64,000 nucleotides of DNA from Mycobacterium florentinum (GTDB lineage Bacteria; Actinomycetota; Actinomycetes; Mycobacteriales; Mycobacteriaceae), in the NCBI RefSeq assembly GCF_010730355.1, contig NZ_AP022576.1, forward strand, positions 2,170,001 to 2,234,000, given 5' to 3'. A model generated the notes under the pieces. It was not told the origin of the DNA. It searched no databases and saw only the letters and a program-made list of their open reading frames with translations. Of this stretch, positions 1 through 64,000 are shown one piece after another (positions within the stretch are counted from its first letter, which is position 1; every line of letters starts with the position of its first letter). Made by a program: the position numbers and the translations under genes.

Positions 1-136
1 GGCCATCAGCAGTTCCCCCCTGACGCGGCAGCGGGGAACCATATTGTCCGGCCGCCACGCCAAAAAGGATATTTTGCGCCGACAAGCCGATCAATGTCAT
101 CACATCGGCAAGAACACCGGTCGTCGATCGTCGCGC

Positions 137-2287
137 CTAGCCGGCCGGAACCACTTGCAGCACCACAGCGGTGTGGGGCTCCACGGTCAGCGCCCCGCCC
201 CCGGGCACCTCTTCCGCGGGCGTGGTCTCCTGCGGTCCGGTGTACACCACGAGATTCCACGCGGCGCCGAATTCCTTTGGCGGAAGGGTGAATTCGAGTG
301 GCTCGTAGTGGGCGTTGAAACACAGCAGGAAAGAGTCGTCGAGCACCCGCTGTCCGCGCGCATCGCGGCCGGGAATGCCGTGTCCATTCAGGAATACCGC
401 GACGGACTTGGCGAAGCTCGCACCCCAGTCCTCGTCGGTCATCTCGTCCCCGTCCGGGGCGAACCAGGCGATGTCGGGCAGGCCGTCCTGGCCACGGCGG
501 CCCACCGGCTTACCACTGAAGAATCGCCGCCTGCGAAACACCGGGTGGTTGGCGCGCAGCGCCGACACCGTGCGGGTGAACTCCAGCAGGTCGGTGTCGG
601 CATCGGCCCAATTGATCCAGGTCAGCTCGCTGTCCTGGCAGTAACCGTTGTTGTTGCCTTGCTGAGTGCGGCCGAGCTCGTCACCGTGGCAGATCATCGG
701 CACACCCTGCGACAGCAGCAGCGTGGTGATGAAGTTGCGCTCCTGGCGGGCGCGCAGTTCGTTGATGCCGGCATCGTCGGTCGGCCCCTCGGTGCCACAG
801 TTCCACGAGCGGTTGTGGCTCTCGCCGTCGTTGTTGTCCTCGCCGTTGGCCTCGTTGTGCTTCTCGTTGTAGGAGACCAGGTCGCGCAGCGTGAACCCGT
901 CGTGGGCGATGACAAAGTTGATCGACGCCACGGGCCGGCGCCCAGTGTGTTCGTAGAGGTCGGCCGATCCGGACAGCCGGTAGGCGAACTCGTCGAGGGT
1001 GGCGGGCTCGCCACGCCAGAAATCGCGGACGGTGTCACGGTATTTTCCGTTCCACTCCGTCCACTGCGGCGGGAAGTTGCCCACCTGGTAGCCGCCGGGT
1101 CCGACGTCCCACGGTTCGGCAATCAGCTTGACCTGGCTGACGGTCGGATCCTGTTGCACGAGTTCGAAGAACGTCGACAGCTTGTCGACGTCGTAGAACT
1201 CGCGGGCCAACGTCGAGGCCAAGTCGAACCGGAAGCCGTCGACGTGCATCTCGGTCACCCAGTAGCGCAACGAGTCCATGATCAGCTGCAGCGAATGCGG
1301 ATGACCGACGTTGAGGCTGTTTCCGGTGCCGGTGTAGTCCATGTAGTGCTGCTTGTCGTCGTCGACCAGCCGGTAGTACGCGGGGTTGTCGATACCGCGC
1401 ATCGACAACGTGGGGCCCAGGTGGTTGCCCTCGGCGGTGTGGTTGTAGACGACATCGAGGATCACCTCGATGTCCGCTTCGTGCAGGGCGCGCACCATCG
1501 CCTTGAACTCCTGCACCTGCACCCCTGGAGAGGTGCCGCTGGAGTACTTGAAGTCAGGCGCCAAAAACCCAATTGTGTTGTAGCCCCAGTAATTCGACAG
1601 CCCACGTTCGACCAGGGTGGAGTCGTTGGCGAAGTGGTGCACGGGCATCAGCTCGATCGCGGTGACACCCAGGCTCTTGAGGTGATCGATGATCACCGGA
1701 TGCGCGACGGCTCCGTAGGTGCCGCGTATCTGCTCGGGGATATCGGGATGAGTCTGCGTGAGCCCCTTGACGTGTGCCTCGTAGATGACCGTATCGGCGT
1801 ATTCGTGACTCGGTGGGCGGTCATTGCCCCAGTCGAAGTACGGGTTGATCACCACGGACTTGGGCATGCTCGTCGCGGAATCGTCGTCATTGCGGCTGTC
1901 GGGCTCGCCGAAGTTGTAACTGAACAGGGTCTGGTTCCAGTCGAACGTTCCGTCGATGGCCTTCGAATACGGGTCCAGTAGCAGCTTGTTCGGGTTACAT
2001 CGAAGCCCCTCGGCGGGGTCGTACGGACCGTGGACGCGATAGCCGTAACGCTGGCCGGGCTCGATCGCCGGTATGTACCCGTGCCAGACGAAGTAGTCGA
2101 CCTCGGGCAGGGTGATCCGCGTCTCGGCGCCATCGGCGTCGAACAAGCACAGCTCTACGCGCTCGGCAATCTCGCTGAACAGCGTGAAGTTGGTGCCGGC
2201 GCCATCGTATGTGGCGCCCAGCGGGTATGCCTTGCCCGGCCACAGTTCACCGGTGGGCGTCGGAGCAGGCGCGTCTGCTCTGGTCAT
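137..2287 (-). CDS. glgX: Glycogen debranching enzyme GlgX/TreX (GH13 isoamylase type)
   Basis: This enzyme hydrolyses alpha-1,6 branches of glycogen or maltodextrin in the cytoplasm. The protein is 716 aa, normal for the family. An N-terminal CBM48-like region (LGATYDGAGTNFTLFS) precedes a GH13 barrel with all four conserved regions: DVVYNH near residue 277, GFRFDLAS near 352 (nucleophile Asp), EPWDVG near 390 (acid Glu) and AHDGFTL near 459. I chose the ATG at 2287 because GAAGGG lies just upstream; an ATG at 2299 is possible but has poor ribosome-binding spacing. Mycobacteria usually carry another treX beside treY/treZ. No maltooligosyl-trehalose genes are adjacent here, so this is probably the solitary second paralogue. 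Confidence 0.93.
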   Translation of the reverse strand: MTRADAPAPTPTGELWPGKAYPLGATYDGAGTNFTLFSEIAERVELCLFDADGAETRITLPEVDYFVWHGYIPAIEPGQRYGYRVHGPYDPAEGLRCNPNKLLLDPYSKAIDGTFDWNQTLFSYNFGEPDSRNDDDSATSMPKSVVINPYFDWGNDRPPSHEYADTVIYEAHVKGLTQTHPDIPEQIRGTYGAVAHPVIIDHLKSLGVTAIELMPVHHFANDSTLVERGLSNYWGYNTIGFLAPDFKYSSGTSPGVQVQEFKAMVRALHEADIEVILDVVYNHTAEGNHLGPTLSMRGIDNPAYYRLVDDDKQHYMDYTGTGNSLNVGHPHSLQLIMDSLRYWVTEMHVDGFRFDLASTLAREFYDVDKLSTFFELVQQDPTVSQVKLIAEPWDVGPGGYQVGNFPPQWTEWNGKYRDTVRDFWRGEPATLDEFAYRLSGSADLYEHTGRRPVASINFVIAHDGFTLRDLVSYNEKHNEANGEDNNDGESHNRSWNCGTEGPTDDAGINELRARQERNFITTLLLSQGVPMICHGDELGRTQQGNNNGYCQDSELTWINWADADTDLLEFTRTVSALRANHPVFRRRRFFSGKPVGRRGQDGLPDIAWFAPDGDEMTDEDWGASFAKSVAVFLNGHGIPGRDARGQRVLDDSFLLCFNAHYEPLEFTLPPKEFGAAWNLVVYTGPQETTPAEEVPGGGALTVEPHTAVVLQVVPAG

Positions 2288-2415
2288 GGCGCCCTTCATA
2301 CCCTGTGGATGCGGCGCCCAAACTGTGAGCTTACCCCGGTTGACTCGGAGTCATCCCAAAGATGCTCGTGGACAAAGGCTTTGCGGCCTCCCGGGGGCGA
2401 AATCGGCGATACCGA

Positions 2416-2793
2416 TCAGGTCGTTCCCCCGCCCGCCGGTTCGATTTTGGAACTCTTGGCCTTCGCGGCCTTGCGCAACGTGCGGTTCGTCGAGCGCAGA
2501 TCGGTGTTCGTCGCGGACAGTTCCGCATTGTCGTCTTCGAGGTTGAGGATGCGTGCGATGCCGGCCAGATTGACGCCGGCGTCGACCAGCGCGCTGATGC
2601 GCCGTAGCCGGGCCAAGTCATCGGCACTGTAGCGCCGGGTCCCGCCCTCGCTTCTCGACGGCGTGAGAAGGCCGTGCTGCTCGTAGAGGCGCAGCGACTG
2701 TACCGGGACACCGGAAAGCTCGGCGGCGACGGAGATTCCGTACACACCACGGTCAGACGCCGGCGCGCCGGCCCAGTCCGGGGCATCGGCCAT
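2416..2793 (-). CDS. MerR-family regulator, HspR-like
   Basis: A 125-aa DNA-binding protein. The N-terminal winged-helix MerR domain (GVYGISVAAELSGV, LRLYEQHGLL, GGTRRYSADDLARL) is followed by a short helical tail (LEDDNAEL) and a basic end (RKAAKAKSSK). The pattern resembles HspR, the repressor of heat-shock genes, more than metal- or drug-sensing MerR proteins, and there is no C-terminal effector domain. GGGGAGG sits 6 nt before the ATG. It is divergent from the small heat-shock gene at 2926 with palindromes in the 132-bp gap, so repression of that gene and of itself is the natural inference. There is no dnaKJ-grpE operon here, so it is probably not hspR itself. Confidence 0.85.
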   Translation of the reverse strand: MADAPDWAGAPASDRGVYGISVAAELSGVPVQSLRLYEQHGLLTPSRSEGGTRRYSADDLARLRRISALVDAGVNLAGIARILNLEDDNAELSATNTDLRSTNRTLRKAAKAKSSKIEPAGGGTT

Positions 2794-2841
2794 TGAGTAC
2801 CTCCCCGCTCGTTCGTACAGAAAATCTATTTATCACACTTG

Positions 2842-2857
2842 CATCGAAATTTCGATG
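2842..2857. promoter_or_regulatory. Perfect 16-bp palindrome, candidate operator
   Basis: CATCGAAATTTCGATG is identical to its reverse complement. It lies between the divergent MerR-like regulator and hsp18, 49 bp from the regulator start and 69 bp from the hsp18 start. It differs from the HAIR consensus of HspR, so it may be the specific operator of this regulator. Confidence 0.6.
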
Positions 2858-2875
2858 GTGTTATATAAAACCTAT

Positions 2876-2904
2876 GCCTATCAACATAGATAATACCGAT
2901 AGGC
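2876..2904. promoter_or_regulatory. Inverted repeat GCCTATC-N15-GATAGGC upstream of hsp18
   Basis: Two perfect 7-bp arms (2876-2882 and 2898-2904) are separated by 15 bp of AT-rich DNA, ending 21 bp before the hsp18 start. The centre-to-centre distance of 22 bp places both arms on nearly the same helix face. This fits a second operator or a stem in the hsp18 5' leader. The choice between the two is inference. Confidence 0.5.
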
Positions 2905-2925
2905 GATAACAGATTGGAGTGAACG

Positions 2926-3384
2926 ATGGCTGCAATGCTGATGCGTACCGACCCCTTCCGTGAGCTGGACCGCTTCGCCCAGCAGGTACTGGGTACGGCC
3001 GCCCGTCCCGCGGTGATGCCGATGGACGCCTGGCGCGAGGACGAAGAATTCGTTGTCGAGTTCGACCTGCCGGGCATCGACGCCGACTCGCTGGATATCG
3101 ACATCGAACGCAATGTGGTGACGGTGCGGGCCGAGCGTCCGGCCGTTGACCCCAACCGGGAGATGCTGGCCACCGAGCGGCCACGCGGAGTGTTCAGCAG
3201 ACAGCTGGTGCTCGGCGAAAACCTCGACACCGACGGGATCGAGGCTTCCTACACCCAGGGCGTGCTGCGCCTGCGCATTCCGGTGGCGGAAAAGGCCAAG
3301 CCGCGCAAGATCAGCGTCGGCCGTGGCGAGCGACACCAGGCCATCGATGACCGCGACGCAAAGCGTGAGGTCATCGACGCCTAG
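2926..3384 (+). CDS. hsp18: Small heat-shock protein, Hsp20 family (18-kDa antigen type)
   Basis: An ATP-independent holdase chaperone. The 152-aa protein opens with [20 protein letters not shown], followed by an alpha-crystallin domain ([19 protein letters not shown] ... NVVTVRAER ... [11 protein letters not shown]) and the conserved [16 protein letters not shown], a variant of the family's GVLTLRIPV motif, near residues 120-130. Length and sequence match the 18-kDa antigen of M. leprae and MAC-type mycobacteria. GGAG lies 6 nt before the ATG at 2926; an in-frame ATG at 2938 also exists. It is divergent from the MerR/HspR-like gene and probably controlled by it through the intergenic palindromes. 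Confidence 0.95.
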
Positions 3385-3397
3385 TCGATTGACGAGC

Positions 3398-3435
3398 GGC
3401 GGCGGCCGCAGTGCGCGCACTCAACAGCCGCCGCC
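3398..3435 (+). terminator. Hairpin downstream of hsp18, possible terminator
   Basis: GGCGGCGGC at 3398-3406 pairs perfectly with GCCGCCGCC at 3427-3435. The loop holds a 12-bp palindrome, AGTGCGCGCACT (3410-3421). It sits 14 bp after the hsp18 stop. There is no U-tract, so termination is uncertain, although mycobacterial terminators often lack one. The rest of 3436-3628 shows no recognisable element. Confidence 0.45.
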
Positions 3436-3628
3436 CACCGCTGCTAACCGACCAGCGCCGACTGTTATGACATGATCTGGAACGCCCTCGGCGTTGAGCA
3501 GTCAGCGCCATTGATACCGACGCCGTGGTTTCGCGATTTCGCGCTCGTTCACCCCCTATATTCGGAGGTGCGCGCGTGGCGCGGTCGGTCGTGTCCGGTG
3601 ACCTGAACCCAAGGAGACGTGTTCCGCG

Positions 3629-4306
3629 ATGAGTTGGGACCTCAACGGCCAATCGGCCGACGTCGAACAAGCCCTGGCCGGCGGTGCGCCACAACGAGCA
3701 GGCTGGTTCCGGTTCTACTTTTCCGAACAACGCTGGGAGTGGTCCGAACAGGTACAACGATTGCACGGCTACGAGCCCGGCACCGTCACCCCGACCACCG
3801 AACTGGTGCTGTCGCACAAACATCCCGACGACCGTGGGCAGGTCGCGGCGACCATCGATCAGATGCTGGACACTTACCAGTCATTCAGCACCCGCCATCG
3901 GATCATTGACACCCGCGGACAGGTGCGTCACGTCGTGGTCGTCGGTGACCAGCTTCGCGACGACCAGGGCGCCGTGATCGGAACACACGGGTTTTACGTC
4001 GACGTTTCCCCGCCGCCCGATCAGGTGCGCGAAGACCTCGTCACCGCGAAGCTGGCCGAGATCGCCGAGCAGCGCGCCGGCATCGAGCAAGCCAAAGGCA
4101 TGTTGATGCTCGTCTACGGCATCGACGCAGACGCGGCCTTTGACCTGCTCAAGTGGCTATCTCAGGAAGCCAACGTCAAGCTGCGGCTGCTGGCCGAAAG
4201 AATTTGCGATGAATTCCGGCGTTTCGGCCCGGGCTTCGCCTCGCAATCCGAATTCGACCACCTACTGCTAACCGCGCATCAGCGCGTCGCTGATCGGAAA
4301 TCCTAA
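3629..4306 (+). CDS. PAS-ANTAR regulator (signal-sensing RNA-binding antiterminator type)
   Basis: A 225-aa cytoplasmic regulator. Residues about 25-130 form a PAS fold (WSEQVQRLHGYEPG ... HPDDR ... VVVGDQLRDDQGAVIGTHGFYVDV). Residues about 140-200 form an ANTAR domain (EQRAGIEQAKGMLMLVYGID ... DAAFDLLKWLSQEANVKLRLLAERI). ANTAR domains bind paired RNA hairpins and act by antitermination or translational control, so a small ligand or redox signal probably gates RNA binding. It stands alone, with AAGGAG upstream of the ATG. No cognate kinase is adjacent. The PAS ligand cannot be told from the sequence. Confidence 0.9.
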   Translation: MSWDLNGQSADVEQALAGGAPQRAGWFRFYFSEQRWEWSEQVQRLHGYEPGTVTPTTELVLSHKHPDDRGQVAATIDQMLDTYQSFSTRHRIIDTRGQVRHVVVVGDQLRDDQGAVIGTHGFYVDVSPPPDQVREDLVTAKLAEIAEQRAGIEQAKGMLMLVYGIDADAAFDLLKWLSQEANVKLRLLAERICDEFRRFGPGFASQSEFDHLLLTAHQRVADRKS

Positions 4307-4313
4307 GGGCCGA

Positions 4314-4329
4314 AAGAGCCTCGGCTCTT
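4314..4329. terminator. Hairpin between convergent genes
   Basis: AAGAGCC (4314-4320) and GGCTCTT (4323-4329) form a compact stem 8 bp after the PAS-ANTAR stop. A TTTTT run follows at about 4340. It is probably a terminator serving the plus-strand gene, and possibly the convergent small membrane-protein gene. Confidence 0.5.
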
Positions 4330-4336
4330 GAGATTG

Positions 4337-4561
4337 TTACTTTTTGCTCGGAATAACGATGACGACGATCAGCGTAAGGATGGAGAAGAACAGCCCGAGA
4401 ATCCCCCATCCCAGCGGATTGCGGCCTTTCATCGCGGCAATGAGGCCGCACACGATCGCGGCGATGATGCTTCCGATGAAGACGAAAATTCCCTTGATCC
4501 CACGCAGAATAAACCCTGCCGCAACGGGATCCGAACTAGCCAGAATGACCGAGTGCAACAT
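4337..4561 (-). CDS. Small two-span membrane protein, function unknown
   Basis: A 74-aa hydrophobic protein. Two transmembrane helices are clear: about residues 24-43 (GIFVFIGSIIAAIVCGLIAA) and 52-71 (GWGILGLFFSILTLIVVIVI). They are joined by a short basic turn (MKGRNPL), and the protein ends SKK, so the loop and tail are probably cytoplasmic. AAAGGGA lies just upstream of the ATG. The glycine pattern GRNPLGWGILGLF recurs in many small actinobacterial and archaeal membrane proteins of unknown role. No partner is adjacent apart from the stress-type genes. Confidence 0.75.
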   Translation of the reverse strand: MLHSVILASSDPVAAGFILRGIKGIFVFIGSIIAAIVCGLIAAMKGRNPLGWGILGLFFSILTLIVVIVIPSKK

Positions 4562-4636
4562 GCCAGTCCCTTTCTTTGCGAGAAGTTGTTACGGAATACC
4601 CTCGCAAAGCCCCACCAAACAAACGGTTAAGGCTGC

Positions 4637-5065
4637 TTAGAGTTCGCCGGAGAAATCGGCGGTGATCCAGCGGTCGGGCCGGATGGTGAAGAGCACGCTT
4701 TCCTGCCCCTCGATGCTGCTGACGAACGCCCGCCCACCCTCCTCGCCGAGGTAGCGGATCGCGATCTCTTCGCGCACGTCGAGCGGGGTCGGCTTGGTGG
4801 TCTCGACCACGGTGCCCTCGACGACCACATATTGATACGGCGGCTCTTCGCGCTGGACGACCAGCGTCACCACGCCGGCCCGCTCGATGAGCTTGGCCTT
4901 GCGAGACGACGCGCCGGTGTTGACCCGGATGTTTCCGCCCGGCTCGTAGTCGTACCAAATCGGGACACTGGCCGGCGGACGGCCGTCGTCGGCGGCGACC
5001 GACAACACACTGACGTGCAGTGCTGCGAGGAACTCTTCACGCTGGGGGATGTTGAAAGCAGTCAT
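4637..5065 (-). CDS. Pyridoxamine-5'-phosphate-oxidase-like flavin/F420-binding protein
   Basis: A 142-aa split-barrel protein of the PNPOx-like group. The features are PREEFLAALHVSVLSVAADDG, PASVPIWYDYEPGGNIRVNTG (cofactor-facing strand pair), SSRKAKLIERAG, and VVVEGTVVETTKP. Mycobacterial members include F420- or FMN-dependent reductases and haem oxygenase-like proteins; which cofactor applies here cannot be told. I prefer the ATG at 5065 (MTAFNIPQREEF) because family members begin close to this helix; an ATG at 5080 is also open. No operon partner is evident. Confidence 0.82.
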   Translation of the reverse strand: MTAFNIPQREEFLAALHVSVLSVAADDGRPPASVPIWYDYEPGGNIRVNTGASSRKAKLIERAGVVTLVVQREEPPYQYVVVEGTVVETTKPTPLDVREEIAIRYLGEEGGRAFVSSIEGQESVLFTIRPDRWITADFSGEL

Positions 5066-5138
5066 GGCCAAATTGAACACACCAGCCCCGTCCGGCTATT
5101 CCCTCACGACAACGGGTGGGCTCCCCTTGCCCGCCCGG

Positions 5139-5534
5139 TCAGGTGCCCGCGATCCAGGCTTGTTCCTGGCCGGGCTCGGGTAGGACGCGCCCGCCTTCGA
5201 CGGCGAAACTGGCTGGGCTGCTTTCGAAAACCACCAAAACCTGTTCGGCGGGCACACCCGCTATCCGGGTGACGGCGGAGGCGATTTCGGTGGCAAGCCG
5301 GGTGACCTCGGTCTTAGGGTGGCCCTCGCGTATCCAGCCGCTGACCAGGACCGGGCTGGCCGGCGCACCGTCGGTGTAGAGGTTGTCCCCGGACAATTCG
5401 TGAAAAGCCACATTCACATAAGTACTGGGCACGTGATTGATCTGTGAATGGATGGTCGCGATCTCACGCGCGAGCGCCGCCTTGATCGAGCGAGGCAACG
5501 TTGATTCGGTGGTTGTGCAGGTATAGATCGGCAT
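5139..5534 (-). CDS. Tautomerase-superfamily protein
   Basis: The protein has 131 aa and starts MPIYTCTT. After removal of Met it would expose the catalytic Pro1 used by 4-oxalocrotonate tautomerase, MIF and cis-CaaD-type enzymes. Other family features are the AREIATIHSQINHVPSTYVNVAFHE-type helix-strand unit at residues about 20-45 and a GWIREGHPKTEVTRL helix start near 70. The length fits the cis-CaaD/MIF-like group rather than 62-aa 4-OT. The start at 5534 is required to place Pro at position 2; the upstream in-frame extension is not plausible. Substrate unknown. Confidence 0.85.
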   Translation of the reverse strand: MPIYTCTTTESTLPRSIKAALAREIATIHSQINHVPSTYVNVAFHELSGDNLYTDGAPASPVLVSGWIREGHPKTEVTRLATEIASAVTRIAGVPAEQVLVVFESSPASFAVEGGRVLPEPGQEQAWIAGT

Positions 5535-5665
5535 ACTTGATCTTTGGACGAGCGCCGGCGGTTGTCGATGTTTCGCCGACAATCCTGCGGCTCATCCGGT
5601 GTACTCCGAAACAACGGCAAGACGTGCTGGTGACACGTAACGAGTGGTCGCAAACTCCTACGGTG

Positions 5666-5803
5666 TCAGTTGGTGAACAACGCGGGAATCTTCACCACCA
5701 GCTCGTAGAGGCCATAGACGAATGGCACCCCCACCCACAACCAGCTGGCCAGACCCAGCAGCTTGCCGCGTGGCGATGTCGTCTCGATCGATTGCGCGGT
5801 CAT
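5666..5803 (-). CDS. Small membrane protein, MFS transporter small-subunit type (45 aa)
   Basis: A 45-residue protein beginning MTAQSIETTSPRGKLLGLAS with one membrane segment (about residues 15-38, rich in Trp, Leu, Val and Tyr) and ending VVKIPALFTN. Its ATG at 5803 overlaps the TGA of the upstream OFA-family transporter in the arrangement ATGA, which implies translational coupling. Short proteins with this PRGK-LLGL-SWLWVGVPFVYGLYE pattern accompany oxalate/formate-type MFS transporters in other bacteria and are annotated as small subunits; I recall this from general annotation. It probably stabilises or gates the transporter. Confidence 0.8.
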   Translation of the reverse strand: MTAQSIETTSPRGKLLGLASWLWVGVPFVYGLYELVVKIPALFTN

Positions 5804-7182
5804 TGCCCAGCCTCTCCGGAGATCACGCTCGCCGGCTTTCGCGTATCCACCCCTGCCACAACGAAGCTGGGCGGCCGCGGAGTACGAATCAGCTCATTGC
5901 AGACCACGCCGATCAGCAACAGGATCACCATGATCGTGAATGACCATCGATAGCGCTCGGGGCCTACCACATGGGCCGCAATGCGATTGTCGGCAATCGC
6001 GTTGACGATCACCGGTCCGAGCACGCCCGCGGTCGACCAGGCGGTCAGCAACCTGCCGTGGATCGCGCCGACTTCGAGGTAGCCGAAGAGGTCACGCAGG
6101 TAGGCCGGCGCCGTCGCGAAACCCGCGCCGTAGAACGACAACAGCAGGATGCACACCACCAGGAACAGCGGCTTGCTCGTGTTTTGCGCGACGATCAAGA
6201 CGCCGTACAGCATCGCCCCGACACCGAGATAGAGCCGGTACATGTTCTTGCGGCCGACCGCATCCGAGGCCGTGGACCAGAGTATGCGTCCCAATGAGTT
6301 TGCCAGCGACAGCATCGCGACGAATCCCGCCGCGGCCGCCGTCAGCGCAGCGGGAGAAGTCGCATGAGGAAAGTAATCCCGGTAGATGGGTGCCGCCCGC
6401 TCCAGGATCCCTATTCCCGCAGTGACGTTGAAGCACAACACAATCCACAGCAGCCAGAACTGGGGCGTCTTGATCGCCTCGTTGGCGGTGCGATCCGGCC
6501 CCGCGGCGTGCGGCATCTTAGACGCGGCGACCCTGACAATGGGTGGTTCCCATTCGTGCGGTGGCACTCGGACCAGCAGGACGCCCACCGACATCAGCAC
6601 GGCGTACGCCACACCCATGACCAAGAACGTCTCCGCCAGTCCGTGCCGATCGGTGCCGAACCATTTCATCAACTGCGACGACCATGGAGAGGCGATGAGC
6701 GCACCGCCGCCAAATCCCATGATGGCGAAGCCGGTCGCCATGCCCGGCTTGTCGGGGAACCATTTCATCAGGGTGGAAACCGGTGAGATGTAACCGATTC
6801 CGAGGCCGATCCCACCGAGGACGCCATAGCCGAGGATGATCAGCCACATCTGGCCGATCTCGGCCGCCGCCGCCGCGACGAGCAAACCGCCGCAAAAGCA
6901 GGTGGTCGCCACGAACATCGCCCACCGGGGGCCTCGCCTTTCGACCGCCGTGCCGAAGACGGCTGCCGACACGCCCAGCATGACAATGCCCAGCGTGAAC
7001 GGCATGGCACTCAAAAGCCCCGATGCTCTTAGCGATTCATGCAACGGAAGCTTGAAAACGCTCCAGGAGTACACGCTGCCGATCGCCAGATGTATCGAGA
7101 GCGCGGCAGGTGGAACGAGCCACCTACTCCATCCTGGGCCGGCAACGATTCGATCACGCGACAACACCCCAGCAGACTCCAT
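5800..7182 (-). CDS. OFA-family MFS transporter (oxalate/formate antiporter type)
   Basis: A 460-aa inner-membrane transporter with about 12 helices. The N-terminal helix contains SIHLAIGSVYSWSVFKLPL, typical of the OFA branch, and the loop motif SPVSTLMKWFPDKPGMATG is the characteristic KWFPD-x-R/P-G-x-A-x-G of that family. OFA members exchange small carboxylates such as oxalate/formate, pyruvate or lactate; the substrate here is unknown. It is coupled to the 45-aa gene at 5666. No oxalate decarboxylation genes are nearby, which argues against a dedicated oxalate pathway. Confidence 0.9.
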   Translation of the reverse strand: MESAGVLSRDRIVAGPGWSRWLVPPAALSIHLAIGSVYSWSVFKLPLHESLRASGLLSAMPFTLGIVMLGVSAAVFGTAVERRGPRWAMFVATTCFCGGLLVAAAAAEIGQMWLIILGYGVLGGIGLGIGYISPVSTLMKWFPDKPGMATGFAIMGFGGGALIASPWSSQLMKWFGTDRHGLAETFLVMGVAYAVLMSVGVLLVRVPPHEWEPPIVRVAASKMPHAAGPDRTANEAIKTPQFWLLWIVLCFNVTAGIGILERAAPIYRDYFPHATSPAALTAAAAGFVAMLSLANSLGRILWSTASDAVGRKNMYRLYLGVGAMLYGVLIVAQNTSKPLFLVVCILLLSFYGAGFATAPAYLRDLFGYLEVGAIHGRLLTAWSTAGVLGPVIVNAIADNRIAAHVVGPERYRWSFTIMVILLLIGVVCNELIRTPRPPSFVVAGVDTRKPASVISGEAGQ

Positions 7183-7399
7183 TGTCCTCTTTTCACAGCG
7201 GGCTCCGCGCGCATCAGAACGCCCGGTGGTTTCCTGTCAGTAGCCAATTGGTAAGCAAGACAGAAACATCCCGGAGCATCTTGACGACGCTTTCGTGGAG
7301 CGACTGCCGATCCTTCTCGGCGAGTCCACCCGATGTTAGCGATCCAGGTCACACCATGAAGTCGAGGAAGTGTGATGAAAACGCTTCTAGTCAACGAAA

Positions 7400-8062
7400 C
7401 TAACGAGTTGCCCGGCCCATCAAGAGCGGGTGGACGATGCGCGGCATTCCGCGCCACACGGCTTCCTCGGCGTCGACAGCAAATCCGCACGCGCGCATCA
7501 ACTCCGCGGTCGGGCGGTTGCAGCAGCATCCGCCGGCGAAGGCGCGCCAGGGGCGGAACAGGTAGTCCTGCCACGCCGCAAGCAACCGTGAATTCGCCCG
7601 CACGTGTTCGACGAACAGCAACTGCCCGCCGGGGCGCAACACGCGAGCGATCTCGCGCAGCGCGCGTTCGGGATCCTCGACGGTGCACAGGACAAGTGTT
7701 GAGACGACGGTGTCCACGGACTCATCGGTCAGTGGTAAACACTCCGCGGGCGCGTTGACGATCCGCGCCGGACGGGCATGTCGCCGCAAGCGACGGGCGA
7801 GCTTGCGGCGCATTGCGGGCTCCGGCTCCATCAGCACGAGGTCATCGATGCCGTCGGAGTAGTGTGCGATGTTCAGCCCGGTTCCGGCACCGATCTCGAC
7901 GACGCGTCCCCGCGCGCTACTCACCACCGTGCGTCGCCGGCGGCGCATGCCTGCCAGTTCGCCGAGCCACACGAACGGGTCGTACACCAACGCCATGATC
8001 CGCAGCCACGCCGCGGACGGCGGTCGCACTGCTAGTTCTATTTCGCTCGCGGTCTCAGTCAT
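7400..8062 (-). CDS. Class I SAM-dependent methyltransferase (UbiE/Methyltransf_11 type)
   Basis: A 220-aa Rossmann methyltransferase. Motif I is VVEIGAGTGLNIAHY near residues 55-70, motif II is LVLMEPEPAM, and the post-I region carries the usual VSTLVLCTVEDPERALRE and RVLRPGGQLLFVEHV of the Methyltransf_11 group. A PDH...-like tail CCNRPT-ELMRACGF follows, with a Cys-rich stretch GGCCCNRP. Related mycobacterial proteins are generic small-molecule methyltransferases. I prefer MTETASEIE at 8062; the ATG at 8086 would add eight residues. It lies downstream of the hydrolase-LuxR gene on the same strand. Substrate unknown. Confidence 0.85.
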   Translation of the reverse strand: MTETASEIELAVRPPSAAWLRIMALVYDPFVWLGELAGMRRRRRTVVSSARGRVVEIGAGTGLNIAHYSDGIDDLVLMEPEPAMRRKLARRLRRHARPARIVNAPAECLPLTDESVDTVVSTLVLCTVEDPERALREIARVLRPGGQLLFVEHVRANSRLLAAWQDYLFRPWRAFAGGCCCNRPTAELMRACGFAVDAEEAVWRGMPRIVHPLLMGRATR

Positions 8063-8143
8063 GGGCGCAAACGTAGACGGGGCCACGGGGCGCGCGCATC
8101 GCCCAAGGCGGCCATCTTTTGCCGATGGCCCGTTTCGGCTAGC

Positions 8144-9187
8144 TCAGAGGAGCCCGAGACGCGCGGCCTCGGCAACGGCGGCCGTGCGCGAGGTGCGCCC
8201 GAGCTTGCGGCGGATGTTCGCGACATGACGATGCACTGTGTGCGGGCTCAGCACCAGGTGCTCGGCAATCTCGCGATCGTTCAGACCGCGCGCGAGGCAG
8301 CCGAGAATCTCCCGTTCGCGCGCGGAGAGTAGGACCGGCTCCGGCTTGCTCGCGTGCTGCGGCAACGGCGACGGAGGTCCCAACGCCTCACGGCATGCGC
8401 GCGCAACGGAATCCACATCGCCGTGCCACGGGAAGTGGGCGCTCCCGGGCAGCGAGATCAGCGTGGCGCCGGGGATCGCGGCCGCGACCTCGCGCCCGAG
8501 CCGGTGCGGCACGGCGCGGTCGTCGCGACGATGCACGACCAGCGTTTCAGCGCTTACGTCAGCAAGGTACGCCCGTACGTCGAGGCGATAGACGAGACCC
8601 AACAATGCGGCGGCGGCCTCGGCGGTCGCGGCTTCGCGCTGCAACCGCGCAAAGCGTTGGTGCTCCGCGGATTCGGCCGCACCGAGGAACATATTGCTGA
8701 GCAGACGGGAGCCGAGTCCCCAATGCGCGCGGACCGCCGCGACGATCGCGTCGCCCACTTCCGGTGCGGTGATCGCCGAGCCGTCGGCGTACGACCCGTA
8801 CAAGACCAACCGGTCGACGCGCTCGGGATACGTTGCGGCAAAGGCGATTGCGGTGCAGCTCCCGCAGGATCCGCCCAACAGCGATACGCGCTCGTAACCG
8901 AGTTCGTCCAGGAGCGCGCGCAGCATCGCCACTTCGCCGTCCAGGGTCAGGTCCGAATCTCGCACCGTGCGGTCAGACATGCCGACGCCGAGCCGGTCGT
9001 AGCGAACCATGGTGTATCCGCCGGCGACGCCTTCCCAGAATCGCCGGAAGCCGGCACCCTCCCAGTCGAGTTCGAGATGGCTCACCCACCACGCCGGAGC
9101 CACCAGCGGTGGGCCGTCCCCGCGGACGTCGAACGCCACGCGGCGGTCGCCAACGCGCAGGAACCGGATCTCGGACTTTGCCAGCAT
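8144..9187 (-). CDS. Alpha/beta-hydrolase fused to a LuxR-type DNA-binding domain
   Basis: A 347-aa protein with two parts. Residues about 20-275 are an alpha/beta-hydrolase with nucleophile elbow GGSCGS near 104, an acid candidate in VVHRRDDRAVP and the base His in GSAHFPWHG. Residues about 283-347 are a LuxR/GerE helix-turn-helix (LSAREREILGCLARGLNDREIAEHLVLSPHTVHRHVANI). Such fusions occur in mycobacteria and are thought to sense or hydrolyse a lipophilic signal that controls DNA binding. The gene begins 50 bp after the NRPS stop on the same strand, so a role in controlling the peptide pathway is possible but unproven. Confidence 0.88.
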   Translation of the reverse strand: MLAKSEIRFLRVGDRRVAFDVRGDGPPLVAPAWWVSHLELDWEGAGFRRFWEGVAGGYTMVRYDRLGVGMSDRTVRDSDLTLDGEVAMLRALLDELGYERVSLLGGSCGSCTAIAFAATYPERVDRLVLYGSYADGSAITAPEVGDAIVAAVRAHWGLGSRLLSNMFLGAAESAEHQRFARLQREAATAEAAAALLGLVYRLDVRAYLADVSAETLVVHRRDDRAVPHRLGREVAAAIPGATLISLPGSAHFPWHGDVDSVARACREALGPPSPLPQHASKPEPVLLSAREREILGCLARGLNDREIAEHLVLSPHTVHRHVANIRRKLGRTSRTAAVAEAARLGLL

Positions 9188-9237
9188 CGCAACGAGCGTA
9201 CGACGTTCTGGCCGGCGAAAGAACCGTTATCGAAAGG

Positions 9238-12200
9238 CTAGAGCAACCCGAGGAGTTGCAGGTCCGTGACGTATTTGACGATGATCGGCGCGGACACATG
9301 CGGGATGTCGTTGTCGGCCCCGATTTTGGCTTCCTGCACCGCGGCGCGGAATCGGTCGGTCGGCGCGGCGGACCCACGAGTGGGCACCGCAGGACGCACC
9401 TGCCGGAGGTCGCGAGACTGCAAGATCTGCAGCACCGTGTGCTTTCGCTGTCGATCGGGCAGCGCCCGCAGGCCGGTCTCAAACCGCTGCAACCATTCGT
9501 CGAAATCGTCGATGCGCTCGATGGCGTAGCCGGCCTCGATCAACCAGTCGACGTACGTGTCGAGCCCGATCCCGTCATCGTGCGGGTTCATCACGTGATA
9601 GGTCTGGAACCCGTCGACCATCTGGGCTCCTAAGGTGGCGATCGACTCGGCGACGAATTCGACGGGCAGCCCATCGAAATGGGCCCGCTGCCGGTTCCCA
9701 TTGGCATCGCGCTGGTAGAACGAACCGGGCGCAATGCCGGTGGCCACCACGCTGAGGACCATCCGCGTGACCACGTCCGAGACGTTGAGCTGGCCGACAA
9801 AACTCGTGTCGGCCAAGATCATGCCACTGCGGAACACCGAAACCGGAAGCCCGCACAAGTCGTTGGCCTCCCGCAGCAGCACCTCACCGGCCCATTTGCT
9901 ATTGGCATAACCGTTGACGGAACTGCCGTCGTTGAGTCGAGTCTTGCTGATGACCCGGATGTCGGCGGCCTCGGTGAACAACGACGGCTCAATCGGGTCG
10001 CCCACGTTGGCCGTGGACACGTAGCCGTAGGGCTTCAGTCTTGTGGTCAGCGCCAACCGAATTAGTTCGGCGGTACCCGCGACATTGGGGCCGAACAGCT
10101 CACTGTAGGGCAGCACACCGCTGACCACCGCGGCCGAATCGACTATCAAATCGACCGAGTCGGCTAGTTGCCGCCAGGTCCGTTCGTCGAGGCCCAGGCT
10201 GGCTAGGGCCTTATCCCCCGCGATGACCCGCAGATGGTCGGCGGCCAATTCCTGGAAGTGCGCCATCAGTCGCGGGTCGCCGCTATCGAAGATCTGCTCC
10301 AGCCGACGCTGAGCGTCTTCGTCGGTCTTGCCCCGGACCAGACAGATCAACGTGCCGTCGACCAGTTCGAGCTGCTCGAGCCATTGCAGCACCAGGTAGC
10401 GCCCGAGGAAGCCCGTCGCACCGGTCAATAAGACCGTCCGCACCTGCGCACTCGGGCCCGGCAGCGCGGCGGCCGCCGAAAGCGTTGCGGCGTCGATGAA
10501 TTTGTCCAGGGTGAGATCGGCGGCGTTGACCTCGGTGGGTTCGGCACCGTGCACCGTCACATAGCGCGGATCCAGGGTGTGGCGATCCACCTGCTGGCTC
10601 AGCGCGCTCACCGATGGCCCGTCGAAGAGGATGCGCACGGTGAGGTGTGTGTCGAGGGCTTTGTTGATCGCGGCGATCAGGCGCATCGCCGAAATGCTGT
10701 CCCCGCCGAGGTCGAAGAAGGAGTCGTCAACCCCGACCCGCTCGAGACCGAGTGTCTGGGCGTAGATGTCGGCCAGCGATTCCTCGACCGCGTTACTCGG
10801 GGCGCGGTACTCGCTTTCCCGGTATCGCGGTGCCGGCAAGGCGCGGGTGTCGAGTTTGCCGTTGACCGTCAACGGCAGCGCGTCGACGACGACGATCGCG
10901 GCCGGCAGCATGTAGGCCGGCAACCGCTTGGCCAGCGCGGTGCGCGCACCGGCGATGTCGACCGCCCCGGCCGCCGCTTCTATGATGTAGCCCACCAGAC
11001 GCTTGTCACCGGGGCGGTCCTCGCGCACGATTACCACCGCCTGATCCACGCCAGCCAAACCGCTTAGCGCAGCTTGGATTTCGCCCAACTCGATGCGGTA
11101 CCCGCGGATCTTGACCTGCTCGTCGGCCCGGCCCAGGTAGCGCAGCTGGCCGTCGGAACCCCAACACACCAAATCCCCGGTGCGATACATCCGCACCCCA
11201 GAAGCGAACGGACAGGCGACAAACCGCGCCGCCGTCAACCCCGCCCGGCGCAGATAGCCCAACCCCACACCGCGGCCGGCCACATACAACTCACCGACCA
11301 CCCCGGGTGGGACCGGCCGCAACCACGCGTCGAGCACGAACAACGCCGCGCCCGGTATCGGCACCCCGATGGGCACCACCCCGGCCCCGGCCTGCAGCGG
11401 CACACTGACCGTCACACACAGCGTGGTCTCGGTCGGCCCGTAGGCGTTGGTCATCACCCGCCCCGGCGCCCAACGATCCACCAATTCGACCGCGCACGGC
11501 TCCGCGGCCACCACCAAAGCCGCCGACTCCAAACCTTCCAGCGACAACGCCGATACCGCAGACGGGGTTTGATGCAGGACGGTGACTTGCTCGTCAATCA
11601 GCAAGGCCTGGAAGTCTTCTGGGAAGGCGGCCACCGACTCGGGGACGATCAGGAGCCGACTGCCATGAAGCAATGCACCCCAGATCTCTTCCACCGAAGC
11701 GTCGAACGCATAGGAGTACCACTGCGACCACACCTGCCCCGGACCCGACGGCAGACCGACATGCAACGGCTTCAACAGTTGAGTCACGTTGTGGTGAGTG
11801 GTCGCTACTCCTTTGGGCACACCCGTGGTGCCCGAGGTGTACACGATGTGGGCGACGTCATCGGCAGCGGGCACCGGCAGCGCCGCAGTGGAGTGCGTGG
11901 CGATAACGGGATCGTCGACATCAATCACCACCAGCCCGTGGCCATCAAACCGCGAAGCCAGTTCAGCGGTGCTGATCGCCGCGATCGGCGCAGCATCAGC
12001 GAGCATGAAGTCGATGCGCGAATCGGGCACCGCGGAGTCGATCGGTAGGTAGGCCGCCCCAGACTTCAGCACAGCCAAAATAGCCACGATCGCCTCGGGA
12101 GAGCGTGAAAACATCAGCGCCACACACTGACCCGGACCCGCACCCCGACCAACCAGCAAGTGCGCCAATCGATTAGACGCCTCGTCGAGCTCTCGATAGG

Positions 12201-13715
12201 TCATCGAGCGGCCCGCGCAGCTGATCGCCAACAACTCGGGCGTGCGAACCGCCTGTGCGGCAAACAATTCCGGAATCGACTCCCCGACCTCCGGCCGGGT
12301 CAACACCGCGCGGTTGCCCCAGTCGTCCAACCGCGCGATCTCACGTCCGTCGAGGAGGTCGATCGACGATAACCGCCGCAACGGATCGGCCGTCATGGCC
12401 ACCAACAGCCGCTCCAACCGATCGGCAAGTGCCCCAACGCTTTCCGCATCAAAAACATCGGTGCGGAATTCCACCGACCCACCGATCCCGGCGGGTGCAC
12501 CGTCCTCGGTCCAGCGTTCGGCCAGCGAAAACGCCAGGTCCATGCGGGCGCTCTGGGTATTTGCCTGCATCGGGATGATCTGTAGATCGCCCAAGGCCAG
12601 CCCCGCGGTGGGGTCGGTGCCCCATCCGGGCAGGTTCTGCCACACCAACCCGACCTGGACCAGCGGGTGACGGCTCATGGACCGGATCGGGTTGAGCCGC
12701 TCGACGAGCATCTCAAACGGCACGTCTTGATGTTCGAGAGCGTCCAGACTGCGAGCCCGAACCTGGGTCAATAGGTCAGCGACGGTGGGATCCCCGGCCA
12801 CTTCGACGCGCAGCACCAGCGTGTTGACGAAAAAGCCCACCAACTCGTCCAGCGCGGGATCATTACGACCGGCGATCGGAAAGCCCACCGCCACATCCGA
12901 ACTCGCGCTCATCTTCGACAGCAATACCGCGAGCGCCGCCTGGACCACCATGAAACTGGTCGCGTTGTGCTCGCGGGCCACCGCCCGTACTCGCTGCTGC
13001 AACTCCGACGGCCACTGGACCGTAACGCTCGACCCATGGAGATCGGCGACCGGCGGATAAGGCCGGTCGGTGGGCAGTGACAGCTGCTCGGGCATCCCCG
13101 CCAGTGCGTCCTGCCAATAGGCCAGCTGCGCGGAGATGGGGCTGTCGCTGTCGTCGAGATCCCCGAACTGGGTGTGCTGCCACAGCGTGTAGTCGGCGTA
13201 TTGCACCGGCAACGCGGCCCAACCGGGCGCCTGCCCCGCACACCGACTGGCATAGGCCACGCTCAGATCACCCACCAGCGGGTTCACCGACCAGCCGTCG
13301 GCGGCGATATGGTGCGCCACGGCGACAAGGACGTGTTCATCATCGGTGACCATGAAAAGCTTTGCCCGCAACGGGATCTCAGTCGCCAAGTCGAACGTGT
13401 GCCGCGCGGCTGAGTCCACCTCATTGCTCAACCGGGCCGGTGACCACCCGTCGGCATCGACCACAGCCCAGCCGAAGTCCGCTCGCTCGGGTGCCAGCAC
13501 CTCCTGGTACGGCACACCGTCACGATGCGGGAATACGGTGCGCAGCGATTCGTGCCGAGCCACCACATCGGCCAGCGCCGCGCCCAACGCATCGACATCG
13601 AGCCGCCCACGCAGCCGCAACGCCACCGCCATGTTGTACACCGGCGACGGCCCTGCAACTGGCCAAGAAACCACAACCGACTCTGGCCAAACGACAACGG
13701 AATCACCGCGGGCCG
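9238..13715 (-). other. NRPS module 4 and terminal thioester reductase: C-A-PCP-R
   Basis: The condensation domain (HHIAADG) starts just before the missing C at 13651. The adenylation domain at about 12290-10840 has [20 protein letters not shown] and NAYGPTETT; the pocket reads D-A-E-H-V-A-A-L-C-K, unassigned. The PCP Ser is in [10 protein letters not shown] near 10690. From about 10480 to the stop is a Lys2/CAR-type reductase: [16 protein letters not shown] binds NAD(P)H, and [12 protein letters not shown] supplies the Tyr/Lys pair. There is no thioesterase domain, so release should be reductive. Confidence 0.85.
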
Positions 13716-16700
13716 CTCGCCGGCCACCAACGGCGCCCGACCGCCCGCATGCACGCGAACCCGAGGCGCCAATTCCGAAATCGTTGGGGTGCCGAACAGG
13801 GTGCGCACGGCGAGGTGGGTGTCGAAAGTTTTGTTGATCGCCGCGATCAAGCGCATGGCCGATAGGGAGTCGCCGCCGAGGTCGAAGAAGGAGTCGTCGA
13901 TGCCGACGCGTTCGACGCCGAGTACTTGGGCGTAGATCCCGGCCAGGATTTCCTCGACCGCGTCGCTGGGGGCGCGGTAGTGGTCGACGTCGGAGTATTC
14001 CGGGGAGGGCAGCGCGCGGGTGTCGAGCTTGCCGTTGACCGTCAACGGCAGCGCATCCATCACGACGACCGCGACCGGCACCATATACGACGGCAGCCGC
14101 TGGGCCAGCTGGGCGCGGATCTCGGCCGGGTCCGCGGCCCCGGTCACATACCCGACCAGACGCTTATCACCCGGACGGTCCTCACGGGCGATCACCACCG
14201 CCTGATCCACGTGATCCAAACCGCTTAGCGCTGCCTGGATCTCACCAAGTTCGATGCGATACCCGCGGATCTTGACCTGCTCGTCGGCCCGCCCCACATA
14301 CCGCAGCTGCCCATCGGCACCCCAGGACACCAAATCCCCGGTCCGATACATCCGCGCCCCGGGCCCACCGAACGGACACGCCACAAACCGCGACGCCGTC
14401 AAATCCGGGCGCCCGACATAGCCGCCGGCCACCCCGGCACCGGCCACATACAACTCCCCGACCACCCCGGGCGCCACCGGGCGCAACCAGCCGTCCAGCA
14501 CGAAGAACGCCAAATGCGCCAACGGCACCCCGATCGGGCTGGTGTTGCTGTCCACATCGGCGTCCACGATCTCGCGGAACGACGCATGCACCGTCGTCTC
14601 GGTGATGCCATACATGTTGATCATCCGCGGCAATCCCGGATGATTGTGCAACCACGTCTGCAGCCGTTGCGGCTCCAACGCCTCCCCACCGAAGACCACG
14701 GTCTGCAACTTGAGCTGCTGACCCAGCTCGGGCTGCAGCGCGTCGGCGGCCTGCAGCGCGTAGAACGCCGAAGGCGTCTGGCTCAGCACGCTGACCTGTT
14801 CGCTGACCAGCAACGCATGCAGGTCTTCCGGCGAGCGGACCACGGCGTCGGGCACCACGACCACCCGGCCGCCGTGCAGCAGCGCACCCCAGATCTCCCA
14901 CACCGAATAGTCAAACGCCAACGAATGACACTGCGTCCACACCTGCCCCAGTTCCATCTCGGCGTCCAACGACTCCAACAACTGGGTCACATTGCGGTGC
15001 GTGACCGCCACACCCTTGGGCTTACCCGTGGTGCCCGAGGTGTAGATGATGTAGGCAACGTGATCGGCCGCGGGTATCGGCAATGCGGTGTTCGGTGCGG
15101 CGCCGATCGCCGGGTCCTCGACATCGAGGACCGCCACATCAGCGCCCTCCAGCCGCGCGCGCAGGTCCGCGGTGGTCAGGGCGGCGATGGGCGCGGAGTC
15201 CGACAGCATGAACTCCATCCGCGCCCCCGGATGCGCGGGATCCATCGGCAAATACGCCGCCCCCGTCTTCAGCACCGCCAGCAACGAGACGATCGCTTCG
15301 GCAGATCGGTTGAGCAGCACCGCCACCCGCTCACCCGGACCCGCCCCGCACCCGGATAGCACGTGCGCCAACCGGTTTGCGGCCTCGTCGAGTTCGCGGT
15401 AGGTCCACGACCCGTCTCCGCTGTTGACCGCCACGGCCTCCGGGGCGCGCGCGACCTGCGCGGCGAACAGTTCCGGAATCGACACCGGGGCGCTGGCGGG
15501 CAGCGTCAACACCTCCCGGTTGCCCCACTCCTGCAACCGCGCATGCTCATCACCATCAAGCAAATCAATCGACGACAACCGACGCGACGCATCAGTCGTC
15601 ATCAACACCAACACCCGCCGCAACCGCTCCACCAACGAGTCCACGGTCGCGACATCGAACACGTCGGTGCGGAATTCCACCGCCCCGCCGATCCCGGCCG
15701 GCGTGCCGTCTTCGGTCCAGCGTTCGGCGAGTGAAAAGGTCAGGTCCATGCGCGCGGTGTGAGTGTCCAGCGGCATCGGGGTGATCTGCAGATCACCCAG
15801 AGCCATCCCCGCGTCGGGGTCGTGATGCTGCCCGGGCAGGTTCTGCCACGCCAACCCGACCTGAATCAGCGGGTGACGGCTGAGGGATCGAACGGGATTG
15901 AGCCGCTCCACCAACAACTCGAACGGGACGTCCTGATGCTCATAGGCGGCCAGGCTGCGCTGACGTACCTGGTCCAACACCTCAGCGACGGTGGGATCCC
16001 CGGCCACTTCGACGCGCAGCACCAGCGTGTTGACGAAAAAGCCCACCAACTCGTCAAGAGCGGGATCATTACGACCGGCGATCGGAAAGCCCACCGCCAC
16101 ATCCGAACTCGCGCTCATCTTCGACAGCAATACCGCGAGCGCCGCCTGGACCACCATGAAACTGGTCGCGTTGTGCTCGCGGGCCACCGCCCGTACTCGC
16201 TGCTGCAACTCCGACGGCCACTCGACGGTCACGCTCGAGCCACGGAGATCGGCGACCGGCGGATAAGGCCGGTCGGTGGGCAGTGACAGCTGCTCGGGCA
16301 TCCCCGCCAGTGCGTCCTGCCAATAGGCCAGCTGCGCGGAGATGGGGCTGTCGCTGTCGTCGAGATCCCCGAACTGGGTGTGCTGCCACAGCGTGTAGTC
16401 GGCGTATTGCACCGGCAACGCGGCCCAACCGGGCGCCTGCCCCGCACACCGACTGGCATAGGCCACGCTCAGATCACCCACCAGCGGGTTCACCGACCAG
16501 CCGTCGGCGGCGATATGGTGCGCCACGGCGACAAGGACGTGTTCATCATCGGTGACCATGAAAGCTTTGCCCGCAACGGGATCTCAGTCGCCAAGTCGAA
16601 CGTGTGCCGCGCGGCTGAGTCCACCTCATTGCTCAACCGGGCCGGTGACCACCCGTCGGCATCGACCACAGCCCAGCCGAAGTCCGCTCGCTCGGGTGCC

Positions 16701-19700
16701 AGCACCTCCTGGTACGGCACACCGTCACGATGCGGGAATACGGTGCGCAGCGATTCGTGCCGAGCCACCACATCGGCCAGCGCCGCGCCCAACGCATCGA
16801 CATCGAGCCGCCCACGCAGCCGCAACGCCACCGCCATGTTGTACACCGGCGACGGCCCCTGCAACTGGCCAAGAAACCACAACCGACTCTGGCCAAACGA
16901 CAACGGAATCACCGCGGGCCGCTCGCCGGCCACCAACGGCGCCCGACCGCCCGCATGCACGCGAACCCGAGGCGCCAATTCCGAAATCGTTGGGGTGCCG
17001 AACAGGGTGCGCACGGCGAGGTGGGTGTCGAAAGTTTTGTTGATCGCCGCGATCAAGCGCATGGCCGATAGGAGTCGCCGCCGAGGTCGAAGAAGGAGTC
17101 GTCGATGCCGACGCGTTCGACGCCGAGTACTTGGGCGTAGATCCCGGCCAAGATTTCCTCGACCGCGTCGCTGGGGGCGCGGTAGTGGTCGACGTCGGAG
17201 TATTCCGGGAGGGCAGCGCGCGGGTGTCGAGCTTGCCGTTGACCGTCAACGGCAGCGCATCCATCACGACGACCGCGACCGGCACCATATACGACGGCAG
17301 CCGCTGGGCCAGCTGGGCGCGGATCTCGGCCGGGTCCGCGGCCCCGGTCACATACCCGACCAGACGCTTATCACCCGGGCGGTCCTCACGGGCGATCACC
17401 ACCGCCTGATCCACGTGATCCAAACCGCTTAGCGCTGCCTGGATCTCACCAAGTTCGATGCGATACCCGCGGATCTTGACCTGCTCGTCGGCCCGCCCCA
17501 CATACCGCAGCTGCCCATCGGCACCCCAGGACACCAAATCCCCGGTCCGATACATCCGCGCCCCGGGCCCACCGAACGGACACGCCACAAACCGCGACGC
17601 CGTCAAATCCGCCCGGCGCACATACCCCATGCCCACACCACGACCGGCCACATACAACTCCCCGACCACACCAACCGGTACCGGCCGCAACCAGGCGTCC
17701 AATACAAACAACGCCGCACCCGAAACCGGCGCACCGATCGGCACCACCCCGGTTCCCGCCTCGAGTGGCTCGCTGATCGCGACGTCCACCGTGGTCTCGG
17801 TCGGACCGTAAGCGTTGATCATTATCCGACCCGGCGCCCACCGGTCCACCAGCTCGGGCGGACATGCTTCACCGCCCACCACCAGCGCCGCAGACTCCAA
17901 ACCTTCGAGAGACAGCGCCGCCAAAGCAGAAGGGGTCTGGCTCAGGACACTGACTTGCTCGGCAATCAGCAAGGCGCGCAGGTCATCCTGGGCGCCGACC
18001 ACCGACTCCGGCAGCACCACGAGCCGCCCCCCATGCAACAACGCACCCCAGATTTCCCGGACTGAGGCATCGAATGCATAAGAATGCCACTGCGTCGATA
18101 CCTTCGCCGAACTCGGCGTTGTCAGGGCGGCATCCAGTCCCTGCATCAATTGGGTGACGTTATGGTGAGTGACCGCAACCCCTTTGGGGACACCTGTCGT
18201 TCCCGAGGTGTAAATAATATGGGCCAGGTCATCGGCGGCCGGCATCGCCGGCGCATAGCTGGGTTGGGCATCAACAACCGGGTCATTGACATCAATCACC
18301 GGCAGTTGGTGCCCGTCGAGCCGCGTTCGCAGTTCGGCAGCGCTCAACGCGGCGATCGGACGCGCATCACCAATCATGAACTCAATGCGCGCATCCGGTA
18401 CCGCAGGATCAAGTGGCAAATATGCCGCCCCCGACTTCAGTACCGCCAAAATCGCGACAATCGCCTCGGCCGACCGCGGCAGCAGCACCGCAACACACTC
18501 GCCGCGGCCAGCACCCGCAGCAATTAACAAGTGCGCCAGCCGATTAGCGGCTTGGTCTAACTCGCGGTATGTCAGCGACCGGCCCGCACAGGTTACCGCC
18601 ACCGCTTCCGAACTGCGAGACACCTGAGCAGCGAACAACTCCGGAAGCGACACCCCGACGACCGGCGCAGTCAACACCGCCCGATTACCCAACACATCCA
18701 ACCGAGCGCGCTCGCCGATATCAAGCAGATCCATCGACGACAACCGCCGCGACGAATCGGCCGTCATCGCCACCAGCACCCGCTTCAAACGATCAGCAAG
18801 AACCCCAACGCTTTCCGCATCGAAAACATCGGAGTCGTATTCGAGGCGCAGCAATAGTTCGGGGCCGGGCGTCGCTTGCAGAGTCAGTGGGTAGTGAGTG
18901 GATTCACGAGTAGTGAACTCCGTGATAGCGAGCTCGCCGAGTTCCACCGACGCCGCGGCGTCGATCGGGTAGTTCTCGTAAACGAAGAGGGTGTCAAACA
19001 ACTGGTGGTGGCCGGTGACGCGATGGATCTCGGTCAGCGCCAAGTGTTCATGGTCCAGCGTGCGCTGGTAAGCATTGTGCAGTTCGTCGAGTAGACCCGC
19101 GATTGTGGTCTGCGCGGTGACGCGTGCCCGCACCGGTACCGTGTTGATCAACAGTCCGACCATCGATTCGATCCCGGCGACGTCGGCTGTGCGCCCCGAG
19201 ACCGCGGCGCCGAACACCACGTCATGCTGTCCGGTCAGCCCCATCAGCAGCTGCGCCCAGCCGGCGCGCAAGACGGTATTGACGGTGGTGTGGTGCGTCC
19301 GGGCCAGCTGATCGAGAGCCCGAGTGATCGGCACGGACAACCGGAACGATTGCGCGCCTTGCTGTCCCAGCCGGTGCGTATGCGAGGCGCCCACCAACGT
19401 CGGCGTGTCGAATCCGGTCAGCGCCTCCGCCCAGACCGCGCGGGCGGAATCGAGATCCTGATCGGCCAGCCAGGTTACGAATCTGCGGTAGGGCACGGCC
19501 GCGGGCAGGTGCTGTTCGTTATAGACGGCAAAGATCTCGTGCAGCAGGATCGGCAGTGACGAGCCATCGAGCACGACGTGGTGGTTGGTGAGGACGAACC
19601 GGTACCGGTCAACGGCGGTTCGGACCAGCGCCGCCCGGAACACCGGCGGGTCGGCCAGCTCGCAGACCCCGGCACGTTCGCCGGCACACAACCGCTGGAG

Positions 19701-22700
19701 CTGCTCGTCGACATCGACCTGGTCGGCGCCGAGATCGACGTAGCGCCACGGCACCGCGGCGTCGGCCGGGATGATCTGCACGGGTGGATCGATCTCCGTG
19801 GAGAAGCGGGCGGCCAGATTGGGATGGCGGTTGACCACGGCTTGCACCGCCTCGCACAACCGCTGCGGATCAAGCGGGCCGGCGATGCCGATGCTCAGCT
19901 GAATCGCGTACGGATCGACATCGTTGCCGTGCGCGGCCGTGGCGTGGAAGAGCAGTCCCTGCTGTAGCGGAGTCAACGGCAAGACATCGGCAACGGGATA
20001 CTGCCGCTCGAGTTCGCCGATCTGCTGCTGGGTAAGACGCGCGGGGACGACATCCGATGGGCTCAGGCCGCCGCCCCCGCGGCGCACGTGCGCGCAGATA
20101 CCGGCCAGGGCCTCAAACCACAACTCGCTCAACCTGTTTGCCTGGTCATGGTCGACCACGGAGGGCGCCCAGGTCCACTGGGCCTGCAGCTGTGGACCCG
20201 CCTCAGTGACGAGTGTGCCGGCGTTGAGGGCCACGGTGTGGGTCAGCGGCATCGGCACTGCGGTCGCGACAGCGGTGGCCGACAAGCCGTTGGGGTCGGG
20301 CAGCCAGACATCGCCGGTCAGCTCGGACGTGCCGCCCAGCCGCCCCAGGTAGTTGAACAGGAGCGCCGGGTCGGAATCCCCCAGATTCACCTCGGTGTTC
20401 GCGTATCGCAACAGCCCATAAGTGATGCCCTCGGGGAGCGCTCGCAGCTGTTCTTTGGCGTCTTTGATCGCCACCCCCAGCGCCGCCTCGCCGGCGACTA
20501 CCTGTTCCCAGTTCAGCCCGCCAACGCTCAGCGCCACAGGGTACTTGGCGGTAAACCACCCCACCGTGCGCGATAGGTCCACCGTGGAGCTCAGCTCCTC
20601 GTGGCGCCCGTGACCTTCCACGTCAATCGCTATCGGCGACTTGGCGTTACCCAGCAACTGCGCAATCGCCAGCCCGAACGCGATCAACAAAACGTCTTGC
20701 ACGCCGGCATGAAACGCCGCGGGCACCTCGCTGAGCAGCATGCGGGTCGTCTCGGCGTCCAGCACCACGGACAAGTGTCCTGCGCCGGCATAGGTATCCG
20801 CATCGCTGTGCACCGCAGGCAATGCCGGCGGGATCGCCGCCACTTCCTGCCAGACCTGCTCGTGGGCAACGACTTCCGGGCGGTAGGCGTATTCGGTTAG
20901 CAATGACGACCACTTGACAAACGACGTGCCGCCCGCCGGCAACGCGATAGGCTGCCCGCCGCGGTGCAGAGACCATGCAATGTTGATGTCTTCCAACAAG
21001 ATTCGCCAGGAAACCCCATCGACGGCCAGGTGGTGAACAATCAACACCAGCTGACCGGTGGTAGCGACCCAGAGCGCGCTGAGCATGACGCCGGCATCCG
21101 GATTCAGCCGTGCCCGCGCCTCGACCAGCGCTTCATCGGACAACACGTCCACCGATCGCACGCACCCGCCGGCGTCCACCGAGCCCGGATCGGGCACCCA
21201 CAGCGACCATCCGCCGGCGCCATCGTCGTCCACGTGCAGCCGCAGCATGTCGTGCCGATCCAGCAGGGCCTGCAGGACGGCCACCACATCGGCCTCGCCC
21301 ACGCCGGCGGGAGCCTGCACCACCATGGTCTGGTTGAACTGATCGACCGGACCCTCAATGCTGTGCAGCCACCGCATGATTGGGGTCGCGACGACCTCAC
21401 CCACACCCACATCGGCCACGAAGTCGTCGGTGGACACCGTGGCAGCCCGGGCCAGCCGGGCCACGGTCTGCTCGACGAAGATGTCACGCGCACGGCACAT
21501 CACGCCGGCGGCCCGCGCCCGCGCCACAACCTGCAACGACATAATGCTGTCGCCGCCCAAGTCGAAGAACGAGTCGTCGATCCCGACCCGCGGTAGCCCC
21601 AGAACTTGGGCATAGATGCCTGCCAGAATCTGTTCGACCCCGTCGGCAGGGGCGCGGTATTTCCCGGCGGCGTATTCGGGCGCCGGGAGGGCACTGATGT
21701 CGAGCTTGCCGTTGTCCGTTAGCGGCAGCGCGTCAATGGTCACGATCGCCGACGGGACCAGGTAGGCGGGCAGCCGATCGCCGAGCCGGGTGCGGATCCG
21801 GGCGGGGTCGGCGGTGCCGGTGATATATCCGACCAGGCGCTTGTCACCGGCGCGGTCCTCGCGAGCGATCACCACCGCCGCAGCGACGCCATCCAGTGCG
21901 GCCAGGGCGGCCTGCACTTCGCCGGGTTCGATGCGGTGGCCACGGATTTTGACCTGCGCATCGCCACGTCCGAGGTAACGCAGTTGCCCATCGGGGCCCC
22001 AGGACACCCGGTCGCCCGTGCGATACATCCGTGTCCCGGGGCCGCCGTAGGGGTTGGCGACGAAGCGTTCCGCGGTCAGGTCGACCCGGCCCACGTAACC
22101 GTGCGCCAGCGCGGGCCCGCTCAAATAGAGCTCGCCGACCACCCCGACGGGAGCCGGGTTCAGGCGCGCATCGAGCACCAGCGCGCGCACCCCCGGAATG
22201 GGAGCACCAATGCCGATCGGCTGCCCCGGCCGAAGCGGCGTACTGCACGTGGCCCAGATGGTGACCTCGGTGGGGCCGTAGGCATTGAACATCTGCCGGC
22301 CCGGCACCCAGGCCGTGGCCAGGCCCTCCGGGCAGGCTTCCCCGGTGGTGATCAGGGTTTGCGCGCCGGCTAACCGGGCGCGATCCAGCGACGAGAGCAC
22401 CGTCGGGGTCAGTACCGCGACATCTATCCGCTGGTCGTACAGCAACGCCGTCAACGCCTCTCCGGCGGAGGCTTCCGGTGGCGCCACCACCAAGGTCGCT
22501 CCTGCACCCACCGCCAGCAACAGCTCGCCGACGGACACATCGAAGGTTGGCGAGGCCACCATCAGCACCCGCGCAGCGGGGGTCAGTCCGAACGCACGGT
22601 GGTGGTCGGCCACCCCGAGCAAACCGGCGTGGCTGACCGCCACCCCTTTGGGGACGCCGGTGGATCCGGACGTGAAGATCACATGGGCGGTGTTGTCCGC

Positions 22701-24491
22701 CCGTAACGGGGCCAGCCGGTCGGCGTCGGTGATGGGGTCCGCGGACCGCCCGGACACGTCCAGACCGTCGACGGACACCACCGGACGCGACCCGGCACCG
22801 GCCAGGGTGTCGCGGCCACGGGTCAGCACACACACCGCCGCCACCGTGTCCAGCACCGTTGCTATGCGCTCAACCGGATGGGCCGGATCTACCGGCACAT
22901 ACGCCGCACCAGCCTTGAGCACCGCCCACCAAGCCACAACCAGTTCCAGGCAGCGGTCCATCGCCACGCCCACCGCGCACTCCGGGCCGACCCCGGCCTC
23001 GATCAGCACCCGCGCCAACCGCGTGGACCGCTCGTCAAGCTCGCGATAGGAGACGCTCCGGGAACCGTCGATCACCGCCACCACATCGGGACCGGCCGCA
23101 ACCGCCGCGGCCAACAGCTGCGGCACCACCCCAACCGGTGCGGTCACCTCAGCGCCGGACCACGCCGACAGGACCAGATCACGCTCGCCGTGATCCAGGA
23201 CCGACACCTCGCCCACCACCACCGACGGATCCGCCACCAAGAGACGGTCGAACAGCGATTCCAGGCGGGCGATGTGCCCGTCGATCTCGTCGGCGGTGTA
23301 GCGCTCCGGATTCCACGCGAAGTGAACTCGCGGTGCGCCGTCACCCAGCCGTGGATAGATGTTGACCGCGACGTCTTGGATGGGGAAGTTGGTCAAGATG
23401 TTGCTGGTGGCCTCGGAAGACCCGAAATAGATCGGGGCCGCGAAGTCGAGAACGTTGACCACCGGACCGAACTCGACGTTCATGTCGGGATGAGTTCCAT
23501 CGCCGACGATCTCCGGGAAACGCCGAAACTGTTGATGCCGCAGTGCACCGATGACGGCCGTACCAACCCGATCAGTGACTGCACCGATGGTGTCGGCTTC
23601 GCAGACATCGATGATCAGCGGCACCATGTTCGACACCATGCCCGCACAGCTTTTCAGCGCCGCAGTCGTGCGCGCCGAAACCGGTAGTGACAGCGAGACA
23701 GTCTGCCGCCCGGTCGTTTTCGCGATGAACACCGCCATTGCCGCGACAACCCTCGCGACGTCGAAGGGGCCCTGCGCGTTCTCCGACAACCGATGCGTGC
23801 AGGCCAGCTCGCGCACCAGCGCGTGGCGCGGCGCCACCGACCGCTGCATCCCCGCCAGGTCCGTGACTTCCAGAGACCCGCGCACCACCGACTTCCAGTA
23901 CTGGGCATCGGCATCGCTGCGTGACGACTCCTGATACCTCTGATCCGCGGCACGGATCACGGCGAACTCCGAAAAATCGACTTCGCCGGTATTGGCAGGC
24001 GCTCCCGAATAGACGGCCGCGACGTGCCGCATGAAATTGTTGGCGCCATAGCCGTCCATCAGGACGTGGTGCACCCGCACGTAGAAGTAGGACAAGTTCT
24101 CGGCGACTCGCAGGAGCACGAAGTTCGTGAGCCGGTCACGGTCCAGATCGACCGGCCGACGGTAGTCGTCGTTCATCCAGGTGCGAGCAGAACCTACTGG
24201 GTCGGACTCGGTGCGCAGGTCAATACATTGCAGGGTTTGCGGAACCGAATGGTCGAGCACGAAAACGGGTTCGCCATCGACCAGGGATAGCCGAGCACAT
24301 GGTGTGCCGAACCGCGTTGCCGCCGATTCGCATGCGGCCATGAGCCTTTCAGCATCGACTTCGTGATCGATCTCGACGTAACCGGCAAAGTTGTACGGGA
24401 CTTCGGGTCGCAGTTCCTGGGCAGCCCATATCGACCGCTGAGCAGGGGTCAACGATCCCAACAGGTCCGGTTGCGCACCGTAATTGAGCAT
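9238..24491 (-). CDS. Four-module non-ribosomal peptide synthetase with terminal reductase (frame broken four times as given)
   Basis: As sequenced, the gene falls into overlapping pieces. Each break is explained by one missing base in a homopolymer: near 17207 (GGG for GGGG), 17071 (GG for GGG), 16561 (AAA for AAAA) and 13651 (CCC for CCCC). In every case the other copy of an internal 1.63-kb repeat has the full run. Adding four bases to 15,254 bp gives 15,258 bp, exactly 5086 codons, or one protein of 5085 aa. Domain order is C-A-PCP-E, C-A-PCP, C-A-PCP, C-A-PCP-R. It would assemble a tetrapeptide with a D residue at position 1 and release it by NAD(P)H reduction as an aldehyde or alcohol. 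It is transcribed after an MFS exporter and a formyltransferase preceded by an iron box, which suggests siderophore-type chemistry. No ornithine hydroxylase or MbtH-like gene is visible in the window. True pseudogene status cannot be excluded without reads. Confidence 0.9.
12776..14406. repeat. 1.63-kb internal NRPS repeat, copy 1
   Basis: This copy is nearly identical to 15982-17610. It covers the end of an A domain (A8-A10), a PCP and most of a C domain. It contains one of the four missing bases (13651) and the intact counterparts of the other three (14002-14005, 13865-13867, 13355-13358). A handful of substitutions near 12820, 13015-13045 and 13946 separate the copies. Confidence 0.9.
13716..16929 (-). 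other. NRPS module 3: C-A-PCP (C frameshifted)
   Basis: The condensation domain starts [18 protein letters not shown] and has HHIAADG; the missing A at 16561 splits it. The adenylation domain at about 15490-14030 carries [28 protein letters not shown] and [14 protein letters not shown]. The pocket residues read D-Y-W-S-V-G-M-V-H-K, close to the threonine code D-F-W-N-I-G-M-V-H-K, so Thr or a Thr-like residue is the best guess. The PCP Ser is in LGGDSLSAM near 13863. Confidence 0.78.
15982..17610. repeat. 1.63-kb internal NRPS repeat, copy 2
   Basis: The second copy is offset by 3206 bp at its left end and 3204 bp at its right end. The difference of 2 equals three deletions in this copy minus one in copy 1. 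It contains the missing bases at 16561, 17071 and 17207 and the intact counterpart (16856-16859) of the copy 1 deletion. Identity ends where the A domains of modules 2 and 3 diverge. Confidence 0.9.
16930..20049 (-). other. NRPS module 2: C-A-PCP (PCP frameshifted)
   Basis: The condensation domain at about 19990-18840 opens with [18 protein letters not shown] and has HHVVLDG; following an E domain it should be of the D-L joining type. The adenylation domain at about 18720-17220 has [20 protein letters not shown] and NAYGPTETT, and the pocket residues read D-A-R-S-V-G-A-V-D-K, unassigned. Two of the four single-base deletions (17207 and 17071) flank the PCP, whose [10 protein letters not shown] motif is therefore out of frame as given. 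Confidence 0.75.
20050..24491 (-). other. NRPS module 1: C-A-PCP-E
   Basis: The starter condensation domain ([20 protein letters not shown], active-site HHVLMDG) lies at about 24491-23180. The adenylation domain at about 23120-21700 has [20 protein letters not shown] and NAYGPTEVT. By alignment to the GrsA pocket I read the specificity residues as D-V-G-V-I-T-A-I-W-K, which I cannot assign. The carrier Ser is in [10 protein letters not shown] near 21547. The epimerisation domain at about 21400-20100 has [16 protein letters not shown] and FNYLGRLGG, so residue 1 should be D-configured. An N-terminal C domain implies that residue 1 is N-acylated or otherwise capped. Confidence 0.8.
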
Positions 24492-24771
24492 CTGATGACG
24501 AACTTTCTATTTGGGCCGGCGTCCCGGCGCTCGCAACCTTAGCGTCGTTGAGTTGGCTTGCGGCACAACATAAAAAGGAACAATCATCCGGTTCGACCCG
24601 CAGCCAGTTTCGCACGCAAGCCGCTGTCGTCGTCAAATAGATTGTGCTGCATCGTGTTACCTCATCGCCGAGTGAAGACGTCGCGATAAGGCGCGACGGG
24701 AGTAGTCACGCCCAGCTCGATCGCCGCAGCGGAATGTTCGGCCGCGCCGGAGTCTCTGGTCGATAGCCGCA

Positions 24772-25710
24772 CTATGTGTGGCTATCCAGGTAGCCCCCGC
24801 GTCGAAAGAATTTCTCCCCATTGCATTCCACTCCGTCCGACGAACGGACCCGAGTGATCAGCAGGCCGCGGTTGCCTCCCCGACGCGTGTTGGGCCCGCA
24901 CGCCACCACACCGCCCTCTTCCTGCACCATCACCCGACCCGGCGTACCGCCGTAACAGGCATCGGAAACGCGCGCCTCGAGGATCTCGATCCGCTCCCCG
25001 CGATAGAAGCAGTAGGCCCGGGGATAGGGATCGGACAGTGCGCGCACGAACCGCTCGAGATCCTCGGCCGGCCAGCTCCAGTCGATCAAACTGTCGCGCT
25101 CCGAACGCTTGTGGAAGTACGACCGTTCAGACTTGTTCTGCGGCCGAAAGACCGCGACACCGGACTCCAGCGCAGTCAGCGCTTCCGCCAGCACATCAGG
25201 GATCAGGTCCATTCCTCGCAGTACTAATTCTGTGCCGGTGTCGGTGGGGCCGATCGGCACCGCCCGCTGGACCAGAATGTCCCCGGTGTCCAGGCCGTCA
25301 TCCATCCGGTGCACGGTCAATCCGAACTCGGACTCGCCGCTGATCAAGGCCCACAGCACCGGTGAAAACCCGGTGAACCTCGGCAACAACGAATCGTGAA
25401 AGTTCAGGGTTCCGTGCGGCGGAAGGTTGTACAGTTCCGCCGGCATCCGGTAGTACCAGCTGTTGACGACGATGACATCGGGTTCGGCGCGCTTGACCAG
25501 GTCGATAGTTTCCGCATCAACCGTCTCGGTGACATGCAAAGGGATGCCGTGCTTGCGCGCGAGTTCGTCGACCGGTGCCGACCAGATGGCCTTATAGGAC
25601 TCGTCGCTGGCCGGGTGGGTCACGGCAAGCATGACTTCATGCTCGAGATCAATCAACGCCTGAAGGGTCTTATGGCCCCAGGCCTGGAACCCGAAAAACA
25701 CAATGCGCAT
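24772..25710 (-). CDS. Formyltransferase of the Fmt/FxbA type
   Basis: A 312-aa N10-formyl-THF-dependent formyltransferase. The catalytic triad context is complete: NFHDSLLPRFTG (Asn, His) near residue 100 and MDDGLDTGDILVQ (Asp) near 138. A C-terminal Fmt-like domain begins near LIDWSWPAEDLERFVRAL. It is probably not housekeeping fmt, which sits elsewhere with def or fmu. Stand-alone relatives formylate hydroxyornithine in exochelin (FxbA) and coelichelin pathways or amino sugars. The ATG at 25710 starts the Rossmann strand MRIVFFGFQ. A candidate IdeR box lies 73 bp upstream and the NRPS 280 bp downstream on the same strand. It probably formylates an NRPS building block or the peptide N-terminus. 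Confidence 0.88.
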   Translation of the reverse strand: MRIVFFGFQAWGHKTLQALIDLEHEVMLAVTHPASDESYKAIWSAPVDELARKHGIPLHVTETVDAETIDLVKRAEPDVIVVNSWYYRMPAELYNLPPHGTLNFHDSLLPRFTGFSPVLWALISGESEFGLTVHRMDDGLDTGDILVQRAVPIGPTDTGTELVLRGMDLIPDVLAEALTALESGVAVFRPQNKSERSYFHKRSERDSLIDWSWPAEDLERFVRALSDPYPRAYCFYRGERIEILEARVSDACYGGTPGRVMVQEEGGVVACGPNTRRGGNRGLLITRVRSSDGVECNGEKFFRRGGYLDSHT

Positions 25711-25782
25711 CAAGCAAAACCCACTAACTCGTTGCCCGCCCGGCACGGGCTCTTGCTAAGCACCGCCTGCCAGCGGAAGATG

Positions 25783-25801
25783 TTACCTTAGCCTCGCCTA
25801 A
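25783..25801 (-). promoter_or_regulatory. Candidate IdeR iron box upstream of the formyltransferase-NRPS unit
   Basis: Read on the minus strand, TTAGGCGAGGCTAAGGTAA matches the mycobacterial IdeR consensus TTAGGTTAGGCTAACCTAA at 15 of 19 positions, including both TTAGG...TAA ends and the AGGCTAA core. It lies 73-91 bp before the formyltransferase ATG and 38 bp after the MFS stop. A possible -10 (TAACAT) overlaps its downstream edge, the usual position for iron repression. Confidence 0.7.
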
Positions 25802-25838
25802 CTCAGCGAACGGACCGTTGTAGTTAGAAAGGGGCGGA

Positions 25839-27311
25839 TCAACTCCCGGGCGTTTGCGGCTGCCCCGTTGGTTCTCTCGACAGAAATACCGCCGAGACGC
25901 TCGCGCCAACCGCCAGTGCGGCGGCCGCGGCAAACACTGTCGTGTAAGCGTGCGCCAGCTGCGCCCCGCCACCGCCTTCGTGGCGATGGAGCTGATTGGT
26001 CAACAGCACCGCCATCAACGCGGCCCCGGCGGCGCTGCCCACCTGATCGTTGACGCTTCGCAGCGTTGCACCCCGAGCAATCTGACGCGGCGCCAACGAC
26101 TGCACGCATGCCGCCGACAGTGGTGTCGCGGCGCACCCAACACCGATGCCCACAATCATCAGGCCGGCCAGCAACGTCGGTGAGTAGGCCGCTTGCCGGG
26201 CGACACCGAGGGTGAAGATGCCCAGGCCCGCCGCCATCAGCGGGAAGCCGATCTTGACAATCCTGCCGGGCCCGAACTTGTCCATGAGTGCCCCGGCAAC
26301 GGGCGTGCTCACTACGACGCCGATGCCCATCGCGATCAGGTGCAATCCCGACTGCATCGGGGTCTGGTGCAGCGCGACCTGAAAATAGCTCGGAACTACC
26401 AGCAATATCCCTACGTAAGTGACCGCGAAGATCAGCAGCGTTACGTTGGCCTGCCTGACCACCTGGTTCTTCAGCAGTCGTAGGTCGATAAGTGGGTGAT
26501 CCGTGCGACACCAGGCGTGCAAAACAAAGGCGGCGATCAACGCCAGGCCGGTAATCAGGGGGATCAGCACATGGCGATCGGCGATCGTGTGACGCCCCGG
26601 AATGGCCGATACCCCAGCCAGCAGGGTCGCCATGCCGGGTGACAGCAGCAGCGCGCCGGTGACATCGAGTGCCTCCGACGGTGCGCTACGATCCTTGGGA
26701 AACATGACTGCCGCGAGCACGAAGGCGATCAGCCCGATCGGCAGGTTGATCAGAAATATCCACTTCCAGCCGTAGGTGCCGATCAACCAGCCGCCCAGAA
26801 TCGGTCCGCCAACGGGGCCGAGCAAGAAGGGAATTGCTCCTACCGCGATCAAGCGCCCGAGGCGCTTGGGGCCTGACTCGCGGGTCAAGATCACATAGCT
26901 CAGCGGTGTCATAATGCCGCCACCGGCTCCCTGGAGCACGCGGAAAATGATGAGCAGCAATATGTTTGGAGCCACCGTGCACAGCAGCGAGGCCAGCGTG
27001 AACAACAGGACACCGCCCATGAACAGCCGCTTGGTGCCGAACCGGTCGGCCGCCCAACCGGTGATCGGGACGACGGCAGCAAACGCGAGCATGTAGCCGG
27101 CCATCGTCCATGAGACGACGACCTGAGTAGATCCGAATTCGACGGCAAATGTTCGTTGGGCGACGGCGACAGCGGTACCGTCCAAAAATCCCATCATGCT
27201 GGCCAGGCCGCACACCGCACCGATCCGGAGCAGCCTGGCGTCGAGCTTGTCGGGATAGTCGGCATCACCCACGCCCGATTGCCCGATGGTTGCCGAAGAC
27301 GCGTCGTTCAT
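25839..27311 (-). CDS. DHA2-family (EmrB/QacA) MFS drug/metabolite exporter
   Basis: A 490-aa, 14-helix proton-driven exporter. Family motifs are visible: FLDGTAVAVAQRTF near residue 42 (helix 1 motif D1), GWAADRFGTKRLFMGG (motif A), RVLQGAGGGIMTP (motif B) and GPVGGPILGGWLI (motif C, antiporter). The ATG at 27311 gives MNDASSATIGQ; an ATG at 27326 adds five residues. It precedes the formyltransferase and NRPS on the same strand, so it is the likely exporter of their product. No iron box is visible before it, so it may have its own promoter. It is divergent from glutathione peroxidase. Confidence 0.9.
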   Translation of the reverse strand: MNDASSATIGQSGVGDADYPDKLDARLLRIGAVCGLASMMGFLDGTAVAVAQRTFAVEFGSTQVVVSWTMAGYMLAFAAVVPITGWAADRFGTKRLFMGGVLLFTLASLLCTVAPNILLLIIFRVLQGAGGGIMTPLSYVILTRESGPKRLGRLIAVGAIPFLLGPVGGPILGGWLIGTYGWKWIFLINLPIGLIAFVLAAVMFPKDRSAPSEALDVTGALLLSPGMATLLAGVSAIPGRHTIADRHVLIPLITGLALIAAFVLHAWCRTDHPLIDLRLLKNQVVRQANVTLLIFAVTYVGILLVVPSYFQVALHQTPMQSGLHLIAMGIGVVVSTPVAGALMDKFGPGRIVKIGFPLMAAGLGIFTLGVARQAAYSPTLLAGLMIVGIGVGCAATPLSAACVQSLAPRQIARGATLRSVNDQVGSAAGAALMAVLLTNQLHRHEGGGGAQLAHAYTTVFAAAAALAVGASVSAVFLSREPTGQPQTPGS

Positions 27312-27370
27312 AGCGTTGCCGAGCATATAGACGGCGGCCGAGGGCGGTTTGCCGACGTTGCGTTAGCGTC

Positions 27371-27865
27371 GTGGGTGTGACCCTCAAAGACATCGCCCTG
27401 ACCACCCTCGAGGGCCAGCCGACCACGCTGGCCGAATTGTCCGACGGCGCAACCCTGGTGGTGAACGTCGCCTCCAAATGCGGGCTGACCCCGCAGTACA
27501 CCGCGCTGGAGAAACTGGCCAAAGACTATGGCGACCGCGGCCTGACGGTCGTCGGCGTCCCATGCAACCAGTTCATGGGCCAGGAGCCGGGCACGGCCGA
27601 GGAGATCCAGGAGTTCTGCTCGACGACCTATGGCGTGACGTTCCCGTTGCTGGCGAAGACCGATGTCAACGGCGATGGCCGCCACCCGCTTTACGCCGAA
27701 TTGACCAAGGCCGCCGACGCCGACGGCGGCGCGGGCGACATTCAGTGGAACTTCGAGAAGTTCCTGCTCTCGCCCGACGGCGAGGTGGTCAACCGCTTCC
27801 GGCCCCGCACCGAGCCCGACGCCCCCGAGGTCATCACCGCCATCGAGGCCGTGCTACCCCGATAG
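27371..27865 (+). CDS. Glutathione-peroxidase-fold thiol peroxidase (Cys type)
   Basis: A 164-aa member of the GPx family. The peroxidatic Cys is in NVASKCGLTPQY near residue 37, taking the place of selenocysteine. The other conserved sites are GVPCNQFMGQEPG (Gln and the likely resolving Cys) and WNFEKFLLSPDGEVVNRF (Trp, Asn). Mycobacteria lack glutathione, so thioredoxin is the probable reductant. Translation starts at GTG 27371 or GTG 27377 (VTLKDIAL); both fit. The 3' end is 9 bp from the convergent ECF transporter stop. Confidence 0.93.
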   Translation: MGVTLKDIALTTLEGQPTTLAELSDGATLVVNVASKCGLTPQYTALEKLAKDYGDRGLTVVGVPCNQFMGQEPGTAEEIQEFCSTTYGVTFPLLAKTDVNGDGRHPLYAELTKAADADGGAGDIQWNFEKFLLSPDGEVVNRFRPRTEPDAPEVITAIEAVLPR

Positions 27866-27874
27866 ACGGTCGGG

Positions 27875-30763
27875 CTACGCGATGCCCAGGTAGACGAATT
27901 GGATCACTGTGGTCACCGCGCAAAGCGCCAACACTGCCGCCATGATGCAGTAGTCGATCCGACCCGGGCGGCAGTGACCGGCCGAAAGCTGGCCGTACCC
28001 GCCGCGCGCCGTGATCGCGTCACCCATCTCGTCGCCACGGCGCAATGCCACGGTGATCACGGCAGCCATCACGTCCACGCCTTCGGCGAACCACCACCGG
28101 ACGCGTGACCGCATTCCCGACACCGCCGCCCGTGGGCGCAACCGCCGGGCCGCATACAACACCCGGAATTCTTCGACCAGCATCGGAAACGCCCGCAAAC
28201 CCAGCGCAACCGCCACCGACCAGGCCTCGATCGGAATCCGCATGCGCTGCAACGGTTTACCCAACCGGGCCAGCGCGGGCGCGATCTCGGCGACGTTGGT
28301 GGTCCACGAGACCAGCGCACCCAGGGCCAGGACGATCACCGTCATCGCCAAGAACTGCAGTAAATGCAACAGCCCACCGAGCGGTACCCGCACCGAGGCG
28401 ACCGTCATGACCGGACCGCCCCCGGCCAGGGCAGCGGCCCCGATGGTCAGCAGCAGTGTCAGCCACGCCCAGCGCGGAATCGTCGGCGCCGCACCACGCG
28501 GGATGCGTGCCCACCGCAGCGCACCGACCATCACACCGGCTGCCACCGCGATCGTGGCCCATCCCGGACAGATCGCGAGCATGGCCGCAATCGCGGCGAC
28601 GACAACCAGTTTCGTGCCCGCCCACATCCGATGCACCGCGGTGTCGCCGGGCACCGGTGTCAACAGCACCGGGGCTCGCCGCTCCCGTCGCCGCGGCTGA
28701 TCCACCGGCCGCCGTGGGCCAAGAGCGCTGCTCGACACCGCCGCCGACACCGAGCCGCCCGTGAGGTGCACCGAGCGCGGGCAGACCTCCTGCAGGCCCG
28801 AGAAGTCGTGCGATATCACGATGACGGTCAAACCGGTCTCGCGACGCAGCTCCGCCAGCAGCCGCACCAGCCCCTCGGCGCTGGCCGCATCCAACCCGGC
28901 CAGCGGCTCATCGAGGATCAATGCTCGCGGCGAACGGATCAACAAGCCGGCCAACACAACTCGGCGCATCTGCCCGCCGCTGAGCTGATCGATGCGCCGA
29001 TCCGCCAAGTCCGGATCCAGCCCGACCATCATCAGCGCTGACTCGATACGCGCGCGATCGTGCGCGCTGAACAATGCCGCGGAAGCGATCTCGAGCCCAA
29101 CTCGCTCACGCATCAGTTGCAGCCGCGCCGCCTGAAACGACAATGCCACCGCACCGACCTGCTCAGAGGCCGGTCGCCCGTCGATGAGGCAGCGACCGGA
29201 CGTGGGTTCGATCAGCCCGGCCATGATCCACGCCAGCGTCGACTTTCCCGATCCGTTGTCGCCGTGAATCAGGACACCCTCGCCCTCTTCGACGACAAGA
29301 TTGACGTCGCGCAGCGCCGTCTTGGCCCACGGCCCGCCGCGGCCGTACTCGTGCCAAATCCCTTCCAGTTCAAAAATTATCGAGCAGGCTGAACCCGTCG
29401 TACGAAGCCCCGGCGAGGGCGTGGCGGCCGCAAGGATCATCTCGGCGTCTGATGCATTGCCGTCGAGCCGCAGCACCCGATCGGCCGCGTCGGCCTCGCG
29501 GCGGTGGTGGGTGATGTGAGCCAGCGACATGTCTCGATGCCGAGTCAGCCCGGACAGCACCGCCATCAGGGACTCCCGCCCGCGCGGGTCCACCATGCTG
29601 GTGACCTCGTCGGCGATCAACAAGGACGGCCGGCGCGCCAAAGCCGCGGCGATCGCCAGCCGCTGTAGCTCCCCGCCCGACAGGCCATTCGTGTCGCGCT
29701 CGACCATCCCGTCGAGTCCCACCTCGGCCAGCAACCCGGCGACGTCGACGTCCGTCGTGGGTGGCAGTCCCCAGACGACGTCATCGGCGACGCGTGTTCC
29801 CAGTACTTGGCTTTCGGGATGCTGCATGATGACCGCGGTGCCGCCGACGCGCCCCAATCCCACCGTTCCCGCGCGCTCGATCGTGCCCGCGGTGGGCTCG
29901 CGCCCGGCCAGCACCAACATCAGCGTCGTCTTGCCCGATCCGTTGGACCCGGTGATCGCGAGGTGCTCCCCCGGCGCCACCGTCAGCGACACCGGTCCCA
30001 GGGCATCGCGGTCGGTATCGGGATAGCGGAACGTCACATCGTCGAGCCGGGCCGGTACCGGTGCCACCGGTCCCTCATGCTCGGGTGCGTCGAGCTTGTG
30101 CACGTCCGGGATACCGGCCAACCTGTTCAACACCCGCGACAACGCCCACCACCCGATCAGCGTGGCGATGCTAATCCCGACCACCGACGAGGCACCGATG
30201 AGCACCGGCCAGTTGCCCAGTGCCATGGTGTAAACGGACTTGAGCAACCGCGCCGGGGCGCCGAGGTGCGGGATCCAGGACAATACCGCGACCGTGCCGT
30301 CGACATTGGCCGTCAACGAGTCAAAAGCCAGCCGCCGCAGCGGCGCCAGCACCGCCAGTGCCGCAACGGTTCCCACACCCAGCAGGCCACCGGCGGCCGC
30401 GCCGACCCCGGCCACCGTCAGCGCACCCATGTCGCGCCGCCTGACGATCCCGGTCAGTCCACCCACGTATGCGCAGGCCGCCACCGCCGGGACGCCCTCG
30501 GCGCCGGCGACCAAGAACGCGATCGTGCACCCGGCCACGGCGGCAACAGCGAGCACCGAGAGGCGGTAGCGGTACGCCAACAACCCCATCGGCACACTGC
30601 CCAATACCGACAATGCGCCCGCGAACGGAATGACCGTCCCCAGGATCGCCGCGGCGGCCACCAGAGCGGCGGTCACTGCGGCCTGAGCCATCTCGAGCGG
30701 CGCCACCCCGGGCGCCACGGAGCGGACCGACCGCACGTCGAGGTCACGGAAACCAACAGTCAT
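27875..30763 (-). CDS. Fused ECF-type ABC transporter: membrane domain, two ATPases and EcfT
   Basis: A 962-aa single polypeptide. Residues about 25-215 hold 6 or so membrane helices, possibly a substrate-binding S-like component. ATPase 1 has GSNGSGKTT near 269, LSGGELQRL and [12 protein letters not shown]. ATPase 2 has GDNGSGKST near 498, LSGGQMRRV and [11 protein letters not shown]. From about 690 an EcfT/CbiQ membrane protein follows, with [10 protein letters not shown] and [10 protein letters not shown] coupling motifs. In M. tuberculosis, as I recall, the equivalents are two genes (Rv2326c, 697 aa; Rv2325c, 282 aa); here they are one frame. ECF systems import vitamins or metal ions. The substrate is unknown and no riboswitch is apparent upstream. 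Confidence 0.88.
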
Positions 30764-30890
30764 CTATCCACTGTGCGCAGTCGCTGCTGAGAACTCACTG
30801 AGACGACGGCCGCAGCAAGACTCGTTCTTCGACAAACACCTGGCCATCGGGCATGGAAATGGCCCCGGAGAATTCTCCAAGGGCCACTCG

Positions 30891-30906
30891 CTAGTAGCGG
30901 GGACAG
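30891..30906. repeat. 16-bp direct repeat, left flank of the IS element
   Basis: CTAGTAGCGGGGACAG here is identical to 32205-32220 and directly abuts the left end of the element. It includes a copy of the last bases of the initiator tRNA (complement of CTGTCCCCGCTA), so it looks like a target-site duplication of tRNA-end sequence. Confidence 0.85.
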
Positions 30907-30931
30907 TGTGGTGTTTCAGGACATGCGAATA

Positions 30932-30957
30932 GGGTGTCTCAAGACATCGGAATAGGT
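30932..30957. repeat. Second, inner copy of the IS terminal repeat at the left end
   Basis: This segment (GGTGTCTCAAGACATCGGAA and following bases) matches the right-end repeat better than the outermost left repeat does, with a single mismatch over 25 bp. The left end therefore has two tandem terminal-repeat units in the first 51 bp. Confidence 0.75.
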
Positions 30958-30977
30958 ATGTCGGCCAGTTTCAGCGG

Positions 30978-32165
30978 GTGTCGAAGGCTCGTCTGGTCAT
31001 CACCGCCGTCCTCGTCGAGGGCCGTTCGCAGTCGCAGGTCGCCCGCGATTACGGGGTTTCCCAAGGGTGGATATCGCGGCTGCTCAAGCGCTACACGCTC
31101 GAAGGCGAGGCCGCATTCGAGCCACGATCGCGACGGCCCCATAGCAGCCCGACACGGCTCGCGCAGACCACGATCGAGCTGATCATCGACATCCGACGCA
31201 CCCTGGTCGGCAAAGGGCTCGACGCCGGGCCGCACACCATCGCCTGGCACCGGAACACCACCACCGGCTACGGGTTTCGGTGGCCTCCATCAGCCGCCAC
31301 CTCGCCGCGGCGGGACTCGTCCAACCCAGCCCACAAAGCGGCCCAAAGCGTCCTACATCCGCTTTGCCGCCGAACAACCCAACGAACGCTGGCAAGCCGA
31401 CTTCACCCACTGGTCTTTGGCCAATAACACCCACACCGAAATCCTGTGCTTCATCGACGACCACTCCCGCTACGCACTATCGGTCACCGCCCACCGCCGC
31501 GTCACCGGCCCCATCGTCGTCGACGAATTCAAGAAAACCTATGCACGCCATGGCATTCCACACTCCACCCTGACCGACAACGGCATGGTCTTCACCACCC
31601 GATTCGCCGGCGGCAAAGGCGGACGCAACCAATACGAAGCCGAACTGCACCGCCTGGGCGTGCGCCAAATCAACTCCACCCCAACCACCCCACCACCTGC
31701 GGCAAAGTCGAACGATTCCACCAAACCCTCAAACGCTGGCTCACCGGCCAACCCCGCCCCACCACCCTGACCCAACTACAAACCCAACTCGACGCCTTCA
31801 TCGACGAATACAACCACCGCCGCCCCCACCGCGCCCTACCCCACCGCGCCACCCCAGCCACCATCTACACCAGCCGGCCCAAAGCCGACCCAGCAACCCG
31901 CATCGACACCCACAACCGAGTACGCACCGACCGCGTCGACCAAGCCGGATCTGTCACCCTGCGCGTCAACGGACGCCTGCACCACATCGGCGTCGGCCGC
32001 ATCCACTACCGAACCCGCGTCCTGATCCTGGTCCAAGACCTCAACATCAAAATCATCAACGCCGCCACCGGAGAACTACTCCGCGACTTCACCCTCGACC
32101 CCACCAGCGACTACCAACCCACCGGCGCCCCCAAAGGCCCCACACGGAAAAAGGCCCGAACCTAA
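30978..32165 (+). pseudogene. IS481-family transposase, frameshifted three times as given
   Basis: Read through the breaks, the protein is about 396 aa. An N-terminal helix-turn-helix (GRSQSQVARDYGVSQGWISR) is followed by an rve/DDE core: WQADFTHWS (first Asp), LTDNGMVFTT (second Asp) and CGKVERFHQTLKRWL (Glu). Starting at GTG 30978, the frame changes near 31250 (one base short between CACC and GGAAC), at 31335-31337 (AAA, AAAA expected) and at 31679-31682 (CCCC, CCCCC expected). Each is a one-base loss, and the reading continues cleanly afterwards. The element may be intact in reality if these are assembly errors in a multicopy sequence. Confidence 0.85.
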
Positions 32166-32204
32166 CGCAGGTTCAGACCTATTCCGATGTCTTGCGACAC
32201 CACA

Positions 32205-32220
32205 CTAGTAGCGGGGACAG
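32205..32220. repeat. 16-bp direct repeat, right flank of the IS element
   Basis: Identical to 30891-30906. Bases 32209-32220 are also the 3' end of the functional initiator tRNA gene. Confidence 0.85.
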
Positions 32221-32282
32221 GATTCGAACCTGCGACCTCTGGGTTATGAGCCCAGCGAGCTACCGAGCTGCTCCACCCCGCG
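32209..32282 (-). tRNA. Initiator tRNA-fMet (anticodon CAU)
   Basis: The 74-nt gene folds as a full cloverleaf. The 5' end CGCGGGG pairs with CCCCGC, leaving the C1-U72 mismatch that marks initiator tRNAs. The anticodon stem has three G-C pairs (TGGGCTCATAACCCA). The T-arm is CAGGTTCGAATCCTG. CCA is not encoded, and the discriminator base is A. The IS element starts 4 bp beyond the 3' end. Confidence 0.95.
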
Positions 32283-32357
32283 TCGGTAAATGCAAGGTTA
32301 CCGGCCCGGTGTCGAGCCGACCAAATCGCGGGCTCAGCGGGGGTATCAGCACTGACC

Positions 32358-32894
32358 TCAATGGGAAGGCGGGTTCAGCCCGTACCGCTGCGCGATGTCG
32401 TCCATCCAGGCCGGCGACCCGTAGGTCAACCCGTACTTGTCCGCGAGCTTGCCGAACTCGGGCAGCAGGTGCAGCGGCGTGCCCGCCGGGTCCTGCGCAT
32501 GCTCGACGAGCAGCTCACCGAGCTCCCGGAAGTAGTTCTCGAACCCGCCCGGGGTGATGATCTCGACGATGCGGCCCGGCTCGCTGCCGGCGTTCCACAT
32601 CGCGTGCATCTGCCCGCGCGGCTTGGTGATGTAGCCACCCGGACCGAGGACCACCTCGCTGTCGTCGGAGCGGAAGCCGATCTCCCCCGCCAGCACGATC
32701 GAGTGCTCGTCCTCGCGGGTGTGTCGGTGCGCTGCGGTGAGCAAGCCGACCTCGAACGGGTGCTCGACGATGGACACCTCCCCGCCGTTGGTCTTGCCGG
32801 ACAGTTTGAACACCGCCCCGAAGCCCGGGAGTTGGACGACGTCGCCCTCCCCCGGCTGCACCACAGTCACCCCGATTTGAGTCGGCTCGGTCAT
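32358..32894 (-). CDS. Cupin-domain protein
   Basis: A 178-aa protein with one cupin barrel. Metal-binding motif 1 is AAHRHTREDEHSIVLAGEIG (His, His, Glu, His) near residues 55-75. Motif 2 lies in GYITKPRGQMHAMWNAGSEP near 90-110. A C-terminal helical extension (PLHLLPEFGKLADKYGL) follows. The family covers dioxygenases, isomerases and binding proteins, and the sequence does not decide the reaction. GGAGG lies about 8 nt upstream of the ATG. It follows the dps remnant on the same strand with a 27-bp gap. Confidence 0.87.
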   Translation of the reverse strand: MTEPTQIGVTVVQPGEGDVVQLPGFGAVFKLSGKTNGGEVSIVEHPFEVGLLTAAHRHTREDEHSIVLAGEIGFRSDDSEVVLGPGGYITKPRGQMHAMWNAGSEPGRIVEIITPGGFENYFRELGELLVEHAQDPAGTPLHLLPEFGKLADKYGLTYGSPAWMDDIAQRYGLNPPSH

Positions 32895-32921
32895 CAGAGA
32901 TCGCCTCCTGGAGTCGGCCGC

Positions 32922-33421
32922 CTAGGCGGTGCCGTTTTCGGACTTGAGCAGCCACGCCTCTTTTTCCAGTCCGTCAATGATCGCATGCAGCAGGTCAGCG
33001 GTCGTGGGATCGGCGTCGTCGACGGCGTCGTGCACCGCGCGCATGGTGCTCACGACGGCGTAGATCCGATTGCTGATCATGTCGACCGCCTGGCTAACGC
33101 CGAGCAGGCCCGGCGGTATGGCGGGAACGGCGGTCGTCGCAACGACTGTGTCGGAGCGACCATCGGGAACCGCGTCCAAGGCGCGCATGCGTTCGGCGAT
33201 GGTGTCGCTGGCCGCACGCGCCGTGTCGACGATGGCGTCGAGCTGCAGGTGCAGATCACGGAAGTTCGTCCCGACGACGTTCCAATGCGCTTGTTAGGCT
33301 TGCGGATGTAGCTCGATCAAGTCGACCAACACGGTCTGTAGGTGGTCGTAGAAACCGGCCGGGCGTGAAACGACTTGACCTCGTCGGCATTACGACGATG
33401 TGCGGACAGCGAAGTGATCAT
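32922..33421 (-). pseudogene. dps-like ferritin-fold gene, broken by a frameshift and a stop
   Basis: The remnant begins MITSLSAHRRNADEVKSF at 33421 with AGGAG upstream. It shifts frame near 33360, where HAPAGFYDHL would need one more C. It then reads DHLQTVLVDLIELH, hits an in-frame TAA at 33294-33296 where Dps proteins have Lys (context QA-stop-QAHWNVVG), and continues QAHWNVVGTNFRDLHLQLDAIVD to the normal end ENGTA. His and Asp of the Dps ferroxidase site are still present. The nonsense codon is a substitution, so this is real decay or strain-specific loss rather than only a missing base. Confidence 0.8.
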
Positions 33422-33783
33422 GGTGCACTCCTCTTGTGTTCGGTTGCGGCCGTTAGATAGGCCTGGTAATCCCCCGAGCCTTTCATCCGGCGCATCGTGT
33501 CCGCGTGAGCGGCCGGGTCCGCGCAGGGCGCCGTCGCTACCATCGGTCCCGTGCCCGCCTTGAATTTGTCGTATTCGAGCGCGCGGGCCTGCCGGTACAG
33601 CCGGGCGAACTCGCGGATGAGTTCCGGATCGTCGACGGCCAGGAAGTGCCAGCGTTGGGTGTTGCCGCCGTTGGGAGCGCGCACGGCCGCATCGAGAATG
33701 CGGGCCTGCGTCTCCAGCGGAATCGGCTCCGGCCGCAGCCGTCGCATCATCCGGGTGGTGTAAAGGCCTTCATAGATGTCCAT
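33418..33783 (-). pseudogene. Nitroreductase-family N-terminal fragment
   Basis: This 121-aa reading frame starts MDIYEGLYTTRMMRRLRPEP, and RAPNGGNTQRWHFLAVDD is the FMN-binding start of nitroreductases. It stops after GSGDYQAYLTAATEHKRSAP, about half the usual length (near 200-230 aa). The second half, with the remaining FMN and dimer contacts, is absent. The TGA overlaps the ATG of the dps remnant. It is probably a deletion derivative without activity, though a short expressed protein cannot be ruled out. Confidence 0.72.
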
Positions 33784-33800
33784 TTCACCGTTCCCTTCCG

Positions 33801-34451
33801 CTACTCGGGCAACGTGCTGTTGAGAATGAGGTCGACCATGTTCCCCCGCTCGAACGTTGGGTCAAAGCGCGCCAGCACGTCGTCGTTCATCGTCCCGAAA
33901 GTGGTGGCCGGACGATGCTTCATACCGTCGTTGAAGGCGACCAGGATGCGGTTCTTGAAGTCCGGACGCGGATGGGCGGCAATCACCGCGTCAATGGCGT
34001 CCGGGGCGAGCTGCTCTCGGCCGACGCCGACCACATCGGTCTTGACACCGGCTGCGAGCAGGGCGGTTTCGGGGTCGAGACGCGCGGGAACTTCGGGTGT
34101 CGTGTGCAGCGCGATACCGAGCCAGACCTTGTCGGCATCGGCTTGTCCGACACCATGTTTGAGCAGGAAGTCGCGCGCCGCGTCGGCACCGTCCATCTCG
34201 AAGCGCTGGGTCGACGTGCGGTAATGTGCGGAGAGGCCGAGGTCGTGGAACATCGCTGCCACGTACAGCAGTTCGGGGTCCGGTTGCAGGCCAAGCCGAC
34301 GACCGTGCAGCGCGCCGAATAGGAATGTGCGGCGGGAATGGTGAAAGAGCACGTCTTCTTCGGCGCTGCGAATGAACTCGGTTGCCTCGCGGACAAGTGG
34401 GGTGTCGGGTATCGCGATGCCGGCGACGGTTTCGATTGACCGAGTGGCCAT
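33801..34451 (-). CDS. HD-domain hydrolase, cyanamide-hydratase-like (paralogue 1)
   Basis: A 216-aa HD-superfamily metalloenzyme. The metal-binding motif is spread over HHSRRTFLFGAL (His) near residue 37, MFHDLGLSAHYR (His-Asp) near 68 and ALHTTPE (His) near 115. It is followed by FEMDGADAARDFL, as in cyanamide-hydratase-like HD proteins. The substrate is unknown. GAGAGG is 5 nt before the ATG. A close paralogue of identical length lies at 36677. A 16-bp motif shared by both promoters lies 81 bp upstream. It is the gene downstream of the hydrolase at 34551 on the same strand. Confidence 0.87.
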   Translation of the reverse strand: MATRSIETVAGIAIPDTPLVREATEFIRSAEEDVLFHHSRRTFLFGALHGRRLGLQPDPELLYVAAMFHDLGLSAHYRTSTQRFEMDGADAARDFLLKHGVGQADADKVWLGIALHTTPEVPARLDPETALLAAGVKTDVVGVGREQLAPDAIDAVIAAHPRPDFKNRILVAFNDGMKHRPATTFGTMNDDVLARFDPTFERGNMVDLILNSTLPE

Positions 34452-34531
34452 AATTGCCTCTCATTCCATGCCTTTCGCTAAAGTTTGCGCCGCCGCGGGG
34501 CTATCCGGCTGGGGCGATACGGCCGCTTTTC

Positions 34532-34547
34532 CCACAGAATCCGACAT
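34532..34547. promoter_or_regulatory. Shared promoter motif upstream of HD paralogue 1
   Basis: CCACAGAATCCGACAT matches 13 of 16 bases of CCACAGAAAGCGACAC at 37408-37423. Both copies start exactly 81 bp upstream of their HD gene start, and a weaker CGCAAACT match also recurs closer to the genes. It may be the operator for the GlxA-type regulator at 37433. Confidence 0.55.
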
Positions 34548-34550
34548 ACG

Positions 34551-35264
34551 TTAGGCGGCGAGGATCGCCTTGGCCACCTCGTCGGGGTGGGTCAGCAACC
34601 CGTTGTGCGTGCCGGGAACGACGATGGGCTGCACGCCAATTCGGGCGGCGGATTCGTCCGCCGGCCGCGGCATCGCCCGATCGTCGGCACCGGTGATGTA
34701 GGTCATCGGGATACCGAGGTCGAGCGGGTGGATGTCGAGGGAATCGAGAAAGTACCTGCCGGGCTGCAGCGTCAACATGTTGGCCACGAACCGCTGCAGG
34801 TCAGCAGAGACGCCTTGCATCAACTCCTGCTCGACGTATTGCAGGGTGGCCGGAACGGCCCCTACCGGGGATTCCGCTATCCAGCGCAACGCGGACAGGC
34901 GCTTGTCAGGCGGGTTTTCGTCGACCAGGGACCTGCCCGGCAGCGGCACGTGCCCGTTGTAGTAGACGAGTCGCTCGACCCGATCGGGAAGCAACGCCGC
35001 GGCGCCGGTGGCGGGGTAACCGCCCCAGCTGTGCGCAACCAACACCACGTTGCCGGATTCCAGCCGGCGCACTTGGTCGACGATGTACTCGATCGCATCC
35101 TGGAGTCGGTATCGCCGCGAAGGATCGTCGCCGTCGTTCATCCCGGGCAGCGTCAAGGTGATCGCCCGATGACCCGCGGCCCGGAGCCGTTCGGCGACCA
35201 GTCGCCACGACCATGCTCCATGCCACGCGCCCGGAATAAGTACGTAGGTTGACACTCGTCTCAC
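34551..35264 (-). CDS. Alpha/beta-hydrolase (esterase, EstC/MES-like)
   Basis: A 237-aa single-domain hydrolase with the oxyanion start LIPGAWHGAWSW, nucleophile elbow VAHSWGGYPA near residue 82, Asp in YITGADDRAMP and catalytic His in VPGTHNGLLTHP. Proteins with this GAWHGAWSW-type start resemble plant methylesterases and bacterial EstC. GTG start 35264 overlaps the stop of the FAD monooxygenase (GTGA), so the two are translationally coupled and probably act on the same substrate. Substrate unknown. Confidence 0.88.
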   Translation of the reverse strand: MRRVSTYVLIPGAWHGAWSWRLVAERLRAAGHRAITLTLPGMNDGDDPSRRYRLQDAIEYIVDQVRRLESGNVVLVAHSWGGYPATGAAALLPDRVERLVYYNGHVPLPGRSLVDENPPDKRLSALRWIAESPVGAVPATLQYVEQELMQGVSADLQRFVANMLTLQPGRYFLDSLDIHPLDLGIPMTYITGADDRAMPRPADESAARIGVQPIVVPGTHNGLLTHPDEVAKAILAA

Positions 35265-36601
35265 CCGGCCATCCGCAGCATTGTCGACGGGCGGATCAAC
35301 TCCGCGCGAGGACCGACCATGTTCATCAAGCGTAGGAATCGCTGGACCATCGTTGGATCCGTCTGCGCCGCAACAATCATTCGGTCCACCAGAGCGTTCC
35401 GCAGCCGCACGGACACAGTTCTTTTCCCGGCTATTTGCGGCAACGCCAAATCAGAGCTCACTGCCGTCTGCCAAGCCACGCCAATCTCTTTGGCAGCAGC
35501 ACGGAAATACCGCCGCGGTAGGCCTTCGTCGCCCTGCGCAAGGCAGTCACTCAGGATCAGCGCTTCGATGGCCGCAACCGACATCCCCTGGCCATAAAGA
35601 GGATTGAAGCTGCAGACGGCGTCTCCCATCACGAGCAGACCGTCGGGGATGCGGGACAGCTTGTCGTAGCGTCGCCACCGATTAGAGGGAAATCTGTACT
35701 GCGTAACGTCTGCGAGTGGTTCCGCGGACCGCAAGGCGGCCAGCACGTGTGGGGGCGCGACGCCGGTCAGGCAATTGAGCAGAGCGGCAATATCTTTGGG
35801 CGCTTGCTGCCCGGCCAGTGTTTGCACCGCAAGCATGTAGGTATTGTTCTCCCCCGCGAACATCGCGAATGCCATTGGGCTGCTGGGCTCTGCCGCGGTG
35901 AGCGTGACGTTCTCCCACAATGCGCCCGGCGGGAGATAAACCGGCAGGCCGGCGTAGGTGACGTGCACCTTCAGTTGGTCTTCGCGCGGCCGGCCGTAGC
36001 CGAGTTCCTGCAGAAAGATCGGTGTTCGCGAACCGCGCCCGGTGGCGTCCACGACAAGATCCGCCGTGAGGGTGTCTTCGGCGCCAGAGTCGCGCCGCGC
36101 CAACACAACACCGGTCACGCGGCCCTGGTTCTGGGTCGCCGGCAGCCGCACCGCCTCGCAACCCTGCAGAAATTCCACGTTGGGAGCCGCACGCACACGG
36201 CGACGCAAACTCCACTCGAGAAACGGCCGGTGCGCGTAGTGGATGACGATGGACTCGGGATCGGGAACTTGGCCGGAACGCAGCAACTGGTGCCCGCCGA
36301 AATTGATGCAGAGCCGCGACAGGTCACCGTCGCCCCAGACGCGGGCGCCGCCGGCGAGCAGCTCATCGAGGAAGCCGGGGAATAGTTGGTCCAGAATCCG
36401 TGTCAGCCGGGCCGCCGGGATGTGCGGCAGGCCGCCTTGCGGCACCCCGCGACGCGTCTGCGGTCCGTACGGAAGGATGTCGCGTTCGACCACGATCACG
36501 GAGCGGTAGAAGTCGGCAAGTACTCGCGCGGCCAGCAACCCGGTAATGCTGGCCCCGAGAACTATTGCGGTATCCCTAGATTCGGACGAGCTTGTCTTCA
36601 C
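35261..36601 (-). CDS. FAD-dependent monooxygenase/oxidoreductase (paralogue 1)
   Basis: A 446-aa flavoprotein. The N-terminal dinucleotide-binding loop is VLGASITGLLAARVL, followed by VVERD, DATGRGSRTP near residue 190 and the C-terminal FAD motif GDAVCSFNPLYGQGMS near 330. This is the p-hydroxybenzoate-hydroxylase or geranylgeranyl-reductase-like fold. I chose GTG 36601 because AGGAG lies 6 nt upstream. It is close to the protein at 39594 over its whole length, so the two are duplicates. A terminator hairpin separates it from the HD gene upstream, and it is coupled to the hydrolase downstream. Confidence 0.88.
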   Translation of the reverse strand: MKTSSSESRDTAIVLGASITGLLAARVLADFYRSVIVVERDILPYGPQTRRGVPQGGLPHIPAARLTRILDQLFPGFLDELLAGGARVWGDGDLSRLCINFGGHQLLRSGQVPDPESIVIHYAHRPFLEWSLRRRVRAAPNVEFLQGCEAVRLPATQNQGRVTGVVLARRDSGAEDTLTADLVVDATGRGSRTPIFLQELGYGRPREDQLKVHVTYAGLPVYLPPGALWENVTLTAAEPSSPMAFAMFAGENNTYMLAVQTLAGQQAPKDIAALLNCLTGVAPPHVLAALRSAEPLADVTQYRFPSNRWRRYDKLSRIPDGLLVMGDAVCSFNPLYGQGMSVAAIEALILSDCLAQGDEGLPRRYFRAAAKEIGVAWQTAVSSDLALPQIAGKRTVSVRLRNALVDRMIVAAQTDPTMVQRFLRLMNMVGPRAELIRPSTMLRMAG

Positions 36602-36629
36602 GATGACTCCTGTGCTGGTGCCCGCGAAA

Positions 36630-36662
36630 ACGGGCCGGCGCTGTGGCAGCACGCCGGCCCGT
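36630..36662 (-). terminator. Intrinsic terminator after HD paralogue 2
   Basis: An 11-bp perfect stem (CGCCGGCCCGT with ACGGGCCGGCG) has an 11-nt loop and, on the minus strand, is followed by TTTT. It lies 15 bp after the HD gene stop and 29 bp before the FAD gene start, so the FAD-hydrolase unit must have another promoter or depend on read-through. Confidence 0.78.
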
Positions 36663-36676
36663 CGCTTAGCGGTGCC

Positions 36677-37327
36677 CTACTCGGGCCAGGTGTTGCTGAG
36701 GATGATGTCGACGAAGTTGTCGCGGACGAATGTCGGATCGAAGTGCGCGAGCACGTCGTCGTTGACCGTGCCGAAGGTGCTGTGCGGTCGGTGCTCCATC
36801 CCATCGTTGAACGCAGCCAGGATGCGCCGCTTGAAATCCGGACGCGGATGAGCAGCGGTGACCGCGGCGAGCGCCTCAGGCGAAAGCTCGTCGCGGTCGA
36901 TCCCCAGCACGTCGGTTTCGACGCCCGCCGTCACCAGCGCGACTTCGGGTGCCAGGAACTCGGGGATCCCGGGCGTCGTATGCAACGCGATGCTCAGCCA
37001 CACCTTGTCGGCGTCGGCCTGATCGACGCCGCGCTCCAACAGGAACTGCAGCGCAGCGTTGGCGCTGTCGACCTCGAAACGCAGCTGCGAGGTGCGGTAG
37101 CGCGAGGTGAGGCCGATGTCGTGGAACATCGCCCCGGCGTAGAGCAGCTCCAGGTTGGGTTCCAGTCCGCGCCGGCGTCCCTGCAGGGCCCCGAACAGAA
37201 ACACCCGGCGGGAGTGGTCGAAGAGCAGGTCGTCTTCGGCATCGCGGATATGGGCGGTGATCGCGCGCACCAGTGCGGTGTCGGGTATCTCGATGTCGGC
37301 AATGGTGTCCATCAACTGACTATCCAT
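36677..37327 (-). CDS. HD-domain hydrolase, cyanamide-hydratase-like (paralogue 2)
   Basis: A 216-aa protein, the same length as the paralogue at 33801 and clearly homologous throughout. The metal motif is FDHSRRVFLFGAL (His), MFHDIGLTSRYR (His-Asp) and ALHTTPGIP (His). The C-terminal FGTVNDDVLAHFDPTF is almost the same in both. GAGGAGG lies 6 nt before the ATG at 37327. It is divergent from the GlxA-type regulator (105-bp gap) and shares a promoter motif with paralogue 1. A terminator follows it. Confidence 0.88.
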   Translation of the reverse strand: MDSQLMDTIADIEIPDTALVRAITAHIRDAEDDLLFDHSRRVFLFGALQGRRRGLEPNLELLYAGAMFHDIGLTSRYRTSQLRFEVDSANAALQFLLERGVDQADADKVWLSIALHTTPGIPEFLAPEVALVTAGVETDVLGIDRDELSPEALAAVTAAHPRPDFKRRILAAFNDGMEHRPHSTFGTVNDDVLAHFDPTFVRDNFVDIILSNTWPE

Positions 37328-37407
37328 GGTCTCGCCTCCTCGTCGCTGTTGGTTGCCAGTTTGCGGGCGGATGTGCAAATCGACCCTTGTCGTTCCAGCC
37401 GTCTTCT

Positions 37408-37423
37408 CCACAGAAAGCGACAC
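37408..37423. promoter_or_regulatory. Shared promoter motif upstream of HD paralogue 2
   Basis: CCACAGAAAGCGACAC starts 81 bp upstream of the HD gene ATG and ends 9 bp before the GTG of the divergent regulator. Its partner is at 34532-34547 (13 of 16 identical). A regulator binding here could control both divergent genes. Confidence 0.55.
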
Positions 37424-37432
37424 AATGGTTTG

Positions 37433-38404
37433 GTGGCCGAAGCCGGAGCGCGTTCGCGGGTGGTGGTAATCGTCGTCTTCGACGGGGTGACGCTGTTGGA
37501 CGTCGCGGGAGCCGGTGAGGTCTTCGTCGAGGCCAACCGGTTCGGCGCCGACTACCGGCTCAAAATCGCGTCGGTGGACGGGTGCGACGTGACCAGCTCG
37601 ATCGGGACGCGATTGGGCGTCACCGACCGCCTGTCGGCCATCGATTCGGCCGATACCGTCATGGTCGCCGGCAGCGACAACCTGCCCGGACGAGCGATCG
37701 ACCCCGCGTTGGTGGAGGCCGTCAGATCCGTGGGGGCACGGACCCGCCGGCTGGCCTCGATATGCACGGGTTCGTTCATCCTCGCGCAGGCCGGCCTGCT
37801 CAGCGGCCGGCGCGCCACCACGCATTGGCACGAGACGCGGCGGTTGGCCCGGGCGTTCGGGGATGTCACCGTCGAGCCGGACGCGATCTTCGTCCGCGAC
37901 GGCGACGTCTTCACCTCCGCCGGAGTTTCCTCGGGCATCGACCTGGCCCTGGCGTTGGTCGAAATGGATTACGGGACGGAGCTGGTCCGCGACGTGGCCC
38001 GGTGGTTGGTCGTCTATCTCAAACGCGCGGGCGGGCAGTCGCAGTTCTCGGTGCTGGTCGAGGCCGACCCGCCGTCGGGATCGCCGCTGCGCACGGTCAC
38101 CGATGCGATCACGGCCGATCCCGCGTCCGATCACAGCGTGTCGAAGCTCGCGGCCAAGGCGTCGTTGAGTACCCGTCAGCTGACCCGGCTATTTCAGTCC
38201 GAGCTGGGGATGACGCCGGCGCGCTACGTCGAGCTGGTGCGCATCGACTTCGCCCGCGCCGCGCTCGAAGCCGGCCGAAGCGTCACGGAGACAGCGCATC
38301 TCGCGGGTTTCGGCAGCATCGAAACCCTGCGCCGGGTGTTCGTCAACCACCTGGGCATCAGCCCGAAGGCCTACCGGGACAGGTTCCGCACGGCCTGCGC
38401 GTGA
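37433..38404 (+). CDS. GlxA-type AraC regulator (DJ-1/PfpI domain plus AraC HTH)
   Basis: A 323-aa regulator. Residues about 10-180 form a DJ-1/PfpI-like sensor with VVIVVFDGVTLLDVAGAGEV at the start and Cys in ICTGSFILAQAGLLSGRRATTHW. Residues about 220-315 form the AraC double helix-turn-helix (KLAAKASLSTRQLTRLFQSE ... VTETAHLAGFGSIETLRRVF). The start is GTG 37433; TTG 37430 is also possible. It is divergent from HD paralogue 2 and probably regulates it; the shared motif at 37408 is a good binding-site candidate. The ligand is unknown. Confidence 0.87.
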   Translation: MAEAGARSRVVVIVVFDGVTLLDVAGAGEVFVEANRFGADYRLKIASVDGCDVTSSIGTRLGVTDRLSAIDSADTVMVAGSDNLPGRAIDPALVEAVRSVGARTRRLASICTGSFILAQAGLLSGRRATTHWHETRRLARAFGDVTVEPDAIFVRDGDVFTSAGVSSGIDLALALVEMDYGTELVRDVARWLVVYLKRAGGQSQFSVLVEADPPSGSPLRTVTDAITADPASDHSVSKLAAKASLSTRQLTRLFQSELGMTPARYVELVRIDFARAALEAGRSVTETAHLAGFGSIETLRRVFVNHLGISPKAYRDRFRTACA

Positions 38405-38458
38405 AATTCAGGGCGGCCGAACCGAATTCGCGAGGCCTTGGGACGACCACCGCGGTGT

Positions 38459-39601
38459 TCACAGTCTGCGCAGTCCACGAAGGATGCTGCTGAACGGAAG
38501 GCTCGCAGCGAGACCACGGCTGAGGCTGCGCTGGATACCGCTGACATTACTCATCACCGCGTACTGCAAGCCATGGTCCCGCCATTCGGCGACCTGCTCG
38601 ACAACCTCGGCGGGGGTTCCGGCGAGCAGCGTCTCGCGCAGCACCGACGTCGGCACGTCGGCGGTCAACGACAGCACCTTCTGCTCGTCCAGTGTCTGCG
38701 GGATGATGTCTTGCCCACCCGCAAAGTCCTCGCCCAGTGGATGACACACGCCGTGGCGGGCCCACACTCGTGCGGACGAGTTGAGCGCAATCGCCTTGAT
38801 GGGATGGGCATTCAACGCTTCGTCGATGTGGTCGCGGTTGTAACCGGTCAAGACGAAAAACATACCCGCGGCGGTGACGGAGAGCGGATCCCGCCCGGCG
38901 TCGGAGGCCGCGGACCGGATTGCTTGCAAGCCGGCGGCGTAGTCCTTCGGTCGGTACTGGAAGGCGGCCGGGAACCATCCGTCGGCGTAGCGGCCCGTCG
39001 CGCGCAACATACGCGGTCCGTGCGACGCGATCCAGATCCTCGGCCAGGTCCCTCGGTAGGGAGGTAACCTGAACGCCGCATTGTGCAATGGGAAGAACGA
39101 CGAGTCGCGGGTGATCAGTTCGCCGCCGGAGTCCCACAACGCTCGAATGGTCGCAACGGCTTCTTCGAAGCGCGCCACCGGTTTTGACCAATCCACGCCG
39201 TAGGGTTCGTTACTCGCGCGTGCGCCCGTCCCGATTCCGAGGATGGTCCGTCCGCGCGTCAGTAGATGCAATGTGGCGGCCGCCTGGGCGGTCACGGCGG
39301 GGTTGCGGCGGCCGGCGTCGGTGACTCCGATCCCAAGTCGGCGCCTCCCCCACTGGTTTCGAGCGACCAAATGTCCCAGCACCGTCCAGGGGTCGTAGTG
39401 CGCCTCGATGTCGGAGACCAGGCGCGCAGCCCCAACATACTTGGGCGTCATCACTGCCGGGGGAAACAGCGAATTGATGTGGTCGGGTAGCCAGTACGAG
39501 TCCGCCCCGGTACCGACCGCGCTGAGATAACCCAAGCTCACCAACGCCGTCGGTGCGCAGCGGGTGTGCAGCGGCTGCTCGATCAATCCGACCTTAAGCA
39601 T
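38459..39601 (-). CDS. LLM-class F420-dependent oxidoreductase, phthiodiolone-ketoreductase-like
   Basis: A 380-aa luciferase-like TIM-barrel enzyme. Long stretches match, from memory, the F420-dependent phthiodiolone ketoreductase Rv2951c (381 aa): VTDAGRRNPAVTAQAAATLH, EPYGVDWSKPVARFEEA, PLHNAAFRLPPYRGTWP and ASHGPRMLRATGRYADGWFP. It reduces a ketone in lipid tailoring in that relative; here there are no PDIM synthesis genes nearby, so the substrate probably differs. It overlaps the FAD monooxygenase stop by 8 bp, so the two form an operon. It converges on the GlxA regulator. Confidence 0.88.
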   Translation of the reverse strand: MLKVGLIEQPLHTRCAPTALVSLGYLSAVGTGADSYWLPDHINSLFPPAVMTPKYVGAARLVSDIEAHYDPWTVLGHLVARNQWGRRRLGIGVTDAGRRNPAVTAQAAATLHLLTRGRTILGIGTGARASNEPYGVDWSKPVARFEEAVATIRALWDSGGELITRDSSFFPLHNAAFRLPPYRGTWPRIWIASHGPRMLRATGRYADGWFPAAFQYRPKDYAAGLQAIRSAASDAGRDPLSVTAAGMFFVLTGYNRDHIDEALNAHPIKAIALNSSARVWARHGVCHPLGEDFAGGQDIIPQTLDEQKVLSLTADVPTSVLRETLLAGTPAEVVEQVAEWRDHGLQYAVMSNVSGIQRSLSRGLAASLPFSSILRGLRRL

Positions 39602-40955
39602 CAGACACCCTCGTCCTGCGCCGCGACGCTTTGATCACCCGGGCCACCATCGAGGGCCGCAACAACCGCGAAGGCGGCTCGATCATGTTGAGCGAGAGCA
39701 GGAATTGCTGGATAAGAGCCGGCTCGACCTCGGCGGCGGCGAGCACCCGGTCCAAGTAGGCATTGGTGAGCCGAACGGAGGTGGGCCGCTTGCCCGGTAT
39801 TTGCGGCAAGGCCAGGTCCGAACTCACCGCCGCCCGCCACGCCACACCAATCTCTTTGGCCGAGCGACCGAAAAACCGCCACTGCAGCCCCGCCCGCCCT
39901 TGGCTCAGACAATCCCGCAACACGAGCGCCTCGATGGCGGCGACCGACATGCCCTGCCCGTAAAGCGGATTGAAGTTGCACAACGCGTCGCCGATCACGA
40001 TGAGCCCATCGGGCATCGAGGCCAGTTTGTCGTAGCGGCGCCACCGGTTGGACCGAAACCGGTACTGGGCGACATCCGCCAGTGGTTGGGCGCAGCGCGC
40101 GGCGGCCAGCACGTGCGGGGGCGCCAACTCGCTCAGGCAATTCAGCAGGGAGGCGTGATCGGAAGGCGCCGCGTGCCCCGCCACCGTTTGAACAGCGAGC
40201 ATGTAGGTGTCGTCTTGCCCGGCGAACATCGCATACCCACGCGGCCGGCTCGGCTGGGGCGCGGCGAAGGCGATCAATTCTCGTAATGTCCCGCGGGGCA
40301 GCTGAACCGGCAAACCGGCATAGGTGACGTGCACCGTCAGTTCGTCTTCTCGCGGTCGCGGAAAGCCGAGCTCTTCGAGCAGCGCCGGTGTGCGCGAGCC
40401 GCGGCCGGTCGCGTCCACGACGAGATCGGCACTCAACGTCGTCTCCGCTCCGGAGTCCCGCCGTGCCACCACGACGCCGGTCAGACGATCACACCGGGCC
40501 GTCGAGGTCATGCGCACCGCGTCGTGGCCGTCAAGGAACTTGACGTTGGGCAGCGCCGTCACCCGGCGGCGCAGACTCCACTCCAGGAACGGCCGATGCA
40601 CGAAGTACATGGCGAGCCGCTGGGGGTCGGGAATTGTGTCCGCGCGCTGGAACTGGTGGCCGTTGAACGTGATACACAGCCGCGAGAGGTCACCGTCGTT
40701 CCATACTCTGGTGCCGGCGACAACCAACTCGTCGAGAAATCCCGGGAACAACTCATCCATGATCCGCATGCCACGCGCCGCCGGAATGTGTGGCATGACG
40801 CCTTGCGGTACGCCACGGCGGGTCACCGGCTGGTCCGATAATTCGTCCCGCTCGACCACGGTGACCTCGCTGTAGAAGTCGCTCAGCACCCCGGCGGCCA
40901 GCAACCCGGCGACGCTGGCCCCGAGAACGACTGCGGTTGAGCAGGGTTCGGACAA
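39594..40955 (-). CDS. FAD-dependent monooxygenase/oxidoreductase (paralogue 2)
   Basis: A 453-aa flavoprotein with VVLGASVAGLLAAGVLSDFY, VVERDELSDQ, DATGRGSRTPALLEELGF near residue 190 and GDALCNFNPLYGQGMS near 330. It is homologous along its length to the protein at 35261; shared stretches include PHIPAAR and HRPFLEWSLRRRV. The start is TTG 40955, with AAGGAG about 10 nt upstream. The stop overlaps the LLM-oxidoreductase start. Together they look like a two-step oxidation/reduction unit on a lipid or polyketide-like compound. It is divergent from an AraC regulator. Confidence 0.88.
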   Translation of the reverse strand: MSEPCSTAVVLGASVAGLLAAGVLSDFYSEVTVVERDELSDQPVTRRGVPQGVMPHIPAARGMRIMDELFPGFLDELVVAGTRVWNDGDLSRLCITFNGHQFQRADTIPDPQRLAMYFVHRPFLEWSLRRRVTALPNVKFLDGHDAVRMTSTARCDRLTGVVVARRDSGAETTLSADLVVDATGRGSRTPALLEELGFPRPREDELTVHVTYAGLPVQLPRGTLRELIAFAAPQPSRPRGYAMFAGQDDTYMLAVQTVAGHAAPSDHASLLNCLSELAPPHVLAAARCAQPLADVAQYRFRSNRWRRYDKLASMPDGLIVIGDALCNFNPLYGQGMSVAAIEALVLRDCLSQGRAGLQWRFFGRSAKEIGVAWRAAVSSDLALPQIPGKRPTSVRLTNAYLDRVLAAAEVEPALIQQFLLSLNMIEPPSRLLRPSMVARVIKASRRRTRVSDA

Positions 40956-41229
40956 AATGATCTATCTCCTTGGCAGGGCGAATCATGTGGCGTTGCCTAG
41001 GGTCTAGCGGGAAAGAGCAGACATAGGCGTGCGCGAGGCTCCTGCGGTGTACATGAGACACACCCGAGTTCGGCGCGCCCATTTCCGGTTTGACGCCATG
41101 TCGCTTTTTGTGGGCAAGACGTCCGATGTGCACCGGATGCGGAATCATCGCAAGCCAGACACTGATCGTGTGGTTGCACCACGAGCACCCGCGTCTTCGC
41201 GCGCACACAGCCCGGCCGAAAACGCACGT

Positions 41230-42153
41230 ATGAGGTCGCCGGCCTTCATAACGCCCGAAAACGTGTCTTATTGGCTGGGTTTCGCACCCGCCGAGCGGAT
41301 CACGGGGTCGAATAGCACTCTGTCGGCGGCCATCTGGAACTTCGGCGATGCCCCCGTGTACGAACTGCCCGGGCCCGCAGTCGAGAACACCGACCTGATC
41401 GCCCTTCCGATCAGCGGGCATCATCACCACACCTATTTCGGTGACGGCCGCCGCAAATGGAGCCGGGCACACCCGCCGTTCCACCTGAACATCGTGGTCG
41501 CCGGCGAACAACCAAGAGGAATCTTCCGCTCCGAGCGGCCATTCAGCTATCTGCACGTGTATCTGCCGCACGCCATGATCGAGCGGGCCGCGGTCGAGAG
41601 CGGCGCGATCAAGGCGGGTCGTACCGTCACTCTGATCGATCCGATGTGTGCCCGGGATCCGCTCGCCGAGGAGATCTGCCGAGGCATCGTCCGCGAGTTC
41701 AAGCAACGCGATGGGTGTTCCCGGATGATGATCGAGTCGCTGGGCTGTCAGCTCGCCGTTCGCCTGGTGCGGCAGCATTCGAACGTATCCGGATCGACCG
41801 CCTTTGCGGCGAAAAGCGTTCTAGGCCACCGCGATTGGCGCTTGCGCCGCGCGATCGACTACCTGGAAGCTCATCTCTCGGCAGACGTGGGCCTGCACGA
41901 GCTCGCTAAAGTCGTCGGCTTGTCGGCGGGGCGATTGACCGAGCTCTTTCGCGAGGGCACGGGCGAGCCGCCGCATCGGTGGCTGATGAACCGCCGTCTC
42001 ACCCGGGCATGCGAACTGCTGGCCAACCCTTCGCTGACGATCACCGAGATCGCACACGAATGCGGATTCGCCAGTTCGCAACATTTCGCCGTGGTGATGC
42101 GCCGACGGCTGGACACCACGCCGACCGCCTACCGAGGACGAATCCTGACCTAG
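41230..42153 (+). CDS. AraC-family transcriptional regulator
   Basis: A regulator of 307 aa from the ATG at 41230 (MRSPAFITPENVSYWL). In-frame starts at 41101 and 41029 would give longer N-termini, and there is no clear Shine-Dalgarno to decide. The N-terminal half is a cupin-like sensing domain (HHHHTYFGDGRRKW ... YLHVYLPHAMIERA). The C-terminal AraC domain has VGLHELAKVVGLSAGRLTEL and LTITEIAHECGFASSQHFAV. It is divergent from the FAD-LLM operon and probably regulates it. It converges on the UPF0182 gene with a 7-bp gap. Confidence 0.85.
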   Translation: MRSPAFITPENVSYWLGFAPAERITGSNSTLSAAIWNFGDAPVYELPGPAVENTDLIALPISGHHHHTYFGDGRRKWSRAHPPFHLNIVVAGEQPRGIFRSERPFSYLHVYLPHAMIERAAVESGAIKAGRTVTLIDPMCARDPLAEEICRGIVREFKQRDGCSRMMIESLGCQLAVRLVRQHSNVSGSTAFAAKSVLGHRDWRLRRAIDYLEAHLSADVGLHELAKVVGLSAGRLTELFREGTGEPPHRWLMNRRLTRACELLANPSLTITEIAHECGFASSQHFAVVMRRRLDTTPTAYRGRILT

Positions 42154-42160
42154 ACCCCCG

Positions 42161-45142
42161 CTACTTCGTGTTGTTGTACTTGGTAATCGCGTCGTCGAGC
42201 CGCTGTAGCGCCGCGCCGTAGCCGGCGAAATCGCCCTTCTTCTGCGCGTCCCGCGCGGCGTTGATCGCGGTCTGAATCTCCTGCAGGGCAGCGGCTTTCG
42301 CCGGCGACAAGGTCGTCGATCCGTCCGGGGGCGGGGGCACCGCCGTCGGCGGCGACCCAGGACCGGGCGCCACGGCCGGCGTCGGCGGAGTCGCGGGCGG
42401 GGTCGCGGGTGCACCCGAATCGGTGGGAACAATCCCCGTCGCGGCCGCACCGGCACCGGGCCCGAACAACCCGGTGAGCGCGTCGCCGACGGTGGGGCCG
42501 TAGCCGATCTTGTCGTTGTACATCATCGCCACCCGGATCAACCGCGGATACGACGAGGCGGCGTCGCTGGCCCCCGGAGAGGCGTAGACGGGTTCGACGT
42601 ACAGCAGGCCACCCTGGGCAACCGGCAGGGTCAGCAAGTTGCCCCAACGTATTCGGTTCTGATTGTCACGCCCGATCACACCGAGGTCTTGGGACACCGC
42701 CGGGTCGGTGGTGATCGCGTTATTGGCGAGCTTAGGACCGTTGACCTGACCCGGGATCGTCAGCACCGTGATCCTGCCGTACGTCGCGGGATCAGAGCTG
42801 GCACTGATGTAGGCGGCCAGATAGTCGCGTTTGAACCTGTTCATCGCGCTCGTCAACTGATATGACGCCGTATTGTCGTTCTTCGCAATGTTTTTCGCGA
42901 CGATGTAATAGGGCGGCTGATAGCTGCTGGCCGTCGGGTTCGGGTCCAGCGGCACATCCCAGAAGTCAGAGGTGGAGAAGAACGTCACGGGGTCGTTGAC
43001 GTGATATTTCGCCAGCAGCATCCGCTGCACCTTGAACAGGTCCTCGGGATAGCGCAAGTGCTCGGCAAGCTCGGGGGTGATGTCGCTCTTGGGCTTGACC
43101 GTGCCCGGGAAGACCTGCATCCAGGCCTTCAGCACCGGGTCCTGCTCGTCCTGCTGGTAGAGCGTCACGGTCCCGTCGTAGGCGTCGACCGTGGCCTTCA
43201 CCGAGTTACGGATGTAGGAGACCTGTTTGTCCGGACCCAGCTTGTTGAACGCCACCTCGGTGGAGTCGGCGGTCGCGGACTCCAGCGAGGTGAGTTCGGA
43301 GTAGGGGTAGTTGTCCAACGTGGTGTAGCCGTCGATGATCCACACCAGGCGCTTGTTGACGATCGCCGGGTACACCGCGCTGTCGGTGGTCAGCCACGGC
43401 GCCACCGCCTCCACTCGCGCCGCCGGATCGCGGTTGAACAGGATCTTGCTGTTGGAGCCGATCACGCTGGAAAACAGGAAGTTTCGCTCGGCGAACTTTG
43501 CGGCGAACACGCTGCGGGACAGCCAGTCACCGATCGGGACTCCCCCGAGCCCGGTGTAGGTGTAGTTCTTGGTTTCGGTGTTGGTTTCGTAGTCGTATTC
43601 GCGGTCGTTGCCGTTGCGCCCGACGATCGCGTAGTCCGCCGAGGTGTTGGAGATAACCGGTCCGAAGTAGATTCGCGGCTGGTCCAGCGGAGCGGGACCG
43701 TCGGACACCACGCTGCCGTTGGCGCCGACGACGTTGGCAAGGAACTCCGGGTAGCCGCCGTTCTGGGTGGGATCGTTGGCGATGCCACGCACCGTGTTGG
43801 CCGGCGACGCGATGAACCCGTTGCCGTGGGTGTAGACGGTGTGCCGGTTGATCCAGTCGCGCTGGTTGTCGATCAGCCTGTCCGGGTTGAGTTCTCGGGC
43901 CGCGACCACGTAGTCACGCAGCGAGCCATTGCGGTCCAGGTAGCGGTCGATCGACAGCTGGTCGGGGAAGTAGTAGAAGTTCTTGCCCTGCTGGAACTGG
44001 GTGAAGGCGGGGCTGATGATCGTCGGGTCGAGCAACCGGATGTTCGAGGTCGTCGCGCGGTCGGCCGCGACCTGCTGGGCGGTGGCCTGGCCGTCGCCGC
44101 TGTAATTGCGATACGTCACCTGGTCGGACGTCAGCCCATACGCTTGTCGCGTCGCGGTGATGCTTCGGCCGATGTATTCGCTTTCCTTTTGCGCGGCATT
44201 GGGTCTCACGCTGATCTGCTCGACGATCAACGGCCAGCCGGCGCCCACGATCAACGACGACAGCAGCAGCAGGACAAGGCCGATCGCCGGAATCCGTAAG
44301 TCCTTGAGCACGATCGCCGAAAAGACCGCGGCCGCGCAGATCAGTGCGATCGCCATCAGGATCAGCTTGGCCGGCAACACGGCGTTGATGTCGGTATAGC
44401 CGGCACCGGTGAACGGCTTGCCGCCACGTGTGTGTGACAGCAACTCGTAGCGGTCCAGCCAATAGGCAAAGGCTTTCAGAACCACCAGCGTGCCGATCAG
44501 GCTGATCAACTGAACCCGCGCGGAACGGCTCAGGGCGCCGGTACGGCCGGACAGCCGAATACCGCCGAAGATGTAGTGCGCCAGCAAGTTCGCGATGAAT
44601 GCCAGGAACACCGACACGAACAGGTAGCTGAGCACCAGCCGGTAGAAGGGCAGCTCGAATGCGTAGAAGCCGAGATCCTTACCGAACTGCGGATCCCTGA
44701 TCCCAAAGCTCTGGCCGTGCAGGAACAGCTGGATGCGCACCCAGTAGCTCTGCGCGATAACACCGGCCAGCAGGCCGATCGCCGACGGGATACCGATGGC
44801 CACCAGCCGCAGCCGCGACATCACCACGGTGCGATAGCGCGCGACGGGATCGTTGTCGTTACTGGGGACGAACACCGGGCGGGTGCGGTAGGCCAGCGCG
44901 AGCCCGGCGAACACGATGCCGCCGACCAGCAGGCCGGCGATCAGGAAGACGACGATGCGGGTCGTCAGCACGGTGGTGAACACCGAGCGGTAGCCGAGCT
45001 CGCCGAACCACAACCAGTCGACGTAGGCGTCGATGAGTCGCGGGCCGGCGAGCAGCAACGCGATCACACCGAGCGCGATCAAAATCAGAATCCGGCTGCG
45101 CCGAGTCAGCTTCGGCATCCTTGCGGTGGGCCGCATCCCCAC
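42161..45142 (-). CDS. UPF0182 family membrane protein (Rv3193c-like)
   Basis: The protein has 993 aa, matching the usual length. The N-terminal third contains about seven transmembrane helices (for example [19 protein letters not shown] at residues 15-35). A large extracytoplasmic part follows ([35 protein letters not shown]). The C-terminus is a Pro/Ala-rich stretch near residues 900-950 and a final helical segment, [19 protein letters not shown]. The family is conserved in actinobacteria and cyanobacteria, with no assigned reaction. It is the first gene of the conserved block ending at adnA and is followed on the same strand by the PDZ-Lon gene upstream. Confidence 0.93.
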
Positions 45143-45200
45143 TAGCTACGCTCCCTGATCAATGTGAGCTGGACGTCACAACTGTACGCAGAATTGCGGG

Positions 45201-46223
45201 CTAGCAACTTGGCGCCTGACCCCCTTGCTGGATCGCGTGTAGCGCATCGACGGCTTGCCCAAGCGTCTCGACCTTGATCAAGCGCAGGCCGTGCGGGTTG
45301 TCCGCGCTCGCTTCGTAGCAATTCTTTGCCGGCACCAGGAACACGGTGGCGCCGGCCTCCTGGGCGGCAACCATCTTGTGCGTGATGCCACCGATCTGGC
45401 CGACCTTGCCGTCCGACGAGATGGTGCCGGTGCCCGCGATGAACGTCGAACCGGCCAGATCGCCGGTGGTGAGCTTGTCGACGACGGCCAGGCTGAACAT
45501 CAGGCCGGCCGAGGGCCCACCGATGTTGGCCAGGTTGAAGTCCACCGCGAACGGCGCCCACGGCGCGTCGAGCACCGCGACACCCAGGAAGCCGTAGTCG
45601 CGGTCTTTGTTGCTGCCCAGCGTGATTTGCGCGACGCCGGCCGGCTCGTTCTTGCGGCGGAAATCGATCGTCACCACCTGCCCGGGCTTGGTGGCCTTCA
45701 GTAGTCCGGTGAACTGCTCGACGTTGACCACCGGAGTGCCGTTGACCGCATCGATCGCATCGCCGGCCTTCAGTTTGTCGGCTGACGGTCCAGCGTCGGT
45801 GACGGTCGCGACGGTGACGGCGGGTGCGTATTTCAGATAGCCCAGTGCGGCATACGCGGCACTGTCCTCGGAGTCTTTGAAATCGGCGTTGTTGGCCTTG
45901 TCGACGTCCTCGCGGGATTTGCCGGGCGGGTAGATGAGGTCACGCGGTACCAGCTGTTCCTGTCCGGAGAACCACAGCGTGAGGGCTTCGCCCAGGGTCA
46001 GATCGTCGCGCTGGGACACCGTCGTCATGTTGAGATGACCGGTCGTCGGGTGAGTTTGGGTGCCTTCGATCGCGACCACTTGCTTACCGTCGACCTCGCC
46101 GAGCGTGTCGAAGGTCGGGCCGGGGCCCAGCGAGACGAACGGCACCGTCACCACCGCGAGCAACACGCCGAAGACCAGGATGGGCACCAGCGCGACCACC
46201 AACGTCAGAATCCGCCTGTTCAC
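45201..46223 (-). CDS. PDZ-domain Lon-like serine protease (YlbL/Rv3194c type)
   Basis: A 340-aa membrane-anchored protease, the same length as Rv3194c. One N-terminal helix (RILTLVVALVPILVFGVLLA) is followed by a PDZ domain (KLKAGDAIDAVNGTPVVNVE near residue 160) and a Lon-type C-terminal domain. The Ser-Lys dyad is the Ser of GGPSAGLMFSLA near 235 and the Lys of GGITHKMVAA near 281. The active site is outside the membrane. It probably processes secreted or membrane proteins. It is divergent from the zincin-like gene at 46321. Confidence 0.93.
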   Translation of the reverse strand: MNRRILTLVVALVPILVFGVLLAVVTVPFVSLGPGPTFDTLGEVDGKQVVAIEGTQTHPTTGHLNMTTVSQRDDLTLGEALTLWFSGQEQLVPRDLIYPPGKSREDVDKANNADFKDSEDSAAYAALGYLKYAPAVTVATVTDAGPSADKLKAGDAIDAVNGTPVVNVEQFTGLLKATKPGQVVTIDFRRKNEPAGVAQITLGSNKDRDYGFLGVAVLDAPWAPFAVDFNLANIGGPSAGLMFSLAVVDKLTTGDLAGSTFIAGTGTISSDGKVGQIGGITHKMVAAQEAGATVFLVPAKNCYEASADNPHGLRLIKVETLGQAVDALHAIQQGGQAPSC

Positions 46224-46320
46224 GCCGCTTACCCTAACCGGACACCGGGGTGGCGTCTTTCAGCTACAAGCGTGATGCCGGATGGCGCCTTCTGTTCCGG
46301 CGGTGAGTACCGTTGAGGTC

Positions 46321-47676
46321 ATGGCTGACCTGCCTTTCGGCTTCTCACACGGAGAAGACCCCGAGCGCGACAAGCACGGGAAGAAGAACCCCGAGTCCGG
46401 CTCGGGCCCGTCCGACCCGCTCGGCGCATTCGGCATGGGCGGGGATTTCAGCATGGGTGACCTGGGCCAAATCTTCACGCAGCTGGGTCAGATGTTCAGC
46501 AACGCGGGCACCGGGCCGGCCGGGGGCACCCCGTCGGGACCCGTCAACTACGACCTGGCCCGGCAGGTCGCGTCCAGCTCGATCGGGTTCGTCGCACCGA
46601 TCCCGGCGGCGACGAACTCGGCGATCGCCGACGCGGTACGCCTCGCCGACACGTGGCTCGACGGCGTCACCGCGCTGCCCGCCGGCACCAGCAAGTCGGT
46701 CGGCTGGAGCCCCAACGACTGGGTGGACAACACCCTGGAGACCTGGAAGCGGCTGTGCGACCCGATGGCCCAACAGATTTCGACGGTCTGGGCGTCGTCG
46801 CTGCCCGAAGAGGCCAAGGCCATGGCGGGCCCGCTCATGGCGATGATGTCGCAGATGGGCGGTATGGCGTTCGGCTCGCAGCTGGGCCAGGCGCTGGGCC
46901 GGTTGTCCCGCGAGGTCCTGACATCGACCGACATCGGTTTGCCGCTGGGACCCAAGGGCGTGGCGGCGATCATGCCGGACGCGGTGGAAGCGTTCGCCGC
47001 CGGGCTCGAGCAGCCCCGCAGCGAGATCATGACGTTTTTGGCCGCCCGTGAAGCGGCCCACCACCGGCTGTTCAGCCACGTTCCCTGGTTGGCCAGCCAG
47101 CTGCTGGGCGCCGTCGAGGCCTACGCGGCGGGCATGAAGATCGACATGAGCGGGATCGAGGAGCTGGCGCGGGACTTCAACCCCGCCTCGCTATCCGATC
47201 CGGCGGCGATCGAGAACCTGCTCGGCCAGGGCGTCTTCGAGCCCAAGGCCACACCGGCACAGACCCAGGCGCTGGAACGGCTGGAGACCCTGCTGGCCCT
47301 GATCGAGGGCTGGGTGCAGGTCGTGGTGACCGCGGCCCTGGGCGACCGGATTCCGGGCGCGGCCGCACTCAGCGAGACGCTGCGCCGGCGTCGGGCCAGC
47401 GGCGGCCCGGCCGAGCAAACGTTTGCCACGCTGGTCGGCCTGGAGTTGCGGCCACGCAAGATGCGGGAGGCCGCCGCACTCTGGGAGCGTCTGACGGAGG
47501 CCGCCGGCATGGATGCACGCGACGGCGTCTGGCAACATCCTGATCTGTTGCCGGGAACCGAGGACCTCGACGAGCCAGCCGGCTTTATCGATCGCGTTAT
47601 CGGCGGCGATACCAGCGGAATCGATGAGGCCATCGCCCAACTCGAGCAGGACGACCCCGGTTCTGTCGATGGCTAA
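46321..47676 (+). CDS. Zincin-like protein, DUF2342 family (Rv3195-like)
   Basis: A 451-aa protein. After an acidic, flexible N-terminus (PFGFSHGEDPERDKHGKKN), the conserved domain runs about 75-430. The putative zinc-binding helix is REAAHHRLFSHVPWL near residue 245, with Glu and His residues but not the textbook HExxH. It ends EQDDPGSVDG. The family is annotated as zinc-dependent metalloprotease or F420-biosynthesis-associated protein, and neither role is proven. The ATG at 46321 starts MADLPFGF; an upstream start at 46282 is unlikely. Confidence 0.9.
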   Translation: MADLPFGFSHGEDPERDKHGKKNPESGSGPSDPLGAFGMGGDFSMGDLGQIFTQLGQMFSNAGTGPAGGTPSGPVNYDLARQVASSSIGFVAPIPAATNSAIADAVRLADTWLDGVTALPAGTSKSVGWSPNDWVDNTLETWKRLCDPMAQQISTVWASSLPEEAKAMAGPLMAMMSQMGGMAFGSQLGQALGRLSREVLTSTDIGLPLGPKGVAAIMPDAVEAFAAGLEQPRSEIMTFLAAREAAHHRLFSHVPWLASQLLGAVEAYAAGMKIDMSGIEELARDFNPASLSDPAAIENLLGQGVFEPKATPAQTQALERLETLLALIEGWVQVVVTAALGDRIPGAAALSETLRRRRASGGPAEQTFATLVGLELRPRKMREAAALWERLTEAAGMDARDGVWQHPDLLPGTEDLDEPAGFIDRVIGGDTSGIDEAIAQLEQDDPGSVDG

Positions 47677-47801
47677 CGGGTTGCCCAACCCAACTTAGCA
47701 AACATTTATTCACAGCGGACCGGCAGCCCGTTGTTATGGAAACGTTACGCGAACGGCGTTAGATCGCTTGTTGAACCTCTGTTGAACAAAGCGAGAACGC
47801 T

Positions 47802-49019
47802 ATGGATTATGCTTTGCTGTGTCCGGAGATCAACTCCGCGCGGATGTATGCCGGCCCCGGGTCGGGGCCGATGCTCGCCGCCGCGGCAGCCTGGGACGCG
47901 GTGGCCGCCCAGCTGGAATCGGCCGCCAGCGGATACGCCGCCGAGATCGCGGGGCTGACCGGCCGATGGTTCGGCCCCTCGTCGCTGTCGATGGCCGCCG
48001 CGGCCGCACCCTATATCGCTTGGCTCCAAGCGGGTGCGGCCCAAGCCGCCCAAACCTCCGCTCAGGCGTACGCGGCGGCGGCCGCGTACGAGGCGGCCTT
48101 CGCCATGACGGTGCCCCCGCCGCTGATCGCGGCCAATCGGGCCCGGCGGACAGCGCTGATCGCCACCAACTTCTTCGGGCACAACACCGCCGCGATCGCG
48201 GCGACCGAGGCCGAATACGCCGAGTTCTGGATCCAAGACGCCACCGCCATGTACGCCTACGCCGCGGACGCGTCGGCCGCGAGCACGCTGACGTCGTACC
48301 GCGAGCCGCCCCGCACCACCAGCGACTCCGGGCCGGCCGGCCAGACTCGCGCGCTGGCCCAGAGCGCCGCGAACACCAGCAGCGGCCAGACCCGGGCCGC
48401 GATGCAGCAGCTGAGCTCAACCAACGCCGCGGGCCACGACATCCCGGCCGGCGGCACCGCGGACGTTCCGGCCGGCAGCACCGTCACCATCGGCACCTAC
48501 ACCCAGATGGTCGTCGACAGCGGCTCGGTCACCATCACCATCCCGGATGGCGGCGGCGTCAACGTCTTTGCGCTGTCGCCCGTCACCGTCTACCCGGGCG
48601 GCACATTCTTCGCCGGGTCCGGGTGGGTAGGAATTCCGCCCAACACGATCATCGCCCCCACTTCCGGCGCCGTCACCCTTACGCCCGTGGGCGGCACCAC
48701 CGGCGTGGGCGTCGGCTCGCTGCTCGGCAGTGGCTCCGTCACGATCGGCGCCCAATCCGGCGTCATGACCTTGGGCAACACCGCCACCGGCCTCGTCGGC
48801 TCGGCCGGCACGACCATCACCAACCTCGCCGGCACCGTCGCCTACACCACACCGAGCGCCGGTGTGCCCGCAGCGGTGGCGGCCCTGGGCGGTTCCCCGG
48901 GCCTGGCCGGAACCGCGGGAATCCAGCCTCAGCTCAATGCCGAAGGGCTCGGGCAATGGGCTCGCGCCCTGTCGGGCGCCGACCTGGCCGAAGGCTCGGC
49001 CGGACTGGGGGCATTATGA
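47802..49019 (+). CDS. PPE-family protein with variant CPE motif
   Basis: A 405-aa mycobacterial PPE protein. The N-terminal domain (about 1-170) is complete: [22 protein letters not shown] in [30 protein letters not shown] and [20 protein letters not shown]. Position 8 is Cys, so the name-giving PPE reads CPE. The C-terminal part (about 200-405) is Gly/Thr/Ser-rich, with repeated [23 protein letters not shown] strands, and has no SVP motif and no MPTR pentapeptides. No PE partner is adjacent, unlike the common PE-PPE pair. PPE proteins are exported by type VII secretion. It is an insertion in the conserved Rv3195-Rv3196 neighbourhood. Confidence 0.93.
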
Positions 49020-49046
49020 CAATCATTGGCAGACAACGTAATTCGC

Positions 49047-49451
49047 TTAGCTGGTGATCTTGGTGATCTGGGCGTCGGGCAACGCCCTGACCGCGTCCGG
49101 CAGCGGCCGAAGGTAGATGTGAACCGCGTCGAGGAACTTGGGGCCGCTGCCGTCGGTCACCACCCAGTGCAGGAAGGCCTGCATCGTCTGCGCGACGGCA
49201 GGGTCCTTCTGCTTGCTGTAAACGATCGCGTACTCGTAGTTGGCGATCGGGTACCCGTCCGCGGCGGGGCCGTTGACCAAGGAGACCACCTGATTCGCCG
49301 GTGTTTGCGAGGCGGACCCGGCGGCCTCGGCCTCCACGCTCTCGGCGTCGGGCAACACGTAATTGCCTGAAGCATTGGCCAATTGGGCTTCGATCAGCCC
49401 CTTCTGCGCGGCCTCCGCCTGGTAGGGGGTGCCGAGATACGCGATGCAGCT
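49047..49451 (-). pseudogene. pstS remnant (phosphate-binding lipoprotein C-terminus)
   Basis: Only about 135 C-terminal residues remain: SCIAYLGTPYQAEAAQKGLI, EAQLANASGNYVLPDAES, SLVNGPAADGYPIANYEYAI and the end HIYLRPLPDAVRALPDAQ. This corresponds to the last third of PstS. The signal peptide, lipobox and the phosphate-binding N-lobe are missing, and upstream of 49451 no homology can be read. It is a deletion remnant, with no other pst genes nearby. Confidence 0.82.
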
Positions 49452-49646
49452 ACGGCGTCGAGGAGCCCGCGATCACTATGGCAGTTCCGTCCTTGGACCG
49501 CAGGAGCACATGGGTGACGGCTTCTTTGGATAACCGAGCGAGGCGTCCTGTCGCCCGCTGAGCGGTTGCGTGAATACCACTGCGTTTGTTTGCTGGGAGT
49601 GCTACGGTGTCGGCGAATCGATCGTCCGACTGGCTTTGGCGGCAAC

Positions 49647-50399
49647 ATGTTCAACTCCCAAATAGCGACCTCGGTGCGCACCGCATTGGTTTGCGCTTGC
49701 GTCGCCATGGCCAACGTTTCGTTGCTGTCGGCATGCGGCTCGGCGCCGCCGGCGACGAGTGCCGCCAAGACGTCACCCGTCGCCGCGACCGACAGTCCTT
49801 CGGCGAAGCCGACCACGGTGGGCGGCGGCGTGTACGGGGACCCGCAGGCGGCCGCCAAGTACTGGGTGCAGCAGTCGACGGAGGACACCTGCGGGCTGGC
49901 CTCGGTGGCCGATGTGGTCTGGGAGGTCACCGGCAAGGCCACGACGGAGGACCAGATCATCAAGCTGGCGCAGAACACCCCTTCGGTGATCCGCGACGGC
50001 CCGATTTACCTGCCCACCGGCGACCCGGGCCACGAAACCGAGAAGGGTGGCATCGACGCGGCCGACACGGTGGTGCTGCTCGACCACTACGGCATCAAAT
50101 CGCGCATGACCTGGGACAAATACCCCGACGAGGTGACGCTGCCCGCGTTAGAGCAGTACCTCGGCGCCAACCGCAAGGTCATCGCGTGGGTCAACGGCGG
50201 CACCATCTTGGACAGCAACGACCAGCGCAAGACGGCCGATCACCTGCTCGTCGTCACCGGGATCGACACCAACAACGACACCGTGCACCTCAACGATCCC
50301 TACGCCGATAACGGCGACACGAAGGTCAGCATCACCAGATTCATGACCGCTTGGACAACCGGGCAGCACACGATCGTCGTTACCGCTGCGCCCGGCTGA
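49647..50399 (+). CDS. Lipoprotein with C39-like peptidase domain
   Basis: A 250-aa exported protein. The signal peptide ends in the lipobox VSLLSACGS near residue 29, so Cys is lipidated. After a Ser/Thr/Ala-rich linker the C39-type papain fold has Cys in QSTEDTCGLASVADVVWEV near 82, His in KTADHLLVVTGID and Asp in LNDPYADNG. ATG 49647 is chosen because it begins the signal peptide; the upstream frame adds 27 unlikely residues. The substrate is unknown. It is probably a cell-envelope enzyme or peptide-binding protein and lies in the PPE/pstS insertion. Confidence 0.87.
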   Translation: MFNSQIATSVRTALVCACVAMANVSLLSACGSAPPATSAAKTSPVAATDSPSAKPTTVGGGVYGDPQAAAKYWVQQSTEDTCGLASVADVVWEVTGKATTEDQIIKLAQNTPSVIRDGPIYLPTGDPGHETEKGGIDAADTVVLLDHYGIKSRMTWDKYPDEVTLPALEQYLGANRKVIAWVNGGTILDSNDQRKTADHLLVVTGIDTNNDTVHLNDPYADNGDTKVSITRFMTAWTTGQHTIVVTAAPG

Positions 50400-50463
50400 C
50401 CATCGCCCGGTCCTGTGGATAACTGACCGGGCTGTTGCCCCGGCCGTGGCACAGTCTGGATTC

Positions 50464-51318
50464 ATGCCGCGGGACGCTGTGTATGCGCTGGACCCGGCGA
50501 TGCCGGTGCTGCTGCGCCCCGACGGCGCCGTGCAGGTGGGTTGGGATCCCCGCCGCGCGGTACTGGTCCGTCCACCGCGTGGCCTGGCCGCGGCGGCGCT
50601 GGCCGCGCTGTTGCGCGCGATGCGATCACCCTTGCCGATCACCGAGCTGCAGCGCCAAGCGATCGAACGGGGGTTGACCGACAACGACGGCCTGACCGAC
50701 CTCGTCGCTCAGCTGATGAGCGCCCGGGTGGTGACGCGCGGGCGCCGGCAGGACGGCGGCCGGGCCGCCTCGATCCGGATCCACGGCCGCGGGCCGCTAT
50801 CGGACCTGCTGATGGAGTCGCTGCGGTGCTCGGGGGCGCGGATCGCGCACAGCAGCCAGCCGCACGCCGCGGTGTCGCGCGCGACCGTCGACCTGGTGGT
50901 GCTGGCCGACTACCTGATCGCCGACCCGCGCATGGTGCGCGATCTACACACGCAGGGCGTCGCCCACCTCGCGGTCCGGGTACGCGACGGCACCGGGCTG
51001 GTCGGCCCGCTGGTCATCCCCGGCGTGACCAGCTGCCTGGGCTGCGCCGACCTACACCGCAGCGACCGAGACGCCGCGTGGCCCGCGGTCGCGGCACAGC
51101 TGCGCGAGAGCGTCGGTGTGGCCGATCGCGCCACCCTGCTGGCGACCGCGGCGCTGGCGCTCAACCAGGTCAATCGGGTGATCGCCGCGGTGCGCGGCCA
51201 CGATGACGGGCCCGATCCCGGGCCACCGCGGGCGCTGAACGCCACGCTGGAATTCGACCTGGACGCCGGCGCCATTGTCGAGCGGCAGTGGACCAAGCAT
51301 CCGTTGTGTCCGTGCTGA
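50464..51318 (+). CDS. Conserved protein with zinc-ribbon cysteines (Rv3196-like)
   Basis: A 284-aa protein. The N-terminal 100 residues are a helical winged region. The second half has a Rossmann-like ThiF/YcaO-partner feel (VDLVVLADYLIADPRMVRDL). Cys pairs CLGCADLHR near residue 185 and HPLCPC at the very end could bind one zinc. Annotated homologues are called cyclodehydratase-like or hypothetical. It sits before the ABC1-kinase gene, as in M. tuberculosis. The start was set at ATG 50464 (MPRDAVYAL); 50446 is also in frame. No peptide-maturation genes are nearby. Confidence 0.85.
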   Translation: MPRDAVYALDPAMPVLLRPDGAVQVGWDPRRAVLVRPPRGLAAAALAALLRAMRSPLPITELQRQAIERGLTDNDGLTDLVAQLMSARVVTRGRRQDGGRAASIRIHGRGPLSDLLMESLRCSGARIAHSSQPHAAVSRATVDLVVLADYLIADPRMVRDLHTQGVAHLAVRVRDGTGLVGPLVIPGVTSCLGCADLHRSDRDAAWPAVAAQLRESVGVADRATLLATAALALNQVNRVIAAVRGHDDGPDPGPPRALNATLEFDLDAGAIVERQWTKHPLCPC

Positions 51319-51422
51319 GCGGGCCGTCGTCCGAGTGGCCGGGAAAGTTCGGCTCAGCGTGACCACCGGTCGTTGCGAGACCTCACTGTTGCGTAGATCA
51401 AGCACGGCACTGGCGTTTCGTC

Positions 51423-52766
51423 ATGGATGATGGGTGTGTGTCTGAGATCAAACGGGGGCGCGCTGCGCGCAACGCGAAGTTAGCGACTATTCCGGTCGGC
51501 TTTGCTGCGCGGTCCGCACTGGGCTTTGGCAAGCGGCTGACCGGCAAGTCGAAAGACGAAGTCCAGGCCGAGCTGCTGGAGAAGGCCGCCAACCAGCTGT
51601 TCCAAGTGCTTGGCGAGCTCAAGGGTGGGGCGATGAAGGTCGGCCAGGCCCTCTCGGTGATGGAAGCCGCGATTCCCGAGGAGTTCGGCGAGCCCTACCG
51701 CGAAGCTCTGACGAAGCTGCAGAAGGACGCGCCGCCGTTGCCGGCCGACAAGGTGCACCGGGTACTCGACGCGCAGCTGGGCACCAAGTGGCGGGGCCGG
51801 TTCAGCTCGTTCGACGACACCCCGGTGGCCTCGGCCAGCATCGGCCAGGTGCACAAGGCGGTGTGGTCCGACGGTCGCGAGGTGGCCGTCAAGATCCAAT
51901 ACCCGGGCGCCGACGAAGCACTACGGGCCGACCTGAAGACCATGCAGCGGATGGTCGGGGTGGTCAAACAGCTGGCGCCCGGCGCCGACGTCCAGGGCGT
52001 GGTCGACGAGCTGATCGAGCGCACCGAAATGGAACTCGACTACCGGCTCGAGGCCGACAACCAGCGCGCATTCGCCAAGGCGTACCACGAACATCCGCAC
52101 TTCGCGGTGCCGCGCGTGGTGGCCAGCGCGCCCAAGGTGGTGGTTCAGGAGTGGATCCAGGGCGTGCCGATGGCCGAGATCATTCGCCACGGAACCCCCG
52201 AGCAGCGCGACCTGATCGGCACCCGGCTCCTCGAGCTCACCTTCGACGCGCCCCGCCGGCTGCAGTTGCTGCACGGCGACGCGCACCCCGGTAACTTCAT
52301 GCTGCTGCCCGACGGGCGGATGGCCGTCATCGACTTCGGTGCCGTGGCGCCCATGCCCGGCGGTTTTCCGATCGAGCTCGGAATGACCATCCGGTTGGCC
52401 CGCGACAAGAACTACGACCTGCTGTTGCCGACGATGGAAAAGGCCGGCTTCATCCAGAAGGGCCAGCAGGTGTCGGTGCGCGACATCGATGACATGCTGC
52501 GCCAGTACGTCGAACCGGTCGAGGTCGAGGTCTTCCACTACACCCGTAAATGGCTGCAGAAGATGTCCGCCGTCGAGATCGACCGGTCGGTGTCGCAGAT
52601 CCGGACGGCCCGGCAGATGGACCTGCCGCCGAAGCTGGTGATCCCGATGCGGGTGATCATGTCGGTGGCCGCGATCCTCTGCCAGCTCGATGCCCACGTG
52701 CCGATCAAGGGGTTGTCCGAAGAGCTGATCCCCGGCTTCGCCGAACCCGACGTCGCGGCCATCTAG
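51423..52766 (+). CDS. ABC1/UbiB-family atypical kinase-ATPase (Rv3197-like)
   Basis: A 447-aa protein, the same length as Rv3197. ABC1-family signatures are KxGQ in GGAMKVGQALSVMEAAIP near residue 70, the Ala-rich loop PVASASIGQVHKAV, VAVKIQYPG (Lys), the catalytic LLHGDAHPGNFML near 285 and the metal site VIDFGAVAPMPGG. UbiB/ABC1 proteins are lipid-linked ATPases. In M. tuberculosis the gene belongs to the WhiB7 regulon and is linked to macrolide tolerance. Its TAG and the TAG of whiB7 share the palindrome CTAG at 52763-52766, so the two genes converge tail to tail. Confidence 0.92.
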   Translation: MDDGCVSEIKRGRAARNAKLATIPVGFAARSALGFGKRLTGKSKDEVQAELLEKAANQLFQVLGELKGGAMKVGQALSVMEAAIPEEFGEPYREALTKLQKDAPPLPADKVHRVLDAQLGTKWRGRFSSFDDTPVASASIGQVHKAVWSDGREVAVKIQYPGADEALRADLKTMQRMVGVVKQLAPGADVQGVVDELIERTEMELDYRLEADNQRAFAKAYHEHPHFAVPRVVASAPKVVVQEWIQGVPMAEIIRHGTPEQRDLIGTRLLELTFDAPRRLQLLHGDAHPGNFMLLPDGRMAVIDFGAVAPMPGGFPIELGMTIRLARDKNYDLLLPTMEKAGFIQKGQQVSVRDIDDMLRQYVEPVEVEVFHYTRKWLQKMSAVEIDRSVSQIRTARQMDLPPKLVIPMRVIMSVAAILCQLDAHVPIKGLSEELIPGFAEPDVAAI

Positions 52767-53032
52767 GCGGCGACCACATCCTTGCGGGGACGCCCGCGCG
52801 GCCGTTTGAAACCCACGACCGAGCCCCGCTCGAATATCTCGCCGCCCCACACACCCCACGGTTCGGCACGGTCCAGCGCCGCGGCTAGGCACTGACGGCG
52901 CACGGGGCAGTCCGTGCACAGCGTCTTGGCGCGCTCCAGGTCCGCCGGGGTCTCGGCGAACCATAGGTCGGGATCACCGGCGTGGCATGGCAACACCGGC
53001 TGCGGCTGTCTGGGGACTGTCGGTGCCGACAT
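52763..53032 (-). CDS. whiB7: Transcriptional regulator WhiB7
   Basis: An 89-aa Wbl protein. Four Cys for a [4Fe-4S] cluster occur in LPCHAG and TLCTDCPVRRQC, followed by the turn GVWGGE and a C-terminal AT-hook RGRPRK. WhiB7 binds SigA and an AT-rich site near the -35 to switch on antibiotic-resistance genes. I take ATG 53032 (MSAPTVPRQPQP); the longer in-frame ATG at 53140 lies inside the leader terminator. The gene has a leader of about 335 nt with its own promoter, an upstream ORF and an attenuator. Confidence 0.97.
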   Translation of the reverse strand: MSAPTVPRQPQPVLPCHAGDPDLWFAETPADLERAKTLCTDCPVRRQCLAAALDRAEPWGVWGGEIFERGSVVGFKRPRGRPRKDVVAA

Positions 53033-53102
53033 GTCCTGCTCACCTGCTTCCTGGTTGGTTTTCGGTGATCCGGACCAGGTTGCGGGTTGCCGACCCAAAA
53101 CT

Positions 53103-53140
53103 ATGGCCACGGATCCTGATGACTTCGGGTCCGTGGCCAT
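53103..53140 (-). terminator. whiB7 leader attenuator/terminator hairpin
   Basis: An 11-bp perfect stem pairs ATGGCCACGGA with TCCGTGGCCAT across a 16-nt loop, and on the minus strand it is followed by AGTTTTGGG. It lies between the leader ORF stop (18 nt downstream) and the whiB7 start (70 nt further). Its first arm can alternatively pair with the 3' part of the leader ORF (53176-53183). Confidence 0.85.
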
Positions 53141-53158
53141 GTGGTGAAAACGGGGCTG

Positions 53159-53311
53159 TTAGGTAAGACCCCAATCCACGGACTCGCGAGTCGCGGCGGC
53201 GGCGCGATGCTTAAGCGCGGCCGCCGGCGTAGCGGCGGCGTGGGCAGCGTGGGAGGTCCACGCGGTCAGCACCGCGCCGGCCACGCCTACCTCGAACGAG
53301 TCGTTGATCAT
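53159..53311 (-). CDS. whiB7 leader ORF (uORF, 50 codons)
   Basis: The peptide begins MINDSFEVGVAGAVLTAW and ends RESVDWGLT, with AGGAGG 6 nt before the ATG, a stronger Shine-Dalgarno than whiB7's own. It starts about 56 nt after the predicted transcript start and stops 18 nt before the terminator hairpin. Bases 53176-53183 within the last codons are complementary to the first terminator arm, so ribosome position can decide whether the terminator forms. Stalling by ribosome-targeting drugs would favour whiB7 expression. The existence of a whiB7 uORF is known in mycobacteria; this particular frame is my reading. Confidence 0.75.
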   Translation of the reverse strand: MINDSFEVGVAGAVLTAWTSHAAHAAATPAAALKHRAAAATRESVDWGLT

Positions 53312-53373
53312 CGTGGCCACCTCCTCTCGCCTGTGCGCATGCCAGCTCGCGCCGGCAGCAGATTGCGTTTCCG

Positions 53374-53411
53374 AGAGTAGATGGTAGCCGACGGTACTGA
53401 CAACCGATTTT
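53374..53411 (-). promoter_or_regulatory. whiB7 autoregulated promoter
   Basis: On the minus strand, AAAAT (53407-53411) lies 3 nt upstream of a -35 TTGTCA (53398-53403), followed after 18 nt by a -10 TACTCT (53374-53379). An AT-rich AAAAT-type box adjoining the -35 is the WhiB7/SigA signature. The promoter lies in the intergenic gap behind uvrD2. The predicted start is near 53367. Confidence 0.78.
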
Positions 53412-53451
53412 CTGACCTGCGGGTTTGCCGCCGTCCGGGCGGCGCAATCGG

Positions 53452-55554
53452 TCAGGAGCGGCCGCGCACCATCTCCAAGACGTCGGGACCGTACTGCTCG
53501 AGCTTGCGTGCGCCGATACCCGGGATCGCGATCAGGGCCGCTTCGTCGTCGGGCAGCAGTTCGGCGATCGCGATCAGCGTGTTGTCGGTGAAGACGACGT
53601 ACGCGGGCACCTTCTGCTCCTTGGCGACGTCCAACCGCCACTCCTTGAGCCGCAGCAACAACGCCTCGTCGATGTCCGCCGAGCACGTCTCGCAGCGGCG
53701 CAGCATGACCGCCGTCGGCGTGGTCAGGTTGTTGTTGCAGATCCGGCACCGCGACGGGCCTTGCTTGCGCCGGGATTTGCCCGGCGCCGGGTCGGTACGC
53801 GTCTGCGGCGCAATTCCGTTGAGAAACCGCGACGGCTTGCGGGTCTGCCGACCGCCCGGGCTGCGCGACAGGGCCCAGGACAGCGCCAAATGCACTCGGG
53901 CCCTGGTGATTCCGACATACAGCAGGCGACGCTCTTCTTCGACCGGTTCGCTCTCGGCGCCGTGGGCCAGGGCGTGCGAAATGGGCAGGGTGCCGTCGGC
54001 CAACCCGACCAAAAACACCGCGTCCCATTCCAGGCCCTTGGCGGCGTGCAGCGACGCCAAGGTGACGCCCTGCACCACCGGTGGGTGCCGGGAGTCGGCC
54101 CGGATCAACAGCTCGGCCACCAGGCCCGGCAGTTCCAGCTCCGGGCGCTGGGCCACCTCGTCGTCCACCAATTCCGCCAACGCGGTCAGCGCCTCCCAGC
54201 GCTCCCGGGCCCGGGTCCCGACGGGTTCGGAGGCCGTCAGCCCCAGCGGTTCCAGCACCGCGCGGACCACCTCGGGCACCGGACCCTCGGCGCCTCGCTC
54301 GGCGGCGCGCCGCAAGGCCACCATCGCCTGCTTGATCTCCTGGCGGTTGAAGAAGCCCTCGCCGCCGCGCACTTGGTAGGCGATGCCCGCCTCGGTCAGG
54401 GCCTCCTCGTAGATCTCGGACTGCGCGTTGACGCGGTAGAGCACCGCGATTTCGGACGGCGCGGTGCCGGATTCGATCAGCCCGGCGATCGTCTTCGCGA
54501 CCGCGGCCGCCTCGACGGTTTCGTCGGGATGCTCGTGAAACGTCGGCACGGGACCCGGCGCCCGCTGGCCGGACAGCTGCAGCTTGCTGCCGGCGACCCG
54601 GCCGCGGGCCGCGGCGATCACCTGGTTGGCCAGCGATACGACCTGCGGGGTGGACCGGTAGTCGCGCTCCAGGCGCACCACCGTCGCGTCCGGGAACTGC
54701 CGCGAGAAGTCGAGCAGGTAGCGGGGCGAGGCGCCGGTGAACGAGTAGATGGTCTGGTTGGCGTCGCCGACGACGGTCAGGTCGTCGCGATCGCCCAGCC
54801 ACGCCGACAGCACCCGCTGCTGCAGCGGGGTGACGTCCTGGTACTCGTCGACGACGAAGCAGCGGTAGCGGTCGCGGAATTCCTCGGCGACCGCGGCGTC
54901 GTTTTCGATCGCGGCCGCGGTGTGTAGCAGCAAGTCGTCGAAGTCGAGCAGCGTCAGCGATTCGTCGCGGACCTTGAGGGCCTCGTAGGCGGTGTAGACG
55001 TCGGCGACCTTATTGGCGTCCAGCGGGATGTCACGTCCGGCGGCGGCGACCTCGCTCGGGTACGCCTCGGGGCCGATCAACGAGGCCTTGGCCCACTCGA
55101 TCTCGCCGGCCAGGTCGCGCACGTCGTCGGTGCTGACATTGAGCCGGATGCGGCTGGCCGCCCGGGCCACGATGGCGAACTTGGTGTCCAGTAGCTGCCA
55201 GCCGGTGTCGCCGACCACCCGCGGCCAGAAATATCGCAACTGCCGGTGTGCGGCCGAGTGAAAGGTCAGCGCCTGCACGGCGCCGACGCCGGATCCGTTC
55301 TGCGCCGCGACGGCGTCCAGCGTCCGCAATCGGGACCGCATCTCGCCGGCCGCGCGCTGGGTGAACGTGACGGCCAGCACCTGCCCGGCGGCGACATGGC
55401 CACTCGCCACCAGCTGGGCGATGCGGTGTGTGATGGTGCGAGTCTTGCCTGTTCCGGCGCCCGCGAGCACACATACCGGTCCGCGCGGCGCCAGCACGGC
55501 TTCGCGCTGTTCGTCGTCCAGTCCGGCGGTCAGTGGGTCGGCGACCAACGGCAT
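53452..55554 (-). CDS. uvrD2: ATP-dependent DNA helicase UvrD2
   Basis: A 700-aa superfamily 1A helicase. The motor carries [15 protein letters not shown] near residue 28, [15 protein letters not shown] (motif II), [12 protein letters not shown] (III), [15 protein letters not shown] and [15 protein letters not shown] (VI). The UvrD2-specific C-terminus has a tetracysteine (CRICNNNL and CETC near residue 610) and an HRDC domain (AAYVVFTD-type helix and [13 protein letters not shown]). UvrD2 is essential in M. tuberculosis. The ATG at 55554 matches the 700-aa length; ATGs at 55563 and 55584 are in frame. It is divergent from mycoredoxin. Confidence 0.95.
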
Positions 55555-55670
55555 GCCGTCCATCTTGGCAGCGGTCGCCGACAAACCCGGTGTTTCGCCA
55601 CGCCGAACCCGCCCGCCCGGGTGGCGCCCCTGGTGCGGAACGCGCGGTCGCCGGGCTACGTTATCGGGTT

Positions 55671-55925
55671 ATGAGCAACGCTCCGATTACCGTTTACACG
55701 ACGTCATGGTGTGGTTATTGCCATCGGCTCATGACCGTGCTCAAGTCCAACGGAATCCCGTACGAGACGGTCGACATCGAAGACGACCCGGCGGCCGCGG
55801 AATTCGTCGGTTCGGTCAACGGTGGGAACCGGACGGTGCCGACGGTGAAGTTCGCCGACGGCTCGACGCTGACCAACCCGAGTGCCGCCGAGGTGAAAGC
55901 GAAGCTGGCTCAGGTCGCCGGCTGA
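55671..55925 (+). CDS. mrx1: Mycoredoxin-1 (glutaredoxin-like)
   Basis: An 84-aa thioredoxin-fold protein. The active site CGYC is at residues 14-17 in YTTSWCGYCHRLM, the cis-Pro loop is in RTVPTVKFADGS, and the end is AEVKAKLAQVAG. Mycoredoxin-1 reduces mycothiolated proteins with electrons from mycothiol. The ATG at 55671 gives the normal length; the longer upstream frame is a shadow of the uvrD2 promoter side. Synteny (Rv3198A position) agrees. Confidence 0.95.
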   Translation: MSNAPITVYTTSWCGYCHRLMTVLKSNGIPYETVDIEDDPAAAEFVGSVNGGNRTVPTVKFADGSTLTNPSAAEVKAKLAQVAG

Positions 55926-55949
55926 GCCGCGCGACTTACGATACGAACC

Positions 55950-56612
55950 ATGGCGCCGAATTTGCGTTCGCGACAAAACAGCCCAATTCGCAAATTCTCG
56001 GCGGCCGCGATGGGTTGCGCCGCGGTGATGTTGATGTCGGCTTGCTCGCATTCGAGCACCCCGGCCAAGTCGCACCCCACCGTCACCCACGTCGACGACA
56101 TGATCGTCGGCCTCGATGACGTCCGGCGCATCGCCAAGGCCGACGATCTCGCGCGTGCCGAGGCGGACCTGAACAAGCCGGCCCCGTCGGACGCCAACGC
56201 GCCGGGACCGTGTCGGGTGGTGGGACACAACGACCTCACCTTCGGCAGCAACTGGACGGAGTTTCGGGCCGCGGGGTTCCACGGCGTCACCGACGACATC
56301 CAGCCGCTGGGCCGGGCGATGATCAATGGAGTCACCCAGGCGGCGGGGCGCTACGCGAATCCCGATGCGGCGCAAGGCGCATTCCATCAGCTGGAATCCT
56401 CGCTGCAAGCGTGCGTGGCCCTGCAAGACCCGAACTACAGCTTCACCCTCGATCGACCGGATCCGTCGACGCTGAAGCTCAGCGCCGACCAGTGGAGCCA
56501 TCTGTACCGCACCAAGTCTGCGTATCTCGTGTCGGTCGGCGTGGTCGGGCTCGAGTCCGCGGATCAGATCGCGAACTCCGTCCTGCAGATCATCACCGAT
56601 CGCATCGGTTAG
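55950..56612 (+). CDS. Lipoprotein with PknH-like extracellular sensor domain
   Basis: A 220-aa secreted lipoprotein. The signal peptide ends in the lipobox AVMLMSACSHSS near residue 32. The rest is the alpha/beta sensor fold seen in PknH: VGLDDVRRIAKADDL near 53-65, PCRVVGHNDLTFG with Cys near 89, and LQACVALQDPNYSF with Cys near 154; two conserved Cys probably form a disulphide. The ligand is unknown. It sits between mrx1 and nudC, positions that are adjacent in M. tuberculosis as I recall, so it looks like a local insertion. It ends 4 bp before the convergent nudC stop. Confidence 0.85.
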   Translation: MAPNLRSRQNSPIRKFSAAAMGCAAVMLMSACSHSSTPAKSHPTVTHVDDMIVGLDDVRRIAKADDLARAEADLNKPAPSDANAPGPCRVVGHNDLTFGSNWTEFRAAGFHGVTDDIQPLGRAMINGVTQAAGRYANPDAAQGAFHQLESSLQACVALQDPNYSFTLDRPDPSTLKLSADQWSHLYRTKSAYLVSVGVVGLESADQIANSVLQIITDRIG

Positions 56613-56616
56613 CGTC

Positions 56617-57540
56617 TCAGTCGAGCTCGGCCCAGGATTCGATGATCACCCGTGCGATCGAAATCGACCCGGGCAGAAGCAGTTTCGACTCCGACGAACT
56701 GCTCCAATCGCCGACCGCAAGCGCCGCGCGCACCTCGTCGCGAGTGAACCAGGCCGCCTCGGCGATCTCACCGTCGTTGAACGCGAACTCCTCGTCAGGG
56801 TCGCCCAGCGCATGGAAGCCGACCATCAGCGAACGCGGAAACGGCCACGGCTGGCTGCCCAGGTAGCGAACGTCGCTGACGTTCAGGCCGATTTCCTCAC
56901 GGATCTCCCGGACCACGCAGACCTCGAAAGACTCTCCGGCTTCCACGAATCCGGCCAGCAGGGAGAACATTCGCTCGGGCCACACCGCCTGGCGGGCCAG
57001 CACCGCGCGGTCGCCGCCGTCGTGCACCAGGCAGATGACCGCCGGGTCGATGCGCGGGAACTCCTCGTGCCCGGTGACCGGGTTGACTCGCGACCAGCCC
57101 GCCCGGGCCGGTTTCGTCGGGGAGCCGTCGACCGCGCTGAATCGCGCCCTGTCATGCCAATTCAGCAGCGCGACGGCCGACGACACCAGTTGGCTGCTGG
57201 TGTCGTCGAAGATCGGGCCGAGACTGCGCAGGTTCAGCACTTCGGTTTGGACGTCCGGGTCCTCGGGCGATTGCAGCGCTCCGCGGATGGCCCAGACGTG
57301 CTGGCCGTTCTCGATGCGGCCGAGGAATACCGCGTCGTGCGGCGGCTTTTCGCCAAGTTCGGCCGCCGCGCCGAGTACCACCCGGCCATTGGCGACCAGC
57401 ACCTGGTTGCGCGAATCGACCCGCAGCAGCGCCGCAGCCGCCCATCCGACAGTGGCCGCTTCGACGTCGGTGCGCAGTTGGTCGGCCCGGTCGGCGCCGA
57501 CGCGCGAGAGCAACGGGACACTGCTGAGCTGGAAGTCCAC
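56617..57540 (-). CDS. nudC: NADH pyrophosphatase NudC
   Basis: A 307-aa Nudix hydrolase. The Nudix box begins GFVEAGES near residue 203 and ends REIREEIGL. SQPWPFPRSLMVGF about 20 residues later is the NudC signature for NAD(H). The usual zinc-binding Cys4 of enterobacterial NudC is absent, as in mycobacterial forms. It cleaves NAD(H) to NMN(H) and AMP and can detoxify activated isoniazid/ethionamide adducts in mycobacteria. GTG start 57540 overlaps the TAG of the upstream K+ channel gene in TAGTG, so they are coupled. Confidence 0.95.
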   Translation of the reverse strand: MDFQLSSVPLLSRVGADRADQLRTDVEAATVGWAAAALLRVDSRNQVLVANGRVVLGAAAELGEKPPHDAVFLGRIENGQHVWAIRGALQSPEDPDVQTEVLNLRSLGPIFDDTSSQLVSSAVALLNWHDRARFSAVDGSPTKPARAGWSRVNPVTGHEEFPRIDPAVICLVHDGGDRAVLARQAVWPERMFSLLAGFVEAGESFEVCVVREIREEIGLNVSDVRYLGSQPWPFPRSLMVGFHALGDPDEEFAFNDGEIAEAAWFTRDEVRAALAVGDWSSSSESKLLLPGSISIARVIIESWAELD

Positions 57541-58610
57541 TAGTGCCCCGCGTTTTTGATGTAGAGCAGCCGGTCGGTGGCCTCGATGGCATCCACTTCT
57601 GGTGCGCCGATGCGAAGCAGATGTCCGTCCCGCACGACGCCGAGCACGATGTCGCGCAGGTGCCGCGGCGATCCGCCGACTTCGCTCGCCTCCACTTCGC
57701 GTTCGGCGATGGCCAGCCCGGCGTCCGGGGTCAGCAGGTCTTCGATCATCTCCACGACGCTGGGCGTGGTGGTGGCAAGACCGAGCAGCCGGCCCGCGGT
57801 TTCCGATGAGACCACCACCGAGTCCGCGCCCGATTGCTGCAGCAGGTGCGAATTCTCGGCCTCCCGGATCGCGGCCACGATCTTGGCCTTGGGCGCGATC
57901 TCTCGCGCCGTCAGCGTCACGAGCACGGCGGTGTCGTCGCGGCTGGTGGCGACGATGATCGACGACGCGTGCTGGGCCCCGGCCAGCCGCAGCACGTCGG
58001 ACTTGGTGCCGTCGCCGTGCACGGTGACCAGACCCGCGGTGGTGGCGTGCTCGAGGGCGCCGCGATCGGTGTCCACGACGACGATCTCGCCTTGGGCCGC
58101 CTCGTCACTGGCGATGGCTGCCACGGCCCGTTTCCCCTTGGTGCCGTACCCGATCACGATGGTGTGGTTGCGCACTCTGTTCCTCCAACGCTGGATTTTC
58201 CACCCCTGCCGGGACCGCTCCGAGAGCACCTCGAGCGTTGTTCCGACCAACACGACCAGGAACGCGATCCGCAGCGGAGTGAAGACGACGGTGTTGACCA
58301 GGCGTGCGGTTTCGGTGTACGGCGTGATGTCGCCGTAGCCGGTCGTCGACAGCGACACCGCCGAGAAATAGAGGCAGTCCAGGAACGTCAGCCGATCGCC
58401 GCGCACGTCGCGATAGCCATTGCGGTCGAGGTAGACGACGAAGGCGGCACCGAACAACAGCACCAGCGCGATGACCAGCCGCCGGGTGATGACGCGGGCG
58501 GGGCTGCCGTGGTCCTCGGGGATGCGCAGCACGCCGACCAGCAGGTGACCGGGCTGGGTGGTCAGTCTCTCGTCGAGACCCCGCAGCCGTGGCAATCTAC
58601 CCTTGGGCAC
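57540..58610 (-). CDS. Potassium channel with RCK domain (TrkA/Kch type, Rv3200c-like)
   Basis: A 356-aa two-helix K+ channel. Helix 1 is LVIALVLLFGAAFVVYLDR. The pore and selectivity filter are SLSTTGYGDITPYTETAR near residues 85-100, and helix 2 is NTVVFTPLRIAFLVVLVGTT. The cytoplasmic RCK N-domain starts HTIVIGYGTKGKRAVAAI near 150, and a C-terminal TrkA-C part ends RLLYIKNAGH. GTG 58610 (VPKGRLPRL) gives the usual length; a much longer open frame upstream is a shadow. It forms an operon with nudC downstream and is preceded by adnB with an 89-bp gap. Confidence 0.93.
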   Translation of the reverse strand: MPKGRLPRLRGLDERLTTQPGHLLVGVLRIPEDHGSPARVITRRLVIALVLLFGAAFVVYLDRNGYRDVRGDRLTFLDCLYFSAVSLSTTGYGDITPYTETARLVNTVVFTPLRIAFLVVLVGTTLEVLSERSRQGWKIQRWRNRVRNHTIVIGYGTKGKRAVAAIASDEAAQGEIVVVDTDRGALEHATTAGLVTVHGDGTKSDVLRLAGAQHASSIIVATSRDDTAVLVTLTAREIAPKAKIVAAIREAENSHLLQQSGADSVVVSSETAGRLLGLATTTPSVVEMIEDLLTPDAGLAIAEREVEASEVGGSPRHLRDIVLGVVRDGHLLRIGAPEVDAIEATDRLLYIKNAGH

Positions 58611-58699
58611 AGCGGTCCATCGTTGGCCGGACAACACCGCACGCCACACGCACGACTCAAATGTAACCACGATCGCCGGTCGGCAGACACTTGATCGCC

Positions 58700-61600
58700 T
58701 CAGACGGCGACACCGCGCTCGCCCGCGGCGTCGGGCTGGGGGTACCGCCCGCTCGCCGGGGCCAGCCCGGCCAGCTCGGTGAGATCGGGTAGTTCGTCGG
58801 GGACGACGGTGACACCGGTGCGCACGTAGTGGAACGCGGTCCGCACCGAGGACTCCGGGCATCCGGACAACGCCGCCCACGCCAGGCGGTAGACGGCGAG
58901 CTGGACGGCGGCCTGCCGCATCGCCTCGGCACCGCGCGGAGGTTCGCCCGTTTTCCAGTCCACCACCGTGGCGCCACCGTCGGGTTCGGCGAAGACGGCG
59001 TCGATGCGCCCACGCACCACGGTGTCGCCGATCGGCATCTCGAACGGGACCTCGACGGCAATGGGTGTGCGGGCCGCCCACTGCGACCGGGTGAACGCCT
59101 GCTGCAACACGGCCAGTTCCCCGGTGTGGCCCACATCGGAGTCGGCCGCACCCGGCAGGTCGCCCAGCTCGAACAGCCACTCGGTTCCGTAGAACTGTTG
59201 TACCCAAGAGTGAAAGGCGTTGCCCAGCAATGCATGTGGATCGGGGCGGGTCGGCAGGCGATGCACCAGCCGCTGCACCGCACCCTCGGGGTCGCGGGCC
59301 AGGTCCACCAGGCCGCTGACCGACAACTGGCTGGGCAGAGCGCGGACAACCCGTCGTTCGGCGCGGGCGCGCTCGGCCAGCAGCGCGTCGACGTCGGCAG
59401 CCCAGCCGTCGACGTCGACTTCGACGTCGACACAGTCTTGCGTCGCGCCGGCCGCCATAGCCCCGGCCACCAGCGCCGCTCCGCGTTCCACGTCGGGACG
59501 GCGCCGGGCCAGCGGATCGGCGGGCCATACCGCTTCGATTGCACTGTCGCGCAGCGGGTTCCGATCACCTTCGGCGGGTGCGGGGGCCCACTGCTCCACC
59601 ACGCCGCAGGGATTACCCTCCGCGACCGATCGGTCGATGACGTCCTTGAGTTCGCACAGGAAGTCCGACGGCCCACGCGGTTTGATCCCGGTCGGGCCCC
59701 AGTGATGACCGGAGACCAGCAGCGTGTCCTCGGCCCGAGTGATCCCGACATACAACAGCCGGCGCTCTTCGTCGACGCGGCGCTGCTCCAGCTGGCGGCG
59801 ATGCTCGGAGATCTCGTCCGACAGCTGCTTTCGATTGGTGACGTCCGAGAGGTCCAGCACCGGGATGCCCAGCGCGCCCGCCGAGGCGCGGTCCCCGCGC
59901 AGCAGCGGCGGTAGTTCGGCGGCGTCGGTGAGCCAGCTGCTGCGCGACGCGGTCGACGGGAATATTCCGCCGGACAGGTGCGCCACCGCGACGACCTCCC
60001 ACTCCAGGCCCTTCGCGGAGTGCACGGTGAGCACCTGGACCCGGTCCCGAGCAACCGTCAACGGCGCAGGCGCCAAGCCGTTTTCGACGACCTCGGCGGC
60101 GTCCAGGTAGGCCAGCAGCCCCAGGACGGATGCCGCGGCGGACGCGTCGGTCGCGGTTGTGCGCTCCGCATATCCGGCGACCACGTCGGCGAAGGCGTCG
60201 AGGTGTTCGGCGCCGGCCCAGCCGCCATGGCCTGCGGCCGCGCGGACTTCGCAGTCGAGGCCCAGCGTGCGTCGCACCTCGGCGACCAGGTCGGGCAGCG
60301 AATGACCGAGGTGACCGCGCAGCGCGCTCAGCTCGGCGGCCAGCGCGGTGATGCGTTGATATCCCGTGACCGAATACGAGTTGGCCGCGCCGGGATCACC
60401 GATCGCGTCGGCCAGGCACGCGGTGTCGGCCCCTAAGCCTGAGGGACCGGCCGCCATCGCGATCGACTGTGCCGAGGATGCGTCGGCGGGGCGCCCCGCA
60501 CCGAGGGTCGCCGCGCGCTGCCAGAGCGCGGCGATGTCCCGGCCGCCCAGTCGCCAGCGTGGCCCGGTCAGCACCCGCATCGCCGCCGCACCGGCCGTGG
60601 GGTCGGCGACCAGGCGCAGCATGGCCACCAGTTCGGCGACCTCCGGGATGGACAGCAGGCCGGCCAGCCCGACGACCTCGACCGGGATCCCGCGGGCGCG
60701 CAGCGCCTCGGCGACGGGTGCGGCATCGGCGTTGCGGCGCACCAGCACCGCGGCGGTCGGCGGGCTGACGCCGTCATCGCGCGACCGCTGGTAGTGCTCG
60801 TGCAGGTGGTCGGCGATCCACTCGCGCTCGGCCTGCGCGTCGGCCAGCAGTGCGGCGCGGACGGTGCCCGGCGGGGCGTCCGGGCGCGGCCGCAGGGCAT
60901 GCACGGCCACGGATCGGCGTCGCGCCTCGGCCGAAATGGCGTTGGCGATGTGCAGCGTGCTGGGCGGGTTGCGCCAGCTGGTCCGCAGCTCCAGCACCGG
61001 CGCGGGTGTGCCGTCGGATTGCGGGAAGTCGGTGGTGAACCGGGGCAGATTGGTTGCCGAAGCGCCGCGCCAGCCGTAGATCGACTGAATCGGATCGCCG
61101 ACGGCCGTGAGCGCCAGCCCATCGTCGACGCCGCCGCCGAACAGGGCCGACAACGCGATGCGCTGGGCGTGTCCGGTGTCCTGGTACTCGTCGAGCAGGA
61201 CCACCCGGTAGCGGTTGCGCAAGTCCTCCCCGACTTGCGGGAAGTTCGCGGCAAGCCTTGCCGCCGAGGCCATTTGCACGCCGAAGTCCATGACCTTCGC
61301 GCTGCGCATCCGCTCCTGCAAGGCATCCAGCAGCGGTACCAGCTCGGTGCGCTCGGTCTGGGCGGCCAGCAGCCGCAGTAACCATTGGCTCGGTCCGCGG
61401 TCGCGTTGGTAGGGGCCGGCGGGCAGGGCGTGGACCAACCGCTCTAACTCCAGGTGGGTGTCGCGGAGCTGGCCGGTGTCGACCAGGTGCTCGGTGAGCT
61501 GGCCCCACAGCCGCAACACCATCGAGGTGACCGCGGCCGGCGTCTTGTCGGTGCTCAGCTGCCCGCCGTAGCCGTTGACCACGTCGAACGCCAGCTGCCA

Positions 61601-62029
61601 CAGCTCGGTCTCGCTGAGCAGGCGGGTGTCGGGTTCGATCGACAGCAGCAGACCGTAGTCCCGCAGCAGCGAGCCGGCGAACGCGTGATAGGTGCTGACC
61701 GCCGGGGCGCCCGCCGATTCGAGGGTCACCGTGCCGGCCGTGCCCAAGCCGATACCGGCCAACCGGGCCAGCCGGGAGCGGACCCGGCGCAGCAGCTGTC
61801 CGGCTGCCTTGCGGGTGAACGTCAATCCCAGCACCTGACCGGGCTCGGCGTACCCGTTGGCGATCAGCCACACCACCCGCGCGGCCATCGTCTCGGTCTT
61901 GCCCGCGCCCGCACCGGCGATCACGACGAGCGGTCCCGGCGGCGCGGCGATGACGGCGGCCTGTTCGGCTGTGGGCGGGAAAAGCCCTAGCGCACTGGCT
62001 AATTCGTCCGGGCTGTAGCGCGGGGTCAT
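58700..62029 (-). CDS. adnB: Helicase-nuclease subunit AdnB
   Basis: A 1109-aa protein. The N-terminal UvrD-like motor carries AGAGAGKTETMAARVVWL near residue 36, VVLLDEYQDTGHAQRIAL and GDPIQSIYGWRGA, and, further on, VGITRAEDTLLVSGH. The C-terminal RecB-type nuclease has ATVVDWKTGEPPRG (Asp and Lys) near 1023 and QLAVYRLAW. With AdnA it forms the mycobacterial end-resecting motor-nuclease for double-strand breaks. The ATG at 62029 (MTPRYSPDEL) overlaps the adnA TGA by ATGA, so synthesis of the subunits is coupled. Confidence 0.96.
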   Translation of the reverse strand: MTPRYSPDELASALGLFPPTAEQAAVIAAPPGPLVVIAGAGAGKTETMAARVVWLIANGYAEPGQVLGLTFTRKAAGQLLRRVRSRLARLAGIGLGTAGTVTLESAGAPAVSTYHAFAGSLLRDYGLLLSIEPDTRLLSETELWQLAFDVVNGYGGQLSTDKTPAAVTSMVLRLWGQLTEHLVDTGQLRDTHLELERLVHALPAGPYQRDRGPSQWLLRLLAAQTERTELVPLLDALQERMRSAKVMDFGVQMASAARLAANFPQVGEDLRNRYRVVLLDEYQDTGHAQRIALSALFGGGVDDGLALTAVGDPIQSIYGWRGASATNLPRFTTDFPQSDGTPAPVLELRTSWRNPPSTLHIANAISAEARRRSVAVHALRPRPDAPPGTVRAALLADAQAEREWIADHLHEHYQRSRDDGVSPPTAAVLVRRNADAAPVAEALRARGIPVEVVGLAGLLSIPEVAELVAMLRLVADPTAGAAAMRVLTGPRWRLGGRDIAALWQRAATLGAGRPADASSAQSIAMAAGPSGLGADTACLADAIGDPGAANSYSVTGYQRITALAAELSALRGHLGHSLPDLVAEVRRTLGLDCEVRAAAGHGGWAGAEHLDAFADVVAGYAERTTATDASAAASVLGLLAYLDAAEVVENGLAPAPLTVARDRVQVLTVHSAKGLEWEVVAVAHLSGGIFPSTASRSSWLTDAAELPPLLRGDRASAGALGIPVLDLSDVTNRKQLSDEISEHRRQLEQRRVDEERRLLYVGITRAEDTLLVSGHHWGPTGIKPRGPSDFLCELKDVIDRSVAEGNPCGVVEQWAPAPAEGDRNPLRDSAIEAVWPADPLARRRPDVERGAALVAGAMAAGATQDCVDVEVDVDGWAADVDALLAERARAERRVVRALPSQLSVSGLVDLARDPEGAVQRLVHRLPTRPDPHALLGNAFHSWVQQFYGTEWLFELGDLPGAADSDVGHTGELAVLQQAFTRSQWAARTPIAVEVPFEMPIGDTVVRGRIDAVFAEPDGGATVVDWKTGEPPRGAEAMRQAAVQLAVYRLAWAALSGCPESSVRTAFHYVRTGVTVVPDELPDLTELAGLAPASGRYPQPDAAGERGVAV

Positions 62030-64000
62030 GACGCCGAACCTTCGCCGTAGGCCGGGCACGACGGACGGACCGGGCAGTGCGAGCAGCCGTCGTTGCGCCG
62101 GGCGACGAATTGTGGACCGGCGGTCGCGTCGGCCGCGCGCGTGACGAGGTCGCGCCATTCGTCGCGGGCGGCCGGCGTCAGCGGATCCTGCTCTCGCACG
62201 GTGGCGCCCGCCGCCCCGCTCTTGGCGATGTAGACCAGCCGCGCGCCGCCGGGCTCATCGCCATCGGGCACGAGGCCTTCGGCCACCGCGAGCTGGTACA
62301 TCGCCAGCTGAGCGTGCTGCTGGGCGTCGTCCTTGGTGACCGGCGTTTTGCCCGTCTTGATGTCGACGATCACCAGCCGGCCGGACCCGTCGCGTTCCAG
62401 CCGATCTACCCGGCCGCGCAACCGGACTTCGCCACCGTCGGCACGCGGCGTGCCGAGGACTCCGTCGACGTCCACCTCGACGCCGACCTCTCGCAGCTCG
62501 CTCCGCGTCTGCGCTCGCCACTCGACGAACGCCTCGATCATGGCGCGGTGCCGGGTCAGCTCGTTGGCCGAATGCCATCGGGCGTCGAAAGGCAGGTGCT
62601 CCCAAGCCCTTTCCAGCTCCGCCAACAGTTGCGTCTCGGTTTTGCCCGGCTCGGCGATCAGTGCGTGCAGCACCGAGCCGATTGTCGACCGCAGCTCTCG
62701 CGGGTTGGTCCCGCCGTGCCGCTCGACGAGCCAGCGCAGCGGGCAGTCGTTGAGGGTCTGCAGCGTCGATGGCGTCAACGTGACCGGATCGCGGCCGTCG
62801 CGCAGCGGATCGCTGGTGCTGACCGCGGTCAGCCCGTGCCAGCCCGACGGGTCGGCGCCGGGCACACCGGCGGCGGCCAGCCGAGCCAATTGCGTTGCCG
62901 CACAATGGCGAGCGGCATCGTCGACCGCACCGTCCGGCGCGCAGACGACACCGCGCAACCGGCCGACCAGCGCCGCGGTGGACAGCACGCGTGGTGCTGA
63001 AATCGGCTGTACACCAGGGCTATTAGCGTCCTCATCGGCCCACTGCGCGACCTCGAAGAAGAACGGCGAGGGCAGCGCGGCTCCCCCGTCCGCGCCGTCG
63101 CTGTCGCTGTCGACCGCGGTCACCAGCAGTCGACGCCGGGCCCGGCCCATCGCGGCCACCAGCAGCCTGCGCTCCTCGGCCAGCAGCGGCGCGCGCACCG
63201 AGGCGTCGGCGCCGACACCGTCCATGACGTCGAGCAGCCGCTGCGTGGCCAGCACACCACCGCGCGGAACGGTGTTGGGCCACAACCCATCCTGCAGGCC
63301 GGCGATGACCAACACGTCCCATTCGTGCCCCAGGGCGGCGTGGGCGCTGAGCACCTGGACCTGCTCGGTCGTCGACGCGGGCTCGGTCTTGACGCCCGGC
63401 AGCTGCAGCGCCGCGACGTGCTCGAGCAGACCGCGCAGTGACGCCCCGGGGGTGCGCGACACGTATTGATCGGTGACGTCGAACAATGCCGTCACTGCCT
63501 CGAGGTCCCTGGTGGCCTGGGTCGCGGCGGAGCCGCCACGCTCGCTGGCCGCCAACCAGCGGCGTTGCAGACCTGACCGGTGCCACGCCGCCCAGAGCGT
63601 GTAGCGCGGGTCTTGCCCGTCGCGGTGGCAGCGCGCGGCCGCGTCGAGGACGCCACGTATGCGCTGCAGCGGCCGGGACCCGGACGTCGGCGCCCCGGCG
63701 CCCAGCGCGGCCACCAATACGTCGCCGAAATCCCCTGCCACGTCAGCGGGTTTGCCGCGCGTCAGCGTTCGGCGCAGCTGCCGCAGCGAGACCGGGTCGA
63801 CGCGGCCGATGGGCCCGGTCAGCAATGCCAGCGCCCGGTCGCCGTCCAGACCCTCGGCCGTCGCGGCCAGCACCGTGAGCATTGCCCGCACCGCGGGCCC
63901 CTCGGTCAGCGACCCGCTCACCGCGGATGCGGCCACCGGCACCCCGGCGGCCGCCAGCGCTCGCGGCAACCGGGCGCCGGCTCGCGGCACCGACCGCACG
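62026..64000 (-). CDS. adnA: Helicase-nuclease subunit AdnA (5' part outside the window)
   Basis: The C-terminal 657 residues are present and the frame is open to the window end. The motor part keeps VLSAHAALGHEWDVLVIAGL and the helicase VI-like AAMGRARRRLLVTA. The nuclease has GRLVIVDIKTGKTPV and QLAMYQLAV. Four Cys for a [4Fe-4S] cluster are present: one in TLNDCPLRW and three in GCSHCPVRPSCPAYG, as in AddB-type iron staples. The Walker A region lies beyond 64000. It is the partner of adnB. Confidence 0.93.
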   Translation of the reverse strand, partial: VRSVPRAGARLPRALAAAGVPVAASAVSGSLTEGPAVRAMLTVLAATAEGLDGDRALALLTGPIGRVDPVSLRQLRRTLTRGKPADVAGDFGDVLVAALGAGAPTSGSRPLQRIRGVLDAAARCHRDGQDPRYTLWAAWHRSGLQRRWLAASERGGSAATQATRDLEAVTALFDVTDQYVSRTPGASLRGLLEHVAALQLPGVKTEPASTTEQVQVLSAHAALGHEWDVLVIAGLQDGLWPNTVPRGGVLATQRLLDVMDGVGADASVRAPLLAEERRLLVAAMGRARRRLLVTAVDSDSDGADGGAALPSPFFFEVAQWADEDANSPGVQPISAPRVLSTAALVGRLRGVVCAPDGAVDDAARHCAATQLARLAAAGVPGADPSGWHGLTAVSTSDPLRDGRDPVTLTPSTLQTLNDCPLRWLVERHGGTNPRELRSTIGSVLHALIAEPGKTETQLLAELERAWEHLPFDARWHSANELTRHRAMIEAFVEWRAQTRSELREVGVEVDVDGVLGTPRADGGEVRLRGRVDRLERDGSGRLVIVDIKTGKTPVTKDDAQQHAQLAMYQLAVAEGLVPDGDEPGGARLVYIAKSGAAGATVREQDPLTPAARDEWRDLVTRAADATAGPQFVARRNDGCSHCPVRPSCPAYGEGSAS

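Follow-up and report, generated by a model that had tools for sequence, protein, structure and literature searches.

The locus examined here raises the question of what is made by a formyltransferase gene that follows a candidate iron box and lies next to an exporter gene and a nonribosomal peptide synthetase (NRPS) ending in a reductase. All three genes occupy the minus strand of a 64-kb stretch of the Mycobacterium florentinum genome (the window), and domain matches confirm the single-strand arrangement described in a sequence-only reading. The MFS exporter (25839-27326, 495 aa) is of the DHA2/EmrB type (TIGR00711, 416 bits). The stand-alone N-formyltransferase, fmt (24772-25710, 312 aa from its ATG), belongs to a TerH-like clade and carries PF00551 and PF02911 (Formyl_trans_N and Formyl_trans_C), and the NRPS (9238-24491) ends in a thioester reductase and has four A domains along with C and T domains. 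Neither an MbtH nor a PF13434 match is found within the 64 kb, in line with the earlier remark that neither an ornithine hydroxylase nor an MbtH gene is visible in the window, and no MbtC-, MbtT- or MbtG-like genes of a mycobactin or nocobactin locus occur in the 34-kb part of it that was searched. Of 22 distinct NRPS loci linked to fmt, with the window counted, 18 have an MFS homologue (64-79% identity), which lies either 5' of fmt or in the interval separating fmt from the NRPS. The gene set probably builds an uncharacterised iron-binding peptide.

Iron control was initially proposed from one motif only, a candidate IdeR box (25783-25801, minus strand; TTAGGCGAGGCTAAGGTAA) lying 72 bp upstream of the fmt ATG. 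All box scores given here are matches to the 19-bp IdeR consensus, and this box scores 15/19. It is the sole site in the window scoring at least 14/19, where an order-2 Markov model gives an expectation of 0.20. By the same consensus scoring, a box of at least 14/19 is found in 15 of 15 related fmt-linked loci, in none of 1375 random windows and in none of 91 regions upstream of other ORFs. A chance origin is untenable because the box is conserved in these relatives, and two plasmids described below also retain it. The candidate box is thus borne out, and its retention in the promoter regions of orthologues, as in an IdeR regulon, supports control of the unit by iron through putative IdeR binding. 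Boxes also occur upstream of the mbtI-like gene of the window's own genome (16/19), upstream of fmt in seven of seven Nocardia nocobactin-type loci and before four of five orphan fmt genes. The starter C domain of this NRPS also opens NRPSs that have no iron box; where such NRPSs are without a linked fmt, a box is found at 0 of 13 starts, with a best score of 12/19.

The fmt-MFS-NRPS gene set is present in many relatives and, as an operon, on the two M. avium-complex plasmids inspected, including pMAH135 of M. avium subsp. hominissuis. On pMAH135, the fmt and MFS genes are separated by 23 bp, the MFS and NRPS genes overlap by 1 bp and a 16/19 box precedes fmt, which is 86.8% identical to the fmt of the window. 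Unlike the NRPS of the window, that of pMAH135 is unbroken (a single frame of 5081 aa). The tight operons of relatives and plasmids support the link between fmt and the NRPS that had been read from the window. Genes of pMAH135 are reported to be more frequent among pulmonary M. avium disease isolates than among isolates from HIV-positive patients, and the paper reporting this treats other mycobactin-like plasmid genes (MAH_p43, p44, p47, p48 and p49), with the word ‘formyltransferase’ absent from its main text (PMC4324632).

The four-module count of the sequence-only reading stands in that four A domains are present, but that reading missed a broken reading frame. In this strain the NRPS frame is interrupted at three or more places (near 17.2, 16.6 and 13.7-14.1 kb), leaving open frames at 16728-24506, 13431-16583 and 9241-14163. 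The first of the three minus-strand pieces (16725-24491) is organized as C1-A1-T1-E-C2-A2, with codes DVGVITAIWK for A1 and DARSVGAVDK for A2, and the frame is lost after A2; its putative E domain was placed by position and a motif. The second piece (13428-16559) contains the rest of C3-A3-T3, with an A3 code (DYWSVGMVHK) that we presume to be Thr-like, and a second loss of frame follows T3. The third (9238-13674) contains C4-A4-T4-R with the A4 code DAEHVAALCK, in an open frame that reaches upstream to 14163. The breaks lie within or adjoin a two-copy direct repeat of 2.96 kb (11575-14511 and 14784-17715, 87.5% identity). Seven of the eight relatives compared have the NRPS as a single frame (2563-6124 aa), the other (G143) having two ORFs, and module number among relatives ranges from two to five. 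The copy in this strain is either decaying or locally mis-sequenced, and production by this strain is doubtful because the NRPS is interrupted.

A-domain codes were read by alignment, and the presence of a DAEH module was decided by these codes in place of an identity cut. A cut of 75% for the DAEH core was dropped, given that the fmt-negative genome G122 matches at 75% and a DARS module of G061 at 76%. Readings of individual positions in distant domains are uncertain; position 239 of the MbtF-type code, for example, came out as W or Q depending on the alignment. The DAEHVAALCK pocket is in the A4 core at 11263-11868 (minus strand). DAEHVAA[LM]CK is the terminal code in all 13 fmt-linked NRPSs with the last A domain in view and on both plasmids; it was read in 18 of 248 genomes, every one of which has fmt, and in none of the 14 next-best matches read. 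Part of this co-occurrence comes from shared descent and from fmt and the module being linked in a single operon. By itself, the DAEHVAALCK code gives no indication of a formyl substrate because its His278 also occurs in MbtE-type codes, both of acetyl-type loci and of the ordinary mycobactin locus in the window's genome. His278 was also considered as a mark of formylation and set aside, for it is carried too by nocobactin-type loci that have a GNAT acetyltransferase and no fmt. A nocobactin-type MbtE is not a strict marker of fmt, with matches of at least 71% in many fmt-negative genomes too. Two DAEH modules are present in 10 of 12 relatives read and one in the window, so the NRPS of the window is predicted to install at most one formyl-hydroxamate, which would be poor for a siderophore.

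The earlier proposal that the NRPS ends in a reductase and releases its product reductively is supported by a C-terminal thioester reductase (TIGR01746, 315 bits; top PDB match 4dqv, from M. tuberculosis Nrp) at 9241-10428 on the minus strand, in which the catalytic YxxSK motif is kept. The residue at the site of CAR Asp998 may predict alcohol release, a rule on which nothing was found in open-licence PMC papers. The window has Gly there, and some relatives have Asp, Ser or Ala. The reductase of the glycopeptidolipid-type NRPS encoded in the same genome has Asp, and the product of that NRPS is presumably an alcohol. The rule was not relied on because of this variation and of the Asp in the glycopeptidolipid-type reductase, and the chain may leave as either an aldehyde or a primary alcohol.

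The substrate of fmt is best approached through its clade, and here the earlier assignment to the exochelin/coelichelin type does not hold. In a tree of 59 rows, the window fmt is on the side taken as TerH-like from the nocobactin loci in it, and is split at 100/100 from a hydroxyornithine-linked clade, which is represented by loci whose fmt has a hydroxylase neighbor and by relatives of these. On the same side of that branch as the window fmt are the formyltransferases of seven Nocardia nocobactin loci (72-81% identity), and the same clade sits within nocobactin/mycobactin-type loci of Nocardia and several mycobacteria. The fmt of Nocardia gamkensis NBRC 108242 (L031) is 79% identical, and a study of this strain reports N-formyl nocobactin derivatives with hydroxylysine N-formylation detected by MS (PMC7413640). 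By analogy, the clade appears to serve mycobactin/nocobactin loci in which N6-hydroxylysine is formylated, and membership in it, together with that study, makes hydroxylysine a likelier substrate than hydroxyornithine. Group-B mycobacterial loci were considered as exochelin clusters and rejected, their flanks being of the mycobactin type (HrcA-DnaJ-RsmE-like plus MbtC/MbtT/MbtG-like genes). Signs of fmt decay are seen in other genomes, with an internal TAG in G011 and a fragment in G031.

The genome search for a lysine/ornithine N-monooxygenase that had been suggested as a check returns no strong PF13434 match across the complete genome to which the window belongs (45 bits for the best of 14 weak ones), and MbtG is the sole N-hydroxylase identified there. 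MbtG is present in 19 of 19 genomes queried, which were picked as carriers of an fmt-linked NRPS, but it is, as far as is known, general across the genus, so that finding it lends little weight to the proposed hydroxylysine supply. A strong PF13434 match occurs in 19 of 19 genomes with the distant fmt type only and in 18 of 55 with the fmt type of the window.

These results are assembled into a reading to which we assign a probability of about 0.52. Under low iron, repression by IdeR would be lifted and the unit switched on. MbtG, encoded elsewhere in the genome, would supply N6-hydroxylysine, which fmt would formylate at N6. The terminal DAEHVAA[LM]CK module, and in most relatives a second such module, would load N6-formyl-N6-hydroxylysine alongside other residues, with C1 acylating or otherwise capping the first residue. 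The R domain would then free the chain reductively and the MFS protein would export a second siderophore-like compound beside mycobactin. Of the iron-regulated, formylated peptide aldehyde or alcohol first proposed, iron control and reductive release are kept and the exochelin/coelichelin-type fmt is not. The novelty claimed for the pathway agrees with a search of open-licence PMC papers, in which neither a description nor a name was found. A broader proposal, which we hold tentatively and at less than even odds, is that the reductively released N6-formyl-N6-hydroxylysine peptides form a new mycobacterial siderophore class, made by IdeR-controlled fmt-MFS-NRPS operons of two to five modules in different species and on M. 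avium-complex plasmids, with hydroxylysine drawn from mycobactin synthesis and DAEHVAA[LM]CK as a new formyl-hydroxylysine code.

Several alternatives compete with this reading. The unit in this strain could be a decaying remnant without a product, which we rate as an even chance: a 10398-aa NRPS frame elsewhere in the genome stays open while this one is broken, and signs of decay are seen in other genomes (the damaged fmt genes of G011 and G031, the split NRPS of G143). However, the fmt and MFS genes and the box are all intact, and the breaks lie in or beside a repeat with near-identical copies, a setting in which the assembly is likely to contain errors. Such a remnant would not conflict with the reading for the family. 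It is unlikely that fmt instead acts in trans to formylate mycobactin while the adjoining NRPS makes an unrelated lipopeptide. The presence of this fmt clade inside nocobactin/mycobactin-type loci and the box-bearing orphan fmt genes favor such a role, as do seven genomes (G088, G092, G147, G169, G190, G173 and G217) whose nocobactin-type locus lacks both GNAT and fmt in the stretch fetched. Against it, the window's genome has an ordinary MbtE only (DVGHPGFVNK; best E-value against the nocobactin-type core 1e-77, compared with 1e-103 or better for the nocobactin type), the operons are tight and linked to DAEH, and fmt is not needed at the nocobactin-type loci of pMAH135, G046, G074 and G214 because these already have their own GNAT.

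We give little credence to the idea that the product is a formylated lipopeptide or signalling peptide under iron control which itself carries no iron. A starter C domain shared with NRPSs that lack the box, the variable module number and the lack of any uptake gene conserved alongside the unit in the flanks compared would suit such a product, but iron chelation is indicated both by conservation of the IdeR-like box and by the hydroxylysine-type clade of fmt. An exochelin/coelichelin-like pathway, in which fmt formylates N5-hydroxyornithine for a hydroxamate peptide of that kind, is very improbable. It would account for a stand-alone fmt of the same superfamily and for the strong PF13434 hydroxylase in 5 of the 18 DAEH-code genomes, but it was rejected on the fmt tree and the hydroxylase evidence, and the window NRPS has no DINYWGGIGK-type A domain.

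If the preferred reading of a formylated, reductively released peptide is correct, several slow-growing mycobacteria and M. avium-complex plasmids possess a second iron-regulated, siderophore-like pathway, and pMAH135 gains an iron-linked unit that has gone undiscussed. The unit also provides a clean test of possible selection of a pre-formylated monomer by an A domain. Among known systems, the Nocardia nocobactin-type loci with a TerH-like formyltransferase share the fmt clade and the iron box before fmt, but there fmt lies beside MbtG-like, MbtT-like and NRPS/PKS genes, whereas in the window it neighbors a reductase-terminated NRPS with another A-domain code. The exochelin and coelichelin pathways also combine a stand-alone formyltransferase and an NRPS under iron control; the window differs in its fmt clade, its reductive release and a genome without a strong hydroxyornithine monooxygenase match. 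M. tuberculosis Nrp, the PDB neighbor of the R domain, and the glycopeptidolipid Mps are likewise reductase-terminated, and to this plan the window adds a linked fmt, an IdeR-like box and a terminal DAEHVAA[LM]CK module.

The unit under study occupies 9238-27326 on the minus strand and combines an MFS exporter (25839-27326), an IdeR-like iron box of 19 bp (25783-25801), a stand-alone formyltransferase (fmt, 24772-25710) and an NRPS (9238-24491), all in the same orientation. The NRPS is laid out as C1-A1-T1-E-C2-A2 / rest of C3-A3-T3 / C4-A4-T4-R, where we take the E domain to be such from its position and HHxxxDG-type motif. Since 280 bp separate fmt from the NRPS, their co-transcription in the window is presumed. 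The conserved unit of fmt, MFS exporter and reductase-terminated NRPS is real and, judged from sequence, under iron-box control. The siderophore-like character proposed in the sequence-only reading stands and its ornithine substrate gives way to lysine chemistry, with the caution that the NRPS is broken in this strain and the product is predicted.

Iron boxes are scored as matches to the 19-bp IdeR-box consensus. The window's box (15/19) is the sole site of at least 14/19 in 64 kb, where a Markov model expects 0.20, and the genome's own mbtI-like gene has a box of 16/19. Among the fmt-NRPS loci L008-L022, a site of at least 14/19 lies within 200 bp of fmt in 15/15 and one of at least 15/19 in 14/15, with control sites of at least 14/19 in 0/1375 random windows and 0/91 upstream regions of other ORFs. 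Other fmt sets are less clean because their controls hold sites too: mycobactin-locus fmt (box in 11/11; random windows 11/1037, other ORFs 8/62), Nocardia fmt (7/7; 15/659 and 12/69), orphan fmt (4/5; 4/476 and 4/61) and the hydroxyornithine-linked clade (3/10; 1/940 and 4/67). NRPSs that share the window's starter C domain and are not linked to fmt have a box at none of 13 starts (best 12/19); the box thus travels with fmt. The orphan genes (L037, L039, L043, L045 and L046) belong to the same clade, four of the five with an iron-like box, and their available flanks contain no NRPS-reductase or mbt genes.

At a threshold of E 1e-30 or better, fmt is matched in 74 of the 248 genomes of the genus sampled, the window's own (G000) included. 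The close, window-like type (at least 72% identity) is present in 55, counting one fragment, two partial matches and one gene with an internal TAG, and 19 have only the distant type (53-61% identity); a 59-row tree splits the two with 100/100 support. Close-type genes lie in reductase-NRPS loci, in nocobactin-type loci of Nocardia, alone, or inside mycobactin-type loci (L023, L027, L032, L035, L036 and others, from M. asiaticum, M. simulans, M. helveticum, M. angelicum and M. deserti). The 34 mycobacterial close-type rows form one group (100/97), within which 16 of the 17 fmt-NRPS rows cluster with modest support (89/94); the other, from metagenome contig L052, falls outside that cluster, and an AU test does not reject one common origin for the 17 (p-AU 0.49).

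By analogy, the close-type clade likely acts on N6-hydroxylysine, because a Nocardia survey (PMC7413640) reports that nocobactin loci bear an N-acetyltransferase (NbtH) or else a formyltransferase (TerH) and that N. gamkensis NBRC 108242 produces N-formyl nocobactin derivatives by MS, and because the fmt of that strain (L031) shares 79% identity with the window's. Strong PF13434 matches (E 1e-30 or better) are found in 19/19 genomes with only distant fmt, 18/55 with close fmt and 12/174 without fmt. G000 has 14 weak matches (best 45 bits), one being MbtG beside MbtH. All 19 genomes queried, each chosen as a carrier of an fmt-linked NRPS, have MbtG; since MbtG is, to our knowledge, general in the genus, this amounts to a falsification test survived rather than strong support.

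The window's adenylation domains read DVGVITAIWK, DARSVGAVDK, DYWSVGMVHK and, in the last one (A4), DAEHVAALCK. The code DAEHVAA[LM]CK (DAEH code) is that of the last domain in 13/13 fmt-linked NRPSs with this domain in view, and likewise on both plasmids read. Two-module NRPSs carry it twice in G164 (M. triplex), G110 and G143 and once in G074, and longer NRPSs twice in G046, G242, G132, G088, G102, G092 and G169 and once in the window and G061. It occurs in none of 25 readable A domains of fmt-unlinked NRPSs with the same starter C domain or from the same genomes (one more is unreadable). A search of the 248 genomes with the A4 core, scoring 12 candidates per genome and thus able to miss a copy, places its top 34 matches (E 2.1e-96 or better) in 18 genomes, each with fmt and a DAEH code; DARS modules account for two of these matches (G046, G061). 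Fourteen of the next-best matches were read, from genomes without fmt (G122, G116, G186, G227, G054, G128, G094 and G012), from other loci of G143 and G242, and from G232; all 14 lack the code, the nearest being DAETLAAVCK and DAESLAGICK. Part of this association is linkage and descent, and the DAEH code alone is no proof of formyl-hydroxylysine since His278 also appears in codes of MbtE type, both in acetyl-type loci and in the ordinary mycobactin locus. A 10417-aa NRPS (L205-L206, G094:C115) in a genome with no fmt match has the window's starter C domain and lacks both an iron box and a DAEH module. Within G000, an NRPS at G000:C1 ~4.05-4.07 Mb (L240) has repeated Phe-like codes, and a glycopeptidolipid-type locus (L201 and L238, G000:C1 ~1.09-1.13 Mb) combines a reductase, MbtH and MmpL-like proteins with an NRPS of Phe-like and Thr-like codes.

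Taken as assembled, without repair, the window's NRPS is not a single open frame and is split into frames 16728-24506, 13431-16583 and 9241-14163, which places breaks near 17.2, 16.6 and 13.7-14.1 kb. These lie within or adjoin a 2.96-kb repeat of 87.5% identity, and a local error there is a possible cause; generally poor assembly is ruled out by the open NRPS frame of 10398 aa at L240. Seven of eight relatives compared have the fmt-linked NRPS as a single frame (2563 to 6124 aa), and G143 has it as two ORFs. The R domain of the window's NRPS matches M. tuberculosis Nrp (4dqv, 674 bits) and a carboxylic acid reductase (CAR; 5mso, 664 bits). The CAR Asp998 position is Gly in the window and Gly, Asp, Ser or Ala in relatives, so release as aldehyde and as alcohol are both possible. 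Of the 22 distinct fmt-NRPS loci, 18 have an MFS homologue. G242, G132 and G074 lack one, and for L052 the available sequence does not reach the upstream side.

Many slow growers have the fmt-MFS-NRPS operon on the chromosome. Four plasmid records, from M. avium and M. intracellulare, also have an fmt of 86.8% identity, and both plasmids inspected, pMAH135 and pFLAC0070_1, hold a tight operon behind a 16/19 box. For pMAH135, five mycobactin-like genes are reported, with plasmid genes detected at a higher rate in pulmonary-disease isolates than in those of HIV-positive patients (PMC4324632, whose main text does not contain the word 'formyltransferase'). In M. avium subsp. paratuberculosis, a siderophore product is predicted for MAP3740-3746, comprising an NRPS and the thioester reductase MAP3742 (PMC4810606).

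The window's fmt would belong to the adjoining NRPS rather than to mycobactin. G000 has only an ordinary MbtE (code DVGHPGFVNK), a weak match to the nocobactin-type core. The nocobactin-type locus of pMAH135 has its own GNAT N-acetyltransferase and SagB-type dehydrogenase, the fmt-linked NRPS starting ~10 kb beyond it, and G046, G074 and G214 have a GNAT in the same slot. Against this assignment, GNAT and fmt are both missing from the fetched nocobactin-type stretches of G147 (Mycobacteroides sp. CBMA 271), G088, G092, G169, G190, G173 and G217, where fmt might therefore act in trans as well. Mycobacteria with fmt in a mycobactin-type locus may make a formylated, nocobactin-like mycobactin, a designation that a search of open-licence PMC papers did not turn up. 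Across the loci L243 (pMAH135 40000-69000) and L244-L283, 40 nocobactin-type mbt stretches were compared, six of them picked for carrying fmt; ahead of the MbtE homologue there is a GNAT in 24, fmt in five, both in one (L283) and neither in 10; L023 also has both. This split between GNAT and fmt largely parallels the exclusivity of NbtH and TerH reported in Nocardia.
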